Source of the DNA: Neolewinella litorea
GTDB lineage: Bacteria > Bacteroidota > Bacteroidia > Chitinophagales > Saprospiraceae
DNA: 64,000 nt
Reading direction: 5' to 3'
Assembly (NCBI RefSeq): GCF_004803465.1
Contig: NZ_SRSF01000002.1
Span: forward strand, 124,001-188,000
Shown here in pieces: positions 1 through 64,000 of the stretch. The position numbers were made by a program, and so were the translations under genes. Below the pieces are notes generated by a model, which saw nothing but the letters and a program-made list of their open reading frames with translations, had not been told where the DNA came from and searched no databases. Each line of letters opens with the position of its first letter. Positions within the stretch are counted from its first letter, which is position 1.

Positions 1-1764
1 CGGCAGGATACCGAGCACGCCGATTTGGTAGCGTACCTGCCCAAGGATTCCCCCCGGGCGGCGCGGGAGTGGGTAAGCTTGCTCCGGCCCCGGCTGGCGA
101 TCTTCGTGAAGTATGAATTCTGGTACTACCACCTGCGAGCCCTGCACCGAGCGGCCGTTCCGACCTTCCTGGTGGCCGGCAGCTTCCGGCCCGGGCAACT
201 GTTTTTCCGTCGGTACGGTACCTGGTCGCGGCGGATGCTGGACTGCTTCACGCACCTCTTCGTGCAGACGGAAGCGGACCGCGGCATGCTGGCCGGTATC
301 GGCTACCAGAACGTGAGCGTTACCGGCGACCCCCGCATGGACCGCACGGCCGAGTTGGCCGCCACGCCCTTCGTTGACGATCGACTGGCAGCCTTTTCAA
401 GCGGACAACGAGTGCTGCTGGCCGGTTCCGTTTGGCCGGCCGACGTATCCATAATCCAGGCGGCCTGGCCGAAATTGAAATCGCAGTGGCGCCTAGTCCT
501 GGCCCCCCACCAAATGAAGGAGGAAGAGATCGCCACCTGGCAGGAAGCATTCGACGCCGACCGATATACCGGTCCCGATCGCGGCAGGTCCGTCATGATT
601 CTCGATACGGTAGGCATCCTGAGCCGCGCGTACCGCTACGGCACGGCGGCCTACGTAGGTGGTGCTTTCGGCAGTGGTCTGCACAATACCCTGGAACCCC
701 TTAGTTACGGCTTGCCGGTGATCTTCGGTCCACGCTACGCCAAATTCCCCGAGGCCAGTAGCGCCCTGGCACGCGGGGGTGCATTCAGCGTTTCTTCACC
801 GGAAGATTTCACGGGGGTCGTCGAGCGTTTCACCGACGAGCAGTCCTACGCGGAAAGTCGGGCCGCACAGCTGGCCTACCGTGAAGCCAACCGGGGGGCG
901 GGGCGCCGTACCGTTGCTATGCTGCTCCGCCTGTTGCTTCTCCTGCTGATCTCCCTGCCGGCGGGTGCGCAAACCTGGACCGCGGCGGAGCGACTCCTGT
1001 CGGCCCTCGATGGCACCTTTGCCAAGTGCAACCTGATGGTGGCCGTATCGGGGGCGGAGTGGCGATCGGGACTGTGTCTTACGGTAGCGGAACTGGGCCC
1101 CGGGGGAACGGTTTCCCTGGATGTGCCCTTGCAAGCCGGCCGCAAATACGTCTTCGTCGGTTCCGCTGAGGATTCCGCGCGCGATATCGATCTCCTGCTG
1201 CGCGACACCCGGGGCCGCATCGTAGACGAAGACACGGAGGTGGACAAGACGCCGGTGGTCGAGTTTTTCGCCGACAGTACGGCCGTCTACACCTTACAAC
1301 TGCAGCTCATCAGCACTACCGATACCTCCGCCTTTGTCAGCCTGGGGCTTTTGCAGACGGGCGGCACGCCCCTACCTGATAGTGAATACCGTACCGTAAG
1401 TCGTCAATTTGCCGCGGCCGCGGGTGCCGTACGCGCCGCCGGAGGGGCCCGCCGTTTTGGTTCCGCCCTCAATCAGTGGTCCGTTCTCGGCTACCTACTC
1501 GGCGACGAAAACGGGGCTACGCTGGAGAACCTTCACCTACCCGCGGGCCGGCATTTTTTTGCCGCCGCCGCCGGAGAGAACGTTCAGAACCTGGACCTTT
1601 ACCTCGCCACCGACGATTACCGGATCCTGCGCTCCGACGCCGACCCCGATCCTTACCCCATGATTGAGTACGACACCAGCGAACCCGCGACCTTTCAGCT
1701 GCGTACAGAACTCGTGAAGTCGCGCGGAAACGCCCTCGTGCTTCTCGGTCTGTTTTCCCAATAA
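1..1764 (+). CDS. kdtA: KdtA/WaaA Kdo transferase (5' partial), open in frame into an exported protein
   Basis: The frame is open from the first base, so the gene begins before the window. Residues up to about position 918 match the C-terminal half of 3-deoxy-D-manno-octulosonic acid transferase, which adds Kdo from CMP-Kdo to lipid A precursor at the inner membrane. Family landmarks are AIFVKYEFWYY, the acceptor/donor-domain stretch GDPRMDR, AGSVWPAD, and the GT-B donor site GGAFGSGLHNTLEPLSYG followed by PVIFGP. Family members usually stop just after a segment like NRGAGRRTVAML, but here no stop occurs and the frame continues through a signal-peptide-like stretch into a second protein ending at 1764. 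This is either a real fusion, an overlapping gene pair after loss of a stop, or a sequence error. Confidence 0.85.
   Translation, partial: RQDTEHADLVAYLPKDSPRAAREWVSLLRPRLAIFVKYEFWYYHLRALHRAAVPTFLVAGSFRPGQLFFRRYGTWSRRMLDCFTHLFVQTEADRGMLAGIGYQNVSVTGDPRMDRTAELAATPFVDDRLAAFSSGQRVLLAGSVWPADVSIIQAAWPKLKSQWRLVLAPHQMKEEEIATWQEAFDADRYTGPDRGRSVMILDTVGILSRAYRYGTAAYVGGAFGSGLHNTLEPLSYGLPVIFGPRYAKFPEASSALARGGAFSVSSPEDFTGVVERFTDEQSYAESRAAQLAYREANRGAGRRTVAMLLRLLLLLLISLPAGAQTWTAAERLLSALDGTFAKCNLMVAVSGAEWRSGLCLTVAELGPGGTVSLDVPLQAGRKYVFVGSAEDSARDIDLLLRDTRGRIVDEDTEVDKTPVVEFFADSTAVYTLQLQLISTTDTSAFVSLGLLQTGGTPLPDSEYRTVSRQFAAAAGAVRAAGGARRFGSALNQWSVLGYLLGDENGATLENLHLPAGRHFFAAAAGENVQNLDLYLATDDYRILRSDADPDPYPMIEYDTSEPATFQLRTELVKSRGNALVLLGLFSQ
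919..1764 (+). CDS. exported protein with two similar beta-rich repeats (alternative internal start in the kdtA frame)
   Basis: An ATG at 919 opens a 281-residue protein with a textbook signal peptide, MLLRLLLLLLISLPAGAQ, which would be senseless inside a cytoplasmic-facing transferase. The mature part holds two related halves of roughly 85 residues. The first (about residues 65-150) carries LQAGRKYVFVGSAEDSARDI and the second (about 195-281) LPAGRHFFAAAAGENVQNL. Each is followed by an acidic Asp-rich turn and a final strand ending in LGLL or LGLF. The pattern resembles PPC-like secreted accessory domains, but I do not recognise a named family. The upstream kdtA frame reads straight in. Independent translation from 919 is the simplest biological reading. 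Confidence 0.55.
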   Translation: MLLRLLLLLLISLPAGAQTWTAAERLLSALDGTFAKCNLMVAVSGAEWRSGLCLTVAELGPGGTVSLDVPLQAGRKYVFVGSAEDSARDIDLLLRDTRGRIVDEDTEVDKTPVVEFFADSTAVYTLQLQLISTTDTSAFVSLGLLQTGGTPLPDSEYRTVSRQFAAAAGAVRAAGGARRFGSALNQWSVLGYLLGDENGATLENLHLPAGRHFFAAAAGENVQNLDLYLATDDYRILRSDADPDPYPMIEYDTSEPATFQLRTELVKSRGNALVLLGLFSQ

Positions 1765-1801
1765 TCCGGGCCGGCTTCGGCGGTCACTAACACCTGTTCC
1801 C

Positions 1802-2038
1802 ATGGCTCAAGTATTGAAAGTAATCGAGGTCCTCAGCGAGAGCCCCAAAAGCTTTGAGGATGCCGTCAGCGCAGCCGTCGCCCAGACGGCAAAGAGCGTA
1901 CGCAACATTGAAAGCGCCTACGTCCGCGAGCAGTACGTAACCGTGAAGGACGGCGTAGTCGACAAGTACCGCGTAAACGTCAAGATCACCTTCATGGTGG
2001 ATACCAGCGTTCCGGACAACAACTGGATCGCCGGCTGA
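1802..2038 (+). CDS. dodecin family flavin-binding protein
   Basis: This 78-residue protein matches the dodecin family over its whole length. It has the opening VLKVIEVLSESPKSFEDAV, the central SVRNIESAYV and the closing strand YRVNVKITFMVDTS. Dodecins assemble as hollow dodecamers that bind pairs of flavins and buffer free riboflavin, FMN or coenzyme A in the cytoplasm. The C-terminus (PDNNWIAG) is slightly longer than in archaeal dodecins. It starts 37 nt after the preceding stop and 40 nt before the downstream permease, so it may be a single-gene unit or the tail of the kdtA transcript. The family call is firm; the bound flavin cannot be read from sequence. Confidence 0.9.
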   Translation: MAQVLKVIEVLSESPKSFEDAVSAAVAQTAKSVRNIESAYVREQYVTVKDGVVDKYRVNVKITFMVDTSVPDNNWIAG

Positions 2039-2066
2039 TCCTTGCCGTGCTGAGCGACCGGCGTGC

Positions 2067-2073
2067 TATCTTG
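2067..2073 (+). promoter_or_regulatory. -7 box directly before the permease start
   Basis: TATCTTG, a variant of the Bacteroidota -7 box TAnnTTTG, ends 5 nt before the ATG at 2079. At this distance transcription would begin at or within a few bases of the start codon, predicting a leaderless mRNA. Confidence 0.45.
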
Positions 2074-2078
2074 CCCGC

Positions 2079-3395
2079 ATGCCGATCCTCCTGACTTTCC
2101 TGGCCGTAGTCGGCCTGCTGGTGTTAATCGTATTCCTGAAGTGGCACCCCTTCGTGGCCCTCGTCCTGGTCGCCGTAGCTACCGGCCTTGCCCTGGGCAT
2201 GCCCGCGGACGCTGCCCTTGCCTCCGTGACTTCCGGAGTAGGGAGTACACTCGGGGGGCTGGCGCTTATTCTCGGACTTGGCGCTGCCCTGGGGGGGGTG
2301 ATCGCCGAAACGGGCGCGGCGCAGGTTATAACCGACCGGCTCATCGGCGACAACCGCGGCACCTCGGTAGTGTGGGGACTTTGCCTGGTTGGCTTCCTCA
2401 TCGGCATTCCGCTTTTCTACAGCGTGGCCTTCGTAATGATGGCACCAATCATCTTTGCCACTGCTCGTAAGACCGGCTTACCCCTGGCCATGATCGCCGT
2501 GGCGGCGGTGGCCTCCCTATCCGTGACCCACGGTTTCCTGCCCCCCCACCCCGCTCCCGTGCTGATTGCCGGGACCTTCGGGGCGGACCTGGGCCTGACG
2601 CTGCTTTACGGACTCATCCTCGCGGTCCCCGCGGTGGTGATCGCGGGTCCTCTTTTTGCCCGCACCCTACGCGGCATGCCCCGCACTCAGGGTGCCGGTG
2701 ACCTGGACACCACCGAACTGCCCGCCCGCCTTCCCAGCCTCTGGACCAGCCTCTTCTGTGCCCTCCTGCCGGTGTTATTGCTTGCCTTTACGGCCCTGGC
2801 CAAATCGGCCGACGAATCCCTGGCCACCTCCCCTTTCTTCCTGGTTGTAGGTGATGCCACGGTCGCACTGCTTATCGGTGTGGTGGCGGCAATGCTGCTC
2901 CTCGGTCGGCAAACGGGACAATCCATCTCCGAGCAAATGTCGCGCATCGGTCCCCAGCTCGCCCCGATGGCGGCCGTCCTGCTGATCATCGCCGGTGGGG
3001 GTGCCTTTAAGCAGGTACTGGTAGACAGTGGCACCAGTGATTACATCGTTGCGTCACTCTCCGATTTCAACGCCCACCCCTTATTGATCGCTTGGCTGAT
3101 TGCCGCCGCCCTGCGCATCACGCTGGGCTCGGCTACCGTTGCCGCCATTACGGCCGCCGGCATCGCCCTGCCGCTGGCCGGAACCGGTCAGGTCGCCCCG
3201 GAATTGCTCGTCCTTGCCACCGGCGCCGGCAGCCTCACCTGCAGCCACGTCAATGATACCGGATTCTGGCTCTTTAAAGAGTACTTCGGCCTTACCGTCA
3301 CGCAGACCCTCCGCAGCTGGACCGTCATGGAAACCGTGGTCAGCATCATCGGATTGATCGGGTGCTTTGTTTTGGATGGATTGCTGGGGGGGTGA
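2079..3395 (+). CDS. GntP-family gluconate:H+ symporter-like permease
   Basis: The 438-residue protein is an integral membrane protein with about 12 hydrophobic segments and the GntP-family organisation of gluconate/D-serine/3-hydroxybutyrate symporters. Recognisable parts are GLGAALGGVIAETGAAQVI near residues 65-85, the SVTHGFLPPHPAPVLIAG stretch near 148-165, typical of GntP re-entrant regions, and a C-terminal GAGSLTCSHVNDTGFW. It would import a small hydroxy- or sugar acid with protons across the inner membrane. No gluconate kinase or dehydratase lies next to it, so the substrate is unknown. Length and start agree with the family. Confidence 0.88.
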   Translation: MPILLTFLAVVGLLVLIVFLKWHPFVALVLVAVATGLALGMPADAALASVTSGVGSTLGGLALILGLGAALGGVIAETGAAQVITDRLIGDNRGTSVVWGLCLVGFLIGIPLFYSVAFVMMAPIIFATARKTGLPLAMIAVAAVASLSVTHGFLPPHPAPVLIAGTFGADLGLTLLYGLILAVPAVVIAGPLFARTLRGMPRTQGAGDLDTTELPARLPSLWTSLFCALLPVLLLAFTALAKSADESLATSPFFLVVGDATVALLIGVVAAMLLLGRQTGQSISEQMSRIGPQLAPMAAVLLIIAGGGAFKQVLVDSGTSDYIVASLSDFNAHPLLIAWLIAAALRITLGSATVAAITAAGIALPLAGTGQVAPELLVLATGAGSLTCSHVNDTGFWLFKEYFGLTVTQTLRSWTVMETVVSIIGLIGCFVLDGLLGG

Positions 3396-3643
3396 GTTTA
3401 TGGGTTTGCGGGTTGGTGAGCTGCCTTCCGGCTTTCGTCTTTCGCTAGGGAGCGTTACTGCCGCTTCTGGTGATTGCCGAAAACTGCCGCTTTTTGAAGC
3501 CACCTCCCAGGCACTGTCACCCGGCATTCTTAAATGCAGCAGTCCAGGATGCCCACCGCACGGCGGAAGGTTTGAGCTGCGCCCACCCAAGCGAAGCGGG
3601 GGGGGAAATGACAGACGGGAAACCCAACAACGCTAAAACCCAA
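3396..3643. other. intergenic stretch, no gene recognised
   Basis: About 250 nt lie between the convergent ends of the permease and trpS. Short open frames here have no recognisable protein signature, and no convincing hairpin with a T-tract was found. Confidence 0.5.
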
Positions 3644-4651
3644 CTACCGCGCCAATCCACAAAGTCCCTTAACCTCCTTGACCGTTTCCTGCGCACGTTT
3701 GCGGATCTCCCAGCTGCTCTGCTTGATCTGGTCCTTTACGGCTCGCCGGTCGCGCTTCAGTTCCTGCAGGTTTTGCTGGATGTCTTGGGAGATGGCCACC
3801 AGCCCTTCGGCTACCGCTTCTTTCAGGTCGGCGTAGCGGAGGGTACCGCTTTCGTAGTCGTGGAGGAGGGAGGCGTGGGCTTCCGCGCGCCCGGAGGCGT
3901 CGAGCAGACTGAACAGGTTAGCTACTCCCGGTGACATGGTATCCACCGACAGGCCACCGTTAACGTCTTCGGTGCCGGTGTCGGTCACTGCAGAGCGGAT
4001 TTGCTTGCGGATGCGCGCCTCATTGGCGAATACATCAATATTGTGTTTGTCACCCAGGCTGGCGCTCATCTTGCGGGTAGGGTCGGCGGTCGACATTACC
4101 TTGGCAACTTTCGTGTAGAGGGCCTCCGGAATGGGGAAGACCTCCCGCTTGGCGAAGTGATTGAAGCGCTGGGCGATGTCGCGCGTCAGTTCCAGGTGCT
4201 GCTCCTGATCTTTCCCGACGGGTACCCGGTCGGCCTTGTAGATAAGGATGTCCGCGGCCTGCAGCACGGGGTAGGTGAAGAGGGCGGAAGAAATAAAATC
4301 CTCGTTTTGCGCCCCCTTGTCCTTGAACTGCGTCATCCGGGTGAGTTGCCCATAGCTGCTGAAGCAGTTCAGGATCCAGGTTAGCTCCGCGTGCTCCGGG
4401 ATCAGGCTCTGAATGAAAAGGTTTTCCGGTTTGATGCCGCAGGCGAGTAGGTTAAAGCAGATTTCCCAGGTATTTTCCGCCAGTTTCTTGGCTTCGAAGG
4501 GCATCGACATGGCGTGGTAGTTGGCTACCATATAGACGCAGTCGTAGGATTCCTGCAGGCGTTTCCAGTTCTCGATGGCACCGAAGTAGCGGCCGAAGTG
4601 AAGTTTACCGGTGGGCTGAATGCCGGAAAGGATGGTCTGACGTTGGGACAT
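3644..4651 (-). CDS. trpS: tryptophan--tRNA ligase
   Basis: The 335-residue protein is a bacterial TrpRS, a class I synthetase that charges tRNA-Trp. The ATP-binding signature appears as SGIQPTGKLHFGRYFGAI near residues 8-25 (the HIGH motif), and the KMSKS loop reads RKMSASLGD near residue 195, with Ala-Ser in place of Lys-Ser. YLRGMSQRQ and everything upstream of the ATG at 4651 looks unlike TrpRS, so I place the start there although the frame is open to 4924. A TACCTTCG box sits 4 nt before this ATG, consistent with a leaderless transcript. It is divergent from the BASS transporter, with 85 nt between starts. Confidence 0.95.
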   Translation of the reverse strand: MSQRQTILSGIQPTGKLHFGRYFGAIENWKRLQESYDCVYMVANYHAMSMPFEAKKLAENTWEICFNLLACGIKPENLFIQSLIPEHAELTWILNCFSSYGQLTRMTQFKDKGAQNEDFISSALFTYPVLQAADILIYKADRVPVGKDQEQHLELTRDIAQRFNHFAKREVFPIPEALYTKVAKVMSTADPTRKMSASLGDKHNIDVFANEARIRKQIRSAVTDTGTEDVNGGLSVDTMSPGVANLFSLLDASGRAEAHASLLHDYESGTLRYADLKEAVAEGLVAISQDIQQNLQELKRDRRAVKDQIKQSSWEIRKRAQETVKEVKGLCGLAR

Positions 4652-4655
4652 GCCG

Positions 4656-4663
4656 CGAAGGTA
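4656..4663 (-). promoter_or_regulatory. -7 box of trpS
   Basis: TACCTTCG on the minus strand lies 4 nt upstream of the ATG at 4651. The spacing supports this start and predicts a leaderless or near-leaderless trpS mRNA. Confidence 0.55.
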
Positions 4664-4725
4664 ATAGCTTGTCCGGATTCTAGTAGCCGGACCACCCCGC
4701 CCGGTTCGCTGTCCGCCAATTGCCG

Positions 4726-4733
4726 TAGGTTTG
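4726..4733 (+). promoter_or_regulatory. -7 box of the BASS transporter gene
   Basis: TAGGTTTG is a full match to TAnnTTTG and ends 3 nt before the ATG at 4737. A TTG at 4731 is in frame but lies inside the box, so ATG 4737 is the better start. Confidence 0.6.
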
Positions 4734-4736
4734 CCC

Positions 4737-5618
4737 ATGCTCAAGTCCGTCCTCATCCTCGTGGCCCTGGCCATCGGGCTCCTGCTGCCCTCCCTGGATG
4801 CGTACACCTTTACCCTGCGGCCCTTCCTGATGGCCCTGCTCTTCTTTTCCTTCCTCAATGTCCGCATCGACCGCAGCATTTTCTCCCGGCAGCAGGTGGT
4901 GGCGGCCCTTTTGTTGCCGGCCATCGGACTGGGTTGCTACTACGCCGGCAGGTGGTACGACGAAGACCTGGGCCTTACCCTGTTGCTTATGGGGCTGGCG
5001 CCTACGGCCGTCATTACCCCGGTGTTGGCACAACTCATGCAACGTCGGGCCGCCTACATGGTCGGCGCGATCATCATTACCCACCTCTCGTTTGCCCTGG
5101 TCATGCCGGTGCTGCTGCCCCGCTTGCTGGGCGTCGATCTTTCTCTTGAGTCGCTTGGTGTACTGGTCTATACCATCGGGAGTACCGTGGCGGGTCCGCT
5201 GGTGCTGGGCCAATTCATGCGCCGCTATGGGGGTAGGGTTACCAACGTGCTGCGCCGCATAGGCCCCTATGCCTTTGTCCTCTTCCTCAGCAATATCGCC
5301 GTAGCGTCCGGCAGTCTGTCGTACTATCTCCGCTACGAAAGCCATACGCCCCTCACTTTCATCTGGGCCGCCGCCGCCGGTATCGGGCTGCTGCTTCTCG
5401 CCAATTTTACACTCGGTAGCCGTCTGGCCCCTATCGACCACCGGGTAGAGGGCAGCCTCGCGCTGGGGCGGAAGAACACGATGCTCTCCATCTGGGTCGC
5501 CCTGGAGTACATCAACCCCCTCACCGTACTGGGTCCGATGCTCTATATCCTGTTCCAGAATGTGTTCGTGGCGGGGCAGATCGTCTACGTTGATCGCAAG
5601 GACCGCCGCCGCGACTAG
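4737..5618 (+). CDS. bile acid:sodium symporter (BASS/SBF) family transporter
   Basis: The 293-residue protein has about nine or ten hydrophobic helices and fits the BASS/SBF fold, which moves organic anions with sodium across the inner membrane. Features are the N-terminal LRPFLMALLFFSFLNVRID, the glycine/proline-rich GLAPTAVITPVLAQLM near residues 85-100 and the C-terminal EGSLALGRKNTMLSIWVAL, which resembles the second core re-entrant motif. Substrate is not predictable; bacterial members carry pantoate, keto acids or unknown anions. Its stop codon overlaps that of the convergent lipoprotein gene in a shared CTAG at 5615-5618. Confidence 0.8.
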   Translation: MLKSVLILVALAIGLLLPSLDAYTFTLRPFLMALLFFSFLNVRIDRSIFSRQQVVAALLLPAIGLGCYYAGRWYDEDLGLTLLLMGLAPTAVITPVLAQLMQRRAAYMVGAIIITHLSFALVMPVLLPRLLGVDLSLESLGVLVYTIGSTVAGPLVLGQFMRRYGGRVTNVLRRIGPYAFVLFLSNIAVASGSLSYYLRYESHTPLTFIWAAAAGIGLLLLANFTLGSRLAPIDHRVEGSLALGRKNTMLSIWVALEYINPLTVLGPMLYILFQNVFVAGQIVYVDRKDRRRD

Positions 5619-6049
5619 AGCTTTTCCCAGCGCAGCTGAAGGATCCCCCGGCGTTCGTAGACGGTCACCTTGAAGCGATTGCGGTTGAGTTTCTCGATCG
5701 TTCCAATCCACTGAAAGGCCGGTCGACCCCGGAAATCGAAGAAGTCGGCGTCAAAGGTAAATTCAATTCCCTCATCCCGCTCACGCAGGACGTTGATGGC
5801 CCAGTAACCGTCGTAAAATTCTCCACCGCCACTGTCGTACACCAAAGTATAGTCCGGATAGAAGGTCACGCGGTCGCCCAGGAACTCCTCCGTGATGTTG
5901 TCGCGGAAGAGAGCATTATTGCCCTTGAAGGTTGCACGCTCGATCTGCCAGCTGCCGGTCAGTCGATCCTCACGCCGCTCAATCCGTTCTTCGATGGAGC
6001 AGGCGCTCATCGTAAGGAACAGGCAAATCAGGAAGCATATACGGGGCAC
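5615..6049 (-). CDS. small lipoprotein, lipocalin-like beta-rich
   Basis: A 144-residue protein with a lipoprotein signal peptide (FLICLFLTMSAC, lipid-modified Cys about residue 17) and a mature part containing LTGSWQIERATF. That stretch is the usual opening of lipocalin-like Bacteroidota lipoproteins that measure a small barrel domain. The remainder is a series of short beta strands (RVTFYPDYTLVYDSG, DGYWAINVL, FQWIGTIEKLNRNRFKVTV). It should sit in the periplasm attached to a membrane. No specific ligand can be proposed. The 3' end overlaps the convergent transporter by four bases. Confidence 0.75.
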   Translation of the reverse strand: MPRICFLICLFLTMSACSIEERIERREDRLTGSWQIERATFKGNNALFRDNITEEFLGDRVTFYPDYTLVYDSGGGEFYDGYWAINVLRERDEGIEFTFDADFFDFRGRPAFQWIGTIEKLNRNRFKVTVYERRGILQLRWEKL

Positions 6050-6152
6050 GTCTGGAGCGATTGATCTCCAGGAATTTCGGGGGCTTAAGCGGAAAGGCTA
6101 GCTTGTCGGGACCGGTTTAGGGAAAGTTTAACGGCGGGAAGCGGTGTGAGAA

Positions 6153-6383
6153 TCAGGCACGTTCAAGGGCCTGAATGCTTTCCTCGTAGCTCTTTAGGGT
6201 CCGCGCCTGAATCTCGGCGGTGGCGTTGAGTACTTTCAGCTCTTCATTGAGTTTCTCCTCCCGCTGCGGGTCCTCTTTGAAGTATCGACGTTTACGGTTG
6301 ATTTCCAGAAGCTGTTGTATGGTTTGACTGAGAGCGATCTTGGTTTTCAGATACTTATACTTCAGGTTTCTTCTGGTGCTCAT
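6153..6383 (-). CDS. small coiled-coil protein of unknown function
   Basis: A 76-residue, highly charged, helix-rich protein without signal peptide or membrane segment. KTKIALSQTIQQLLEINRKR and EEKLNEELKVLNATAEIQAR show heptad-like spacing, so a short coiled coil is likely. I recognise no family. The gene and its upstream DNA (6384-6500) are clearly more AT-rich than neighbours, which may indicate transfer or relaxed selection. It could also be a fragment. Confidence 0.55.
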   Translation of the reverse strand: MSTRRNLKYKYLKTKIALSQTIQQLLEINRKRRYFKEDPQREEKLNEELKVLNATAEIQARTLKSYEESIQALERA

Positions 6384-6560
6384 GTAGTGTCCGTTTTAAT
6401 TGCCAATTGCCAAATAACCGACGTGGAAAATAGGATAAAATTGCATGTTAAGCAAATTAAAGTCCTCCTTTCAGGTGGCGGGGTATATTGCATGGATTAA
6501 CCCTCCGGACACCCCCTTGGTTGTCTTGACAAGGTTTTAAATTCACAAATACCGGTCTTC

Positions 6561-7769
6561 CTATTCCGTCCTGAAGGGGTTGCGCGCCTGCCAGGGTTTG
6601 GCTTCAAACACGGCGGGCACGAACCAGGGCACGAGTGCATTCACCGCCGCCGGCCGTACCCTTAGCCAACTGTCGTATCGGTGGGTCGTCGCGCCCAGGG
6701 AACTTTTGATCTCCAGGGCCGTCCGTCCAAAATCCAGCCACTCGCTTTGTACCGAAAGCGCGTCCCGCAGCAGGTCATACAGCATATTGTGGTAGAGGTG
6801 GTGGCTGTGCTTGTAGCTTTCCTCCAGCCCGAGATAGTGTGCGTGGTAGCGGTTCCCGTTGACGATGGCGGTAGTAAACCCCACCAGCCGGTTGGAGGAA
6901 TTGAAATAGGCGTGTACCTCCCCGGCCGTGCCCAGCCACCGGAAGTAGGCTTCGCTGAGGTCCACTACGTTAAAATCCGCCCCCCTACTCGTTTCCCGGT
7001 ACAACTCGTGCAGCCGTCCGGACTGGTCTACTACCTCCTGGGCCGAGAGCCGCCGTCTCTCCAGGTCGCCGAGCTTCCCGCGGGCCCGCCGGTACCGTAC
7101 CCGGTACTTGCTGCTCAGGCGCGAGAGATAATCGTCCAGATCATTGAACGGGCGCAGGTCAAGTCGCATCACGGGGTCGGCCGGAAGCCGGTGGAAGTGG
7201 CGCTTTATCAACTCTGCTTCCGCCTTCGCTTCGCCGGCGGTCAAATCCTTGAAGAGGATGGCCCGGTAATTCCGACTGCCCCCACCGATTACCGCAGCGG
7301 CGGCGACCAGCAGATCGGTAATGCTTGTGCCTGACCAGTCTCCCCGCCACGCCTGTCCGTGATCGCCCGAGGTCAGCATTTGTCCGAAACACAGCACCTC
7401 CGCGGAACAGGCCGACAGCAAACGGCGCCTGATGTTCCACCGCGACGGCAGCGATCCTGCTTCTTCGCCCACGTTAGCCGCGAGTCCGAACCTGAAGGTC
7501 TGTACCGTAAGGAGTACCCCCTGCTCCGAGCTGCGGTTGCGCAGCTCGATGCCTTCCGTCCGCTCGCCCTGCGGGTGCGCACTCAGAAACGAAAGCGTGG
7601 CGGGGGAAAGCCAGAAGTCGTCTACGCCCCACCCCGCCGCCGGCCATTCGGCGAAGTCATCCGCCCCCCGATACCGGCGCATTGCCCAGTCCGGAAAACC
7701 GGGAACCGCAATGGAGTGACCGTCACGCCAGGCGGGGGCAGCAAGCGTTTGAACGAGGGCGTTGGACAT
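6561..7769 (-). CDS. FemAB/GNAT-like acyltransferase
   Basis: The 402-residue protein resembles the FemAB-like or BioF2-like acetyltransferase group, built of tandem GNAT folds. Supporting stretches are LSRLSSKYRVRYRRARGK near residues 215-235 (typical of the lipid/peptidoglycan aminoacyl or acyl transferase group), then EVHAYFNSSNRLVGFTTAIV and RYHAHYLGLEESYKHSHHLY, which line up with the acyl-CoA binding half of a GNAT domain, and LDFGRTALEIKSSLGA near the C-terminus, the usual last landmark of the family. No signal peptide is present. Substrate unknown; cell-envelope or exopolysaccharide modification is the usual role. Confidence 0.7.
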   Translation of the reverse strand: MSNALVQTLAAPAWRDGHSIAVPGFPDWAMRRYRGADDFAEWPAAGWGVDDFWLSPATLSFLSAHPQGERTEGIELRNRSSEQGVLLTVQTFRFGLAANVGEEAGSLPSRWNIRRRLLSACSAEVLCFGQMLTSGDHGQAWRGDWSGTSITDLLVAAAAVIGGGSRNYRAILFKDLTAGEAKAEAELIKRHFHRLPADPVMRLDLRPFNDLDDYLSRLSSKYRVRYRRARGKLGDLERRRLSAQEVVDQSGRLHELYRETSRGADFNVVDLSEAYFRWLGTAGEVHAYFNSSNRLVGFTTAIVNGNRYHAHYLGLEESYKHSHHLYHNMLYDLLRDALSVQSEWLDFGRTALEIKSSLGATTHRYDSWLRVRPAAVNALVPWFVPAVFEAKPWQARNPFRTE

Positions 7770-7843
7770 GGTTAAGGCATCGCGATTGACCCTTCTAACA
7801 GTTCAAACGCGGAATGGATTGCCGGGAAACCACCCGGGCCGAT

Positions 7844-7851
7844 TATCTTTC
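7844..7851 (+). promoter_or_regulatory. promoter of the universal stress protein gene
   Basis: TATCTTTC resembles TAnnTTTG and has a TTG at 7819-7821 about 22 nt upstream, the expected -33 spacing. It would give a leader of roughly 20 nt to the ATG at 7875. Confidence 0.5.
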
Positions 7852-7874
7852 GCCCCACTCACCGACTTCCAGTT

Positions 7875-8693
7875 ATGATTCAAAGAATACTCGTCCCCGT
7901 TGATTTAAGCGAGAGCTCGTCCACCGCCCTGCGGTACGCCGAGGACCTGGCTGCCGCCACCGGAGTCCGGGAAGTACGGGTGATCCACGTCTTCACCCCC
8001 CAGACGGTCGCCAGCGAACCGGTAGTATCTCTGCCCATGGGCGACGTGATGGGTGCCCGTGAGGAGGCCCTGAACGGCTTCCTGGCCGAACACCCCGCCC
8101 GCGAAGGCATCCGCCGCCGCAGTGAGTTGTTGTTGGGTTTCCCGGGAGACAAGATTGTCCAGGAAAGCAAAGATTATGACCTGGTAGTTCTGGGCGCCTC
8201 CGGCGACAGTGATGTATTCGAAGAAGTGTTCGGCAGCATCGCCACGGAAGTAGCCCAGCATTCCCAATGCCCTGTGCTGCTCGTGCCCAGGGAAGCCAGT
8301 TTCTCCAACTACCGGCACATCCTCTATGCCAGCAACAGCCTCAGCCTGAGCCGCAAGGCCGTGCTGAAGCTGATGGACTTTAACGACCTCTTCCGCGCCC
8401 GCATCCACTTCGTCCACGTCAACGACGACAACAGCGAGCACCGCCGCGAACGGGAAAAACTCTTCGCCCCCCTGTTCAATAATCCCGACCCGGAATTCGC
8501 CTTCGAGATCGTCGAAGTCACCGCCGAAAGCGTGCAGCAGGGCCTGGTAGATTACCTCAAGGCCAATCCCGTCAAACTAGCCGTCATGGTGACCCAGCAC
8601 CGGGGCTTCTGGCAGCAGCTTTTCCACAAAAGCGCGACCAAGCAAATGGTGCTCCACCCTCAGGTGCCGGTCCTGATCTTCCACGTATCGTAG
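7875..8693 (+). CDS. universal stress protein, two tandem Usp domains
   Basis: The 272-residue protein contains an N-terminal Usp domain that begins IQRILVPVDLSESSSTALRY and carries the ATP-binding loop GASGDSDVFEEVFGSIATEV near residues 111-130, followed by QCPVLLVP. The second half (about 145-272) repeats the fold, starting YRHILYASNSLSLSRKAVL and ending QVPVLIFHV, but has lost the glycine-rich loop, so only the first half is likely to bind ATP. Tandem UspA proteins of this kind occur widely in Bacteroidota and are induced by starvation or respiratory stress. It is a single-gene unit convergent with parE. Confidence 0.9.
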   Translation: MIQRILVPVDLSESSSTALRYAEDLAAATGVREVRVIHVFTPQTVASEPVVSLPMGDVMGAREEALNGFLAEHPAREGIRRRSELLLGFPGDKIVQESKDYDLVVLGASGDSDVFEEVFGSIATEVAQHSQCPVLLVPREASFSNYRHILYASNSLSLSRKAVLKLMDFNDLFRARIHFVHVNDDNSEHRREREKLFAPLFNNPDPEFAFEIVEVTAESVQQGLVDYLKANPVKLAVMVTQHRGFWQQLFHKSATKQMVLHPQVPVLIFHVS

Positions 8694-8702
8694 TAGGGAT
8701 TT

Positions 8703-8808
8703 AGTCTTTTAGTCTTTTAGTCTTTTAGTTCTTTAGGCTGTTAGGGCGTTAAGTCTTTAGTTAGGCACTACCCTTCTGCGATTCTAACAGCCAAAAGACT
8801 AAAGAACT
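8703..8808. repeat. 8-bp tandem repeat plus inverted repeat between convergent genes
   Basis: AGTCTTTT is repeated three times at 8703-8726. It runs into an inverted repeat whose left arm (8727-8744, AGTTCTTTAG then GCTGTTAG) pairs with right-arm segments 8784-8791 and 8799-8808. The structure sits between the stops of the stress protein and parE genes and could act as a bidirectional terminator. The left arm is nearly identical to 47161-47178. Confidence 0.6.
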
Positions 8809-8823
8809 ACCACACTTAAAGTA

Positions 8824-10692
8824 CTACTGTGCTACCTCGGCTTCTTCATCCCGCTCCACGCGCAGGTTGTCGATGATGAAGTTCTGCCGCGACGGTGTGT
8901 TCTTGCCCATGTAGTAACTCAGGAGGTCGTCGATATTGGTGTTGTCGGCCATCACTACGGGCTCCAACCGGATGCCTTCCCCGATAAAGTCCTTGAATTC
9001 ATTAGGGGAAATCTCACCGAGCCCCTTGAAGCGGGTGATTTCCGCCTTGCCCCGGAGTTTCTTGATGGCGTCCTGCTTTTCCTCCTCACTGTAGCAGTAA
9101 TAGGTCTTCTGCTTGTCGCGCACCCGAAAGAGCGGCGTTTCCAGGATGTAGAGGTGACCTTTTTCCACCATGTCGGGGAAGAACTGCAGAAAGAAAGTCA
9201 GCAGCAGCAGCCGGATGTGCATCCCGTCCACGTCGGCGTCGGTGGCAATCACTACCCGATTGTAGCGGATCTCGTCCACGTCGTCCTCGATATTGAGCGC
9301 GTGTTGCAGGAGGTTGAACTCCTCGTTCTCGTAGACGACCTTCTTCGTCAGTCCGAAGCAGTTCAGGGGTTTACCGCGCAGGGAAAAGACGGCTTGAGTC
9401 TGTACGTCGCGCGCCACGGTGATCGATCCGCTGGCGGAGTCGCCCTCGGTAATGAAGATGGTAGTGGCCAGCCGGGTTTCCTCGTCCTTGTTCTTGGCGT
9501 TGTCGCTGAAGTGCACGCGGCAGTCGCGCAGTTTCTTGTTGTGGAGGTTCGCCTTCTTGGCGCGCTGGTTGGCCAGTTTCTTGATGCCGGCGATTTCCTT
9601 GCGCTCACGTTCGGATTGCTTGATCCGCTTCTCCAGCGCCTGGGCGATGGTGGGGTTCTTGTGGAGGAAGTTGTCCAACTTCTCCATCAGGAAGTTTTTC
9701 AGGAAGGTCTGCACGGTCGGTCCCTTGGGGCCCATGTCCGTGCTGCCGAGTTTGGTCTTGGTCTGTGACTCAAACACGGGCTCTTCCACCTTGATGGCGA
9801 TGGCGGCGATCACGCTGGCCAGGATGTCCTTGCGGTCGTAGTTCTTGTTGTAGTGCTTCTGCAGGGTCTCGACGAGCGCCTGCCGGAAAGCGATCAGGTG
9901 CGTACCACCCTGGGTGGTGTGCTGGCCGTTGACGAAGCTGAAGTAATTTTCCCCGTAAGCATTGCCGTGGGTGATGGCCACCTCGATGTCGTGGTCCTTG
10001 AGGTGAATGATGTCGTAACGCAGTTGCTCCACGTTCGTCTTGCGTTCGAGCAGGTCGCGCAGCCCGTTCTTCGACACCAGCGTCTTACCGTTGAAGTTGA
10101 TCTTCAGGCCGGCGTTGAGGTAGGCATAGTTCCAGAGCTGGTTCTCAACGAAATCGTTGCGGAAGCGGTACTTCTTGAAGATGCCGTTGTCCGGGATGAA
10201 GCTTACGAAAGTTCCGTTCTCCTCCTTGGTGCTCACCGGCTTGTGCTCCTTCACGAGTTCGCCCCGCGAGAAGTCGGCCTGCTTGAGCTTTCCTTCGCGT
10301 ACGGCGTACACCCGGAAATCTTCCGACAGGGCGTTGGTGGCCTTCAGACCCACACCGTTGAGGCCCACGGCCTTCTTGAAGGCCTTGCTGTCGTACTTGC
10401 CACCGGTATTGATTTTGGAAACGACGTCGACCACCTTGCCGAGTGGGATCCCCCGCCCGAAGTCGCGGATACGTACGATGCCGTCTTCGATCACCACGTC
10501 GATCTGCCTACCGTGGCCCATGACGTACTCGTCGATGGAGTTGTCAATGACTTCTTTCAGGAGAATGTAGATGCCGTCGTCCGGACTGGACCCGTCGCCC
10601 AGTTTACCGATGTACATACCCGGCCGCATGCGGATGTGCTCCTTCCAGTCTAGCGATCGGATGTTGTCCTCGGTGTACGTCGTTTCTGCCAT
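8824..10692 (-). CDS. parE: DNA topoisomerase IV subunit B
   Basis: The 622-residue type IIA topoisomerase ATPase subunit has the GHKL ATPase domain ([48 protein letters not shown]) in the first 130 residues, the transducer domain, and a TOPRIM domain with [10 protein letters not shown] near 415 and [12 protein letters not shown] near 484. The length and the [20 protein letters not shown] region fit the ParE type common in Bacteroidota rather than GyrB. The enzyme decatenates daughter chromosomes. The partner parC is not adjacent. A strong promoter (TATGTTTG at 10716-10723 with TTG 20 nt upstream) precedes it. Confidence 0.92.
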
Positions 10693-10715
10693 TTCTACCT
10701 GCGATTCTTAGCGCG

Positions 10716-10746
10716 CAAACATACGAAATTCCGGGAATATTATCAA
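10716..10746 (-). promoter_or_regulatory. promoter of parE
   Basis: On the minus strand a TTG (10744-10746) is followed after 20 nt by TATGTTTG (10716-10723), matching the Bacteroidota -33/-7 arrangement. The predicted leader is about 20 nt. Confidence 0.65.
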
Positions 10747-10887
10747 ACAATTTGTTTGCCTATTTTGCTCGGATTTCACGGCTCGGTACGGCGCCCGCGT
10801 ACCCGCCCCAACCGGCTGCCGCAAACATCCGGACGCCCCCGCCGCTTATACCGGAGATGCTCAACCTACAATCTTCCGGCACCCCCC

Positions 10888-13407
10888 ATGGCCAATGAAC
10901 TTCCCCGTTTTCGCTGGTGGTACCTGCTGCTTTTGCTGCCCGTTTTTCTGTACCTCGGCGCCCGCTGGTACGTCGGCCACCGCATCGACCAACTCATTGA
11001 CCGGGCCAACACCGACGGCAATTCCCTGGTCGTACGCGAATACGGCTTCGGGTTTTTCCCGATCCACTTGTCGGCCGAAGGGGTTTCCTTCCAGCAAGAC
11101 CGAGCCAACTTCTCGGCCCACGGCAGTCTGAGCGAACTCTACCTCGGCGGCCTTCACCTGTTCAGCCTCTTCGGATCCGACCCCATCGAACTGGAACGCA
11201 TCCGGCTGCAGGGCCTCGATGCCGAGTTGGTACGCACGGGCAGCTCCTCCGGCGACAGCAGTTCCTTCGCCCTCGAGGTTTTGGAAATTGAGCTCGACAG
11301 CACCTTCCTCACCCTGGCCGACCAAACCAGCGGGAAGCAGCTTACACTCACCGATTTTGCCCTTTCGCTCCAGGCCTTTCACCTGCCCTTCCAACCCACC
11401 CAACTTCGCTCCCTGCGGATGACGGCCGACTCGGTGGCCTACTTTGACGAGCCAGGCGCGACCCGGATAACCGCCAGCGGCATCGGTTACGATACCGGTC
11501 GAGAGGCCATCAATTTGGCGCAGCTGCAGTTCCGCCGCGGCGACAGTACCGACGTTTGGGCGGATGACCTCACCTTCACCGGACTCAATACCGACGATAT
11601 CGATGGCGCCTTCACCCTCGACTCCGTGCGCATAGCCCGCCTGGGCGGCGGCGCGCGGGTGCCGGGCGGGAGCAAGACGCCGGCCGACTCCACCTCGAGC
11701 GGCACCGCCGTGCGGATCAGGCAACTCAGCCTCCCCTCGATCGACCTCCAGGTAGCCGGCGATTTCGGCCGGGCCTCCCTCCGGGGCTCGGTGGAAGCAG
11801 AAGCGCTGGCTTACCAGGACACCTTTTCCCTGGACCACCTTCAGCTCGACGGCGACAGCCTGACCTATACCGGCAGCGGCGCGCTGGAAGTGGTCGCCCG
11901 GAACCTGAACCTACAACAGCAGGCCCTCTATTTCCCCCTGTCCCCCGACCGAATGGGCGCCACCGACCTGTCGGTGCCCCATTTCACGGTGACCCGCGAC
12001 GGACAGACCGTCAGCGGCAACGAACTCGACTACAGCAGCCAGAACGGGGAGCTTTCCGCGGCTCAATTACAGTTCAATGGCCGACGCATCAGGGGCACTA
12101 CCGAACGCCTTGCGGTAACGGGAGTGGACAGAAACGCCCTCCTCGGCACCGGCCCCGTACAGCTTGCGCAAGCGGTGGCCGAAGGGGCGGAAGTAGCCAT
12201 CTACACCAGCGACGGTGGTCGCTACGAAGTGAGTGCGCCGCAAGCCACCCTGGACGCGATCACCCTGAAAGGAGGTTTCGCCGTGGAGCGGGTGCGGGTG
12301 GAGAACGCCGGTTTCCGCCGCTACGGCTCCGACGGGCAGCGGGATATGGTGGGTACCGGGATTTACGTTGATCAGCGGGATATTTCCTCGCCGATAAAGC
12401 CCGATCGCTTTGGCGCAAGTAAGGTCCGCGTCGCCAGACTAACCATGTACAGCGGAGAGTTGCCCCTTGAATACCGCTACGTCAACGCCGCCTACGACAG
12501 CCGCGCGGGCGAACTAACCCTTGACAGCCTGGTGCGGCACAATCAGTTGTCACCCGATGAAATGTTCCGTCAAAAGATCGCCAAATCCTGGCTGGCCTTC
12601 GGCTTTGACGGGCTCCGGCTGCGGGGCATCCGGCACGATGCCCTGGTGAGGGGAAAGCTGATCTACGTAGACTCACTGAACGCGAAGGATTTTCGCCTGC
12701 GGGTGGTCGAGGACCTTTCGCTGGACCTGCCTGGCAACGCCAATCGTCCGATGCCCATCGAAGCCTTACGCAAGATCGGTCCGCGCATCGTACTGAATGG
12801 GGCCAGGTTTTCCTCCACGGATATTGCTTACGGGATCGTCGATTCCCTGCTCGATCCCAAAACGATTCACTTCAACGACGGCACCGTGCTGCTGCAGAAC
12901 CTGGACACCGAGGTGAGCGATACGGACTCGGTGCAGGTAAGCATGGATGCCACCTTCGAGCGGGGTACTCCCCTGCACGCCGAATTCCGTCTCTCGCGCG
13001 ACGCCGTGGCCCGGGGCTACTCGGCCCAGGGTGAGCTGGGTACTTACGACCTCAGCAAGGTGAACCCCCTCATGCGGGTGGCCGCTGACGCCATCATTGA
13101 GAAGGGCGTGATCGAAAAACTTACCTACCACAGCCAAATGGACGGCGATACCATTACGGGCGACATGATGTTGCTGTATCGCGACCTCGACCTGAAGGTG
13201 GTGGGCAGCGGGGCTTGGATCAAAAACTTGCTATCCGGAGTGGTCATCAAGAACGACAATAGTCTCGGGGAGGATTTCCGCCAAGGGCGCATCTACCACG
13301 TGCACACACCGGATAGAAGCTTCTTCAACTCCTACTGGAAGGGACTGGTGAGTGGAATGAAATCTTCGGCGATGTCGGACATCGCCTTACCCGAGGAACT
13401 GGACTGA
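10888..13407 (+). CDS. AsmA-like membrane-anchored protein
   Basis: The 839-residue protein has one N-terminal membrane helix (WWYLLLLLPVFLYLGARWYV) and a long periplasmic part made of repeated short beta strands, the organisation of AsmA/DUF748-type bridge-like proteins that act in envelope lipid or outer-membrane homeostasis. The C-terminal third (YKNIxxxxPLMR-like DLSKVNPLMRVAADAIIEKG and LLYRDLDLKVVG) is the best match to the AsmA/DUF748 C-terminus. I start it at ATG 10888, directly before the membrane helix, although the frame is open to 10756. A GC-rich 22-nt sequence at 11644-11665 is identical to an intergenic copy at 45127, placing the repeat inside this coding region. Confidence 0.65.
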   Translation: MANELPRFRWWYLLLLLPVFLYLGARWYVGHRIDQLIDRANTDGNSLVVREYGFGFFPIHLSAEGVSFQQDRANFSAHGSLSELYLGGLHLFSLFGSDPIELERIRLQGLDAELVRTGSSSGDSSSFALEVLEIELDSTFLTLADQTSGKQLTLTDFALSLQAFHLPFQPTQLRSLRMTADSVAYFDEPGATRITASGIGYDTGREAINLAQLQFRRGDSTDVWADDLTFTGLNTDDIDGAFTLDSVRIARLGGGARVPGGSKTPADSTSSGTAVRIRQLSLPSIDLQVAGDFGRASLRGSVEAEALAYQDTFSLDHLQLDGDSLTYTGSGALEVVARNLNLQQQALYFPLSPDRMGATDLSVPHFTVTRDGQTVSGNELDYSSQNGELSAAQLQFNGRRIRGTTERLAVTGVDRNALLGTGPVQLAQAVAEGAEVAIYTSDGGRYEVSAPQATLDAITLKGGFAVERVRVENAGFRRYGSDGQRDMVGTGIYVDQRDISSPIKPDRFGASKVRVARLTMYSGELPLEYRYVNAAYDSRAGELTLDSLVRHNQLSPDEMFRQKIAKSWLAFGFDGLRLRGIRHDALVRGKLIYVDSLNAKDFRLRVVEDLSLDLPGNANRPMPIEALRKIGPRIVLNGARFSSTDIAYGIVDSLLDPKTIHFNDGTVLLQNLDTEVSDTDSVQVSMDATFERGTPLHAEFRLSRDAVARGYSAQGELGTYDLSKVNPLMRVAADAIIEKGVIEKLTYHSQMDGDTITGDMMLLYRDLDLKVVGSGAWIKNLLSGVVIKNDNSLGEDFRQGRIYHVHTPDRSFFNSYWKGLVSGMKSSAMSDIALPEELD

Positions 13408-13408
13408 C

Positions 13409-14515
13409 CTACGCTTCCGCGTCGGATACCAGCTCTTCCGGCTGGGCCTTCGCTTTCCTTTCCCGCCGGGTGATCTTGCGGGTACTGATTTCGCCGTTGC
13501 GGCTGAGCAGGATCGCAATGGGGCGGGTCTCCGGGAACTGTGCGCAAATGATGATGATGGCCACGGTGATCGGAACGCTAAGCAGCATTCCGACGATTCC
13601 CCAGAGCATCGACCACAGGATCAGGGTCAGTACTACTACCAACGGACTGATGTTGAGCGAGCTGCCCATGAGGCGCGGTTCGATGATGTTGCCGACCAGG
13701 ATCTGGATGGCGGTGACGCCGAGCACCACGATCAGGAAGGGGCTCAGGGTATCGTACTGTACCAGGGCCAGCAGTGCGGGCAGGGCCGTGGCCGTAATGG
13801 ATCCGATGGTGGGCACGAAATTGAACAGAAAGATGAGGAAGGCCCAGAAAAGCCCGTAATCGAGTCCGATCACCGAAAAGACCACGAAACTGAGCAGGGC
13901 GGTGGCGATGCTGGTCAGCGTCTTTACGCCCAGGTAGGTGCGCATGGCGGTGTTGATCTCGGCCAGGACGCGGGTGAAGCGGGTGCTGTGCCGCATGTCG
14001 AGTCCGAGGGCCTTCATCTTCTTCGGAAAGCTGTTCTGTTCGACGAGGAAGAAGAGTACGTAAAGGAGAACCAAGGCCACGCCCTTCGCGGCGCTGGTTA
14101 CGCCGGCAAGGACCAGTGCGAAGTTGCCGAGGATTTCCTGGCCGATCTCCAGGTCGCTGACCGAGGGCGGGGGGCGGTCGATGCCGAGACGCTCGTAGGC
14201 ATTGGCAATTTGGGCCTCGATCTTGGGGAGGTAGACGCCACTCTCGAGAATGAAGCCGTTGACCGTATTGACGATCATGTCCGAAATCGCATACAGGGCC
14301 AGTCCGATGAAGATCAGCGACATGGCCAGGGTAACGGCGTTGGGCAGCCGGGTCCCGATGAAGGGCAGGTGCCGGAACTGATTGTTCAGGGCGTTGACCA
14401 GGTACCACAGCACCAGTGCCATGAAGATGGGCACCAGGTAGCTTTTGCCCACCACGATCAGGGTTAGGACAAGACCAATGCTGAGCAGCCAGGCGGCAAC
14501 GCGAAAGACGGACAT
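13409..14515 (-). CDS. AI-2E family transporter (permease)
   Basis: The 368-residue protein has about eight membrane helices and the AI-2E/UPF0118 pattern: N-terminal helix pair, a soluble helical stretch (about residues 85-130), and the C-terminal pore helices with IGLDYGLFWAFLIFLFNFVP and IIEPRLMGSSLNISPLVVVL, the family signature. Members export small solutes, lipids or signalling compounds, or act as sodium/proton antiporters; the substrate here is unknown. ATG 14515 is preferred over 14587 because the upstream extension ([10 protein letters not shown]...) has no family match. It converges on the AsmA-like gene with one base between the stops. Confidence 0.85.
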   Translation of the reverse strand: MSVFRVAAWLLSIGLVLTLIVVGKSYLVPIFMALVLWYLVNALNNQFRHLPFIGTRLPNAVTLAMSLIFIGLALYAISDMIVNTVNGFILESGVYLPKIEAQIANAYERLGIDRPPPSVSDLEIGQEILGNFALVLAGVTSAAKGVALVLLYVLFFLVEQNSFPKKMKALGLDMRHSTRFTRVLAEINTAMRTYLGVKTLTSIATALLSFVVFSVIGLDYGLFWAFLIFLFNFVPTIGSITATALPALLALVQYDTLSPFLIVVLGVTAIQILVGNIIEPRLMGSSLNISPLVVVLTLILWSMLWGIVGMLLSVPITVAIIIICAQFPETRPIAILLSRNGEISTRKITRRERKAKAQPEELVSDAEA

Positions 14516-14674
14516 GTAGAATGAAAGGCTTATGTGAGTGGGTAACGACGGAAGGGCCCCTATTGTGTTGTTAAACCCCATACCCATTCGGGTAGTTACT
14601 GCAGAGTCATCGAGAATTCCCTATTTTCGCCGGCCGGCTCGCTCAGAGCCTTTACCCTAAATCAGAACACTTAC

Positions 14675-15904
14675 ATGAGCGGATCCAAAATAACCATCTC
14701 CAACGGCAAACTGAACGTCCCCAACGACCCCATTCTCCCCTTCATCGAAGGCGACGGCATCGGTCCTGACATTTGGGCCGCCGCCAGCCGCGTACTCGAA
14801 GCCGCGGTAGAAAAAGCCTACAACGGCGAGCGCAGCATCGTCTGGAAAGAAGTCCTGGCCGGACAGAAGGCCATGGACCAGACCGGCGAGTGGCTGCCCC
14901 AGGCCACCCTCGACGCCATCGAGGAGTACCTCGTCTCCATCAAGGGACCCCTCACCACGCCCGTTGGCGGCGGCATCCGCTCCCTCAACGTTGCCCTGCG
15001 CCAGAAACTGGACCTTTACGCCTGCGTGCGCCCCGTGCAGTACTTCACCGGCGTGCCCAGCCCCGTCAAGAACCCCCAGGACGTCGACATGATCATCTTC
15101 CGGGAGAACACCGAGGATATCTACGCCGGCATCGAATTTGCCGAGGGTACCGAGGAGAACAAGAAGTTCCTTACCTGGCTTAAGGAAACCTACCCCGATC
15201 GCTACGCCAAGGTCCGCTTTCCGGATTCGGCCGGCATTGGCATTAAGCCGGTCAGCCGCGAAGGCACCCGCCGCCTGGTCAAGGCCGCCATCCAGTACGC
15301 CATCGACAACGGCAAGGACAGCGTGACCCTCGTCCACAAGGGCAACATCATGAAGTACACCGAAGGCAGCTTCCGCGACTGGGGTTACGAAACCGCCGCC
15401 AAGGATTTCGGTGCCCAGCCCCTCGACGGTGGCCCCTGGCACGTACTCAAGACCGACAACGGCAAGGAAATCATCATCAAGGACGTCATCGCCGACGCCA
15501 TGCTGCAGCAGATCATCCTGCGCCCAAAGGAGTACAGCGTCATCGCCACCCTGAACCTGAACGGCGACTACATTTCCGACGCCCTGGCCGCCCAGGTCGG
15601 AGGCATCGGCATCGCCCCGGGTGCCAACATCAACTACACCACCGGCATTTCCATCTTCGAAGCTACCCACGGTACCGCTCCGAAGTACGCCGGCCAGGAT
15701 AAGGTCAACCCCAGTTCGGTCATCCTTTCCGGTGAGATGATGTTCCGCTACATGGGCTGGCCGGAAGCCGCCGACCTCATCATCAAGGGGATCGAAGGCG
15801 CCATCAGCAAGAAGCGCGTAACCTACGACTTCGAACGTCAGATGGACGGCGCCACCCTGCTCAAGTGCAGCGAGTTCGGCGACGAGATCATCAACAATAT
15901 GTAG
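14675..15904 (+). CDS. icd: NADP-dependent isocitrate dehydrogenase
   Basis: The 409-residue enzyme is close to the E. coli type, converting isocitrate to 2-oxoglutarate with NADPH formation in the TCA cycle. Landmarks are [14 protein letters not shown] near residue 20, [13 protein letters not shown] near 98-110 (containing the Ser that AceK phosphorylates in E. coli), [31 protein letters not shown] near 328 with the Lys-Tyr pair that selects NADP, and the closing [15 protein letters not shown]. No aceK is visible nearby. It is followed by a strong Rho-independent terminator and looks monocistronic. Confidence 0.97.
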
Positions 15905-15935
15905 AAGAGAATCTGAGCTGATTTTAGATTCACGG

Positions 15936-15968
15936 GGGTCGTCGCCAGATTGGCGACGGCCCTTTTTT
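15936..15968 (+). terminator. Rho-independent terminator of icd
   Basis: A 12-bp GC-rich stem (arms 15936-15947 and 15951-15962, loop GAT) is followed immediately by six T residues, 31 nt after the icd stop. Confidence 0.9.
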
Positions 15969-15995
15969 GGTTTTCGGCGAGCCGCTTTGTGGACT

Positions 15996-16013
15996 GGACC
16001 GCCCACGCGCCGC
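15996..16013. repeat. copy of the tandem-array terminal motif
   Basis: GGACCGCCCACGCGCCGC occurs here and, as an exact 18-nt copy, at 63459-63476, the end of the 28/29-bp array. A shorter relative, CACCGCCCACGCG, lies at 58419-58431. All are intergenic. Confidence 0.6.
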
Positions 16014-16147
16014 TTGGATCTTCCTGCGACCAAACCTACAGATACCTACCCTACCCAGCGGGTGAATGTTCCGGGCGCACCGGTGGGCGGCGGTAAGGGC
16101 AATCACGCCGGGCAGCCTTGAAGATCGGATGATGAGGGCCCCCTCCG

Positions 16148-16813
16148 CTACTTCACTACCCTACCCACCAACTCGCGCACCGCCAGGGAAAGCAGCAGCT
16201 GCTCTTCCTTGTCGTTGAGGTCGTCGGGGATGAACTCAAAGGCGCGTTGCCCCAGGGGGTCGTCGGTACCGCCAGAATGCGTGGTGAGGGCGGCCACTTC
16301 ACGTTTGCCGACGCTCACGGGCAGGTAGTTTTCGCGGGGGGTGGTTTCAATGCGCGCCAGTTCCTTACCCGTGCGCTCGCCCAGCAGCGTGCTGCCGGTG
16401 ATGGTGCCGACGGGCTGATCGTCGATCTCGAGGCGCGTTTTGCCATTTTCGGTCCAGTAGACGTAGTCGTGATCGGCCGTGCGGGCGTAAAGGAGTTCGT
16501 TTACCTTCTTTCCCAGGTAGCGCCGGTAGCTGTAGCTCACGACCGGCTCGTGGAAGATTGTGGTAAAGGTTCCCTTGGCCGTGGTGCCGGTGCCGCGCTT
16601 CAGGATCTGTTTCTCCTGGGTAAGGCTGAAGAGGTCCAGTTCCTCCCGGTTAATTTTGACGAGCGGGTCGCTCCAGGTATCCATCTCCTGCTTGACTTCC
16701 CGCAGGACGCGGGCGCGCTGCTTGCGCGACGGCATGCGGTTACGGGTCCACTGGTTGAAAAGGTACACCAGCATGGCGACGAGCAGGACGGAAAGAATGA
16801 GTAGCACAATCAT
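16148..16813 (-). CDS. membrane-anchored protein of unknown function
   Basis: A 221-residue protein with one N-terminal membrane helix (IVLLILSVLLVAMLVYLFNQW) and a basic stretch after it, so the soluble domain is likely cytoplasmic. The rest contains YRRYLGKKVNELLYARTAD and LGERTGKELARIETTPRENY and ends in a helix. No family is recognised. It stands alone on the minus strand between icd and the cupin gene. Confidence 0.6.
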   Translation of the reverse strand: MIVLLILSVLLVAMLVYLFNQWTRNRMPSRKQRARVLREVKQEMDTWSDPLVKINREELDLFSLTQEKQILKRGTGTTAKGTFTTIFHEPVVSYSYRRYLGKKVNELLYARTADHDYVYWTENGKTRLEIDDQPVGTITGSTLLGERTGKELARIETTPRENYLPVSVGKREVAALTTHSGGTDDPLGQRAFEFIPDDLNDKEEQLLLSLAVRELVGRVVK

Positions 16814-16961
16814 ACCCAGGAAACACTACTTCCCGGCCGGCGGGTTTACCGTTGGTCGAATTGGTGCAAGCGTTGGTCTGCGCGTACCGAACGGGAACAA
16901 GTTTCGAACCCGGGCCCACCCGTCTTTTGTTGGTAAGGCCTGAGCCCCGCAAACCATTCAT

Positions 16962-17486
16962 GTGTCACACCAGATATCCCAACACGGTCCGGCTACCCTG
17001 ATCTCCCTGGAGCCCTGGGAGTGGATCCCCAACAGCACACTGCCCGTGGTGCTCTACCGCGAAGCGTTTACGGCCCCGGATTCAGGCCGCCTAACCGATC
17101 AGGTGAAAAAGCGCCTGCACACCGCGGGCTGGGGCAACCAGTGGATTGCCGGCATCTACCCTTACCCGCATTATCATAGCAATACCCATGAGGTCCTGGT
17201 CATTCTCGAAGGTCACTGCACGGTGGAACTCGGCGGTCCGGAAGGCCACCCGGTGGAAGTAAACGCCGGCGACGTGCTGCTCCTCCCAGCCGGGACCGGC
17301 CACGCCTGCTACACCAAGTCCTCCTACCGCGTCCTCGGGGCCTATCCCGGCGGCCGCTCCTGGGACCTCATCACCGACGCCGCTGAGCACCGCCCCCCCG
17401 ACGACCTGCCGATGCCCCAGCACGATCCCATCGGAGAGCGGGGGGTAATGCGCAAGGTGTGGCAGCGGCCCGTACATTCGGGTTAA
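16962..17486 (+). CDS. cupin domain protein (YjlB-like)
   Basis: The 174-residue protein has a single cupin fold. Motif 1 is PHYHSNTHEVLVILEG (metal-binding His, His, Glu near residues 70-80), and motif 2 is GDVLLLPAGTGHACY near 106-120. The C-terminal part (GERGVMRKVWQ) is like the YjlB group of unknown function. Start is GTG at 16962; the overlapping ATG at 16960 is in another frame. Catalytic role and metal cannot be predicted. Confidence 0.78.
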   Translation: MSHQISQHGPATLISLEPWEWIPNSTLPVVLYREAFTAPDSGRLTDQVKKRLHTAGWGNQWIAGIYPYPHYHSNTHEVLVILEGHCTVELGGPEGHPVEVNAGDVLLLPAGTGHACYTKSSYRVLGAYPGGRSWDLITDAAEHRPPDDLPMPQHDPIGERGVMRKVWQRPVHSG

Positions 17487-17562
17487 GGGAGGCATGTGCC
17501 ACTGGGCTTGGCAGCTGAGGTGAGACATGGCACCGGCGCTTTGCCGCCGTACCTTGCGACGC

Positions 17563-18336
17563 ATGGATAGTCCTAACGACTTACAACGGTATTTTACAAA
17601 TAACACTTCACGCGTCACCAACAAATGGGACCACTATTTTGAGATCTATGATCGCCACCTTCAACGATTTAGGGGTCAAGAAGTGGTACTTGTCGAAATA
17701 GGGGTTTTCCAGGGAGGTAGCCTGGGCATGTGGCAGGAATATCTAGGTCCGCGGGCCAAGATCTACGGCATTGACATCGACCCACGAACCAAAGCCCTGG
17801 AAGAAGACAACGTGCGGATTCTGATAGGGTCACAATCGGACCGTGCCTTCCTGCGGACCGTACGAGAAACCATTCCACGCATTGATATCCTGATCGACGA
17901 CGGGGGACACATGATGCGGCAGCAGATCACCACTTTTGAAGAACTTTTCGGGCACGTTTCCAACGATGGCGTATATCTGTGTGAAGACCTGCATACCAGC
18001 TACTGGATGCACTTTGGCGGGGGCCACCAACGGCGAGGTACCTTTATTGAATTCAGCAAGAATTTGATAGATGCACTGAATGCCTATCACAGCCAACAAA
18101 ATAGTTTGCGTGCAAATGAACTGACGGAGACGATGCACGGGCTTCACTTCTACGACAGTATCCTGGTGATAGAAAAACGGCGAAGGAGCCGTCCTCGCCC
18201 CGTGCAATCCGGCACCATTAGGATTTTTCCTGAGGAACCTGATTGCCATGTTCGGCATGGCATACAATACCAAATGCTCAAGACAATTAACCGTGTGTTG
18301 CGCTTTCTTAGGCTGCAGAGCTTTATTTGGCGATAG
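17563..18336 (+). CDS. class I SAM-dependent methyltransferase-like (CmcI/rhamnosyl O-methyltransferase type)
   Basis: The 257-residue protein has a Rossmann methyltransferase core: VVLVEIGVFQGGSLGMWQEY near residues 35-55 (SAM loop), AKIYGIDIDPRT near 65-77 (acidic residue binding ribose), and RIDILIDDGGHMMRQQ near 110-125, the DDGGH motif of the CmcI-like group. Such enzymes methylate sugars or secondary metabolites. The gene is markedly AT-rich (stretches of about 37% GC against roughly 60% around it), suggesting acquisition. ATG 17563 follows a TACCTTGC box by 5 nt and is preferred to the in-frame ATG at 17527. Confidence 0.72.
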   Translation: MDSPNDLQRYFTNNTSRVTNKWDHYFEIYDRHLQRFRGQEVVLVEIGVFQGGSLGMWQEYLGPRAKIYGIDIDPRTKALEEDNVRILIGSQSDRAFLRTVRETIPRIDILIDDGGHMMRQQITTFEELFGHVSNDGVYLCEDLHTSYWMHFGGGHQRRGTFIEFSKNLIDALNAYHSQQNSLRANELTETMHGLHFYDSILVIEKRRRSRPRPVQSGTIRIFPEEPDCHVRHGIQYQMLKTINRVLRFLRLQSFIWR

Positions 18337-18344
18337 TTTGGCAC

Positions 18345-19637
18345 CTACCGCATGCCCTCGTAGAACTGTACGACTTCCGGATCCACTAGCACGTCGCGCA
18401 AACTGAGGGGCTGCCGCAGTACGATGCCGTCGAGGGTGCGGCAACGGCTCAGGGCCACGTAGGTCTGCCCGTGCTCAAAGGCACCGGAGCGCCCCAGGTC
18501 GACGATGATGCGGTCGAAGGTCTTGCCCTGCGCCTTGTGGATGGTGACTGCCCAGGCCAGGCGCACGGGCAACTGCCGGTAGGTGCCCAGGGTTTCGGTG
18601 GCGATCTTGCGCAGGTCGGGTCCGTCGGCAGTGTAGCGTATGATGTCCCACTCGTCGTACTCCACCTCCACCTCGGCGGGGCGGCCGTTATCTACTATCT
18701 CCAGGACCACCGACTTGGGCTTGCACTCCTTGACCGTGCCAATGGTGCCGTTGACGAAGCGGCGCTCGGTGTCGTTGCGCAGGGTCATCACCTGGGCCCC
18801 CGCTTTCAGGCGCAGTACCTGGGGGACCGGAAAGAGCCGATCGGGAAAGTTGCCCTTCACTTCGGCGGTATAGATATGCTCGGGTGAATCCAATGCCGCC
18901 AGGGCGTCGGCGTTGATGCGCGTGACGGTGGCGTTGCGAGCCGCCAGGGTAAGGTAATTGCTACCCTCCTCGGGGCAGAAATCGGGGAGGTAGCGGGCGT
19001 TCAGGTCTTCGAGCTCGTCGCGATCGACGGTAGCGTTGCGGATGCTTTCCAACAGACGGAGAAAGTGACGGCTGTCCTGCCGGTACACCTGCCGCAACTC
19101 GATCATTTCCAGGTCGATGTATTCGAGGCAGTCGGCACTGAAGAAGTACGGACTCGCGTAGCGCAGGCTGAAAAATTCCCGCTCGGTGTCGCTGCTGACC
19201 ACGGGCGGCAACTGGAAGAGATCGCCGAACAGGATGAGTTGCACCCCACCGAAGGGCTCTCCGCTGCCGCGGTTGAGGCGCAGTCCGTAGTCGATGGCCT
19301 CCATCACGTCGGCCCGCACCATGCTGATCTCGTCGATGACCAGCGTTTCGAGGTTCATGAAAAGCCGGTGGTTGCGGCGGTTGAGCTTGATGTCCTTCGA
19401 CTGCAGGAGGCGTGGCGGGAAGTTGAAAAAGGAGTGGATGGTCTGTCCGCCCACGTTCAGTGCCGCTACGCCCGTGGGGGCCAGGACGACCACGTTCTTG
19501 CGGGTGCTGCGCTTGAAGATTTGCAGCAGGGTGGATTTCCCGGTGCCGGCCCGGCCGGTAATGAACAGGTGGGCTCCGGACTCCATCCGCTCCAGGGCAT
19601 AGTTGAAATCTTCGGACAGTTGCAGGGCTTCGGGCAT
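18345..19637 (-). CDS. PIF1-like SF1B DNA helicase
   Basis: The 430-residue protein carries the SF1B helicase motifs in order: Walker A LFITGRAGTGKSTLLQIF near residues 24-41, motif Ia LAPTGVAALNVGGQTIHSFF, Walker B LVIDEISMVRADVM near 100, motif III LILFGDLFQLPPV, and the C-terminal AWAVTIHKAQGKTFDRIIVD and TYVALSRCRTLDGI (motifs V/VI). This is the PIF1/RecD-like arrangement, a 5'-3' helicase acting on replication forks, G-quadruplexes or recombination intermediates. The frame is open to 19823, but ATG 19637 is preceded by TACCTTCG with a 4-nt spacer and is where family homology begins. Confidence 0.88.
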   Translation of the reverse strand: MPEALQLSEDFNYALERMESGAHLFITGRAGTGKSTLLQIFKRSTRKNVVVLAPTGVAALNVGGQTIHSFFNFPPRLLQSKDIKLNRRNHRLFMNLETLVIDEISMVRADVMEAIDYGLRLNRGSGEPFGGVQLILFGDLFQLPPVVSSDTEREFFSLRYASPYFFSADCLEYIDLEMIELRQVYRQDSRHFLRLLESIRNATVDRDELEDLNARYLPDFCPEEGSNYLTLAARNATVTRINADALAALDSPEHIYTAEVKGNFPDRLFPVPQVLRLKAGAQVMTLRNDTERRFVNGTIGTVKECKPKSVVLEIVDNGRPAEVEVEYDEWDIIRYTADGPDLRKIATETLGTYRQLPVRLAWAVTIHKAQGKTFDRIIVDLGRSGAFEHGQTYVALSRCRTLDGIVLRQPLSLRDVLVDPEVVQFYEGMR

Positions 19638-19641
19638 GGCG

Positions 19642-19649
19642 CGAAGGTA
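19642..19649 (-). promoter_or_regulatory. -7 box of the helicase gene
   Basis: TACCTTCG on the minus strand ends 4 nt before the ATG at 19637, the same layout as trpS, and decides the start in a frame open 186 nt further upstream. Confidence 0.55.
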
Positions 19650-19828
19650 ACGGAGGGGAAGTTGTCGGGGGATCGGTACATCGGGGAACCGGGCATTCCG
19701 ACACCCTTTAAATAGACGGGGAATCAGCCCCCAAAACCCCGCAAAATAAAGTTGACGCCCCGGCAGCGGCGCATTAGTGCGGAGAATAATTTTAATCAAT
19801 TTCCTCACCCAAATAGCCACCACGAGCC

Positions 19829-20407
19829 ATGAGAAAGCTATCGTGTCTTTTGTGCTGCCTGATGCTTTTCCCAGGCCTGCGCGCGCAGGTAGATGCCAAG
19901 CTCAACGTCGGCTCCGCCCTGGGGGGTGCCGTAAACGTTGCCGCGGAATTCCCCCTGGCCGCGCAGTCGGCGGTCTCTATCGGGGCCGCATACGCCAGCG
20001 CGGAGTACTTTGAATCCGACAACGACGACTACCGCTACCGCAACTACCGCCTCATACCGGAATACCGCTACTACTTTGCGCCCCGGGCGGGTTTTGACCG
20101 CTTCTTCGTGGGGGGCTACGGCAAGATCGGACACGTGACGGGCACCGACATCTGGTCGGACCAAAAGATCTCGGCCATGCGGGCGGCCATTGGCATTTTG
20201 TCCGGACACAAATGGATCGCCCCTTCCGGCTTTCTATTCGAACTCAATGCCGGATTGGGCCGGGCCGTCACCTTCGGCGGCAACCCTGATGATGCCGTGT
20301 ACACGGACGTGATCGGCGATCTTTCGTCGCTTGATCTGCGCCTCGGTATTCTGCTGGGTTGGCGATTTGCGGATCGGGGCCACGTTCGCCCGGAGCCTTC
20401 GCGCTAG
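19829..20407 (+). CDS. DUF3575-like outer-membrane beta-barrel protein
   Basis: A 192-residue protein with a signal peptide (MRKLSCLLCCLMLFPGLRAQ) and an eight-strand-like pattern. YRNYRLIPEYRYYFAPRAGF and FDRFFVGGYGKIGHV are typical of the DUF3575/opacity-type small barrels of Bacteroidota. It should lie in the outer membrane. No function can be given. The downstream four-helix protein begins 26 nt later with its own -7 box. Confidence 0.7.
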   Translation: MRKLSCLLCCLMLFPGLRAQVDAKLNVGSALGGAVNVAAEFPLAAQSAVSIGAAYASAEYFESDNDDYRYRNYRLIPEYRYYFAPRAGFDRFFVGGYGKIGHVTGTDIWSDQKISAMRAAIGILSGHKWIAPSGFLFELNAGLGRAVTFGGNPDDAVYTDVIGDLSSLDLRLGILLGWRFADRGHVRPEPSR

Positions 20408-20420
20408 TTGGCCCGCGTCG

Positions 20421-20428
20421 TACCTTTG
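20421..20428 (+). promoter_or_regulatory. -7 box of the four-helix membrane protein
   Basis: TACCTTTG, a full consensus box, ends 4 nt before the ATG at 20433 and sets the start in a frame open from 20331. Confidence 0.6.
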
Positions 20429-20432
20429 TGGC

Positions 20433-20819
20433 ATGCTAACCTCCCGTTTCCTCACCCTGCTGACCGGCGTCACCCTATTGGCCGTAGCCGGGGTGGCGTT
20501 GAGTCACTTGCTGCTGCCCATCGGGTACGCACTGCCGTTTACGATCACGACCCTGGTGGTGTTCATCCTGCTCTGCCTGGCCATCTTCTTTTTGGGGCGG
20601 CGGAGCGCGGGTGCCGAGAACAGGCTCCTGTTCAGCAATGTGTTCCTGGCCTCCACCGTCATGAAAATGTTCATCTGCGGTGCGTTGGTGGTGGGCTACG
20701 TGGTGCTTGGTGAGCCGGAAAGTAAACTGTTCATCGTTCCTTTTTTCTGGCTTTATCTGGTTTATACTGGATTTGAGGTCTACTTCCTCATGAAGTTGTC
20801 GGCGATTGTGGCGCGGTAG
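20433..20819 (+). CDS. small four-helix membrane protein
   Basis: The 128-residue protein has four hydrophobic segments: FLTLLTGVTLLAVAGVALS, YALPFTITTLVVFILLCLAI, LASTVMKMFICGALVVGYVV and FIVPFFWLYLVYTGFEVYFL. The topology resembles AtpI-like proteins of the ATP synthase locus, but no atp genes are present here, so that label is only a possibility. Start chosen from the TACCTTTG box. Function unknown. Confidence 0.65.
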   Translation: MLTSRFLTLLTGVTLLAVAGVALSHLLLPIGYALPFTITTLVVFILLCLAIFFLGRRSAGAENRLLFSNVFLASTVMKMFICGALVVGYVVLGEPESKLFIVPFFWLYLVYTGFEVYFLMKLSAIVAR

Positions 20820-20841
20820 GGCTTCCTGGCATTTTTGGCAG

Positions 20842-20878
20842 ACGTCGGACGTCTGTCAATTTGACAGACGTCCGACGT
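20842..20878. repeat. palindromic hairpin repeat, copy A
   Basis: Perfect 18-bp inverted repeat (20842-20859 and 20861-20878) around a single T. The outer part is the family core ACGTCGGACGT; the inner stem is CTGTCAA/TTGACAG. It lies 23 nt after the four-helix protein stop. Confidence 0.85.
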
Positions 20879-21083
20879 GGAGGGAGCTGGCCTTTCGGAT
20901 ACGATTGCTGCCTATCTCCCATCAATTACTTTTCGGCTTGATTAGTACGTCTATTTAGCCGGCCCTCAGGCAATGTAGCTCATTGACTGTTCGACAAAGG
21001 GGAACCAAAACAAGACCTGAGGGACAGTAATACTCCGGGAAATACAATATTACACAAACTGACGCGAGGTCTACGCCATTTTG

Positions 21084-21104
21084 ACAGACGTCGGACGTGT
21101 CATG
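21084..21104. repeat. palindromic repeat, solitary copy B
   Basis: The core AGACGTCGGACGT is bordered by TGACA and TGTCA, giving an imperfect short palindrome without the second arm found in other copies. The upstream TCTACGCC is shared with copy E. Confidence 0.7.
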
Positions 21105-21228
21105 CTGCAGATCATAGTTTTTGGCCATTATTTTGGGTTAAAGGTGCGCATTCTCCCTACCAGTGTCATTTACATCACCATATTCGCCGACTATCATCCG
21201 GAGCTGGGGGGGAATTCCCGCCATCCTG

Positions 21229-21273
21229 TCAGACGTCGGACGTGTGCCAAAATGGCACACGTCCGACGTCTGA
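21229..21273. repeat. palindromic hairpin repeat, copy C
   Basis: Perfect 21-bp arms (21229-21249 and 21253-21273) with loop AAA. The inner stem is GTGCCA/TGGCAC. The right arm ends 4 nt before the TTG (-33 candidate) of the M15 peptidase promoter. Confidence 0.88.
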
Positions 21274-21277
21274 AATA

Positions 21278-21309
21278 TTGTCCGGTCGGGGTGAGTACGA
21301 GTATTTTCG
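21278..21309 (+). promoter_or_regulatory. promoter of the M15 peptidase gene
   Basis: TTG at 21278-21280, a 21-nt spacer and TATTTTCG at 21302-21309 form a -33/-7 pair. The box ends 4 nt before the ATG at 21314, predicting a leaderless mRNA. Hairpin C abuts the -33 element. Confidence 0.6.
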
Positions 21310-21313
21310 CGGG

Positions 21314-22138
21314 ATGAAGTATCTCTTGCTGACCCTCGCTACCATTTCCCTGCTGAGTTGCAGTCCGGCCCAACCGGCCAGCGCCGCGGAACCGGCCCCG
21401 CCGGCAACCGACGTGCCGGACCCGGCACCCGCGACCGCGCCCATGGAAAGTGACAGCATCGGGGGCATACCCATCTATACCTACCTGACCGGGCAATTCG
21501 ATCCAGCAAAGCACCCGGATTTCGTCAAGGTCGCCGACCGCTATACCGACGGTGACCCCTACCTGCTGCACCGCGATACCTACGACGCCTTCGAACGCAT
21601 GCACGCTGCGGCCCGTCAACACGGAGTCAACCTGAAGATCGTCTCGGCTACCCGGAATTTTGCACGCCAGAAACAAATCTGGGAGGCCAAATGGAACGGC
21701 CAGCGCTTACTGGAGGGAAAAGAGAAGGCGGACGAAGTGTACCCGGACCCGGCCGATCGGGCCAAGGCCATCCTGCGCTACTCCAGCATGCCGGGCACGA
21801 GTCGCCACCACTGGGGAACGGATATCGACCTGAACGCCCTGAACAACGAATACTTCCAGACCGGTGAGGGCAAAAAGGTTTACGACTGGCTCAGGGCCCA
21901 CGGCGCGGAATTCGGCTTTTGTCAGCCCTACACGGCCAAGGGTGCCGAGCGACCCAACGGTTATGAGGAGGAGCGTTGGCACTGGAGTTATCTGCCCCTG
22001 GCGACCCGACTGACGGACTACGCGGCCACCAAATTGCGGGACGAAGACATCGGCGGATTCGCGGGTGCCGAGGCCGCTCCACGGATCGGCGTGGTGAAAA
22101 ACTACGTGCTGGGCGTGAATCCCGAATGCAAGGAGTAG
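21314..22138 (+). CDS. M15-family D-alanyl-D-alanine carboxypeptidase (VanY-like) lipoprotein
   Basis: The 274-residue protein has a lipoprotein signal (LLTLATISLLSC), a Pro/Ala-rich linker, and an M15B peptidase domain. Zinc ligands are visible in SRHHWGTDIDL near residues 161-171 (His and Asp) and in ERWHWSYLP near 220 (His). KIVSATRNFARQKQIW is the usual substrate-side motif. It trims D-Ala from peptidoglycan stem peptides in the periplasm. The start at ATG 21314 is fixed by the lipoprotein signal and by the promoter box 4 nt upstream. Confidence 0.9.
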   Translation: MKYLLLTLATISLLSCSPAQPASAAEPAPPATDVPDPAPATAPMESDSIGGIPIYTYLTGQFDPAKHPDFVKVADRYTDGDPYLLHRDTYDAFERMHAAARQHGVNLKIVSATRNFARQKQIWEAKWNGQRLLEGKEKADEVYPDPADRAKAILRYSSMPGTSRHHWGTDIDLNALNNEYFQTGEGKKVYDWLRAHGAEFGFCQPYTAKGAERPNGYEEERWHWSYLPLATRLTDYAATKLRDEDIGGFAGAEAAPRIGVVKNYVLGVNPECKE

Positions 22139-22206
22139 CCCGGACCTACTGACTACCAACAAGTTGCTTCCGTACCCGCCTCCTTTCCTCGGCTCGCTTG
22201 AAATCG

Positions 22207-22241
22207 GGGTAAACTTATGCCGGGGTACCCCGCGTTTACCC
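22207..22241. promoter_or_regulatory. nested palindrome upstream of the 22261 gene
   Basis: Outer arms GGGTAAAC (22207-22214) and GTTTACCC (22234-22241) enclose the perfect palindrome GGGGTACCCC (22222-22231). It ends 19 nt before the start codon at 22261. It could be an operator or a 5'-leader hairpin. Confidence 0.45.
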
Positions 22242-22260
22242 TAACACATAAGAACTGCCT

Positions 22261-22611
22261 ATGGAACTTTACGACATCAATCGCTACGCCCTCATCGTTA
22301 CGCCTAGTGAGGCCCTTCTGCGCTGGGCCATCCGTGAAGACCCCACCATCGAAGAGGAAATTGATTTTGAAGATACCTCCGACCTTACCACCGTTTATCT
22401 CCTGCCGGATTTCGACGAAATGGAGGAAGCCGAAGAATGGCTGGAGAACAACTTCATGCCCATCCTGGAAAACCTGCTCAGCGAGTGGGTAGAGGACGAT
22501 TCCAACTGGCCCGACAACCTGGCGCTCAACCACTTCGAAAAGTTCAGCGACTATACGATCACCAATATGGTCATCGACACCCAGGACGCCAGCTACGATG
22601 AGGAAGATTGA
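22261..22611 (+). CDS. acidic cytoplasmic protein of unknown function
   Basis: A 116-residue, strongly acidic protein without signal or membrane segment. It has MELYDINRYALIVTPSEALL at the N-terminus, an acidic centre DFDEMEEAEEWLENNF, and an aromatic C-terminal half. I do not recognise a family, but the even codon use, full-length frame and position between transcribed genes support a real gene. A nested palindrome precedes it. Confidence 0.7.
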   Translation: MELYDINRYALIVTPSEALLRWAIREDPTIEEEIDFEDTSDLTTVYLLPDFDEMEEAEEWLENNFMPILENLLSEWVEDDSNWPDNLALNHFEKFSDYTITNMVIDTQDASYDEED

Positions 22612-22653
22612 TGTCCTGCCCCCCTCCGGCAGACGCCGCTGATCCGGGGTAAC

Positions 22654-22688
22654 CGGAGGCGAGGCGTGTGTACCTCACTTCGCCTCCG
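22654..22688. terminator. hairpin between 22611 and the S9 peptidase gene
   Basis: CGGAGGCGA (22654-22662) pairs with TCGCCTCCG (22680-22688). There is no T-tract, so terminator function is uncertain. Confidence 0.35.
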
Positions 22689-22769
22689 CGAAGCAACCCG
22701 TACACCGGCTCAATTCCTTGCCCCAGTCCGAATTTCGTGGCCCTGCACCACGCGCTCAGCCTTTTCTCC

Positions 22770-25163
22770 ATGAATTACCAACGCCCTCCCGAAGCCATCG
22801 CCGATCTGGTCAACCTAAAGCCGGATCCCCTTATGCTGTTCGGGCCCGACCGCGATTACATCATCATTGCGGACCGGCCGATGTACCCCAGCGTGGAGGA
22901 ATTGAAAGAGCCAAAGGTAAAACTGGCCGGGCGACAGATCAATCCGAATACCTTTTCGCCCCACGGCAGTCGGGGCTTCTACCACCCCCGCCTGCATCGC
23001 ATATCCACGGGCGAGGAACGTTCCTTCCAGGGCCTGCCCAAGGGAGGGATGTTCCGCTACTTTTCCTGGTCGCCCGACGGCAACCGCATCGCGTTTTGCC
23101 TGGCTACCGAGGACGGCCTGCAACTCTGGACCTGCGACCGGCAATCACTGCACTGTCATCCGGTGGGGGAAAACAACATCAATAATAGTCTGGGCGGGGT
23201 ACCCTACGACTTCATCGGCAACGAACGCTTCCTCATCAAGCGGCGGATCCCGGGCGCGAAGAAGCCGTCGATGTCCGAAAACGTCACTGGCCCTATCGTC
23301 CAGGATTCCTCCGGCAAGGAAGGATCGAACCGCACCTACACCAATCTGCTGCAGAGTGACTACGACGTGGCCCTGTTCCGCTACTACGCCAGCAGCCAAC
23401 TGTACCTGCACCGCCTCGACACCGGCCACGAGACCCCCTGGGCCGAGCCGGGGATCATCGCCGGCCTGGGCGATTCGCCCAACGGCAAGTACTTCCTGAT
23501 CACCTACGTGGTGGAGCCTTTCAGTTTCAACGTTCCCTACGACAAGTTTGCCGACCGGGTGCTGTTGCTCGACCGGGAAGGCAACGTCATACGCGAGCTT
23601 ACCCGCCGCCCGGTAGTGGAGCACCTCCCCCCGGCCTTCGGTGCCGTGATCACCCAGCCGCGCCGCTTCAACTGGCGCAGCGACCACCCCGCCCAATTGT
23701 ACTGGACGGAGGCCATCGACGGCGGTGATCCCCGGCGCGCGGCCCCGTTCCGCGAGCAGTTGTACTTTCTGGAGGCTCCGTTCACGGGGACGCCGCAAAA
23801 AAGCATCAAACTTCCCCTCCGTTTTGGGGCCCTGCGGTGGTGTCGCGGCGACCTCGCCATCGTGGTCGACTGGGAATGGGCATCCCGCCGGCAGGTGACG
23901 CGGCGTTGGTACCCGGACGACCCCTCGCGCACGCCGGACGTGCTCTTCGACCACAATTGGGAGGACAACTACAACGACCCGGGTAGCGTAGTGACCATCT
24001 CGCTGCCCAGTGACCACAGCGTGCTGTTGACCCGCGACAACGGTGATACCCTGGTAATGGTCGGCAACGGCCACCGCCCCGAAGGGCCGCAGCCGTTCAT
24101 CGATGCTTTCAACCTCACCACTCACGAAAAGACCCGCCTCTGGGAGTCTACCCCGCCCAATTTCGAGCGCCCCCTGTTCTTCCTGGACCAGGATCCGGAG
24201 TTCTTCCTCCTGGCGCGGGAGCAGGCCAACGAACGACCCAACTTCTTCCTGCACCACCTGGTAAGTAACGAGGAGGTCCGCATCACCGATTTTCCTCACC
24301 CCTATCCCCAGTTGCGGCACACCAACTACGAGCTGCTCACCTACGAGCGAGCCGATGGCGTGCAATTGAGTGGGGAGCTCCACACGCCAGAGGGTTTCGT
24401 GGCGGGCCGGGATGCTCCGCTGCCCGTGCTGATGTGGGCCTACCCCCAGGAGTATAAGGACGCCGACAAGGCCGGGCAGGTGCTTACCAGTGCCCACCAG
24501 TTCCGGCGTATCAGTCCGCTCTCCCCCCTACCCTTTCTGGCCGCGGGCTACGCCGTGTTCGACGACTTCGCCATGCCCATCGTCGGGGAGGGCGAAGAAG
24601 AGCCCAACGAAACCTTCATCGAGCAGGTCAGGATGAATGCCGAGGCGGCGGTGCGCAGGTTAGTTGAATCGGGGGTGGCCGATCCCCGGCGCATCTACGT
24701 GGGCGGACACAGCTACGGGGCCTTTATGACCGCCCACTTACTCGCGCATACCGATCTCTTCGCCGGAGGAATCGCCCGCAGTGGCGCATTCAACCGTACC
24801 CTCACGCCCTTCGGATTCCAGGCGGAGGAGCGCACGTTCTGGCAGGTGCCCGAGACCTACGTCCGCCTTTCACCCTTTGTACACGCCGATAAGATCGACA
24901 GTCCGCTGCTGCTTATCCACGGCGAGGAGGACAGCAACAGCGGCACCTACCCCGTCCAATCCAAGCGTATGTTCACCGCCCTGGACAACCTGGGCAAAAC
25001 CGCCCGTCTCTGTCTGCTGCCCTACGAAGACCACGGCTACGCAGCCGAGGAAAGCATCCTGCATATGCTGTGGGAGATGCACCGCTGGATGGATATCCAC
25101 CAGCGGCCCGAGCTTTCTCCCGTGGCGGAGTCCGCCGACCGGCGTAACCACGGGCGCCGGTAA
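22770..25163 (+). CDS. S9 family peptidase (glutamyl endopeptidase-like)
   Basis: The 797-residue protein has an N-terminal beta-propeller (about 1-520) and a C-terminal alpha/beta-hydrolase peptidase domain. The opening YQRPPEAIADLVNLKPDP and the PSVEELKEPKVKLAGRQINP stretch fit the chloroplast-glutamyl-endopeptidase-like branch of prolyl oligopeptidases. The triad is visible as Ser in GGHSYGAFMTAH (about 648), Asp in LIHGEEDSNSGTY (about 721) and His in YEDHGYAAEES (about 755). I start at ATG 22770 because the upstream frame shows no homology. Unlike many relatives it lacks a signal peptide, so it is probably cytoplasmic. Confidence 0.88.
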   Translation: MNYQRPPEAIADLVNLKPDPLMLFGPDRDYIIIADRPMYPSVEELKEPKVKLAGRQINPNTFSPHGSRGFYHPRLHRISTGEERSFQGLPKGGMFRYFSWSPDGNRIAFCLATEDGLQLWTCDRQSLHCHPVGENNINNSLGGVPYDFIGNERFLIKRRIPGAKKPSMSENVTGPIVQDSSGKEGSNRTYTNLLQSDYDVALFRYYASSQLYLHRLDTGHETPWAEPGIIAGLGDSPNGKYFLITYVVEPFSFNVPYDKFADRVLLLDREGNVIRELTRRPVVEHLPPAFGAVITQPRRFNWRSDHPAQLYWTEAIDGGDPRRAAPFREQLYFLEAPFTGTPQKSIKLPLRFGALRWCRGDLAIVVDWEWASRRQVTRRWYPDDPSRTPDVLFDHNWEDNYNDPGSVVTISLPSDHSVLLTRDNGDTLVMVGNGHRPEGPQPFIDAFNLTTHEKTRLWESTPPNFERPLFFLDQDPEFFLLAREQANERPNFFLHHLVSNEEVRITDFPHPYPQLRHTNYELLTYERADGVQLSGELHTPEGFVAGRDAPLPVLMWAYPQEYKDADKAGQVLTSAHQFRRISPLSPLPFLAAGYAVFDDFAMPIVGEGEEEPNETFIEQVRMNAEAAVRRLVESGVADPRRIYVGGHSYGAFMTAHLLAHTDLFAGGIARSGAFNRTLTPFGFQAEERTFWQVPETYVRLSPFVHADKIDSPLLLIHGEEDSNSGTYPVQSKRMFTALDNLGKTARLCLLPYEDHGYAAEESILHMLWEMHRWMDIHQRPELSPVAESADRRNHGRR

Positions 25164-25215
25164 TTTTGACGCGACGAATGGGCGCGAATAAGTAAGTTTA
25201 CCGTAAACCGCCGCC

Positions 25216-27012
25216 GTGCCACGACCCTATTTGCTCTTGCTGCTGCCCGTCTTGTTTGCCGGCTGTCGCAGTGCCCTCACCTACACCCATCCCGACCTGG
25301 ACAAGTGGGAAAAGCTTACGCTGTCATTTCCGGGACCGGAAAGCGAAGAATCGGCTGCGGTCAATCCCTTCGTCCATTACCGGCTCGACGTCACCTTCAC
25401 CAACGACGACTACAGCATCACGGTACCGGGCTTTTACGCGGCCGACGGCAAGGCCGCCGAAACCAGTGCCGAGCGCGGCAACATCTGGCAGGTGCGGTTC
25501 CGGCCCGACCGGAGCGGCGAATGGACGTACGAAGGCCAACTGGTGAGCGGCGACAGCATCTACCTGCAGCCGGTCGGGGAGGGAAAAATTGTCGAGCGTT
25601 ACGAGGGGGCCTTCTTCGTGGGAGAGGCACCACCCGGAGAAACCGGTCGCCTGATCCGCGACCACCCCCGCTACCTGCGGTGGGCTGAGACGGGCGACTA
25701 CTTCATCAAAACCGGCGTCGACAGTCCGGAAAACCTCCTTGGGTACGAGGACTTCGACGGCACCTACCGCCACAGCAATACCTTTCGCGAGGGGGAAAGC
25801 AAAACGGAGGGGCTCCACCGCTTCTCGGCCCACCTTGACGACCACGGCACCCGCGACCCCGCCTGGAAAAATGGAATGGGGAAAGGGATCATCGGCGGCA
25901 TCAGTTACCTGGCCTCAGCGGGCGTGAACAGCCTGTACTTTCTCACGCTCAACTTAAACGGGGACGGCAAGGACGTGTGGCCCTATACCGACCACGAGGC
26001 GCGCTACCGCTTTGACGTGAGCAAATTGGACCAGTGGGAAATCGTGTTTGACCACGCCGACAGCCTGGGAATGATGCTCCACTTCGTGCTGAACGAGACC
26101 GAGAATGAAACCCTGCTTGACGGTGGCGATACGGGTCCGGAGCGGCAGCTGTACTTCCGGGAGCTGGTAGCCCGCTTCGGCCACCACCGGGCCGTCACCT
26201 GGAACCTGGGCGAGGAAAACGGCCCCAACGACTGGTCGGAAAGCTGGCAGGATACCCGTCAGCAGCGCGACGTACTGGCCTGGTTCGCCGAGAACGATCC
26301 CTTCCGTCATTACGTAGTGCTCCATACCCACCCGGGTGAGGAAGCATTCGCAAAGATCTACCAGCCCCTGCTGGGCAACGACCACCTCGACGGCCTTTCC
26401 CTGCAGCTCGGCGACCCATACTCCGCAAACGAAGTAACCCGTAAGTGGCTGCGCCTTTCGGCCGAAGCCGGGGCACCCTGGATCATGACTTTGGACGAGG
26501 TGGGGCCGTGGTGGCGGGGACTGGACCCCGACGATACCGTACCGAACAACCAGGACAGCCTGCGCGCCCTGACGCTCTGGGGCAACCTCCTGGCCGGCGG
26601 CGGCGGGGTAGAATGGTACTTCGGTGCGCGCAGTCCGCACAACGACCTCAACCTGGAAGACTGGCGCAGTCGGGACCGCGCCTACCGCTGGTCGGCCGAC
26701 GCCCGGCAATTTTTTGAAAGGCACCTCCCCTTCTGGGACATGGAAGCGCGCAATGAACTGACCCGCGAAGACAACGAGTTTTGCTTCGCGCAGGCCGGGA
26801 GCGTCTACGTGGTGAACCTACCCTTTGGCGAGCCCGCCACTCTGGATCTGAGCGACACGGAAGGGGAATACACCGTGCAGTGGTACAACCCCCGCGAGGG
26901 AGGAGACCTGGAAGACTACGGTGAACTGGTGCAGGCCAGTGACGGTGAGGTCGAATTAGTCCCCCCCGGAGAAGGACACTGGGTATGTCTGCTGAAACGA
27001 CGGACGCTCTAG
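25216..27012 (+). CDS. DUF5060-containing putative glycoside hydrolase lipoprotein
   Basis: The 598-residue protein has a lipoprotein signal (LLLLLPVLFAGC), a DUF5060 beta-sandwich (about 25-130, with KWEKLTLSFPGP and VTFTNDDYSITVPGFYA), a central TIM-barrel-like region (about 150-480, with YFIKTGVDSPENLLGYEDF and the possible acid/base stretch VTWNLGEENGPND), and a C-terminal beta-sandwich of the putative collagen-binding type. Relatives are cell-surface enzymes acting on plant or algal polysaccharides. Start is GTG 25216. Its stop overlaps that of the convergent mannosyltransferase gene in a CTAG at 27009-27012. Confidence 0.82.
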   Translation: MPRPYLLLLLPVLFAGCRSALTYTHPDLDKWEKLTLSFPGPESEESAAVNPFVHYRLDVTFTNDDYSITVPGFYAADGKAAETSAERGNIWQVRFRPDRSGEWTYEGQLVSGDSIYLQPVGEGKIVERYEGAFFVGEAPPGETGRLIRDHPRYLRWAETGDYFIKTGVDSPENLLGYEDFDGTYRHSNTFREGESKTEGLHRFSAHLDDHGTRDPAWKNGMGKGIIGGISYLASAGVNSLYFLTLNLNGDGKDVWPYTDHEARYRFDVSKLDQWEIVFDHADSLGMMLHFVLNETENETLLDGGDTGPERQLYFRELVARFGHHRAVTWNLGEENGPNDWSESWQDTRQQRDVLAWFAENDPFRHYVVLHTHPGEEAFAKIYQPLLGNDHLDGLSLQLGDPYSANEVTRKWLRLSAEAGAPWIMTLDEVGPWWRGLDPDDTVPNNQDSLRALTLWGNLLAGGGGVEWYFGARSPHNDLNLEDWRSRDRAYRWSADARQFFERHLPFWDMEARNELTREDNEFCFAQAGSVYVVNLPFGEPATLDLSDTEGEYTVQWYNPREGGDLEDYGELVQASDGEVELVPPGEGHWVCLLKRRTL

Positions 27013-27722
27013 CGCCAGCGCAGGCTAAGGACGCCGAAGACGGCTTCTTTGATGATGGACTTGTGCATTTTGCTGTTGCCGGCGATACGGTCGGTGAAAA
27101 CGATCGGTACTTCAACAATGCGAAAGCCCAGTTCCCGGGCCGTGTACTTCATTTCGATCTGGAAGGCGTAGCCGATGAAGCGGATCTCGTCTAGGTTCAT
27201 CTTTTCCAGCACGGGGCGTGAGTAGCACATGAAACCGGCGGTAGGGTCTTTCACGGGCATCCCGGTCACCACGCGGGTAAACAGGCTGGCGCCGTAGGAC
27301 AACACGATGCGGTCGAGGGGCCAGTTCTTCACCTTCCCGCCGCGGGTGTAGCGGCTGCCTACGGCTACGTCCGCCGGGCCCTCATGACAGGCGGCGCGCA
27401 GGCGAATGAGGTCGGCGGGCGTATGGCTGAAATCCGCGTCCATCTCAAAAAAGTAGCGGTAGTTTTCCGGCCGCGCCAGTCCCCAGCGGAAGCCGTCAAG
27501 GTAAGCGGTACCCAGTCCAAGCTTGCCGGCCCGTTCGAGTAGGTGCAACTGGGTGGGGTAACGCTCCTGCAGCTCCTTGACCACCGCCGCGGTACCGTCG
27601 GGAGAACCGTCGTCCACGATGAGCAGGTGAAAGGGTTGTGACAGCCCCAATACCGTCTCCACCATGCGCGTTATGTTTTCGCGTTCGTTATAGGTGGGGA
27701 TAATTACCAGACTGTCGCTCAA
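27009..27722 (-). CDS. polyprenol-phosphate mannosyltransferase-like GT2
   Basis: The 237-residue protein is a soluble-type GT2 enzyme like dolichol/polyprenol-phosphate mannose synthase: SLVIIPTYNERENI at the N-terminus, LLIVDDGSPDGTA, the metal-binding FFEMDADFSH near residue 95, and the lipid-binding C-terminus. It would move mannose (or another hexose) from GDP/UDP to polyprenol phosphate for periplasmic glycan or glycoprotein assembly. The start is a TTG at 27722. Further upstream residues look unrelated and a TATCTTTG box (27743-27750) sits 20 nt before this codon. Confidence 0.88.
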   Translation of the reverse strand: MSDSLVIIPTYNERENITRMVETVLGLSQPFHLLIVDDGSPDGTAAVVKELQERYPTQLHLLERAGKLGLGTAYLDGFRWGLARPENYRYFFEMDADFSHTPADLIRLRAACHEGPADVAVGSRYTRGGKVKNWPLDRIVLSYGASLFTRVVTGMPVKDPTAGFMCYSRPVLEKMNLDEIRFIGYAFQIEMKYTARELGFRIVEVPIVFTDRIAGNSKMHKSIIKEAVFGVLSLRWR

Positions 27723-27742
27723 GGAAGAAATAATTAAGCGGC

Positions 27743-27750
27743 CAAAGATA
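27743..27750 (-). promoter_or_regulatory. -7 box of the mannosyltransferase gene
   Basis: TATCTTTG on the minus strand, a full TAnnTTTG match, 20 nt upstream of the TTG start at 27722. It rules out the longer open frame reaching 27989. Confidence 0.55.
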
Positions 27751-27760
27751 GGACAGCCAT

Positions 27761-28651
27761 ATGATAGAAGGGATACGGGTGTTAAGTGGTGGCCCGGACC
27801 CGGTCGGTTTCCCGCGTACCCCAGGAAAATGGGCCTGCGCGGCTGCAATATTACTCCTTTTACTACTGGGTAGTGACCTGAGGGCCCAGGGCCCGATTGG
27901 TGGATTTCCCGTGGCGCGCGGCGAAGTGGCGATTGCCCCCGCCTACAGCGTCGAGCGATACGATACCTACTTCGGAGCGGGCGGCACACCCGAGGCCCGG
28001 CAGGTAACCACTACCGGGTACAGTCTGTTCCTGGAGGCCGGCCTGAACGAGCAGACGGCCCTGGTAGCTACCCTACCCTACCTGAAGACCAACGATCGGG
28101 CGGGCAGTCTGCAAGACGCCTCCGTGTACATCAAGTACATGAACCTTGACCAGCGAAGTACGAAGGGCGCGCACCGTTTCTTTACGGCCGTAGGCCTCAG
28201 TTTTCCGGTGGGCAATTACGAGACGACGGGCGTGGCCGCCCTGGGGCAGCGGGCGAGTGTTTTTCACGGTCGGCTGGTGTATCAGTATCAATTCGACAGT
28301 GGCTTTTTCCTGCACGCCCAGTCGGGAGTAGATTTTCAATTCGCTCCTGAGAGCCGGTCGACCTGGCCGGTGTTGTTGCGGACCGGCTACGGGGCCCGTT
28401 ACTTCTATCTGGAGGGGTGGATGGAGTTTGTCACGGCGCTCGAACCCGGGACGGCGGTGCAGACCGCTACGGCCGGTTCCGGCAGCAGCTGGCGTCGCCT
28501 GGGCGGTACCGTATACGTGCCAGTGGTCAGTTGGGCGGGCCTGGTGGCCGGTGGCGCATACGTGACGGGGGGAGAATTCATCGGGCAGAGCACCCGGTAC
28601 AATCTGGGGGTCGTCATAAAGATGGTACCACCCGCGCGGACGGAAACTTAA
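27761..28651 (+). CDS. outer-membrane beta-barrel protein of unknown function
   Basis: The 296-residue frame has a hydrophobic export signal (CAAAILLLLLLGSDLRAQ) ending near residue 43 and then alternating strands: VAIAPAYSVERYDTYF, YSLFLEAGLNEQTALVATLP, GRLVYQYQFDSGFFLHAQSG and so on, ending NLGVVIKM. This is the pattern of transporter/MetA-pathway-like barrels of about 12 strands. The start is uncertain because the signal peptide begins about 25 residues inside the frame; a later start could be used. No substrate suggested. Confidence 0.68.
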   Translation: MIEGIRVLSGGPDPVGFPRTPGKWACAAAILLLLLLGSDLRAQGPIGGFPVARGEVAIAPAYSVERYDTYFGAGGTPEARQVTTTGYSLFLEAGLNEQTALVATLPYLKTNDRAGSLQDASVYIKYMNLDQRSTKGAHRFFTAVGLSFPVGNYETTGVAALGQRASVFHGRLVYQYQFDSGFFLHAQSGVDFQFAPESRSTWPVLLRTGYGARYFYLEGWMEFVTALEPGTAVQTATAGSGSSWRRLGGTVYVPVVSWAGLVAGGAYVTGGEFIGQSTRYNLGVVIKMVPPARTET

Positions 28652-28700
28652 CCAGGTCCTTTTGGCCACGGCGGTGCTTCCCGAGCAGCCTGTCCGAATC

Positions 28701-29447
28701 TTAAGCCGGCTGCGTGCTGTTCAGGATCTCCGCAACGTGCATGACGCGCATGGGTACCTTTTCGCGCCGCATGAGCCCTTCCAAATGCATGAGACAGGAC
28801 ATGTCGCCGCTTGTGATGACCTCCGCCCCGTGTCGGAGGTGGTCGGCAATTCGGTCCTTGCCCATTTTGGCGGACAGTTCGGGTTGGTTGACGCTGAAGG
28901 TGCCGCCGAAGCCGCAGCATTCATCGATCCGGTCCAGGGGAATAAGTTCTACCCCCTGGACCATATTCAGCAAGTAGCGGTAGTAGCTGAAGGCCGGTCC
29001 CACGCGCTCGGAGCTCTCCCCCAGTCGTAGACCCCTCAGGCCGTGGCAGCTGTTGTGGATGCCCACCCGCGCAGCAAACCGGGCGCCGGGTAGTTCCTGC
29101 AATCCGATCACGTTCACCAGGAAGTCCGCTAATTCGAAGGTACGTTCGCGCACGGAGGTTACGGCCTCGGAATCCGCCAGCACGTCGTAGTGGTGATTGA
29201 CATGGTATACACAGCTGCCGGAAGGACAGACGATGTAATCGAACGACTGAAAAGTATCTATGAAGTGCTCGTAAATGGGCCGGGCTTCCTGCTCCATCCC
29301 GCTGTTGGCCAGGGGTTGTCCGCAGCAGGTTTGTTGTCTGGGATAGATCACCGTGCACCCAACCTTTTCCAGCAGTTGCAGGGTGGCCACGCCCGCCCGG
29401 GGATAAAATTGGTCGATATAGCAGGGAATGAAGAGGCCGACGGTCAT
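28701..29447 (-). CDS. (Fe-S)-binding protein, LutA/YkgE-like
   Basis: The 248-residue protein has the two cysteine-rich CCG domains of the LutA/GlcF group: QQTCCGQPLANSG near residues 38-50 and IDECCGFGGTFSVNQPELSA near 173-192, with PSGSCV and NSCHG as partner motifs. In B. subtilis LutA acts with LutB and LutC to oxidise L-lactate; neither lutB nor lutC is next to it here, so it may serve another oxidoreductase. A TACCTTCC box (29454-29461) lies 6 nt before the ATG. Confidence 0.85.
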   Translation of the reverse strand: MTVGLFIPCYIDQFYPRAGVATLQLLEKVGCTVIYPRQQTCCGQPLANSGMEQEARPIYEHFIDTFQSFDYIVCPSGSCVYHVNHHYDVLADSEAVTSVRERTFELADFLVNVIGLQELPGARFAARVGIHNSCHGLRGLRLGESSERVGPAFSYYRYLLNMVQGVELIPLDRIDECCGFGGTFSVNQPELSAKMGKDRIADHLRHGAEVITSGDMSCLMHLEGLMRREKVPMRVMHVAEILNSTQPA

Positions 29448-29503
29448 GGGTGGGGAAGGTAAGGCGGATCAGCCTTTGTGGTGTCCGGTGATGTCCTGTT
29501 TTG

Positions 29504-29552
29504 GGCTTTGTCATTTTGGCAGACGTCGGACGTCTGCCAAAACGACAAAGCC
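29504..29552. repeat. palindromic hairpin repeat, copy D
   Basis: A 49-nt palindrome centred on G 29528, with 24-bp arms and one mismatch (29513 against 29543). The core GACGTC-G-GACGTC is flanked by GGC/GCC and TTTT/AAAA. It is 57 nt upstream of the LutA-like start. Confidence 0.85.
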
Positions 29553-29654
29553 AGCAATCACGCAGCATTTGCATGTAAGTCGGAAAAATTCCTGAGTTGG
29601 CGAGTAAGGGCGGCTAAGGAAAACGGACCAAAATGGGCAAATTCTACGCCTAAC

Positions 29655-29703
29655 TGGCAGACGTCGGACGTATGACATCCTGTCATACGTCCGACGTCTG
29701 CCA
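29655..29703. repeat. palindromic hairpin repeat, copy E
   Basis: Perfect 23-bp arms (29655-29677 and 29681-29703) with loop TCC. The inner stem is ATGACA/TGTCAT, different from copies A and C but fully paired. The right arm ends 10 nt after the RavA-like stop codon on the opposite side. Confidence 0.88.
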
Positions 29704-29713
29704 CCCCATAAAT

Positions 29714-31276
29714 CTACTCCCCCCCGTACTCAAACTGCAACTTCTCCAGCCGTAACTGGAGTCCGGACAAGGCCTCGCGCACTTCTTCCAGGTTGGCGGT
29801 CACCACTTCTGCGAAGGCAGAGTCCACAAAAAGGTGGTCCGCAATGCCCTCCAATTCCTCTGGCCCCTGCTCCGCGACTGCCACCTGCTGTTGTTCCATA
29901 TAGGTGCGCAGCCGATCAGCACGCTCGTCCCAGAATTCGCGCAGGATGCGGTGGGGCTTTTTTCGGATCACCTCCTGCCGCTCCGCCAGACGCGTTTTGA
30001 GGCGGAACACGGTGTCCGTCCCGTTGAAGTTGACCTCCACCGTGTTCTCCCGGGGCCCCTTGCGGCCGCGGATGCGGTTGACCAGGTTGAGGTCCTCGTC
30101 GTAGAAGTTGACGCTGCGGAATTCCGTATCGCTGAGTCCGCGGAACTGGTCGATAGCCACCAGCACGCCGCGGAACTGACTCAAGTCCTTCTCCAGCTCG
30201 TAGTAGCTCTCCTGCACCGGCAGCAGCTGCTCCTCCTCCTTTGTGAGGGTGATGCGAGTTTCTTCGCGGACGTCCGTTTCGAATTCGCGGATCTCCTTTT
30301 TCAGGTTACCCAGGTTGACGGCCACAGAGTAACCGTGCTTGCGCACGGCGTCGACGATCATCTCCCGGATCGTCTCTCGCTGCTCGGGGCCGTTCCACAG
30401 GCAGTGCTCCAGCAGGAAGCAGTCCATCAGGTTCACCCGCGTGCGGCCGTGCAGGAATGCGGAGGTGCGCAACAGCCGCACGGCCTTCTTCCAGCGCCGG
30501 TCGTAGATCATGATCGGGTTGGCGGCGTGGTTGGGCCGGGCATTGTATTGCTCGATCTTGTATAGGAGGAGTTGGAGGGTATTGAGCACTTCGGCGGGTA
30601 CCTCCACGGCGTCGATGCGCACCGACCAGTCGTCGAGTTCCTCTTCGGAGAGCTTGGTTTCGGCGGGCACGTTGTCCTCGTACACGTCCTGGGTATCCAC
30701 CACCATCTTGACGAAGTTGCGGTACTCGCTGATCTTGCCCAGCTCCAACCGGACCAGGAAGCGGTCCCAGATCGGCGCCAGGTTGGCGTTCCGCGGCGGC
30801 AGTTCATTGCTGGCCGTGATGATCCCGCGGATATTGACCTTCATGTCCTCGTCGCCGTTGCGGTAGATCTTCTCGTTCAGGATGGTCAGCAGGGCGTTCT
30901 GGATGGCCGGCCCCGCCTTCCATATCTCGTCGAGGAAGACAATATTCGCCCCCGGCAAGTAGCGATCGGTGAGCCGTTCGTACTTGTCCTCGTCGCGCAG
31001 CTTCTTGATGGAAATCGGTCCGAACACCTCATCCGGCGTAGAAAACTTCGACATCAGGTACTCGAAACTCACCCCGTCGCGGAAGGCGTACTTTAGGCGC
31101 CGGGCGATGAGGCTCTTCCCGACCCCCGGAGGGCCGAGCAGAAAGATGCTTTCGCCGGCCACGGCGGTCAGCAGGGAAAGGCCCATGGCGCGGTCCCGTT
31201 CGTAGAGGCCGGCCGTGAGGGCATCCAGCAGGCTTTCGGTGCGCAGGCGCAGGTCTTGTTGGCGGTTGGCGGTCAT
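29714..31276 (-). CDS. RavA-type MoxR AAA+ ATPase
   Basis: The 520-residue protein has a MoxR AAA+ module: Walker [16 protein letters not shown] near residues 45-58, YLMSKFSTPDEVFGPIS (a RavA hallmark), Walker B NIVFLDEIWKAG near 109-120, ASNELPP (sensor 1) and the lid. A helical C-terminal part follows, with a long charged coiled segment. RavA works as a hexameric chaperone with the VWA protein ViaA on respiratory complexes; no VWA gene is adjacent. Start at ATG 31276: the open frame to 31324 runs back into the rpsU terminator hairpin, so the longer form is unlikely. Confidence 0.88.
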   Translation of the reverse strand: MTANRQQDLRLRTESLLDALTAGLYERDRAMGLSLLTAVAGESIFLLGPPGVGKSLIARRLKYAFRDGVSFEYLMSKFSTPDEVFGPISIKKLRDEDKYERLTDRYLPGANIVFLDEIWKAGPAIQNALLTILNEKIYRNGDEDMKVNIRGIITASNELPPRNANLAPIWDRFLVRLELGKISEYRNFVKMVVDTQDVYEDNVPAETKLSEEELDDWSVRIDAVEVPAEVLNTLQLLLYKIEQYNARPNHAANPIMIYDRRWKKAVRLLRTSAFLHGRTRVNLMDCFLLEHCLWNGPEQRETIREMIVDAVRKHGYSVAVNLGNLKKEIREFETDVREETRITLTKEEEQLLPVQESYYELEKDLSQFRGVLVAIDQFRGLSDTEFRSVNFYDEDLNLVNRIRGRKGPRENTVEVNFNGTDTVFRLKTRLAERQEVIRKKPHRILREFWDERADRLRTYMEQQQVAVAEQGPEELEGIADHLFVDSAFAEVVTANLEEVREALSGLQLRLEKLQFEYGGE

Positions 31277-31323
31277 GCGGGGGTAACGGCGGCGGAGAAA
31301 GATGGTTTGGGTACAAACAGACA

Positions 31324-31357
31324 AACGGCTTCCGGAGCAGGTTCTCCGAAAGCCGTT
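31324..31357 (-). terminator. Rho-independent terminator of rpsU
   Basis: On the minus strand AACGGCTT and AAGCCGTT arms (8 bp), with an inner GGAG/CTCC pair, are followed by a T-rich tract. It lies 40 nt past the rpsU stop and upstream of the RavA-like start. Confidence 0.75.
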
Positions 31358-31396
31358 CGCAGGTCAGGAAGACGGGCTTCCTACTGGCGCGGGACC

Positions 31397-31585
31397 TTAC
31401 TGGTCGCCGTACTTCTCGAGGCGGTACTCCGCCTTCAGTTTTTCCTTCCGGCGCTTAACGCTAGGCTTGGTGAACTCACGACGGTTGCGCAGCTCACGGA
31501 TCACGCGGGTGTTGATAGATTTGCGCTTGTAGCGCTTCAGGGCGCGGTCGATGTTTTCGCCCTCACGTACATTGATAATTAGCAT
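31397..31585 (-). CDS. rpsU: 30S ribosomal protein bS21
   Basis: The 62-residue basic protein has the bS21 pattern: MLIINVREGENIDRALKRYK followed by RRREFTKPSVKRRKEKLKAE-like residues. bS21 contacts the 3' end of 16S rRNA on the platform and in Flavobacteriia helps hide the anti-Shine-Dalgarno sequence. The leader here (about 28 nt) shows no GGAGG, unlike the strong SD reported for rpsU in some Flavobacteriia. A complete promoter (31615-31645) and a terminator (31324-31357) make it a single-gene unit. Confidence 0.95.
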   Translation of the reverse strand: MLIINVREGENIDRALKRYKRKSINTRVIRELRNRREFTKPSVKRRKEKLKAEYRLEKYGDQ

Positions 31586-31614
31586 TAAGCGTTACTATTT
31601 TTTGAATTGGAGCG

Positions 31615-31645
31615 CAAAGGTAAGGACTACTTCTGGACCGCGCAA
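31615..31645 (-). promoter_or_regulatory. promoter of rpsU
   Basis: TTG (31643-31645), a 20-nt spacer and a perfect TACCTTTG box (31615-31622) on the minus strand. Confidence 0.75.
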
Positions 31646-31932
31646 GCTATTTCCACTATGGTTCGCCCGGCTTCCGTGCGATAATGCAGTTTTTCGACGT
31701 CCAGCTTGCGCAGCAACGCCCTGGGATCGGGCGTGGAAGGCGTAGCCCCGGTGCCGGTCGTGGGCACCGATGTGGCTTCCTGGGGCGCGGGCGCGGGTGC
31801 TATAAACTGTGACAGCAATTCGTGCAGGCCGAGATTGATGAGGTCATCCGAAAGGGCGATTTGCCCCTCTACCCGGGTTCCGGTGAGGTCGCTGAAGTCG
31901 TTGTCGATGAGGTGTTGAAGTACGGGGTGCAT
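31627..31932 (-). CDS. protein of unknown function, partner of the upstream gene
   Basis: A 101-residue protein with a helical N-terminus (MHPVLQHLIDNDFSDLTGTR), a Pro/Ala/Thr-rich linker (PAPAPQEATSVPTTGTG) and a short C-terminal domain (LRKLDVEKLHYRTEAGRTIV). No signal peptide and no recognised family. It begins 4 nt after the preceding stop, indicating translational coupling, and its 3' end overlaps the rpsU promoter. Confidence 0.6.
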   Translation of the reverse strand: MHPVLQHLIDNDFSDLTGTRVEGQIALSDDLINLGLHELLSQFIAPAPAPQEATSVPTTGTGATPSTPDPRALLRKLDVEKLHYRTEAGRTIVEIACAVQK

Positions 31933-31936
31933 TGGG

Positions 31937-32464
31937 TTAGTCGGTTTTGAGGTGGAGGTGCAGGATCAGTCGGTTCGCTTCGCTGTGCACCTCGAGGTTA
32001 TGCAGCAGCGGCGCCAGTTGTTGGTAGCCCAGGTGGTTCAGTAGGGCCGGGACGTGCAGTCGGAGATAGTGGCTGGTCAGTTCGACGCCGCGCGGTAGCC
32101 GCGATTCAATTTGACCCTGCAGCAGGCTGATGAGCGAGCGGTCCAGAAATCCGAGTCCGTCCACGATGTCAAACCGCAACCAGGGTTGGTCCGGAAAGGC
32201 TACCGGGCCACAGGTGGCAAAGGTGATGCGCCGGGTCACCGACCCCACCAGTGGCGCGTGGGCCGTGAGGTGGACCCGGAATCGGTTGCCGCTCTCGGGG
32301 TCGATGAGCAGTTGCTTGACCGGCGTGTCGGGAGGCCGAGCGGCCAGGATTTCGTTCAGCAGGGAGCGGGTGAGCGGCAGCGTGAGGCGCACGTCCGTTC
32401 CGGCCAGGGCGGCCGATGGCTCCCTTAGCAGTGAGGTAATAACGGGTGAGGCGGGAGATGGCAT
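31937..32464 (-). CDS. protein of unknown function, first gene of a two-gene unit
   Basis: A 175-residue protein starting at MPSPASPVITSLLREPSAAL. It contains LPLTRSLLNEILAARPPDTP, a positively charged central strand region (FRVHLTAHAPLVGSVTRRIT) and a leucine-rich C-terminus (YLRLHVPALLNHLGYQQLAP). No membrane helix or family is recognised. The frame is open to 32572, but the upstream extension is low-complexity and I prefer ATG 32464. The downstream gene follows after 4 nt. Confidence 0.58.
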   Translation of the reverse strand: MPSPASPVITSLLREPSAALAGTDVRLTLPLTRSLLNEILAARPPDTPVKQLLIDPESGNRFRVHLTAHAPLVGSVTRRITFATCGPVAFPDQPWLRFDIVDGLGFLDRSLISLLQGQIESRLPRGVELTSHYLRLHVPALLNHLGYQQLAPLLHNLEVHSEANRLILHLHLKTD

Positions 32465-32686
32465 AGTGGCATAACCGCCGCCCATCTGCCGGGTTCGCGG
32501 CGGGGCGGGGATAGACCATTTCCCGGGGAAAATGGGACCAATCCCCGTCAATTCAAGGATATAATCGGCCACAATCTATAATCCGGGTGCTTTACTCGAC
32601 GATCCAGGCGGCTGCCTCTACCCTTTTCCTGAACGGTATTTCCGGGATCCCGTTAGAACAAACGAATCCCCCCTGACCCCAACCCC

Positions 32687-35137
32687 ATGAAACCGCTTTA
32701 TACCTTTTTACTGCTTTTACTTTGCACCTGCGTCCGCGCCCAAACCGACGGTGCCGCCCCGCCCCTGGCCCCTAATACGGGCGGCGTGGGGGGCATGCTC
32801 TACGACGCGGAAAGCGATGAACCCGTGGGCTTCGCCAACATTGCCGTATACCGCGTCGAAAGCGGAGAGATGGTTTCCGGAACCACGAGCGACATCGACG
32901 GAAAGTTCACCCTGAAAAACCTGCCCTACGGCGACTATCGCCTTGAGGTAACCTTCATCGGCTACGAGGAAGAAGAGATGATGCTTGAGCTCAACAATTC
33001 CGAGCGCTTCATCGAGGTAGGTCAGATCGACCTGAGCGTCGGCGGGGCCACCGACCTCGACGAGGTGGTCGTGACCGCCGAACGCGCCATTATGGAGCTG
33101 GGCCTCGACCGCAAGTCCTTTAATGTAGAAAAGAGCGTGGCCTCCAGCGGCGGCTCGGCCGAAGACCTGCTGCGGCAGATCCCCGGCATCACGGTCGACC
33201 TCGAGGGCAACGTGAGCCTGCGCGGCAGTGGCGGCGTGCGCTTCCTGATAAACGGCAAGCCGAGCGGACTGGTCGGCACCGACCCGGCCACCTACCTCAA
33301 GTCGCTCAGCTCCTCCAGCATCGAGCGGGTGGAGGTGATCACCAATCCGGGCGCCGCCTTCGATCCCGAGGGAACGGCCGGCATCATCAACATCGTGCTG
33401 AAGAAAAAGCAGGACGACGGCTTCAACGCCACGGTCAACCTCAACGCCGGCACCGGCAACAAATTCGACGGCAACCTCGACCTCAACTGGCGCAAGGGCA
33501 AGTTCAACTCCTTCGCCGGCATCAGCGGCCGCTACGACGAACGCTTCTTCCGGGGGTACCGCGACCAGTCGGGCACCCTGGGCGACAGCCTCTTCAGCCG
33601 CTACTTCACCTTCGAGGGCGACCGCCTGCGGGAGTCCCAGATGTTCAAGCTCGGCACCGAGTACAGTGTCGGTCAGCGCGGACTCCTCGGCATCCAGGGC
33701 AACTACCAGCTGGAGCAGGGCGACAATAGTAACCTGCGCACCACGCAGTTCTTCAACAGCGAAGGCGAACTCGAACGCACCAGCATCCGCACCGAAACGG
33801 AGCCGAACGACGAGAGCGATTACGAGATCCAGGCCTCCTACAGCCAGACCTTCAAGCAGGAAGGCCGCCAGCTGACCGGCCAGTTGCAGTACAGCAACAA
33901 CGACGAAAGCGAGATCGAGAACTACGACGAGATTATCGTCGATGCCTTCGAAGCCCCCCTGGGCACCAACCGGCAACGCTCCCCCACCCTGGAGGGCCGC
34001 AGCCGCTGGCTGGGACAGCTCGACTACGAGCAGACCATGGGCGACTTCAAGTTCACCATCGGGTGGCGCTCTACCCTGGAGCGGCTGGAGGAGGATGCTG
34101 AGTTCCAGACCTTCGGCTTGGGTGACTTTGAGAAGGTGGACAGCCTCAGCAACCTTTTCCGCTACGAAGAGGACATTCACGCGCTCTATGCCAGTTTTGG
34201 AGGCAAGGTGGACAACATCACCTTCAACCTCGGACTGCGCGCCGAACAGGCCTACACGACCAGCCGCCTGCTGGAGCCGAATGCCGAGACCTTCGAGAAC
34301 GACTACTTCAGCGTCTACCCCAGCATTTTCGCCGGCTACGCCTTTACGGAATCCACCACCCTGCAGGCCAGCTACAGCCGGCGGGTGGAACGGCCGCGGG
34401 CCTGGGCCCTCAACCCCTTCGTGGACCGGGGCGATCCCTTCAACCTCCGCGCGGGTAATCCTTTTCTCCTGCCGGAGCGCATCAACAGCTTTGAGTTGAA
34501 CCTGCAGCAGCAGTACGGCAAGGGCACCTTCACCGGCGGCGTGTACTTCCGGCAGCGCAGCGACATCATCAGCCGCATCACCCGTGTACTGCCGGGTGGT
34601 GTGAGCCTGAGTACCCGCGACAACCTTGACCGGGGCCGCGATTACGGCGTGGAGGTGATCACCACCTACCGCCCGACCGAGAAACTGGATCTCACGTTCA
34701 GCGCCACCGGATACCGCTCGGAGATCATCGGCAACAACCAGGACGAGAGCATCGACCAGAACGGCTACCTCTTCAGTGGCAACGTACAGGGCAGTTACGA
34801 GCTTCCCTGGGACGTGAAGGGGCAGTTTACCTATTTTTACCGCAGCCCGGGCGTCCGTCCGCAGGGCCGCATCCAGGCCATCCAAAGCCTTGACGTCGGC
34901 TTTCGCAAGGACATCCTCGACGGCAAAGGGGCCGTCACGCTGCGGGCGACCGACGTGTTCAATACCCGCCGCTACCGCTTCATCACGGAAACCGGGGGGC
35001 TGATTACCGAAAGTGAGTTCCAGCGCGAAAGCCGGATCGTTTACATCGGCTTCCAGTACAGCCTCAACCAGCTCGGACAGCAGCGGGAAGGCGGACGCCG
35101 CGGTGGCGGTGGCGGCGGCGGGGACGATGATTTTTAA
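32687..35137 (+). CDS. TonB-dependent receptor / outer membrane beta-barrel protein
   Basis: The 816-residue protein has a signal peptide (LYTFLLLLLCTCVRAQ), a CarboxypepD-regulatory-like domain (about 30-115; GFANIAVYRVESGEMVSGTT, YRLEVTFIGYEE), a plug (LDEVVVTAERA..., LRQIPGITVDLEGNVSLRGS and VEVITNPGAAFDPEGTAGII near 205-225) and a 22-strand-type barrel of the OMP_b-brl_3 group. It ends in a Gly/Asp tail (GGGGGGGDDDF). Such receptors import iron complexes, peptides or glycans. No SusD partner is encoded next to it; a Gmad2 lipoprotein follows after 3 nt. Confidence 0.92.
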   Translation: MKPLYTFLLLLLCTCVRAQTDGAAPPLAPNTGGVGGMLYDAESDEPVGFANIAVYRVESGEMVSGTTSDIDGKFTLKNLPYGDYRLEVTFIGYEEEEMMLELNNSERFIEVGQIDLSVGGATDLDEVVVTAERAIMELGLDRKSFNVEKSVASSGGSAEDLLRQIPGITVDLEGNVSLRGSGGVRFLINGKPSGLVGTDPATYLKSLSSSSIERVEVITNPGAAFDPEGTAGIINIVLKKKQDDGFNATVNLNAGTGNKFDGNLDLNWRKGKFNSFAGISGRYDERFFRGYRDQSGTLGDSLFSRYFTFEGDRLRESQMFKLGTEYSVGQRGLLGIQGNYQLEQGDNSNLRTTQFFNSEGELERTSIRTETEPNDESDYEIQASYSQTFKQEGRQLTGQLQYSNNDESEIENYDEIIVDAFEAPLGTNRQRSPTLEGRSRWLGQLDYEQTMGDFKFTIGWRSTLERLEEDAEFQTFGLGDFEKVDSLSNLFRYEEDIHALYASFGGKVDNITFNLGLRAEQAYTTSRLLEPNAETFENDYFSVYPSIFAGYAFTESTTLQASYSRRVERPRAWALNPFVDRGDPFNLRAGNPFLLPERINSFELNLQQQYGKGTFTGGVYFRQRSDIISRITRVLPGGVSLSTRDNLDRGRDYGVEVITTYRPTEKLDLTFSATGYRSEIIGNNQDESIDQNGYLFSGNVQGSYELPWDVKGQFTYFYRSPGVRPQGRIQAIQSLDVGFRKDILDGKGAVTLRATDVFNTRRYRFITETGGLITESEFQRESRIVYIGFQYSLNQLGQQREGGRRGGGGGGGDDDF

Positions 35138-35140
35138 TCC

Positions 35141-36130
35141 ATGACGCTACGACTCCTGTTTTTCTGGTCCGCGGTATTCCTGGCCGCCGGCTGCACTGAT
35201 AACGCGAACCCCGATTCCGAAACCGCCCGCAAGGGGTACGCTAACCCGGATTACGGACTTTCACTTCAACTTCCCGAAGACTGGACCGCCGTCGAAAATA
35301 CCCGGGCCCCCTCGGGGGTGGTCGTGAGCGTATTTCCCCTGGACCGCTCCGGCGGACTCAATCTCCCCCTGGACATTCACGGTGCGGGCGACCTGCCCTA
35401 CCTCACCGTCTGGCCCGGTGGCCTCGGAACGGAACCGCCGGCGGGGCGATCAATCACTTGGGGCGAGGCCGAAGGGGCGCTGCCGGAAACCGGATTTGCG
35501 GTCAACGAAGAGCGGTCCACGGTATTCCAACTGGCCGACGGCTCTCCTTGGGGGTACTTGCTTTTCCCGGCTGCCCGGCCCGCCGGCTGGGGTGAAGGCG
35601 GCTTCGTGTTTGCCCAGTACCGGACCGACGGCCTTACCGTGAACTGCCGGGGTGCCGACGGTGCCACCAAATCCACGCGCGGTTGTGACCCGCTGGGCGG
35701 CGACGTAGTGAGCCGCACGGGTACCGTCAACGCCGCTTCCCGCAATACAATCAACGCCCTGCTGGCCTCGCTCTCGCTCACCGAGGCTGCCCGGGAACCC
35801 GTTGAGGCTATGATCCGGGTAACGGCCCCCGATCCGAATATTGAGGTGCGTTCTCCCTTGCAATTCAGCGGCGAGGCCCGCGGATCGTACTACTTTGAGG
35901 CCGATTTTCCGGTACACCTGGAAGGGGCGGATGGGAGGCTCCTGGCGACTGGCCTCGCCACCGCCCAAAGCGACTGGATGACGACCGACTGGGTGCCCTT
36001 TACCGGGAGCCTCGAATTCGAAGCTCCCGACGATGAGCGGGGCTACCTGGTCTTCGAGCGGGCCAATCCCTCCGGCCTGGAAGAACACGCCCACAGTTAC
36101 CGCTTCCCGGTAATTTTCCGACCGCGTTAA
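35141..36130 (+). CDS. lipoprotein with C-terminal Gmad2 immunoglobulin-like domain
   Basis: The 329-residue protein has a lipoprotein signal (FFWSAVFLAAGC), an N-terminal PsbP/DUF1795-like stretch (YGLSLQLPEDWTAVENT), and a C-terminal Gmad2 domain (about 225-325; IRVTAPDPNIEVRSPLQFSG, SLEFEAPDDERGYLVFERAN). Gmad2 domains occur in spore germination and surface proteins and bind unknown partners. It starts 3 nt after the TonB receptor, so the two are cotranscribed and could work at the outer membrane together. Its stop overlaps that of the convergent T9SS remnant in a TTAA. Confidence 0.78.
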   Translation: MTLRLLFFWSAVFLAAGCTDNANPDSETARKGYANPDYGLSLQLPEDWTAVENTRAPSGVVVSVFPLDRSGGLNLPLDIHGAGDLPYLTVWPGGLGTEPPAGRSITWGEAEGALPETGFAVNEERSTVFQLADGSPWGYLLFPAARPAGWGEGGFVFAQYRTDGLTVNCRGADGATKSTRGCDPLGGDVVSRTGTVNAASRNTINALLASLSLTEAAREPVEAMIRVTAPDPNIEVRSPLQFSGEARGSYYFEADFPVHLEGADGRLLATGLATAQSDWMTTDWVPFTGSLEFEAPDDERGYLVFERANPSGLEEHAHSYRFPVIFRPR

Positions 36131-36260
36131 TTGCTCCGCTGAACGACGATCCGTTGCCGGGCGATCGGACTTCCTTGCTCTCGAAATTGTATGGTGTACA
36201 CACCCGGCACGAAGGTTCCGCGTGATCGCCTGCCACACCGCCCGGCCCCGGGCAAAAGCC
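36127..36260 (-). pseudogene. remnant of a type IX secretion C-terminal sorting domain
   Basis: Minus-strand translation ends GVYTIQFREQGSPIARQR then IVVQRSN and a stop. This matches the closing strands of T9SS type A sorting domains (GVYxIxF, RxRIVVxR). The preceding strand RGRAVWQAITRNLRAG is readable only in another frame, so one frameshift near 36205 joins them. No start, catalytic domain or longer open frame exists upstream. It is the tail of a lost secreted protein. Confidence 0.6.
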
Positions 36261-36334
36261 TGGCACCCGCGGCCCCGACCTGGTAAACATTTGCGGTAGC
36301 GCCGGTTTATGGCTTAACACAATCAAAACACTCT

Positions 36335-37297
36335 ATGAAAAAGATCGGTATTCTTTACGGGCGCGAACGCTCCTTTCCCCCCGCGGTCATCCAGCGGATC
36401 AACGACAAGAACGTGGACGGCATCACCGCCGAGCCGGTGAAGATCGACAAGGTAGGACAGGGCCTTAACCCCGGCTACGCCGTGATCATCGACCGCATCA
36501 GCCAGGACGTCCCCTTCTACCGCGCCATGCTCAAGAATGCCGCCGCCACCGGCACCGCCGTGATCAACAACCCCTTTTGGTGGAGTGCCGATGAGAAGTT
36601 TTTCAACAACGTCGTGGCCGTGGGACCCGCCGGCGTACCCGTACCGAAGACCGTACTGCTGCCCAGCAACGATCACCCGGACGATACCACCGACGAAAGC
36701 TTCACCAACATGGCTTACCCCCTGGACTGGCAAAGCATCTTCAATTACATCGGCTGGCCAGCCTTCATGAAACCCCACGCCGGAGGTGGCTGGAAGAGCG
36801 TCTACAAACTGGACAACGCCGAGCAACTTTGGAAGGCCCACAAAGAAACCGGTCAACTCGTGATGATGCTGCAGGAGGCCATCGACTTCACCAGCTATTT
36901 CCGCTGCTACTGCATTGGTCGCAAGCACGTGAAGATCATGCACTACGAGCCCCGCAACGAATTTCTCGACCGCTACAAGGTCAAGCACGACGTTAGCCAG
37001 GAACTGCTGAACACGATTCACGACTACGTCCTCAAACTCAACGACTGGCTGGGCTACGACTTCAACACGGTCGAGTTCGCCGTGCGCGACGGCATCCCCT
37101 ACGCCATCGACTTCTGCAATCCGGCCCCCGACGCCGACAAGTTCAGCGTGGGCGAGGAGAACTTCGAATGGGTCATCGAGACCGCGGCGAGCTACGCCAT
37201 CGAGCGCGCCCAGCAGCAGCAGGAAGGGCGCGACAACCTGACCTGGGGGAAGTACATCCGCACCGCCGTGGACGGAACCTACGCCTTCGGACGGTAG
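36335..37297 (+). CDS. ATP-grasp enzyme (RimK/glutathione synthetase-like)
   Basis: The 320-residue protein begins with a preATP-grasp Rossmann segment (KKIGILYGRERSFPPAVI, then YAVIIDRISQDVPFYR) and continues into an ATP-grasp fold. The lid Lys is in GWPAFMKPHAGGGWKSVY near 140-156, and metal-binding residues in FNTVEFAVRDGIPYAIDFCN near 242-262 (Glu, Asp, Asn). These enzymes form amide or peptide bonds through acyl phosphates. The acceptor is unknown. It is preceded by DNA without an SD and followed by a hairpin at 37308-37341. Confidence 0.8.
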   Translation: MKKIGILYGRERSFPPAVIQRINDKNVDGITAEPVKIDKVGQGLNPGYAVIIDRISQDVPFYRAMLKNAAATGTAVINNPFWWSADEKFFNNVVAVGPAGVPVPKTVLLPSNDHPDDTTDESFTNMAYPLDWQSIFNYIGWPAFMKPHAGGGWKSVYKLDNAEQLWKAHKETGQLVMMLQEAIDFTSYFRCYCIGRKHVKIMHYEPRNEFLDRYKVKHDVSQELLNTIHDYVLKLNDWLGYDFNTVEFAVRDGIPYAIDFCNPAPDADKFSVGEENFEWVIETAASYAIERAQQQQEGRDNLTWGKYIRTAVDGTYAFGR

Positions 37298-37307
37298 GTA
37301 CAGCCTT

Positions 37308-37341
37308 GAGCCGGACAAAGCTATCTCGCGTCGTCCGGCTC
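37308..37341. terminator. hairpin between convergent ATP-grasp and DoxX genes
   Basis: GAGCCGGAC (37308-37316) pairs with GTCCGGCTC (37333-37341) across a 16-nt loop. It lies 11 nt after one stop and 28 nt before the other, with no clear T-tract. Confidence 0.45.
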
Positions 37342-37368
37342 ATGACTGATTATTCCGGTAAGCGGCGC

Positions 37369-37773
37369 TTACCGGATCTTGTCGACGAACAATTTATGGT
37401 CCAGCGAATACCGGCCCGGCCCCGCAATCAGGATCGCGGTGGCGGCAACAGCGTAATTGAGGGGGTTGGCGACCCGCCCCCAGGGGTCTCCGCCGGCGTA
37501 GTGTACCAGGAAGGCCGCTACGAGCATGGTAATGATGTAGGGAATGGTGGCCAGTCGGGTAAAGAAGCCGATGGCAATGAGGATGCCGCCGATAAATTCC
37601 GCGCTGCCGGCCAGCACCAGACTGAGGCTCGGTCCCAGTCCAAGTGGGTCGAGGAACTGAAAGTCACCGTTGATGATCTTCATCATCTTGCCGAGTCCGT
37701 GGCCGAAAGCCATCTCGAGTCCGAACCAGAGGCGGAGGATAAGTAAAGCGACGTCGATATTTCCTTTTGTCAT
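37369..37773 (-). CDS. DoxX family membrane protein
   Basis: The 134-residue protein has four membrane helices and the DoxX pattern: ALLILRLWFGLEMAFGHGLG, then GSAEFIGGILIAIGFFTRLA with the conserved Glu-Gly-Gly, and a C-terminal NYAVAATAILIAGPGRYSLD. DoxX proteins are inner-membrane proteins tied to quinone or thiol redox balance; the precise role is unclear. It is a single gene, convergent with the ATP-grasp gene. Confidence 0.88.
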   Translation of the reverse strand: MTKGNIDVALLILRLWFGLEMAFGHGLGKMMKIINGDFQFLDPLGLGPSLSLVLAGSAEFIGGILIAIGFFTRLATIPYIITMLVAAFLVHYAGGDPWGRVANPLNYAVAATAILIAGPGRYSLDHKLFVDKIR

Positions 37774-37872
37774 AACTACCGTGGATTTGCCGGGGAAAAT
37801 ACTGGCCGGCGATTGTTTTTCCCGGACCTTTCTACCGTTCCCCCCGTTTGATCTACGGCTCGGCGGACTGAT

Positions 37873-38319
37873 CTAATCGTTCGTGCGGGCGAAGCCATCC
37901 TTGACCGCCGTCCAGAGTGCCGCCGCCGCCCGGTTGTCGCCCGCCGCTTTCGTCTGCTCGATAAATTCCAGGCTGTCGGCCTGCAGGTAAGTCACGCCGC
38001 CCACGGTAACGGAATAGTAATTAGCCACCTCAAAGTGCAATCCCAGCCGCGCCGGGTCGTAACCAAAGAGCAGCACCTTCGAGACGCCCAGGTTGCGGCA
38101 CAATCCGGCCAGGTCGAGGGGGCGGTCGGCGGGCCATTCCAGCAGGTGCAGTTCGGTGCCGGGATTTTCGTAGCCGGCCGCAGCCAGGATACGCTGCAGA
38201 AAGGCCCGCAGGGAAAGTTCACCGAAGTAGAGTACGAGGAGGGAAAGGTCGCGCCCGGGGCCCAATTTGGCGAGCGCTTCGGCGTGGTCGGGCTGCGAAA
38301 CCAGGGTGAAGGGTAGCAT
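37873..38319 (-). CDS. protein of unknown function divergent from ilvE
   Basis: A 148-residue soluble protein beginning MLPFTLVSQPDHAEALAKLG. It has a helical segment (LRAFLQRILAAAGYENPGTE), an alternating centre (LCRNLGVSKVLLFGYDPARL) and a C-terminal helix. I do not recognise the family. A TACTTTTG box (38324-38331) sits 4 nt before the ATG, so it is transcribed from its own leaderless-type promoter in the 59-nt divergent gap with ilvE. Confidence 0.68.
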   Translation of the reverse strand: MLPFTLVSQPDHAEALAKLGPGRDLSLLVLYFGELSLRAFLQRILAAAGYENPGTELHLLEWPADRPLDLAGLCRNLGVSKVLLFGYDPARLGLHFEVANYYSVTVGGVTYLQADSLEFIEQTKAAGDNRAAAALWTAVKDGFARTND

Positions 38320-38323
38320 GGGC

Positions 38324-38361
38324 CAAAAGTAGGGCGTACATTTCTGCTTGTCTTACCTTTA
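38324..38361. promoter_or_regulatory. divergent -7 boxes of the 38319 gene and ilvE
   Basis: On the minus strand TACTTTTG (38324-38331) is 4 nt from the ATG at 38319. On the plus strand TACCTTTA (38354-38361) is 17 nt from the ilvE ATG at 38379. The two promoters share a 22-nt interval, so one regulator could act on both. Confidence 0.5.
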
Positions 38362-38378
38362 CAGCAAATTTTGCCCCA

Positions 38379-39446
38379 ATGACCACCACAACCAGTACCA
38401 TCCGGGTAGAGCGCGTACAACAGTCGCGCCTCGATACCGTCGATTTTAATAACCTGCCCTTTGGCAAGATCTTCAGCGACCACATGTTCGTCAGCGACTA
38501 CCGCGACGGCGAGTGGACCGACGACCGCATCATCCCCTTCGGTCACTTCACGATGCACCCGGCGAGCATGGTCCTGCACTACGGTCAGGCGGTCTTTGAG
38601 GGCATGAAAGCGAGCCTGCACGAAGACGGCACCCCCCTGCTGCTGCGCCCCGACGAGCACGCGCGGCGCCTCAACGCCAGCGCCCGCCGGATGATGATGG
38701 CCGAGTTCCCCGAAGACCGCTTCGTGGAGGCCATCAGTCAACTGGTCGCCCTGGACAAAGACTGGATCCCACCCACCGAGGGCAGCGCCCTTTACCTGCG
38801 GCCCTACATGTACGCCACCGATGAGTTCATCGGCGTGCGCCCCAGCGAATCCTACCGCTTCTGCATCTTCACCGCCCCCGTGGGCCCGTACTACGCCAAG
38901 CCGGTGCGCCTCGTGGTGGAGCAGCAGTACGTCCGCGCCGTTCCCGGCGGTACCGGGGAAGCCAAGGCGGCCGGCAACTACGCCGGCTCCCTGCTGCCCG
39001 CCCACCTGGCCCAGGAGCGCGGTTTCGACCAGGTAGTGTGGATGGGCGGCCCCGACCGCACCCAGATCCAGGAGGTAGGCACCATGAACATTTTCTTCGT
39101 GATCGACGGCGAGGTCATCACGCCCGCCACCGACGGCGCGATCCTAAAAGGCATCACCCGCAAGATGTTTATCCAGATCCTGAAAGACCGGGGCATCCCC
39201 GTTACCGAGCGCGTGATCGAGATCGATGAGGTCGTCGCCGCCTCCGAGGCCGGCACACTGCAAGAGATCTTCGGCGCCGGCACGGCCGCCGTGGTCAGCC
39301 ACGTGTCGGAACTGCAGTACAAGGACAAGCTCATGACCCTGCCCCCCGTTGAGGGCCGCAAGATCGGGCCCATGCTCAAGCGCCACATCGACGGCCTGCG
39401 CGCCGGCAAGGTGGAAGACCCCCACGGCTGGTCCGTCAGAGTATAG
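38379..39446 (+). CDS. ilvE: branched-chain amino acid aminotransferase
   Basis: The 355-residue fold-type IV PLP enzyme is of the larger BCAT type: LHYGQAVFEGMKA near residues 66-79, SALYLRPYMYATD near 134, the PLP Lys in GTGEAKAAGNYAGSLLP (about 196), and GTMNIFFVIDG near 230. It interconverts Leu, Ile and Val with their 2-keto acids using glutamate. It stands alone, without ilv or leu genes, and ends at a strong terminator shared with convergent apbE. Confidence 0.95.
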   Translation: MTTTTSTIRVERVQQSRLDTVDFNNLPFGKIFSDHMFVSDYRDGEWTDDRIIPFGHFTMHPASMVLHYGQAVFEGMKASLHEDGTPLLLRPDEHARRLNASARRMMMAEFPEDRFVEAISQLVALDKDWIPPTEGSALYLRPYMYATDEFIGVRPSESYRFCIFTAPVGPYYAKPVRLVVEQQYVRAVPGGTGEAKAAGNYAGSLLPAHLAQERGFDQVVWMGGPDRTQIQEVGTMNIFFVIDGEVITPATDGAILKGITRKMFIQILKDRGIPVTERVIEIDEVVAASEAGTLQEIFGAGTAAVVSHVSELQYKDKLMTLPPVEGRKIGPMLKRHIDGLRAGKVEDPHGWSVRV

Positions 39447-39472
39447 AGCCGCCTCCGGGCACCGCTCAAATA

Positions 39473-39508
39473 AAGGCACGCCTCCGGTTTCGGAGGCGTG
39501 CCTTTTCT
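39473..39508. terminator. bidirectional Rho-independent terminator between ilvE and apbE
   Basis: Fourteen-bp perfect arms (39473-39486 and 39491-39504) with loop GTTT. The left arm starts with A residues and the right is followed by T residues, so it can serve both strands. Confidence 0.9.
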
Positions 39509-39542
39509 CTCTTACCAGCCATGCGGCAGGGCCGTCGCTCTC

Positions 39543-40583
39543 CTACCCCTCTTCCAGCTTTTTTCGCAGCCCTGCGGTGGCCCGTACTTCCAGCGAATCA
39601 TTCGCGCCCCGCACGAGAAAATACCCGTCCAGTTCCGAGTGCCCCTCGATCAGCCGCACCGCCTCATCCGGCCCCAGGACCATACAGGCCGTGGCGTAGG
39701 CGTCGGCCGTGGCGCAATCGTCCGCCAGAATACTGGCGCTGAGCAGCCGGTTGCGCTCGACGTAGCCGGTACGCGGGTTGATGGTATGGCTGTAGGTTTC
39801 GCCGTCTACCTCGTAGAAATTCAAATAGTTGCCGCTGGTAGCGATGGCCCGACCGTCTGACAGCGGGAGGGTGCCGGCGGCCGCAACTTCCTGCGCGCCC
39901 TCTTCCGGCAGCCGGATGGCTACGGTCCAGGGGCGGCCGTTCTTGGTGCCCCCGCCGCGCATCTCTCCGCCGATATCGACCAGGTGATTGGGCCTACCGC
40001 GATCCACGAGCAGCCGACTGATCAGATCCACGCCATACCCCTTGGCGCTGGCGTTGAGGTCCAGGGCCACGCCGGGCAAATCCTTGCGCAGAAAGCCGCT
40101 GTCGTACGAGATCCTTTCAAAGCCAACGAGTTCCCGCACGGCGTTAAGGGCAGCGGTGTCGATGGCCGAAGTGCTGCGCTTTTCCCCGGTACCGAAGCCC
40201 CAGAATTCCACCAAGGGAGCCACGGTTGGGTCGTAAGCGCCATTGGTGGCACGCACCACTTCCGCGGCCAGTTCCAAATTGGGCAGGAAGTGCAGGGTAC
40301 CCGCCAGACTGATACCGGTGTCGCTGCGGTTGAAGCGTGAGATGGTACTCCCCTCCACCCAGGGCGACAATTCCTGGTTATAGGCTTCCAACAGGCTGTC
40401 GACGCTTTCTTGCAGGCCGTCCACCCGTTCACCGAGGTAGATGATGCGGTAATAGCTGCCCATCGCTTCGCCGCTGATCCGGTTGGCCGGGAGGTAGTCG
40501 TTCGGGTCGGTGTTGTCACAGGCGGTGGTGACCAGGGTCAGGAGGAACAGGATCAGGGCGGGGACGCAGGTGCAATGTCTCAT
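39543..40583 (-). CDS. apbE: FAD:protein FMN transferase (ApbE), lipoprotein
   Basis: The 346-residue protein has a lipoprotein signal (LILFLLTLVTTAC) and the ApbE fold: GEAMGSYYRIIYLGE, TNGAYDPTVAPLVEFWGFG, ALDLNASAKGYGVDLI near 170, VDIGGEMRGGG, the flavin-site SGNYLNFYEVDGETYSHTIN and the Mg-binding DDCATADAYATACMVLG near 290-307. ApbE attaches FMN covalently to Thr in NqrB/NqrC, RnfD/RnfG or related periplasmic subunits. None of these targets is encoded in the window. Confidence 0.95.
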   Translation of the reverse strand: MRHCTCVPALILFLLTLVTTACDNTDPNDYLPANRISGEAMGSYYRIIYLGERVDGLQESVDSLLEAYNQELSPWVEGSTISRFNRSDTGISLAGTLHFLPNLELAAEVVRATNGAYDPTVAPLVEFWGFGTGEKRSTSAIDTAALNAVRELVGFERISYDSGFLRKDLPGVALDLNASAKGYGVDLISRLLVDRGRPNHLVDIGGEMRGGGTKNGRPWTVAIRLPEEGAQEVAAAGTLPLSDGRAIATSGNYLNFYEVDGETYSHTINPRTGYVERNRLLSASILADDCATADAYATACMVLGPDEAVRLIEGHSELDGYFLVRGANDSLEVRATAGLRKKLEEG

Positions 40584-40680
40584 ATAATCCAGCAGGCTAA
40601 TTAGGCATATGCAACCAGTGCCGCCGGAGCTTAGTTCCCGACTCCGCCACCCGTTTTTGCGCTGCGTTGGAATCGCAGAA

Positions 40681-41718
40681 CTAGCGGTCGTTCGCCAGCG
40701 GGCGGGCCTCCACCCCCGTGAAGGTCATTTTCACCGGCCGGATGGTGCCGTCCTCATTAAAGTATATGCGATCGATACAGGTGACACGGTGGTCGCGGTC
40801 TTCGTTCGGGATCGGCCGACGGTGGTAAACCATGTACCAGTCGTCGGTGTCCGGCACCCGGATGGCGCTGTTGTGACCTGCTCCGGTGGCGATGGTGGAG
40901 TCCGCCTCCAGAATGGTGCCCTGGCGGGGAAAGGGGCCCAGCGGCGAATCCGCCATCCCGTAGGCAACCTTGTAGGTGGCGTTGGTCCAGCCGCCTTCCG
41001 ACCACATCAGGTAGTAGATGCCCTTGCGGCGAAAAAGGAAGGGGCCCTCCACGTAGTTCTCCGGCGTGATCTCGTGGAAGAGCTGTCCGTCGTCCCAGGG
41101 TAGGAAGCCGGTGAAGTCCGCATTAAGCCGACCAATGTTGCAGTGCCCCCAGCCGCCGTAGTAGAAGTAGTGCGTGCCGTCTTCGTCGCGGTAGACGAAC
41201 TGGTCGATGGGCTGCGCGTCGTGGTAAAAGGTGTCGAGCAGCGGACCCCCGACGTGGTCGCGGTAGGGACCGGCGGGGTGATCCGCTACCGCCACCCCGA
41301 TGCCGCCGTGGTGATTGATGTCGTTGTCCGGATCCCAGCCGGGCCTACTGGGCCGCTGTACGTCGTTGCCCGCGAAGAAGAGGTAGTATTGACCGTCCTT
41401 CTCAATGGCCGCCGGCGCCCACAGGGCCTGCCGTACCCAGGGTACGATAGTGGTGTCCAGAATGCGTTCGTGCTTCGTCCAGGTCACCAGATCGGGGGAA
41501 GAAAAGGCATCGAGGTGCAACTGGTCGGTGTAGTCCGCCGAGTAGGTCGGAAAGATCCAGTACTCATCGTCAAAGACTACCGCCTCCGGGTCGGCGTACC
41601 ACCCGGGAAAGATGGGATTACCGGAGGTGGCCGGCTCGTCACCATTGGTGGTGGGGGCGGCCGTCTGACAGCCGAAAAGGATAAACAGTAAGCTGAGGGA
41701 GAACAGCGAGATACGCAC
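40681..41718 (-). CDS. GH43-family glycosidase lipoprotein
   Basis: The 345-residue protein has a lipoprotein signal (LFSLSLLFILFGC) and a five-bladed propeller of the GH43 type. GWYADPEAVVFDDEYWIFPT near residue 40 contains the catalytic base Asp, IDQFVYRDEDGTHYFYYGG the central Asp region, and NYVEGPFLFRRKGIYYLMWS the general acid Glu. Family members cleave arabinofuranosyl or xylosyl linkages, so plant or algal hemicellulose side chains are likely substrates. I use GTG 41718 since it places the signal peptide at the N-terminus. A perfect 16-bp palindrome lies 19 nt upstream. Confidence 0.88.
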   Translation of the reverse strand: MRISLFSLSLLFILFGCQTAAPTTNGDEPATSGNPIFPGWYADPEAVVFDDEYWIFPTYSADYTDQLHLDAFSSPDLVTWTKHERILDTTIVPWVRQALWAPAAIEKDGQYYLFFAGNDVQRPSRPGWDPDNDINHHGGIGVAVADHPAGPYRDHVGGPLLDTFYHDAQPIDQFVYRDEDGTHYFYYGGWGHCNIGRLNADFTGFLPWDDGQLFHEITPENYVEGPFLFRRKGIYYLMWSEGGWTNATYKVAYGMADSPLGPFPRQGTILEADSTIATGAGHNSAIRVPDTDDWYMVYHRRPIPNEDRDHRVTCIDRIYFNEDGTIRPVKMTFTGVEARPLANDR

Positions 41719-41736
41719 GACCAAGGTGAAACGAAT

Positions 41737-41752
41737 TTGGTGTCGACACCAA
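41737..41752. promoter_or_regulatory. palindromic operator candidate upstream of the GH43 gene
   Basis: TTGGTGTCGACACCAA is a perfect 16-bp palindrome with a central CG, like LacI/GalR-family operators. It ends 19 nt before the GTG start at 41718, a position suited to repressing the glycosidase gene. No LacI-type gene is in the window. Confidence 0.5.
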
Positions 41753-41801
41753 GATACACTACTCGGCATTCCGGCCATCACCGCCGCGCTCCGGAAACAA
41801 C

Positions 41802-41834
41802 AAGCCGCCGGTCTCCCGAAGGAGCCGGCGGCTT
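41802..41834 (-). terminator. terminator of the protease/propeller/barrel gene
   Basis: Ten-bp arms (41802-41811 and 41825-41834) with an inner CTCC/GGAG pair and a TTCG loop on the minus strand, followed by a short T-rich stretch, 50 nt past the stop at 41885. Confidence 0.75.
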
Positions 41835-41884
41835 ATGGGGCATTGTTGATCAGGGGTAATACCCTTGTCCGTAGTCCCGGTTGC

Positions 41885-44800
41885 TTACCAGCCCGGCAAC
41901 AAGTTCACCCCGAAGTTCCAGGAACCGCCCTGGATGAGGGGACGGGCCAGGTAGGGCTCCACCACGATCTGTCCGAAGACGTTCACGCGGGCGCTCACGC
42001 CGGCCGTAAAGATCGGCTGCACCCCGGGTCGCACCACGAAGGGCTCGCCGGTAGCGGGGTTGATGATGATCTCCCCGTCCTTGTCGAGGGTGTACTGCGG
42101 TCCGCTGAACTGGTTGAAGTCGGTGAAGGCCATACCCCCATCGATGAACAGGTTAAGATCGCTGAACAGGAATTTGGACTTGATCAGCGCCAGCTGCTCG
42201 GGGCCGGTGAAGGGAATCCGAAGTTCGAGGTTCGAGATCAGCAGTTTGCTGCCGATCAACTCGTTGATGTTGCGGCCGGCACCGTCCAGGGCATTGACGG
42301 CATCGTTGGCGTTCAGTCCACGCATGTACCAGGGGCTGCCCACGTAGAGCGGGAACAGGTCGTTGCCCTCACTGCCGTACCTTCCGTAGTGGAGGGCGCG
42401 GAAGGCCAGGGCCCCCTTGCCGAACCAGAGGTAGCGTCGGTAGTCGGCATTCACGGCGGTGAAGTTGAACTCACCGACGTACTGGTCGGCCCCCAGGCGG
42501 AACCGATGACCACGGATCGGCGCGGTGAGCCCGAAGTCGGCGTTGTCGCCCACCAGGGCTACGCCACCGTTCAGCAAACTGAAGCTTTCGCGCTCCAGGT
42601 CCTTGCGCCGCTCGGGCTGTACGCTCGTCTGGATGGGGAATCCGGTGACCGGATTGAAGAAGCGGGCGTACTCGTCAACCCGGTTGTTGTAGTGGCTGGC
42701 GCTCACGCTGCCCTCAAGGCGCAGGTTGGTGTTGAACGGCAGGGAGGCAAAGGCACCCACCTGGTTCTGGTACAGCCGGCTGATGATGTAGGGCGCATTG
42801 ATCAGGTTGACGTACTGGTCTTCGCCTACCTGGATTGAATCCATGAAGGGCGCGATGGTGCCGAAGTTGCGGTAAGGGATCCGGCTGAGACTAAAGCCGT
42901 AGTTCAGGCGTGTCTTGCGGTTGACCCAGGCGACGCTGCCGCCGAAGTCCGTGATCTCGCCGTTCATGCTCAGCGCGGTGAACAGCTGGTTGTTGCCCAG
43001 GATGTCGCTGAACAGCAGCTGTACGCCGCCGGCCAGTCCGGTAGTGGTACCGAATACCTGGTTGGTCCCGACACCGGCCCCGGCTCCGCCGCTGGCGTAG
43101 TCGAGCTTGAACTTCGGACGGTACTCCTGACGCGTAATCTCGTCGGAAGTGATCACGTCCTGCTTATCCATGTTCGTGAGCAGTTGGTCGACCACCAGCG
43201 TGGCCCGGCGGTTGAGGCGCGGCAGGGTGGCCGGCGTCAGGTCCACGGAATCCTTGTCCACGGGCAGGGCCTCCATGTTCTTGACCAGGGTGCCGTACAG
43301 CTTGTAGCCGTTCTGGTTGAAGTAGGTGTAGATCAGCCGGTTATTGCTCCGGTCGATGCTCATCGCCGGGGCGTAGTGGGTGATGCCGGATACGCCGGTG
43401 AGGAGGTCGGTCATCTGCTCCACGACGTCGGTGGCCGGATCGTAGCGGTAGATGTTGCGGAAGCCGTCGCGGTTGCTCAGGAAGTACAGCTTGCCGTCGG
43501 CACCCTCAATGGGGTTGAGGTTATCGGCACCGGGGAACACCTTGATCTCCCGGCTCTCGCGGGTGGCCACGTCCAGGGCGGCCAGGTTGAAGCGCAGGGC
43601 CCCGTGGGGGCGCTCCTGCAGTTGCATGCCCCGGGCGTCGGTGCTGAAGTAGATCGTTTGGCCGTCGGCCGACCAGCTGGGGTGGATCTCGCTGTAGATG
43701 TCGTTCGTCAGCTGAGTGGCCCGGCCGCTGCGCACGTCGATGGAGTACAGGTCGGGCTGCCCCTGCACCAGTCCGGACACCACGATGGACTGCCCGTCGG
43801 GCGACCAGCTCGGGAAGGTAAAGGCGGGCAGGCCTTCGACGCGAATCTCCCGCTTGGCCTTACCGCTCTCCACATCGGCAATGATGAGGATATTCTGGCC
43901 CTTGCTCACCCCTACGTAGGCAAATTGCTTGCTGTCGGGGCTCCACGTACCACTGTTCTCGATGTAGCTGATCTCGTCGACGTGCGACTTCAGCGAGGCG
44001 GTGCGGATCTTGCGGATCTTTTCCCCGGTGCGGGCGTCGGCCAGGAAGAGGTCGATGCTGAAGAGGTCCTGCTCCGAGAGGTAGATCATGTACTTGCCGT
44101 TCGGGCTGATCTCGGGCGATACGTTGATGCGGCCGCCGTTGTTGTCGGGGCCTACCAGTTCCTTGCCCACGAAGCGGTCGGTCTTGGCGTCGCCGATCTG
44201 CTCGCCGTAGGTCTTGCGCAGGGCGTCTTCCCAAAGGTCACTGAACTCTTCAAACTTGTAACCAAGTACCATTTCCGTGGCGCGCTCCAGTCCCCACTTG
44301 GCGGTGGCCCGGAAGTAGGGGTTGATTACCTCGTCGCCCTGCAGGCCGGTCACGAACGACCAGAAGGCCTGTCCGTAGCGGTAGGGAAAGTATCGTCCGC
44401 GGCTCAGATCCTTCAGACTGGGCACGTCGTCGTTGAGCACCGCGTCGCGCATCCACATGGCAGTAAAGGGATCCACGGAGCCGATGCTGAGGTACTCCGC
44501 CAGTCCCTCGACCATCCACAGGGGCAGTTTTTGCAGGTCGCGCAGACTGGTGCTGTCGCCGCGGATCACCATGTCGTACTGGAAGGCGTGCACGAGTTCG
44601 TGGCCCAGTACGTGGTGGGTCTGGGCATTGGTGTGGGCTACGGGCAGCACCACGCGGTTCTTGAAGGCTTCGGTGACCCCGCCGGTGCCGGAGCCAATGG
44701 GGCCGCTGATGGCGTTGGTCTGCTGGAAGTCCGCGTGGTTCGCGTAGATAATCATCGGGTTTTTGAAGTCGATGGTATCCCGCAGGACCAGCTGGTGTAT

Positions 44801-45013
44801 GCGGTACCATTCCTCACTGTCGTTGAGGAAGTTCTTCAGCCACTCTTCGTTGTCGATGTAGGTGTACAATTCGAAGTGGGGCGACTGATAAACGTCGAAT
44901 TCGAAGTTCTCGTAATTCGGTTTATTTTGCCCAAAGGAATTGAATCCCTGGCCGGGCAGGGCGAGCGGCAGCGCCATGAGCGCGGCCATCAGGCTGAGGT
45001 ATATGGATTTCAT
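41885..45013 (-). CDS. gluzincin peptidase + TolB-like propeller + Omp85-like barrel protein
   Basis: The 1042-residue exported protein has a signal peptide (SLMAALMALPLALPGQ), an N-terminal gluzincin-like domain (about 20-280) with HHVLGHELVHAFQYDM (HExxH) and, 20-odd residues later, WMVEGLAEYLS supplying the third zinc ligand Glu. A TolB-like WD40/PD40 propeller follows (about 300-620; repeats ending SWSPDGQSIVVSG, SWSADGQTIYFST), then a C-terminal Omp85/BamA-type barrel (about 660-1042), ending in VEPYLARPLIQGGSWNFGVN. It should lie in the outer membrane with protease and propeller in the periplasm. The three-domain order resembles Bacteroidota biopolymer transporter Tol annotations; the substrate is unknown. 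Confidence 0.82.
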   Translation of the reverse strand: MKSIYLSLMAALMALPLALPGQGFNSFGQNKPNYENFEFDVYQSPHFELYTYIDNEEWLKNFLNDSEEWYRIHQLVLRDTIDFKNPMIIYANHADFQQTNAISGPIGSGTGGVTEAFKNRVVLPVAHTNAQTHHVLGHELVHAFQYDMVIRGDSTSLRDLQKLPLWMVEGLAEYLSIGSVDPFTAMWMRDAVLNDDVPSLKDLSRGRYFPYRYGQAFWSFVTGLQGDEVINPYFRATAKWGLERATEMVLGYKFEEFSDLWEDALRKTYGEQIGDAKTDRFVGKELVGPDNNGGRINVSPEISPNGKYMIYLSEQDLFSIDLFLADARTGEKIRKIRTASLKSHVDEISYIENSGTWSPDSKQFAYVGVSKGQNILIIADVESGKAKREIRVEGLPAFTFPSWSPDGQSIVVSGLVQGQPDLYSIDVRSGRATQLTNDIYSEIHPSWSADGQTIYFSTDARGMQLQERPHGALRFNLAALDVATRESREIKVFPGADNLNPIEGADGKLYFLSNRDGFRNIYRYDPATDVVEQMTDLLTGVSGITHYAPAMSIDRSNNRLIYTYFNQNGYKLYGTLVKNMEALPVDKDSVDLTPATLPRLNRRATLVVDQLLTNMDKQDVITSDEITRQEYRPKFKLDYASGGAGAGVGTNQVFGTTTGLAGGVQLLFSDILGNNQLFTALSMNGEITDFGGSVAWVNRKTRLNYGFSLSRIPYRNFGTIAPFMDSIQVGEDQYVNLINAPYIISRLYQNQVGAFASLPFNTNLRLEGSVSASHYNNRVDEYARFFNPVTGFPIQTSVQPERRKDLERESFSLLNGGVALVGDNADFGLTAPIRGHRFRLGADQYVGEFNFTAVNADYRRYLWFGKGALAFRALHYGRYGSEGNDLFPLYVGSPWYMRGLNANDAVNALDGAGRNINELIGSKLLISNLELRIPFTGPEQLALIKSKFLFSDLNLFIDGGMAFTDFNQFSGPQYTLDKDGEIIINPATGEPFVVRPGVQPIFTAGVSARVNVFGQIVVEPYLARPLIQGGSWNFGVNLLPGW

Positions 45014-45346
45014 CGGATGCACTGGTCTTATGGGAATACTTTCACTGTAATGACACCCGCTAGACGCATCTCCCCCCAAGCCACGCTTGTCGTATAGACT
45101 TAACAAAACGTTATTTTCAGGGGTTCGGCGGCGGCGCGCGGGTGCCGGAGCTGGTAGCTGATGCCGGCGGCTGTGGTTTTCCGGCAGTTTACCCGAGGCC
45201 GCTTCGGTTTACCCCATTTCGCGGATTTAGCCGACGGATCCACCGACCCGGCGGCTTGTCCGGTTGGCGGGCACCCGCGCTCCGCCGCCCCCGCCCGCGC
45301 GCCACCTTTTCTAAACCAGGCAGACAATCCGCGGTTGAACCATGCA
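45014..45346. other. 333-nt divergent intergenic region with a GC-rich inverted repeat
   Basis: No gene is visible. A 20-bp inverted repeat with one mismatch (45127-45146 and 45270-45289) flanks 123 nt without coding signal. The DNA near 45014-45120 is AT-richer and should hold the promoter of the protease/propeller/barrel gene. Confidence 0.55.
45127..45289. repeat. inverted pair of the GCGCGGGTGCC repeat
   Basis: Arms 45127-45146 and 45270-45289 share the dispersed GC-rich motif (GGCGGCGGnGCGCGGGTGCC). Further copies occur at 11644-11665 (in the AsmA-like gene; 22 nt identical to 45127-45148) and 56852-56870, with shorter forms near 1424 and 36260. Confidence 0.6.
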
Positions 45347-47146
<1,800 letters not shown>

Positions 47147-47150
47147 TTGT

Positions 47151-47194
47151 TTAGGCTATTAGTTCTTTAGGCTATTAGGCTATTAGTTCTTTAG
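47151..47194. repeat. TTAG-rich repeats between convergent genes
   Basis: TTAGGCTATTAGTTCTTTAG (47151-47170) is followed by GCTATTAG and a second GCTATTAGTTCTTTAG (47179-47194). Positions 47161-47178 match 8727-8744 at 17 of 18 bases. The tract separates the GH15 and ABC transporter stops. Confidence 0.65.
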
Positions 47195-47204
47195 GGGGGG
47201 CGCA

Positions 47205-49037
47205 TCATCGGTAGCCGGCGGCCTGCAGGTCGAAAAGTTCGGCGTAGCGGCCTCCGAGGGCGATAAGTTCTTCGTGGCTGCCTTCTTCGACCAGTCCGCC
47301 ATACTCGAGGAAAAGGATGTGATCGGCCATGCGGACGGTGCTGAAGCGGTGGCTGATCAGGACGGCGGTTTTGCCTTCGATCAGGGCGGTGAAACGCTGG
47401 AAGACCTCGTATTCCGCACGGGCATCCAGGGCACTGGTGGGCTCGTCTAGGATAAGCAGCTGGGCGTCGCGCATGTAGGCCCGGGCGAGGGCGATCTTTT
47501 GCCACTGTCCGCCGCTTAGGTCGACGGAGTTGGCGAAGCGCCGGCCGAGCAACTGGTCGTAGCCGTCGGGCAGCGAATCCACTACCTCCTCGGCGAGGGA
47601 TTTGCGGGCACTGTCGGTTATGCGGGCCTCGTTTTCGCTTTCCTCCACCCGACCTACTACGATGTTCTCGCGGGCCGTCATCTGGTAACGGAAGAAGTCC
47701 TGAAAAATCACGCCCACGTTGTCGCGCAGGGAAGTGATCTCATACTCCCGCAGGTCGCGACCGTCGAGCAGGATGCGCCCTTCGGACGGCTCGTAGAGAC
47801 GGGCCAGCAGCTTCACCAGGGTGGTTTTGCCGGCGCCGTTCTCCCCCACCAGGGCCACCTTCTCCCCCGCCGGTAAGCGGAACGACAGGTTGCGGATGGC
47901 GTATTTCTCGCTGTTGGGGTATTTGAAGCTAACATTCTGAAATTCCCACCCCTCCTTGACTACCTCGGGGAAGGGAATGGCACCTTCCCGGTCGGCGATG
48001 TTGGGGCGGATGGCGAAGAAATCGAAGAGGTCCTGGAGATAAAGGGCGTTCTCCCCGATCGTGGAAAAGCGCGAGAGGATGGTTTGCAGGCCGGTCTGCA
48101 TACGCCGAAAAGCCCCCGCAAGGAAGGTAAGCGAACCCACCGTGATCACTCCGTTGATGGTCTGAAAGATGATGAGCACGTAGGCGCCGTAGTAGGTGAT
48201 CGAACTGATCGCGCTGAAGAAAGCCCCCCACCCCGCTCGCCGGATGGCCAGCTTGCGGTTGACGTGGTAGTACTTCATGGACAGTTCCCGGAAGCGCTCC
48301 GTGATGAAGTCGGCCAGTCCGAAGATCTTCACCTCCTTGGCGGTAATGTCGCTGGCCCCGATGTAGCGCAGGTAATCCAGCTCCCGACGCTCGGGCGTCC
48401 AGCTGCGGGTCAGGCTGTAGGCTTGCTGATTGAAGTAATTCTCCTGCACGAAACTGGGGATCACGGCCACCACCAGCAGCAAGATGAGCCAGGGATTGAA
48501 GGCGGCTACGCTGACGCCCAGCACCACCAGGGTTACCGTGCTCTGAAACTGCGCCAGAAGTTGTGAGATCAGGGTCGAGCGTCCGGTAGTCTGCCGGCGG
48601 GCGCGTTCCATTTTGTCGTAAAATTCGGAATCCTCGAAATGGTAGAGATCGAGGATCGCGGCGTGCCGCATGAGGTCGACGCTGGCCTGGTTGGTATAGA
48701 GGTCGCCGAGCAGGCTGTCGACCAGGTTGATGCCGCGACTAAGCAGGTCAGAGGCCAGTGCCAGCACCAATTCCAGGGCGATCATCTTCCAGAGAAAGGT
48801 GGTATCGCCGGTGCCTTCGATGATGAACAGCACTTCGTCGATGATCAGCTTACCGACGTAGAGGATGGCGGTGGGCAGGGCGGCCTGCAGCACCCGCAGC
48901 ACGATGTTGGTTACCGTAAGGGAGGGGCTCGTTTTCCAGATCAGCCGGAAGAACGGGGGAATGTTCCGTAGTGCGGTGAGTTGGTCGCGCCAGGTTCTTT
49001 CTTCAGGGGTTCTGCCGCGACTTCGTGCTGGTGGCAT
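47205..49037 (-). CDS. ABC transporter, fused permease and ATPase (exporter type)
   Basis: The 610-residue protein has a six-helix type I exporter membrane domain (about 25-330) and an ATPase domain with Walker A GENGAGKTTLVKLLARLYEP near 396, signature LSGGQWQKIALARAYM near 503, and Walker B LLILDEPTSALDARAEY. The half-transporter should act as a homodimer exporting lipids, peptides or drugs. TAGCTTG (49040-49046) lies only 2 nt before the ATG, another leaderless-type start. Downstream are TTAG repeats shared with the uspA-parE gap. Confidence 0.92.
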   Translation of the reverse strand: MPPARSRGRTPEERTWRDQLTALRNIPPFFRLIWKTSPSLTVTNIVLRVLQAALPTAILYVGKLIIDEVLFIIEGTGDTTFLWKMIALELVLALASDLLSRGINLVDSLLGDLYTNQASVDLMRHAAILDLYHFEDSEFYDKMERARRQTTGRSTLISQLLAQFQSTVTLVVLGVSVAAFNPWLILLLVVAVIPSFVQENYFNQQAYSLTRSWTPERRELDYLRYIGASDITAKEVKIFGLADFITERFRELSMKYYHVNRKLAIRRAGWGAFFSAISSITYYGAYVLIIFQTINGVITVGSLTFLAGAFRRMQTGLQTILSRFSTIGENALYLQDLFDFFAIRPNIADREGAIPFPEVVKEGWEFQNVSFKYPNSEKYAIRNLSFRLPAGEKVALVGENGAGKTTLVKLLARLYEPSEGRILLDGRDLREYEITSLRDNVGVIFQDFFRYQMTARENIVVGRVEESENEARITDSARKSLAEEVVDSLPDGYDQLLGRRFANSVDLSGGQWQKIALARAYMRDAQLLILDEPTSALDARAEYEVFQRFTALIEGKTAVLISHRFSTVRMADHILFLEYGGLVEEGSHEELIALGGRYAELFDLQAAGYR

Positions 49038-49082
49038 GGCAAGCTAACAGCGGGTCAGGGGCGGAGGTTGCCGGGGTAACGG

Positions 49083-49730
49083 CTAGTCGTCCTTGCGCTT
49101 GAAATCGCCGCGCTTCCACCCGTCGAAGAACTGTTTCCAGGCAATGGGGCTGAAGATGTTCATGGGGGGCCTCTGGCCGATGTAGTAGGTCTGCCGGGCC
49201 TGCTGGCGCAGGTAGTAACTGCTGTTCTCGGCACCGGAGCGCGGCACGCTTTCCTGCAGGCGCTCGAGCTTGTCGGCCGAGAGGTTCTCCGAGGCGCGGC
49301 TTTGCAGTTCGGGGGTGACGTCCATGGCCAGGAACTCCAGCTTAAAGTGCTCGCGGCTGGGCCAGGGAAAGACCACCGCCTCGGGCAAGTCGATGGCGTT
49401 GTAGGTCATGAGTTGCACCAGGCTGTACTTGTCGTCTTCCAGGGCGGGGTCGATGACGAACTCCACGTCGTCGTAGCCCAGAGCGCTGAAGAGGATCGTA
49501 TCACCCTTGTGGGCCACGATGCTGAAGAAGCCTTCCAGGTTGGCGTAGGTACCGCGGCCGTCGTTCTTGATCAGTACGGTAGCGTAGGGCACGGGCTGCA
49601 GCTGGCTGTTGGTCCCGTCCAGGACCATACCGGAAAATTGTACCAGGGGTTCCCCGTTCTGGTCGACAAGCTGGGCGTGGGCCACGGAAGTGAAGCCGAA
49701 ACAGAGCAGGAGGAAAAGCAGGTACTTCAT
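49083..49730 (-). CDS. CarboxypepD-regulatory-like domain exported protein
   Basis: The 215-residue protein has a signal peptide (MKYLLFLLLCFGFTSVAHAQ) and a transthyretin-like CarboxypepD-reg domain (about 30-125; FSGMVLDGTNSQLQPVPYAT, GYDDVEFVIDPALEDDKYSL). A C-terminal helical part (ENLSADKLERLQESV, WKQFFDGWKRGD) has no known match. It is likely periplasmic. It lies 76 nt downstream of lon on the same strand, and both could be on one transcript. The frame is open to 49865, overlapping the lon 3' end, but ATG 49730 places the signal peptide correctly. Confidence 0.78.
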   Translation of the reverse strand: MKYLLFLLLCFGFTSVAHAQLVDQNGEPLVQFSGMVLDGTNSQLQPVPYATVLIKNDGRGTYANLEGFFSIVAHKGDTILFSALGYDDVEFVIDPALEDDKYSLVQLMTYNAIDLPEAVVFPWPSREHFKLEFLAMDVTPELQSRASENLSADKLERLQESVPRSGAENSSYYLRQQARQTYYIGQRPPMNIFSPIAWKQFFDGWKRGDFKRKDD

Positions 49731-49806
49731 AAGCGGGGAGAACGTAACTCGCGATAAGGACGCGCTCGCCGCGCCCGGGGTTGGGTGCCCCGAAGATGTT
49801 AACGAT

Positions 49807-52224
49807 TTATTTATCGTCCGGGTTGTGGGCTTCCTGAGGGGCCAGGGCCAGGTCGAGCACTTCAAGCATGGTGTCTACGTAGCTCACTTCCAGGCCCTTG
49901 AGGTAACGGGGCTCTACCTCGCGGACGTGCCGTTCGTTGGACCGGCTCAGGATGACCTGCTTCATACCGGCGCGGCGGGCGGCCAACAGTTTCTCCTTAA
50001 TACCCCCCACGGGCAGCACGCGGCCGCGCAGGGTGATTTCGCCCGACATGGCCAGATAGGGCCGAATGGGGCGGTTGGTAAAGGCGCTGGCCATGGCCGT
50101 CAGCATGGTAATGCCCGCGCTGGGCCCGTCCTTGGGCGTGGCGCCCTCGGGTACGTGCAGGTGCAGGTCCTGCGACTTCAGGGCCTCTTGCTCAATGCCG
50201 ATCCGGGCCGCGTTGGCGCGCAGGTAAGAGCGGGCCGTGGTGGCGCTTTCCTTCATCACGGTACCCAGATTACCGGTTTGCTGCAGGCTCCCCTTGCCGG
50301 GGCTCAGGCTGGCCTCCACGAAGAGGATCTCACCCCCCACCTGCGTCCAGGCCAGTCCGATGGCGATGCCCGGCTGGTTGCCGACGCGGTACGGTTCGCG
50401 CTCGAAGATGCGGGGGCCCAGCACCTCTTCCAGCGCTTCCTTTTCGATCTTGACCGTTTCCTCGCCTTCCATAGCAATGCCCTTGGCTGCGTGGCGCATG
50501 AGGCCCGCGATCTGTCGGTCCAGGGAGCGTACCCCGCTTTCCCGGGTGTAGCCGTCGATGACTTCGCGAAGGGTGGCCACCGGTATTTTCACTTGCCGCG
50601 ACTTGAGGCCGTGGGCTTCGCGCTGCTTAGGCACCAGGTGGCGCTTGGCGATTTCCAGTTTTTCCTCGGTCGAGTAGCCGCTCAGGCGGATGATCTCCAT
50701 ACGGTCGCGCAGCGCGGGCTGGATGGACTGCAGGCTGTTGGCGGTGGCGATGAAGAGCACCTTGCTCAGGTCGACGTCCAGGTCGAGGTAGTTGTCGTGG
50801 AAAGTGGAATTCTGCTCGGGGTCGAGCACCTCCAGCAGGGCCGAGGAGGGATCGCCGCGGTGGCTCTGCCCGATCTTGTCGATTTCGTCGAGGATGAACA
50901 CCGGATTGGCGCTGCCGACCTTGCGCAACGACTGTACGATGCGGCCGGGCATGGCGCCGATGTAGGTCTTGCGGTGGCCCCGGATCTCGCTCTCATCGTG
51001 GAGGCCGCCGAGGCTGATGCGGACGAACTTGCGGCCCAGGGCGTGGGCGATGCTCTTGCCCAGACTGGTCTTACCCACGCCGGGAGGGCCGAGCAGCATC
51101 AGGATGGGGGCGGTCATGTCGCCCTTCAGTTTTAGTACGGCGAGGTGTCCCAGGATGCGGTCCTTGATCTTTTCCAGGCCGTAGTGGTCGTTATCCAGTA
51201 CGCGGGCTACCGATTTGAGGTCGAAGTTGTCCTCCGTGTATTCCTGCCACGGCAGGTCGAGCAGCATTTCCAGGTAGGAGAGTTGGACGCTGAATTCCGC
51301 CACCTGGGGATTCATGCGCTTGAGGCGGACGAGCTCCCGGTCGAAGGTCTGGGCGACCTCCCGCGGCCATTTTTTCTCTTCGGCGCGGGCCTCGAGCTCG
51401 CTGATTTGCTGGTCGTTGGGATTTTCGCCGAGCTCGTCCTGGATAGCCTTGATCTGCTGGTTCAGGAAGTACTGCCGCTGCTGCTGTTCGATGTCGCCGC
51501 GGGTCTTGTTCTCGATCTGGTCGCGGAGTTCCAGGATATGGAGTTCACGGCGCAATTCGTTGAGCACGCCCTCGGCCTTTTCGGCCAGGCCGTTGGTTTC
51601 CAGCAGCTGTTGCTTGGCCTTCATCTCGGCGTTGAGGTTGCTGGCGATGAAGTTCAGCAACTGGCTGGGCCGGTTGATGTTGTCGAGCATCACGCGCGCT
51701 TCGGTCGGGATATTCGGACTCAGTTCCACGGCCCGCACGGCCATGTCGCGGATGCTGTCGACCGTAGCCTGAAAGGTCATTTCCTCGCTCGGCTCCTCGT
51801 ATTCCAGGGGTTCGATGGTTCCGGCCATGAAGGGGGCCTCCTGGGTCACGGAGGTCCGGCGTACGCGTTGCCCGCCCCGCAACACGGCGGTGAGGCTGCC
51901 GTCGGGCATCCGCAGCATTTTCAGGATGCGGGCCAGGGTGCCTACCTCGTAGAGGTCCTTGACCTCGGGTTCTTCCACGTTCAGGTCGCGCTGGGCGAAG
52001 ACGGCCACCAGGCGGTTTCCTTCGGCGGCTTTGTTGACGGCATTGATGGAGCGGTCGCGGCCGATGTTGATCGGGGTGACGATGGTCGGGAAGAGTACGG
52101 CGTTCTTCAACGCCAGGATGGGTATGGGGCTGGGTGTATCGCTGTCCACGAGCTCCTCATCCCCGTCCTCGAGGCCCAGGAAGGGCAGCATGTCCGGGTC
52201 GTCGTCAATTCCTCGTTTGTCCAT
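49807..52224 (-). CDS. lon: ATP-dependent protease La (Lon)
   Basis: The 805-residue protease has the N-terminal LAN domain (about 30-230; [20 protein letters not shown]), coiled middle region, AAA+ module with Walker [19 protein letters not shown] near 378 and Walker [13 protein letters not shown], and the serine-lysine protease domain with [17 protein letters not shown] (Ser about 700) and [19 protein letters not shown] (Lys about 742). It degrades misfolded and regulatory proteins. ATG 52224 is chosen over 52284. A TACCTTTG box at 52282-52289 gives a leader near 55 nt. Confidence 0.96.
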
Positions 52225-52281
52225 CTGTATCGTAATCTTTGGTCGGCCCACGGTATATCCTTTGCGGTCAGTTGCAAGGGG

Positions 52282-52289
52282 CAAAGGTA
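52282..52289 (-). promoter_or_regulatory. -7 box of lon
   Basis: Perfect TACCTTTG on the minus strand, 57 nt before the ATG at 52224. It overlaps the alternative upstream start at 52284, which argues against it. Confidence 0.6.
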
Positions 52290-52308
52290 AGGAAGGATAC
52301 GGCGATGG

Positions 52309-53376
52309 TTAGGGCTTTGGGGCGAGGAGTTCCGCGGCCGCATCCCGCAGGCTCCTACCGGCGAATAGACTATCCCACTCCCCCACGGGCTGCTGGCGGG
52401 CGCGCTCCAGTGCCTCGCGCCATTGCGTGGGCGAAAGCTTAGGGTCGACGATGCGGGTCAGCCCCAGCCTCTCCAGGGCGCGCATCTTGCACGCCTGCTC
52501 GTCGAAGGGCCGGGGTTCGGGCAGGCTCAGATAGGGTGTCCGGGCGGCGCCGATCTCGAACATGGTATTGGTCCCGCCGCTGCCCACCACCACGTCGGCG
52601 GCCCGCAGGTAGGGAAAGGTGTCATCTTGGCGGCCGACGGCGCGCAGGTTGCCGGGCTCACTTCCGGAGGCCATAACCTGCCCCACCAGCAAGAAGGTCC
52701 ACTCCGGAACGGCCTCGGCTATCCGGGCCCACTGGCCTTGCTCCCGCGCTCCGCCGCCCTCTCCGTTGATTACGGTGACGACCCGTTCGTCCACTGACAG
52801 GCCCAACTTCATGCGACATTCCACGCGGCCCTCCGTACGGTCGTCGTAGCGGCTGAAGGCACCCAGGTAGAGGGTCTTTTCCCTTATCCACTGCGGCGTA
52901 TGCGCATCTTCAAGCGCGGCAGGAAAGGGGGCAATGAGGCGTTCGGCCAATCCGAAAGCGGCCAAATGGGCGGGATCGTCGCGCCGTCCGTGCAACCGAA
53001 CCAGCGTCGTTCGGACGCCGCAAAGCCGCACGAACAGCGCCACTTCCACCGACAGGTCGACTACGAAGAGGGAGGGGCGGTGGCGGGCGATCCAGTCGGC
53101 GAGCAGAGCCATGCGCTGTTGCACCCCGGGCTGATCGACCGGAGCGTAGTGCAGCACCTGTCCCTGCAGCAGGTCCAGCGCGGGGTCACGGCCCCTCGTT
53201 ACGTCGGGTGGCAAGGCGTGTACCTGACCCCGCTCCCACCCCGCAAAGCGCTCGGTGGCGGAGGTGAATACGTGGACGGGTACATTTCGGGGCAGGGCAT
53301 TGGCCAAGAGGCGGGTGCGGGTAGCGTGGCCGGCTCCGTGGTGGTGTGCGTAAAAACCTACGGGGCTAGGCAACAC
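52309..53376 (-). CDS. GT28/MurG-like glycosyltransferase
   Basis: The 355-residue GT-B enzyme starts VGFYAHHHGAGHATRTRLLA, the glycine/histidine-rich acceptor loop of MurG/GT28 enzymes, and carries the donor-site stretch YLRAADVVVGSGGTNTMFEI near 265-285 with YLSLPEPRPFDEQ after it. It transfers a sugar from a nucleotide diphosphate; donor and acceptor are not identifiable. It overlaps the upstream GT4 gene by 11 nt and is therefore its operon partner. Confidence 0.82.
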   Translation of the reverse strand: MLPSPVGFYAHHHGAGHATRTRLLANALPRNVPVHVFTSATERFAGWERGQVHALPPDVTRGRDPALDLLQGQVLHYAPVDQPGVQQRMALLADWIARHRPSLFVVDLSVEVALFVRLCGVRTTLVRLHGRRDDPAHLAAFGLAERLIAPFPAALEDAHTPQWIREKTLYLGAFSRYDDRTEGRVECRMKLGLSVDERVVTVINGEGGGAREQGQWARIAEAVPEWTFLLVGQVMASGSEPGNLRAVGRQDDTFPYLRAADVVVGSGGTNTMFEIGAARTPYLSLPEPRPFDEQACKMRALERLGLTRIVDPKLSPTQWREALERARQQPVGEWDSLFAGRSLRDAAAELLAPKP

Positions 53377-54496
53377 TGCTTGCGGCGGTTGGCAGGGACG
53401 GTACCGACCACGCCGCGGCCCGGGGGGCGGAGGCCGGGGCGAGTCGGCGGTAAATGGTTTCGTAGCCGTCGATCATGCGGCTGACGGAGAAGTCGCGCTC
53501 CGCCCGGCGGCGACAGTCCTTACGATCCAGGCGGGCGGCTGTGGGCAGGGCGGCGGCCAGGGCTTCCACGTCGTATTTGGGTACGATTACGCCGCAGCTG
53601 TTGTCCAGGATCTCACGGGTGGCACCACTGTCGAAGGCCACTACCGGCGTGCCGCAGGCCAACAGTTCCGGGAGCACCAGACCGAATGGCTCCTCCCAGG
53701 TGGAGGTGAACATTCCTACCGCCGCCCGTCCGGCCTCGCGGCAGATGCCGGCGTGGTCGAGGTGGCCGATGTACTCCACCGTATCGTCGAGTTCCGGTGC
53801 CACCGCGCGATCGAAGTACTCCTGATCATAGATCGAGCCAGCTAGCCGCAGCCGGAAACCGGCCCGACGGGCGGCCTTGATGGCGTACTCGGGTCCCTTT
53901 TCCGGACAGATACGCCCGAACCAGAAAGCGGTACGGGGCTTTCCCTCGGGTGAGAAGTCCCAGCGATCGACGGCAATACCATTGAGCACCACCGAGCAGT
54001 GTGTAATGTCTGACGCCCACTGCCGGGCCGTGCTTTGGCTGACGGCCACGAAATGATTGCCGAGGTAGGGGCGGGCCAGGATCACGCCGCTGCGCAGCGA
54101 GGCAAAAGGCGGACAGTGCAGGCTGGTGACCATCGGACAATCGAGCGTATGCGCCAGCGCCAAGGGCAAAAAGTGCAGGCTGTTGTTGTGTACGAGGTCG
54201 AAGGGCCCTTCCTGAATGGCATTCATTACCGAGGCGTAGGCGTGGAACTTGTTGACGAAATCCATGCCAAATCCCGGTTCCTCCGCAAACAAGTCGATGC
54301 CCTCCGCCGCCTCAACGGCATCGAGCGGCGGCGCGACGACCCGGAACCTCGGGTCGGAGTCGGGCAGGGCGAAAAGCGTGACGTCGTGGCCACGGCGGGA
54401 TAGGTGCTCCACCAGCGCGTGGGTGTGCATTTCGAGTCCACCGTGGAAGGGTTCCCTTATCGGGAACTTCAGGTGGGCAATTACGGCAATCTTCAT
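53366..54496 (-). CDS. GT4 family glycosyltransferase
   Basis: The 376-residue GT-B protein begins MKIAVIAHLKFPIREPFHGG, has EMHTHALVEHLSRRGHDVTL near residues 22-41, and the GT4 donor-site pattern: FWFGRICPEKGPEYAIKAAR near 190, VGMFTSTWEEPFGLVLPELL and ACGTPVVAFDSGATREIL near 260-298 (the E-x7-E region). It probably works with the overlapping GT28-like enzyme in glycolipid or exopolysaccharide assembly. Confidence 0.9.
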   Translation of the reverse strand: MKIAVIAHLKFPIREPFHGGLEMHTHALVEHLSRRGHDVTLFALPDSDPRFRVVAPPLDAVEAAEGIDLFAEEPGFGMDFVNKFHAYASVMNAIQEGPFDLVHNNSLHFLPLALAHTLDCPMVTSLHCPPFASLRSGVILARPYLGNHFVAVSQSTARQWASDITHCSVVLNGIAVDRWDFSPEGKPRTAFWFGRICPEKGPEYAIKAARRAGFRLRLAGSIYDQEYFDRAVAPELDDTVEYIGHLDHAGICREAGRAAVGMFTSTWEEPFGLVLPELLACGTPVVAFDSGATREILDNSCGVIVPKYDVEALAAALPTAARLDRKDCRRRAERDFSVSRMIDGYETIYRRLAPASAPRAAAWSVPSLPTAASSVA

Positions 54497-54733
54497 TGGT
54501 CAGGGGTAAAAAATGGGTGGTTGGGCGGGGACGGGGGAAGCGGTCGGCGGCTAGAAAGCGGCAGGCATATCGGAAATCCCTCAGGGTCAATTTTGTAACT
54601 GGGATTTTTTGGGGAAGGTTTGGGATTTGGGGAAATCGTTTTCCACATCGACCGGAACCGACGGCTCGTCGATTAATCAGCCACAGGTCTAATCCTTCGC
54701 CGCCTTACCGTAGTTTACCCAGAAAATAACGCT

Positions 54734-55477
54734 ATGGTCACCATCTTCCCCCTCTCCCAGGATAACATGCTCGGTTTTACGCTCGACGGCGAGGTCGACG
54801 ACGAAGGCATGCGAAAGTTGTTGATGGCGGTAGAGGCGAAGGTCATCACCCATGGAAAGCTGCGCCTGCTCGGCAACATCAAGAACGTGAGCGGCTTCGC
54901 CAGCTACCAGTCCTTCTGGAACACCATCAAAACCAAGAAGGAACTGCTCGACAAGGTGGAGAAGTACGCCATCCTGACCGACCACGGCTGGCTGTCCACC
55001 CTCAGTGAGGGTATCGACTGGCTGGCGCCGCACATGGAGGTAAAGACCTTCCGCCTCAACGAGGGAGAGGTGGCCCACCAGTGGCTGCGCCTGGATCGTG
55101 AGGAGCCCTCCAAGGTCGAGGCCGTCAAGGAAATCGATCTCGGCGACCCCCGGCTGCTAGGGCTGGCCATCGTCGGCAAACTCACTACGGCCGACTACGA
55201 CCGCATCAATCTGCTGGTCGAGGAAAAGGTCAAACACTACGGCAAGGCCCGGATCCTGCTCGAAGTGATCAGCACCGACGGCATCAACGCCCGTACCCTC
55301 TGGGAAGACCTGAAAACGAGCCTGCGGCTGTACAAGGACCTGGAGCGCGTGGCCATCATCGGCGATCAGACGTGGCTCAAGACCAGCGTCAAACTAAGCG
55401 ACCTGTTGACGCCCGGACTGGACCTCGCCGCCTTTTCCACCGTGGAGCGCAAGCGGGCTATCGCCTGGTTGGACTGA
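54734..55477 (+). CDS. duplicated SpoIIAA-like (STAS-type) protein
   Basis: The 247-residue protein contains two SpoIIAA-like domains. The first, about 1-120, has MLGFTLDGEVDDEGMRKLLM and KYAILTDHGWLSTLSEGIDW. The second, about 125-247, has LLGLAIVGKLTTADYDRINL and RVAIIGDQTWLKTSVKLSDL. The SpoIIAA-like group is related to STAS anti-sigma antagonists but lacks the phosphorylatable Ser; ligands are thought to be hydrophobic. No kinase or sigma factor partner is adjacent. Function unknown. Confidence 0.8.
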   Translation: MVTIFPLSQDNMLGFTLDGEVDDEGMRKLLMAVEAKVITHGKLRLLGNIKNVSGFASYQSFWNTIKTKKELLDKVEKYAILTDHGWLSTLSEGIDWLAPHMEVKTFRLNEGEVAHQWLRLDREEPSKVEAVKEIDLGDPRLLGLAIVGKLTTADYDRINLLVEEKVKHYGKARILLEVISTDGINARTLWEDLKTSLRLYKDLERVAIIGDQTWLKTSVKLSDLLTPGLDLAAFSTVERKRAIAWLD

Positions 55478-55489
55478 GCCCGTTAACCG

Positions 55490-56815
55490 CTAACGGTTTG
55501 GTGTGGGGCTGTCCGCCGGCACCTTACGCGGTCGGATGATCAGGCGCAGACTCTGGTTGTAGTTGATGTAGTTGTAGACCCAGTTCAGGAAGACGAAGAC
55601 CTTGTTGCGCGATCCGAGGATGGCGAAGAGGTGCACCACCAGCCACACCAGCCAGGCCATGACGCCCGCGAAATGGTACTCCGGCTTCGGGATGTCGACC
55701 ACCGCCCGGCCCCGCCCGATAGTGGCCATGCTGCCCTTGTCGTTGTAGTGAAAGGGTTCCCAATCCTCCCCACGCAGGTGGCGGTAGCGGAAGTTCCTGG
55801 CGAGGTGCTCGCCCATCTGAATGGCCACCTGGGCCACCTGCGGGTGCCCCTGGGGGAAGTCCGGCTCCTCCATATAGGCCACGTCGCCGATGGCGTAGAC
55901 GTTCTCAGTGCCCTGCACGCGGTTGAAGCGGTCGACGGCCAGCCTGTTGCCGTAGGTGATGCTCTCCGCCGGTAGGCCCGGAATCGGCTCGCCCCGGATA
56001 CCGGCCGCCCAGATGACCTTTTGGCTCACGATCGTGCGCCCGTCTGACAGGATCACCTGCTTGCCGTCGAAGGATTCCACCCGGCTGTTGAGCAACACCT
56101 TTACGCCAAGGTCCTCGAGGTATTCCAGTGCCCTGGCGCTGCTGTTGGCGCTCATGCCTTTCAGGATCACGTCGCCCGACTGCACGAGGTAGATATCGAA
56201 CTCGCCGGCTACGTCCAGTTCGGGATAGTCCTTGGGCAGCACGTGCCGCTTCATCTCCGCCAGCGATCCGGCCAGTTCCACCCCGGTAGCGCCCCCGCCC
56301 ACGATGACGATATCGACCAGCTCCTGCCGGTCGTCGTAGGAAGGCGTAGTGAGGGCATCCTCATAGTCGTCGAGGATCGAGTTGCGTAGGTAGAGGGCCT
56401 CCGACACCGACTTCATGGGCAGGGTACGCCGGGCCAGTTCCTCGTTCCCGTAGAAGTTGGTGTCGGCTCCCGTAGCGACGATCAGGTGATCGTAGTTGCA
56501 GTGCCCGAGGGGCGTCTGCAGCTGCTTCGCGACCGGATCGACGTGCGTTACCTCCGTCATACGGATCAAGATGTTCTCCTTGCCCTGAAAGAGCTTGCGG
56601 AAGGGAAATACGATGCTGCTGGGCTCCAATCCCGCCATGGCCACCTGGTAGAACAGCGGCTGAAACTGGTGGTAGTTGTTGCGGTCGATCAGCACGACCT
56701 GGTAGTCCGCCTTGACGAGCTTGCGGGCCAGTTGCAGACCGCCGAAGCCGCCACCTACGATGACGATGCGTTCCAGCTCACTCTCCGGAATGTTGATTTT
56801 GGTAGTCGGATCCAT
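55490..56815 (-). CDS. ndh: type II NADH:quinone oxidoreductase (NDH-2-like)
   Basis: The 441-residue flavoprotein has the FAD-binding RIVIVGGGFGGLQLARKLV near 16-34, the second dinucleotide fold VDIVIVGGGATGVELAGSLA near 165-185 for NADH, ENVYAIGDVAYMEEPDFPQG near 295-315, and the quinone-site pattern AQVAIQMGEHLARNF. A hydrophobic C-terminal stretch (MAWLVWLVVHLFAIL) and amphipathic tail anchor it to the inner membrane. It passes electrons from NADH to menaquinone without pumping protons. Confidence 0.93.
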   Translation of the reverse strand: MDPTTKINIPESELERIVIVGGGFGGLQLARKLVKADYQVVLIDRNNYHQFQPLFYQVAMAGLEPSSIVFPFRKLFQGKENILIRMTEVTHVDPVAKQLQTPLGHCNYDHLIVATGADTNFYGNEELARRTLPMKSVSEALYLRNSILDDYEDALTTPSYDDRQELVDIVIVGGGATGVELAGSLAEMKRHVLPKDYPELDVAGEFDIYLVQSGDVILKGMSANSSARALEYLEDLGVKVLLNSRVESFDGKQVILSDGRTIVSQKVIWAAGIRGEPIPGLPAESITYGNRLAVDRFNRVQGTENVYAIGDVAYMEEPDFPQGHPQVAQVAIQMGEHLARNFRYRHLRGEDWEPFHYNDKGSMATIGRGRAVVDIPKPEYHFAGVMAWLVWLVVHLFAILGSRNKVFVFLNWVYNYINYNQSLRLIIRPRKVPADSPTPNR

Positions 56816-56851
56816 ACGTTCGGTGTAAGCTCATACCGGGGGTTTAGGTTC

Positions 56852-56870
56852 GCGGCGGAGCGCGGGTGCC
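56852..56870. repeat. copy of the GCGCGGGTGCC repeat
   Basis: GCGGCGGAGCGCGGGTGCC lies between divergent ndh and the oxidoreductase gene and equals the reverse complement of 45270-45288. Confidence 0.6.
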
Positions 56871-56999
56871 CAGGCCGGCTCCCGGCGGGGCCGCCGTAAC
56901 TGTCGGTTGCAATCGGTGACAAATGACAAACAAGTTCACAATCGCGTGAAAGCGGAACGATTCCCAATATGTATATTGCCCGCTATTAACCTCTCGATC

Positions 57000-58415
57000 A
57001 TGCCCAAAAAGACAATCCCGACCAACCGTCGGCAATTTCTGCGCACGGCCGCTACCGCGGCGGCTGCCTTCACCATCGTTCCCCGCCACGTGCTCGGAGG
57101 CAAAGGCTTCAAAGCCCCTTCCGACACCGTCAACATCGGCGCCATCGGTGCCGGCGGTAAGGCTACCAGCACCCTCAAGGCGCTGGAGAGCCAGAACATT
57201 GTCGCCCTCTGCGACGTCGACGACTCCCGCGCCGCCGAAATGCGGACCCGCTTCCCGAAGGCTTCCTACACCAAAGACTTCCGCGTGATGCTGGACAAGT
57301 ACGGCAAGGACCTTGACGCGGTGGTGGTCACTACCCCCGACCATACGCACGCCATTGCCGGATTGGCCGCAATGAATCTCGACAAGCACCTCTACATCGA
57401 GAAGCCCCTCGCGCGTACCATCGCCGAGGTACGCATGCTTACCGAAATGGCCAAGAGCAAGCCGCAACTCGTTACCCAGATGGGCAACCAGGGTGCCAGC
57501 GGCGAAGGCATCCGTCGCACCCAGGAACTTTACGAGGCCGGCCTGATCGGCGACGTGCATACGGTATACGCCTGGACCAACCGTCCCATCTGGCCCCAGG
57601 GCGGCAAGGTACCCCAGGGTACCGACCCCATCCCCGCCGATTTCGACTGGAACCTCTGGCTCGGCCCGGCGGCCATGCGCCCGCACAACAATGCCTACCA
57701 CCCCTTCGCCTGGCGCGGTTACTGGGACTTCGGCACCGGAGCCCTCGGCGATATGGGCTGCCACATCGTGGATACGCCCTTCTACATCCTGAACCTGGGC
57801 TACCCCGACAGTGCCGAGGCCAGCGTGGTGCAGGTATTCAGCCAGAACTGGAACCCCGACTACACCCCTGAGACCTGCCCGCCGGCCGCGAAGATCCACG
57901 TCAAGTTCCCCGCCCGCGGAGAAAAGCCACCGGTCGAACTCATCTGGACCGACGGTGGCATCTTGCCCGGCCGGCCCGACGAACTCGGCGTCGACGAGCA
58001 AATGGGCGACGGCGGCAGCGGCATCATCATGGTGGGCGACAAGGGCAAACTGATGGCCGACACCTACGGTCAGAACCCGCGCCTGCTGCCTACCAGCCGC
58101 ATGGAAGAAATCAACGTACCGGAAACCCTCCCCCGCGTGGAAACCTCCCACGAGATGGACTGGATCAACGGCATCAAGGAAGGGTACCAGCCCAGCAGCC
58201 ACCTCGGCAAGGCCGGCCCCCTCACGGAAACCATCCTCATGGGCAACCTGGCCGTTCGCGGCTATGAGTACCGGTTCCCGAAAACGGGCGGAACCCCCGA
58301 CGAGTACGAGATCCGCGGCCGCACCCGCCTGCTCTGGGACGGCGAGGAAATGCGCGTGACCAACGTTGATGAAATGAACCAGTTCGTAGGCCCGGGCGAG
58401 ATGCGTAAATTCTGA
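57000..58415 (+). CDS. Tat-exported Gfo/Idh/MocA family oxidoreductase
   Basis: The 471-residue protein has a Tat signal with twin arginines (NRRQFLRTAATAAAAFTIVP), then a Rossmann domain (VNIGAIGAGGKATSTLKALE near 42-60; ALCDVDD) and the Gfo/Idh/MocA C-terminal domain (IEKPLARTIAEVRMLTEMA with the catalytic-region Lys, HPFAWRGYWDFGTGALGDMG, CHIVDTPFYIL). Bacteroidota encode many such proteins for sugar or inositol redox chemistry in the periplasm. The start at ATG 57000 places the twin-Arg motif correctly. TATATTG near 56971 may be its -7 box. Confidence 0.9.
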   Translation: MPKKTIPTNRRQFLRTAATAAAAFTIVPRHVLGGKGFKAPSDTVNIGAIGAGGKATSTLKALESQNIVALCDVDDSRAAEMRTRFPKASYTKDFRVMLDKYGKDLDAVVVTTPDHTHAIAGLAAMNLDKHLYIEKPLARTIAEVRMLTEMAKSKPQLVTQMGNQGASGEGIRRTQELYEAGLIGDVHTVYAWTNRPIWPQGGKVPQGTDPIPADFDWNLWLGPAAMRPHNNAYHPFAWRGYWDFGTGALGDMGCHIVDTPFYILNLGYPDSAEASVVQVFSQNWNPDYTPETCPPAAKIHVKFPARGEKPPVELIWTDGGILPGRPDELGVDEQMGDGGSGIIMVGDKGKLMADTYGQNPRLLPTSRMEEINVPETLPRVETSHEMDWINGIKEGYQPSSHLGKAGPLTETILMGNLAVRGYEYRFPKTGGTPDEYEIRGRTRLLWDGEEMRVTNVDEMNQFVGPGEMRKF

Positions 58416-58434
58416 TGCACCGCCCACGCGTGCG

Positions 58435-59118
58435 TTAGCCCCACTTCCCCCGCTCCGTTTCTTCGGCGTCGATCTCCGCGAGATGGTCAACGAATTCGGC
58501 GCGGGGGATGGGCCGCCCGCCCAGGCTCCGCAGGTGGTCAGTCTCCTGCTGGCAATCGATGAGCCGATAGCCCCGTTCGTGCAGCCGGCGTACCAGACTG
58601 ATGAAGCCGAATTTGCTGGCGTTGGGGCGCTTGAAGTACATGCTTTCCCCGAAAAAGATCTTGCCGAGGGCGAGTCCGTAGAGGCCCCCAATCAGCTCGT
58701 CGCCTTCGTAGACTTCCACGCTGTGGGCGATGCCCATTTCGTGCAGGCTCACGTAGCCGGCGATCAGGTCGTCCGTGATCCAGCTGCCGCGCTGTAGCGG
58801 CCGGTAGACCCTGCGGCATTCCTCCATCACCTCCCGGAAACGCTCATCATAAGTTACGCGGTACTTCTGCTGGTTGAAGTACGGGCGCATGCTCTTGCTC
58901 ACCTTGAGCTCATCGGGAAAAAGTACGAAGCGGGGATCGGGGTGCCACCAAAGGATGGGCTCTCCTTCGGCGAACCAGGGGAAGAAACCGAGGCGGTAGG
59001 CATTGAACAGTCTTTCGGGGCTCAGGTCGCCCCCGAAGCAGGCCGGGCCATCACCATTCGACCGTAGTGGGTCGGGAAAAAGTTCTGGAAAACGGGGGTC
59101 AAGACGGTAAAAGGGCAT
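58435..59118 (-). CDS. aat: leucyl/phenylalanyl-tRNA--protein transferase
   Basis: The 227-residue protein has the Aat pattern throughout: ACFGGDLSPERLFNAYRLGF, FPWFAEGEPILWWHPDPRFV near 47-66, WITDDLIAGYVSLHEMGIAH near 114-133, GLYGLALGKIFFGESMYFKR near 148-166, and LIDCQQETDHLRSLGGRPIP. It adds Leu or Phe to proteins with N-terminal Arg or Lys, creating type 2 N-degrons. It begins 3 nt after clpS, whose product delivers exactly these substrates to ClpAP. Confidence 0.96.
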   Translation of the reverse strand: MPFYRLDPRFPELFPDPLRSNGDGPACFGGDLSPERLFNAYRLGFFPWFAEGEPILWWHPDPRFVLFPDELKVSKSMRPYFNQQKYRVTYDERFREVMEECRRVYRPLQRGSWITDDLIAGYVSLHEMGIAHSVEVYEGDELIGGLYGLALGKIFFGESMYFKRPNASKFGFISLVRRLHERGYRLIDCQQETDHLRSLGGRPIPRAEFVDHLAEIDAEETERGKWG

Positions 59119-59121
59119 TAA

Positions 59122-59418
59122 CTATCCTTTACCCTCGATCACGGCGCTCAGGCCGCGATCACAGAGTGCATCCTTCTTGGGTCGCAATTCATTGAAGGCG
59201 GCGGACTTCACGGTAGCCTTTCCCTTAAGGTGGATCATCAGGGCGAGTTGCTCGGATTGCTCCGAAGAATGCCCCAGAATTTCCACGAAACTCTGCATCA
59301 CCCAATCAAAGGTGTTGTGATCGTCGTTGAACACGATAAGGTCGGCCGGTTCACCGGTACCGATGTCGATGTCTTCTTCTAACAGGACGTCTTCCTGGCC
59401 GGATGCATATATACTCAT
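59122..59418 (-). CDS. clpS: ATP-dependent Clp protease adaptor ClpS
   Basis: The 98-residue protein carries the ClpS core: LIVFNDDHNTFDWVMQSFVE near residues 27-46 (N-degron binding Asn-Asp-Asp) and the SEQSEQLALMIHLKGKATVK helix. ClpS hands substrates with N-terminal Leu, Phe, Trp or Tyr to the ClpA/ClpC unfoldase. It is the first gene of a two-gene unit with aat, a direct functional link. Confidence 0.95.
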   Translation of the reverse strand: MSIYASGQEDVLLEEDIDIGTGEPADLIVFNDDHNTFDWVMQSFVEILGHSSEQSEQLALMIHLKGKATVKSAAFNELRPKKDALCDRGLSAVIEGKG

Positions 59419-59448
59419 AAGTTCAGGCGCTAATTCTCGAAAAAACTC

Positions 59449-59916
59449 TTACAGGGCCGCCAAAGTTGCCCGGACGGCCGAATAATCGGGTTGATTGCCC
59501 GCCGACTCCAGCACTTCGGCATACCGGATGACGCCTTCCCCGTCGATAACGAAGGCCGCACGCTTGCTTACGCCGTGCATGTCCATCGTGAAGGTATCGT
59601 ACAGACAACCGTATTGCCGGCTTACCTCCTTATTGAAGTCGCTCAGCAGCGGGAAGTTCAGCCTCTCACTCGCTTTGAAATGGGCCAGGGTGTACACGCT
59701 GTCGACGCTCACGGCCACCACCGCCGCGTCGAGCCGGTCGTATTCCCCGAGGCTGTCGCGCATGGTGCAAAGCTCCTTCGTGCAGACGCTGCTGAAGGCC
59801 AGGGGAAAAAACAGGAGGACCAGCGGCTGGCCGGAAAAGTCTTCCAACCGGAGCGGTTTGCGGCTGTCGGAATACAACTGGAATGCGGGGGCTTTGTCGC
59901 CAACTTTGAGGGGCAT
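59449..59916 (-). CDS. peroxiredoxin (AhpE/BCP-like)
   Basis: The 155-residue thioredoxin-fold peroxidase has LVLLFFPLAFSSVCTKELCT near residues 32-51, with the peroxidatic Cys at about 45 and a second Cys five residues on. VAVSVDSVYTLAHFKASERL follows. It reduces peroxides and peroxynitrite with thioredoxin-type donors. A perfect TAAATTTG box (59921-59928) lies 4 nt before the ATG, so the mRNA should be leaderless. It lies 30 nt upstream of clpS on the same strand and may be in one transcript with it. Confidence 0.9.
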   Translation of the reverse strand: MPLKVGDKAPAFQLYSDSRKPLRLEDFSGQPLVLLFFPLAFSSVCTKELCTMRDSLGEYDRLDAAVVAVSVDSVYTLAHFKASERLNFPLLSDFNKEVSRQYGCLYDTFTMDMHGVSKRAAFVIDGEGVIRYAEVLESAGNQPDYSAVRATLAAL

Positions 59917-59920
59917 AGGG

Positions 59921-59928
59921 CAAATTTA
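59921..59928 (-). promoter_or_regulatory. -7 box of the peroxiredoxin gene
   Basis: TAAATTTG on the minus strand, a perfect consensus box, separated from the ATG at 59916 by 4 nt. Confidence 0.6.
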
Positions 59929-60052
59929 TGTGCGGTGGTGAAGACAATCCGCTTGCGGGATTGTTTATTGTGGGCACTGTCGGGTTGAACCGCTTCCGCC
60001 AACGATCAGGCCGGTAATCCGACCTTGCCCTTACGTACACCAACCTTGTGTT

Positions 60053-60844
60053 ATGTCCTCCGTAGTTACCGACCACAACGTTACCGAGCATGGCGTGCCC
60101 GATGGCCAACCCCTGATCTTTGCCCACGGCTTCGGCTGCGATCAACAGATGTGGCGCCACGTGGCGCCCCTCTTCACCGACCGGTACCGCGTCATCCTGT
60201 TCGACTACGTGGGTGCCGGCAAAGCGCAGAGGGAGTTCGATCCGGAACGGTACAGCACGCTTGACGGATACGCCGCCGACCTGGCCCGCATCTGCCGGGA
60301 GTTGGAACTCGACAACATCGCGCTCGTAAGCCATTCGGTGAGTTGCATGATCGGCGTGCTGGCGGCCAAGCGGCTTCCGGGTCGTTTCAGCAAGCACGTG
60401 ATGATCGGACCCTCCCCCCATTACCTCAACGACGGCGACTACCGAGGCGGATTCGACCGGGAAGACATCGACGAGTTGCTGGAAAGCCTCGACAGCAATT
60501 ACCGCGGCTGGTCGCGCGCTATGGCCCCGGTGATCGTCGGCCCCGAAAACGGTCCGGAACTGGCCCAGGAACTCGAGGAATCCTTCTGCCGGTTGAACCC
60601 CGACGTGGCCAGTGTATTCGCCAAGGCTACCTTTCTCGGCGACAACCGGGAAGACCTGGCCGATTACCGGGTTCCGACGTTGATTCTGCAGGCCAACAAC
60701 GACCGTATCGCAGGCCCCGCTGTCGGACAGTATACCGCCGAACAAATAGAGGGCAGCCAACTTATCTACCTTGAAGCGGACGGCCACTGCCCGCACCTCA
60801 GTGCTCCCGACGAAATCATCGATTCGATCGAATCGTTTCTATAA
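60053..60844 (+). CDS. RsbQ-like alpha/beta hydrolase
   Basis: The 263-residue hydrolase matches the RsbQ group, relatives of the plant KAI2/D14 receptors: PLIFAHGFGCDQQMWRHVAP near 20-39, VILFDYVGAGKAQREFDPER, the nucleophile Ser in LVSHSVSCMIGVLA (about 95), Asp in ILQANNDRIAGP (about 217) and His in DGHCPHLSAPDE (about 245). The triad spacing fits RsbQ. In Bacillus, RsbQ acts on an unknown hydrophobic molecule that is sensed by the PAS domain of RsbP. Here the gene is 12 nt upstream of a PAS-containing hybrid kinase, which probably is its partner. Confidence 0.9.
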   Translation: MSSVVTDHNVTEHGVPDGQPLIFAHGFGCDQQMWRHVAPLFTDRYRVILFDYVGAGKAQREFDPERYSTLDGYAADLARICRELELDNIALVSHSVSCMIGVLAAKRLPGRFSKHVMIGPSPHYLNDGDYRGGFDREDIDELLESLDSNYRGWSRAMAPVIVGPENGPELAQELEESFCRLNPDVASVFAKATFLGDNREDLADYRVPTLILQANNDRIAGPAVGQYTAEQIEGSQLIYLEADGHCPHLSAPDEIIDSIESFL

Positions 60845-60856
60845 TCAACTGCAGTT

Positions 60857-62752
60857 ATGCATTTCCTCAAATCTTCGCTCAGCGCGGCTACATCGCGGAC
60901 GATTGAGGAACACGCCCGCCAGTTCGTCGATAACGCCCCCTGCGGCTACCTGATCACCGATCCTAACGGACAACTCCTGGGCATCAACGATACCTTGCTG
61001 GACTGGCTGGGTTACCAAAAGGAAGACCTGGCGGGCCAGCGCACCATGCAGGACATCCTGAACCGGGGCGGAAGTATTTACTTCGACACCCACCTGGCCC
61101 CCCTGCTCGGCATCCAGGGCGAGGTGCGGGAGATCAACCTGACGCTGGTGCGGCAGGACGGCAGCAAGCTTCCGGTTCTCATCTCCGCCACCCACCACGT
61201 CGTCGGCGACGGCCCCACCCGCTTCAACAGCTTCGTGGTGACCAACTTCACCGATCGGAAGAAATACGAACGGGAGCTGCTCGAGGCCCGCAAGCGGGCC
61301 GAATCTTCCGACCGCGCCAAGACTTCCTTTCTGTCCACCATCAGCCATGAGGTGCTCACGCCCCTCAACGCCATCATCGGTACGGCTGACTTGCTCGGCG
61401 TCAGCGAACTGGACCCCAACCAGCGGCGCCTGCAGTCCATCCTGATACAGTCGGGCAACCACCTGCTTTCCCTGTTCAAGAACATCCTGATCGTAGCCAA
61501 GTCGGGCCTCGGCGAACTTAAGGTTTCCCACCAGCCGTTTTCGGTTCGCAGGCTTGTACAATCCATCGTTGACAGCTTTCGCTACGGCAGTGCCGACGAG
61601 ACCACCTCCTATACCATCAAGATCGACGACCGGGTGCCGGCGGGCGTGGTGGGCGACCCTACCCTCTTCAACCAGGTCCTGACCAATCTGATCGGCAACG
61701 CCGCGAAATTTGCCCGGGGCGGGAAGGTGTGTATCGCCGTGGAGTGGCTCGACCAATCGGAGCTCGGTCACCACCTTCGTTTCTCGGTGACCGACGACGG
61801 CATAGGTATTCATCCCGAGCACCTGGACAAGTTGTTTCAACCCTTCAGTCAGGCCACCCAGCACATTCATCAGAAGTACGGCGGTTCCGGACTGGGCCTG
61901 TCCATCTGCCAGCGCATCCTCGATTACTTTGACAGCACCGTACAGGTGGAGAGCACCCTGGGGCAAGGATCCCGCTTCTGGTTCGAGGTAGTGCTGCCCG
62001 AAGGTGACATCCCACCGCAGAGCACCCTGAGCATTGGCGACCTCCCGGTGATCGGGGCCGGGCGCGTCCTGATCGTGGAGGATAATCGCACCAACTCTTT
62101 TCTCGTCGCGCGCTATTTCCGCAGGTGGAAAGTGGATTTTGATCTGGCAGCCAACGGAAAGGAGGCCCTGGAATGTGTTGAGGCCAACGACTACGATCTC
62201 GTACTGATGGACCTGAAAATGCCGGTAATGGACGGCTATACCGCCTCGAAAAGGATCCGCTCCATGCCCCCGCCCAAAAATCAGGTGCCCATCATCGCCT
62301 TCTCCGCCAGCGCCCGCATGGCCATGACGGAAAAAATGCACGACGCGCACATCGACGATTTTGCCCTCAAACCTTTTGACCCCCGCCAACTACACGCTTT
62401 CGTACGGCGCTACCTCAGCCCTCCCGCCATGAATTTTCCCGAACTACGCAGCACCCTCGACCACGACCCCGCCGAGCTTGAGGCCTTCTCCATCATCCTG
62501 CAGCAGGAACTCAACCAGGCATCCGATGCCCTCACCAAGGCGTTCGCCGACGACGACGTACACGAGATCGGCGACCTGAAGCACAAGCTCAAAACCACGC
62601 TCCAGATCCTCGAAGCCGAAACGGTTAAACAGAACCTGCAGGAGATCGTCGACGACCTCCGCGCCGGCCGTTCACCGGACAAAAAAACCAAAGCCACCGT
62701 CCGCCAGGAACTCGACAAACTATCCCGCCGCCTCGCCCGGCAACGGTGGTAG
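60857..62752 (+). CDS. PAS hybrid sensor histidine kinase with receiver and HPt-like domains
   Basis: The 631-residue protein has no membrane segment. Its parts are a PAS domain (about 20-140; FVDNAPCGYLITDPNGQLLG, SIYFDTHLAPLLGIQGEVRE), a dimerisation domain with phospho-acceptor His about 163 in STISHEVLTPLNAII (Val-Leu in place of the usual Ile-Arg), an ATPase domain (NLIGNAAKFA, DDGIGIHPEHLDKLFQPFSQ, GGSGLGLSICQRIL), a receiver (VLIVEDNRTNSF, Asp about 452 in LVLMDLKMPVMDGY, ALKPFDP), and a C-terminal helical HPt-like domain with His about 575 in DLKHKLKTTLQI. It lies 12 nt after the RsbQ-like gene. No DNA-binding output is visible. Confidence 0.92.
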   Translation: MHFLKSSLSAATSRTIEEHARQFVDNAPCGYLITDPNGQLLGINDTLLDWLGYQKEDLAGQRTMQDILNRGGSIYFDTHLAPLLGIQGEVREINLTLVRQDGSKLPVLISATHHVVGDGPTRFNSFVVTNFTDRKKYERELLEARKRAESSDRAKTSFLSTISHEVLTPLNAIIGTADLLGVSELDPNQRRLQSILIQSGNHLLSLFKNILIVAKSGLGELKVSHQPFSVRRLVQSIVDSFRYGSADETTSYTIKIDDRVPAGVVGDPTLFNQVLTNLIGNAAKFARGGKVCIAVEWLDQSELGHHLRFSVTDDGIGIHPEHLDKLFQPFSQATQHIHQKYGGSGLGLSICQRILDYFDSTVQVESTLGQGSRFWFEVVLPEGDIPPQSTLSIGDLPVIGAGRVLIVEDNRTNSFLVARYFRRWKVDFDLAANGKEALECVEANDYDLVLMDLKMPVMDGYTASKRIRSMPPPKNQVPIIAFSASARMAMTEKMHDAHIDDFALKPFDPRQLHAFVRRYLSPPAMNFPELRSTLDHDPAELEAFSIILQQELNQASDALTKAFADDDVHEIGDLKHKLKTTLQILEAETVKQNLQEIVDDLRAGRSPDKKTKATVRQELDKLSRRLARQRW

Positions 62753-62822
62753 GGCGACGTAGCGCTTAGAGGTACGCGTAGAGATATCTGCCGCCAGTTG
62801 GCAGCGGTGCGCTCACGCGGTA

Positions 62823-63480
62823 CCTGGAGGTGCGGGACCGTTCGTGCGCCACCTGGAGGTGACCAACCGCCCACGCGTCACCTGGAGGTGACGAACCGTC
62901 ATGCGGTGCCTGGAGGTGACGAACCGTCATGCGGTGCCTGGAGGTGACGAACCGTCATGCGGTGCCTGGAGGTGACGAACAGCCCACTCGCCACCTGGAG
63001 GTGACGAACCGTTCATGCGGCGCCTGGAGGTAAAGGACAGCCCATGCGCCACCTGGAGGTGACGAACCGTCATGCGGCACCTGGAGGTGACGAACCGTCA
63101 TGCGGCACCTGGGGGTGACGAACAGCCCACTCGCCGCGTGGGAAATATTCCTCTCTACCAATTGCTTTATTAACCCTGCACTCGGTAACTGGAGGTGCTG
63201 AATCGTGCCTGCGCCACCTGGAGGTGACGAACCGTCATGCGGTGCCTGGAGGTGACGAACAGCCTATGCGCCACCTGGAGGTGACGAACCGTCATGCGGT
63301 GCCTGGAGGTGACGAACAGCCCACTCGCCACCTGGAGGTGACGAACCGTTCATGCGGTACCTGGAGGTAAAGGACAGCCCATGCGCCACCTAGAGCTGAC
63401 GAACCGATTATGCGGCACCTGGAGGTGACGAACCTTTCACGCGACACCGGGAGGCGACGGACCGCCCACGCGCCGCGTGG
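62823..63480. repeat. 28/29-bp tandem repeat array, 21 units in two blocks
   Basis: Units begin CCTGGAGGTGACGAACCGTC and repeat every 28 or 29 bp: 11 units at 62823-63135 and 10 at 63188-63475, split by about 45 nt of unrelated AT-rich sequence. Two unit types alternate, one continuing to ATGCGG and one with AGCCCACTCGCC. Many contain CACCTGGAGGTG, and 14 contain GGAGGTGA. Both blocks end in a similar GCCGCGTGGG sequence followed by an A/T-rich tail. The period is not a multiple of three and frames are broken, so it is not coding. It lies between two convergent genes. Confidence 0.93.
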
Positions 63481-63508
63481 GCAAAATCTCTTTTATCCGA
63501 GCTTAATA

Positions 63509-64000
63509 CTACGCCAGGTCCTGCCCCTTCATCGCGGCGGCCACGTTACGGTCCAGCGCCTCATGCGCCAGGGGGGTCGTGAAGGTGTTGAGTTCCTCCA
63601 GCCGCCGGTTGATCTCGTCCTTGTCCGAACCCTGTACGCTTTCGGCCAGGGCGTCGGCGTAACGGTTGATTTCCGCCACCTGGTTGGGGGTGAGCCAGCT
63701 TTCGTTCTGCCGGATGAATTTGCGGGCGCTCAACAAGACATTGTTGGCCTCCGTGCGCGCTTCGGCCAGGGCCCGCGCCGCCATATCGGCTTCGGCGTTC
63801 TGCAGACTGTCCATCAGCATCAGGGCCATTTCCTCCTCGCTGATGCCGTACTGGGATTTGATCGTAACGCTCTGTTCGGTGCCGCTCCGGTGTTCGGTGG
63901 CCTTCACCCGCAGGATGCCGTCGGCGTCAAGGTAGAAATGGATCTCGATCTGGGGGATACCGGCCGGCATGGGCGGAATATTCTCCAGGATAAATTCACC
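63509..64000 (-). CDS. hscA: Hsp70-family chaperone, HscA-like (C-terminal part)
   Basis: The frame enters from beyond the window end, and the visible 164 residues are the Hsp70 substrate-binding domain and start of the lid. GEFILENIPPMPAGIPQIEI is the conserved beta-sandwich sequence, followed by FYLDADGILRVKATEHRSGT, and YGISEEEMALMLMDSLQNAE matches HscA more closely than DnaK (HscA commonly has SxSVxVKPxYGLxxEE with MLxDSxxxAE). HscA helps transfer Fe-S clusters from the IscU scaffold. DnaK cannot be excluded without the N-terminal part and neighbouring genes. Confidence 0.72.
   Translation of the reverse strand, partial: GEFILENIPPMPAGIPQIEIHFYLDADGILRVKATEHRSGTEQSVTIKSQYGISEEEMALMLMDSLQNAEADMAARALAEARTEANNVLLSARKFIRQNESWLTPNQVAEINRYADALAESVQGSDKDEINRRLEELNTFTTPLAHEALDRNVAAAMKGQDLA

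Follow-up and report, generated by a model that had tools for sequence, protein, structure and literature searches.

The window analysed here, a 64-kb stretch of the Neolewinella litorea genome, contains two groups of hairpins, none of which is assigned to a strand. Unit 1 (20836..21275) lies between a 162-aa ORF on one side and an M15-peptidase-like gene on the other, and consists of hairpin A (20842..20878), half copy B (21084..21104) and hairpin C (21229..21273). Hairpins A and C each have two inverted cores 26 bp apart, in arms of 18 and 21 nt respectively that are 100% matched, and B has a single core at 21088-21098. Unit 2 (29504..29703) is flanked by a MoxR/RavA-like ATPase gene and a LutA-like gene. 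Its hairpin D (29504..29552) has one core inside a long palindrome (arms 24 nt, 96%) and its hairpin E (29655..29703) has two inverted cores 26 bp apart (arms 23 nt, 100%). The four hairpins, in the order D, E, C, A, are the top four of 13 close inverted repeats in the window. The inverted-repeat list and the core search thus confirm all five copies described in an earlier sequence-only reading, and the hairpin coordinates bear out its spacers of 350 nt (A-C) and 102 nt (D-E). As single-stranded DNA, A, C, D and E fold with -21.9 to -30 kcal/mol (z -8.3 to -12.0), energies that 0 of 200 shuffles matched. When two mismatches are allowed, the 11-mer core is weakly enriched in the window (39 vs 24.4).

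It had also been claimed that every change in a stem is matched on the opposite arm. This holds for the window copies and for most, but not all, of the further ones. In 14 distinct 49-nt composite hairpins from the N. litorea and N. marina genomes, 91.0% of the cells are paired, and both sides are changed in 27 cells vs 10.5 in shuffles (0 of 500 shuffles as high). The compensation is imperfect, column pair 21/29 being broken in five of the 14. In the flanks of single 11-bp cores, covariation was no higher than in shuffles, with a single exception at 16 from the centre in N. marina (49/100 vs a shuffle maximum of 44).

A genome-wide family with a RAYT gene

The copies are not confined to the window. 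The exact core ACGTCGGACGT occurs 96 times in the N. litorea genome, vs 3 times for the reversed pattern used as a control. These 96 cores fall in 35 clusters, 26 of which are multi-core. Seven of the nine single-core clusters lack a syntenic interval in N. marina and seem to be chance matches; they are retained in the totals of 96 and 35. The canonical unit has two inverted ends around an unconserved spacer, each end consisting of two ACGTCsGACGT palindromes 33 bp apart. This doubled palindrome per end is the commonest arrangement, and the 33-bp step accounts for 33 of the 46 adjacent core distances below 60 bp in the genome. The units of the window are variants of the canonical unit. A GTAG/GTGG foot at the 5' side of the palindrome is not enriched (24 of 174 flanks vs 22.7 expected from shuffles), and no transposition, excision or target duplication was seen.

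The sequence-only reading had compared the hairpins with mobile elements of the REP/REPIN type, while stating that no RAYT transposase was present. The window indeed has no match to one, but a search of the same genome found a RAYT gene of 184 aa on another contig (G000:C23:464519-465070, equivalent to L045:4020-4571), with palindromes of the family on both sides. Together with orthologues that are flanked by a compensated variant, this supports the comparison. The protein matches NF047646, 'REP-associated tyrosine transposase', with an E value of 3e-12, a match too weak to reach that model's cut-off, and the same model is matched by all five aligned orthologues. In a profile search PDB 4er8 was the sole match, and in a fold comparison, which showed an IS200-like fold, it ranked fourth, after the ISDra2 and IS608 transposases. 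The HUH motif (NHFH) and the catalytic tyrosine (N. marina Y133, within YxHxN) are invariant in five RAYT sequences. The N. xylanilytica sequence was omitted from the alignments because it is interrupted by an in-frame stop, yet 74 palindrome copies persist in that genome. The gene neighbourhood is the same in N. marina and Lewinella sp. IMCC34191, and the N. marina gene has long inverted ends (62 nt, 81%). In N. litorea the RAYT gene is single-copy, its closest paralogue being 34% identical, and it lacks the several near-identical copies with ends that would mark an autonomous IS200/IS605 insertion sequence. Viral or plasmid carriage is rejected: no relative was found in the viral contigs searched, and seven plasmid records have RAYT relatives, the five among the matches listed being 27-31% identical.

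Two versions of the palindrome at shared sites

The RAYT orthologues of four relatives are bordered by ACATCSGATGT, which differs from ACGTCsGACGT by a change that keeps pairing. This version is present in 120 copies in N. marina, 74 in N. xylanilytica, 40 in a further genome and 221 in Lewinella sp. IMCC34183, and in at most five copies in each of the other 17 of 21 genomes. In a tree the species that have both RAYT and this core group in a single clade, so that presence and absence over the 21 genomes counts few events. The old form, which lacks the CpGs of the new one, is ancestral; the change therefore went in the direction opposite to CpG deamination, which we reject as its cause.

At least 22 of the 35 N. 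litorea clusters, including both loci of the window, lie in gene gaps that hold cores in N. marina too. In these gaps the N. litorea side has 69 new, seven half-switched and no old cores, while the N. marina side has 67 old, one half-switched and no new cores. The number and order of cores are often equal in the coinciding clusters. In N. marina the gap equivalent to that of unit 1 holds a unit of two ACATC hairpins and the gap equivalent to that of unit 2 keeps one ACATC core; the latter has no core in seven other relatives (G001, G004, G007, G009, G012, G017 and G020). The count compares the 35 clusters with stretches around 100 of the 120 N. marina cores, and 12 clusters with no syntenic interval may for this reason still exist in N. 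marina. In Lewinella sp. IMCC34191, eight of 16 clusters share a gap with N. litorea, all in the old state, and seven sites are common to the three species (intervals were widened by 60 bp for N. marina and by 80 bp for IMCC34191). The N. litorea genome as a whole still holds five old cores, one of them in cluster L056.

As judged from this synteny, most multi-core units occupy sites that predate the divergence from N. marina, and the palindromes at shared sites changed in place, to the new version in the N. litorea lineage. The data show old sites common to the species, not recent spread. Replacement of whole units is opposed by the spacers of the N. litorea units, which are unlike each other, against recent copying. 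Between orthologous units the spacers are not detectably conserved by local scores (p 0.23, or 0.77 without L042; L033 omitted). A global alignment gave p 3e-4 but is confounded by unit length, and we make no claim from it. The coincidence of sites could also arise if each species had been invaded by its own version and the shared sites were insertion hot spots. REP-type repeats are reported to prefer certain intergenic contexts, units are missing in some relatives, so the gaps can be empty, and one relative (G015) has another RAYT and other palindromes in the gap of unit 1. The agreement of at least 22 of 35 clusters, often in core number and order, and the seven sites common to three species make such independent insertion very unlikely.

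Helical phasing and the nature of the palindromes

In canonical units the inner spacing varies in steps of roughly one helical turn (R 0.81 at 10.5 bp, p 2e-4, for 15 N. litorea units). This test excluded L043, unit 1 of the window and the RAYT unit, whose inner distance is 681. Five measurable non-canonical units, tested apart, have no phasing (R 0.19), and all 20 units together give R 0.64. Phasing is absent in Lewinella sp. IMCC34183, which has another unit layout (R 0.10, p 0.86, n=16; from 100 of 221 cores, those of five contigs being assigned to clusters by hand).

A protein-binding site was among the possibilities raised earlier, and the phasing strengthens that idea. The palindromes might be sites at which a dimeric protein, chromosomal or regulatory, binds the duplex and draws the DNA from one end to the other into a loop; the sites would have followed a shift in the protein's specificity singly, under selection, and the RAYT gene would merely carry such sites. 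The two-fold symmetry of the 11-bp core, the constant 33-bp step, the phasing, the half-switched cores and the retention of sites while spacers diverged are all concordant with this. It is nevertheless unlikely, because the palindromes flank RAYT in N. litorea and four relatives and the versions change together, no regulon logic is seen among the neighbours (from partial annotation), and IMCC34183 is not phased. That the hairpins are intrinsic or bidirectional terminators, or stabilise mRNA 3' ends as was also proposed, is less probable still, to the point of being hardly credible. They are strong, intergenic and often tens of bases from a gene end; however, none of ten terminator-like sites coincides with a full hairpin, the window copies have no T-run after the stem, and the window has no Rfam match at gathering scores. 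The gene pairs around 21 multi-core syntenic clusters are mixed in orientation (10 codirectional, seven convergent and four divergent, with strands taken from tblastx matches, of which two are weak).

We consider it probable that the hairpins belong to a REP/RAYT-type system of Neolewinella-like marine bacteria (Bacteroidota) as its non-autonomous repeats, with in-place rewriting. RAYT would recognise the palindrome once folded into a hairpin and would nick next to it, and strand transfer or repair between copies would homogenise the palindromes, an in-place orthoswitch that selection favouring copies fitted to the present RAYT could help. On sequence comparison, gene conversion and site-by-site selection may both be compatible with the change in place. 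The phasing of about 10.5 bp would imply that the two ends of a unit are brought together on duplex DNA. We further speculate, with considerable doubt, that drift in RAYT specificity converted hairpins at dozens of fixed inherited sites, that the doubled ends on one helix face form protein-bridged loops, and that transposase and repeats are part of the chromosome architecture and no longer spreading.

Known systems and significance

REP, REPIN and BIME repeats with RAYT share with the present family high-copy intergenic palindromes in inverted doublets, a single RAYT gene between copies, and co-evolution of RAYT and repeat in which the palindrome is kept through mutation (Nunvar 2010, PMC2817692; Bertels and Rainey 2011, PMC3116915). 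Unlike them, the N. litorea family lacks the GTAG/GTGG foot, doubles the palindrome at each end at a step of 33 bp, has spacers quantised by the helical turn and occupies sites common to species. Syntenic RAYTs with different repeat versions in related strains, as found here, are known from REP orthogroups and their orthoswitch, but in the model outlined in that source old copies stay and decay while new ones spread, whereas in the present case the new version is found at those very sites (Nunvar 2013, PMC3686654). The mechanism by which REP families change sequence and yet keep their partner transposase was there said to allow only speculation. In TIRtrons/TIRYT, too, long inverted repeats enclose a RAYT-like gene, and some of these repeats are self-complementary and occur dispersed as dimers or in clusters, but the GGGGWSAS consensus was not seen by eye in the ends of the present family, and the shared TIRtron core differs (Di Nocera 2013, PMC3733652). 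According to Quentin 2018 (PMC6006769), TnpA-REP subclass 2.6 is found mainly in Bacteroidetes and has atypical structures on its flanks that are copied within the genome, as here. The NHFH, FQ and SS motifs of the N. litorea RAYT resemble subclass 2.1, which is longer and reported there without REP-like sequences; the 184-aa protein fits neither subclass fully.

With two species that have some twenty common sites in opposite states, half-switched intermediates and an outgroup, change in place can be separated from spread and decay. The family is a readable trace of repeat evolution, the same change having been made at many fixed sites since the divergence of two species. Should further genomes show the phasing as well, it would give REP-like repeats an architectural role on duplex DNA.

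The palindrome family and its partner RAYT gene

Four full palindromes and one half copy, described in the sequence-only reading, were found at their coordinates in the window, hairpins A and C with half copy B in unit 1 (20836..21275) and hairpins D and E in unit 2 (29504..29703). All four hairpins fold far above shuffles (z -8.3 to -12.0). The whole-genome palindrome count proposed in that reading shows that the family extends beyond the window: the core ACGTCGGACGT has 96 exact copies in both orientations (56 forward, 40 reverse) in the 4.40-Mb N. litorea genome, against 3 occurrences of a reversed control pattern, and at most six copies per genome in the 20 other members of the genus. A perfect 15-nt inverted repeat with a 4-nt loop in the window (39472-39505, AAAGGCACGCCTCCG) has no relation to this family.

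The core by itself forms a palindrome, with G or C at its centre and commonly TGnCAG on one side. When a cluster is defined by gaps of less than 700 bp between cores, the 96 cores fall into 35 clusters, 26 of them multi-core. The most frequent unit order is core, 33 bp, core, spacer and the inverted pair. Adjacent-core distances below 60 bp are 33 bp (33 cases), 26 bp (11) and 16 bp (2), and core pairs with the 26-bp spacing form three long hairpins of the window, A, C and E. The earlier claim of matched stem changes held for the window copies and for most, though not all, changes in further copies: the inner stems of 26-bp pairs covary, column pair 18/32 being paired in 13 of 14 hairpins with three pair types, but column pair 21/29 is kept in just 9 of 14. 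Apart from one case in N. marina, single-core flanks showed no covariation above shuffles. As the arms are copies of each other, compensation may be explained by homogenisation as well as by selection.

A search of the same genome for a REP-associated tyrosine transposase (RAYT), also suggested by that reading, identified a 184-aa ORF (L045:4020-4571, contig C23) with the same palindromes on both sides. The ORF matches NF047646 (REP-associated tyrosine transposase) with an E value of 3e-12 and 46.6 bits, where the model cut-off is 80, and PF01797 weakly (E 0.016). NHFH and the tyrosine within a YxHxN motif are invariant in five aligned orthologues. Among PDB sequences the RAYT profile has one match, the TnpA-REP structure 4er8 (E 0.0067), and the N. 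marina RAYT as modelled by AF2 (mean pLDDT 68) retrieved ISDra2 and IS608 in Foldseek, with 4er8 at rank 4. The 4.4-Mb genome has six additional RAYT-like genes (C3:34345, C36:120355, C34:210309, C23:220829, C12:24660 and C1:1171354; loci L061-L065 and L068/L088). Five of the six, when scanned, each had their own, distinct flanking repeats, such as GTAGCGCCGACTTGAGTCGGC, CCGGAGGTCACGAGCCG arrays or tandem 80-bp units with GCTGCCTGAGGCAGC. The flanks of the sixth (L088) contain a different palindrome, of ACCGTCCAACG type. Another genome, G015, has a RAYT that is more distant (39%; C22:464384-466190, L166 and L087) and carries TCGTCSGACGA palindromes; it directly precedes the M15-like gene, in the gap occupied by unit 1 in N. 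litorea.

Core versions in relatives and at shared sites

RAYT orthologues were found at loci that contig coordinates assign to N. marina (G016, 75% identity), N. xylanilytica (G007, 62%), Lewinella sp. IMCC34191 (G001, 62%), Lewinella sp. IMCC34183 (G020, 53%) and N. antarctica (G019, 50%). ACATCSGATGT flanks the gene in the first four, three of which show the 33-bp step; their genomes contain 120, 74, 40 and 221 copies of this core, respectively, and there are at most five in each of the remaining 17 of 21 genomes, N. litorea included. One G-C pair of the stem becomes A-T between the two core versions, and pairing is therefore kept. A tree built on two proteins of 12 genomes places the four ACATC species and N. 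litorea in one group, so the correlation between RAYT and core counts few events; N. antarctica falls outside the group and has none of these cores. The N. xylanilytica orthologue (L071/L100) has one in-frame TAG, and the 74 ACATC cores persist. In IMCC34183, 11 matches to ACATCGGATGT spaced exactly 525 bp (C44:172392-177642) form a long tandem array that differs from the dispersed units.

For the N. litorea clusters, and for 100 of 120 cores in N. marina, the surrounding 6.6 to 17 kb were excised and the flanks compared by tblastx. For 23 of 35 N. litorea clusters both flanks lie within one N. marina stretch, and 22 of these gaps, including the window's two loci, contain N. marina cores; the other (L043:13193) is empty. 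Among multi-core clusters 20 of 26 are common to both species. At the 22 sites N. litorea has 69 ACGTC/GACGT cores, 7 half-switched cores and no ACATC/GATGT, and N. marina has 67 ACATC/GATGT, 1 half-switched and none of the new version. Eight of 16 IMCC34191 clusters occupy gaps common to N. litorea, seven of them also to N. marina, all in the old state. On the simplest reading the old state is therefore ancestral; the sites are older than the split from N. marina, and the palindromes have changed together in place. N. litorea has 19 half-switched cores, compared with 1 to 3 per genome in the four relatives; five fully old cores are left in N. litorea, one of them in cluster L056. RAYT third codon positions are just 43% identical between N. 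litorea and N. marina, and spacers resemble each other no more in orthologous than in other units, so that maintenance or homogenisation sets the palindromes apart. Genomes G001, G004, G007, G009, G012, G017 and G020 have no core in the unit 2 gap, nor upstream at unit 1 in the sequence stretch examined (the left neighbour differs in G020); G020 has a core pair at the opposite end of the LutA-like gene. On reading the N. marina sequence by eye, the RavA-like frame (L202, near 12382, contig C11) enters the remaining palindrome and stops just past the core, as if the unit had replaced the gene's own end.

Helical spacing and a possible mechanism

Inner-core distances in the 15 canonical N. litorea units, in which two inverted ends with cores 33 bp apart surround the spacer, are 98 (2), 107-109 (6), 118-121 (5), 127 and 139 bp, which fit a 10.5 bp period (R 0.81, p 2e-4; for distinct distances only, p 0.003, or 0.03 when any period between 6 and 20 is allowed). 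The 14 N. marina units, many orthologous to these, give R 0.91. At 10.5 bp, IMCC34191 gives p 0.015 with seven strict units and 0.0075 with 11 loose ones; if the period is left free, these values become 0.10 and 0.011. Length changes in five orthologous units (-19, 11, -11, 32 and -9 bp) approximate whole turns, with p 0.007 in a test chosen post hoc. The five non-canonical N. litorea units do not fit the phasing, and IMCC34183, with cores paired 16 bp apart, shows none (n=16, p 0.86). It is possible that a few founder lengths, passed on by copying, account for the spacing pattern.

RAYT-repeat co-evolution and orthologous RAYTs with altered, still palindromic flanks are already known (PMC2817692, PMC3686654); PMC6006769, in the part available, mentions Bacteroidetes RAYTs with atypical structures and gives no details. 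A literature search excluding subscription papers and preprints found no paper on RAYT and Lewinella together, and among the matches listed neither Neolewinella nor a title on helical phasing of REP-type repeats or in-place switching between species. In the 2013 orthoswitch model old copies are expected to remain and decay, whereas in N. litorea they are gone from shared sites. By analogy with the biochemistry of other RAYTs (PMC8266576), the RAYT would bind palindromes folded in single-stranded DNA and would cut beside them. Repair between copies may then spread the version recognised by the current RAYT, conversion and selection at each site both being candidates. The RAYT and its palindromes have changed version together, and the helical spacing points to the two ends of a unit also meeting on duplex DNA.
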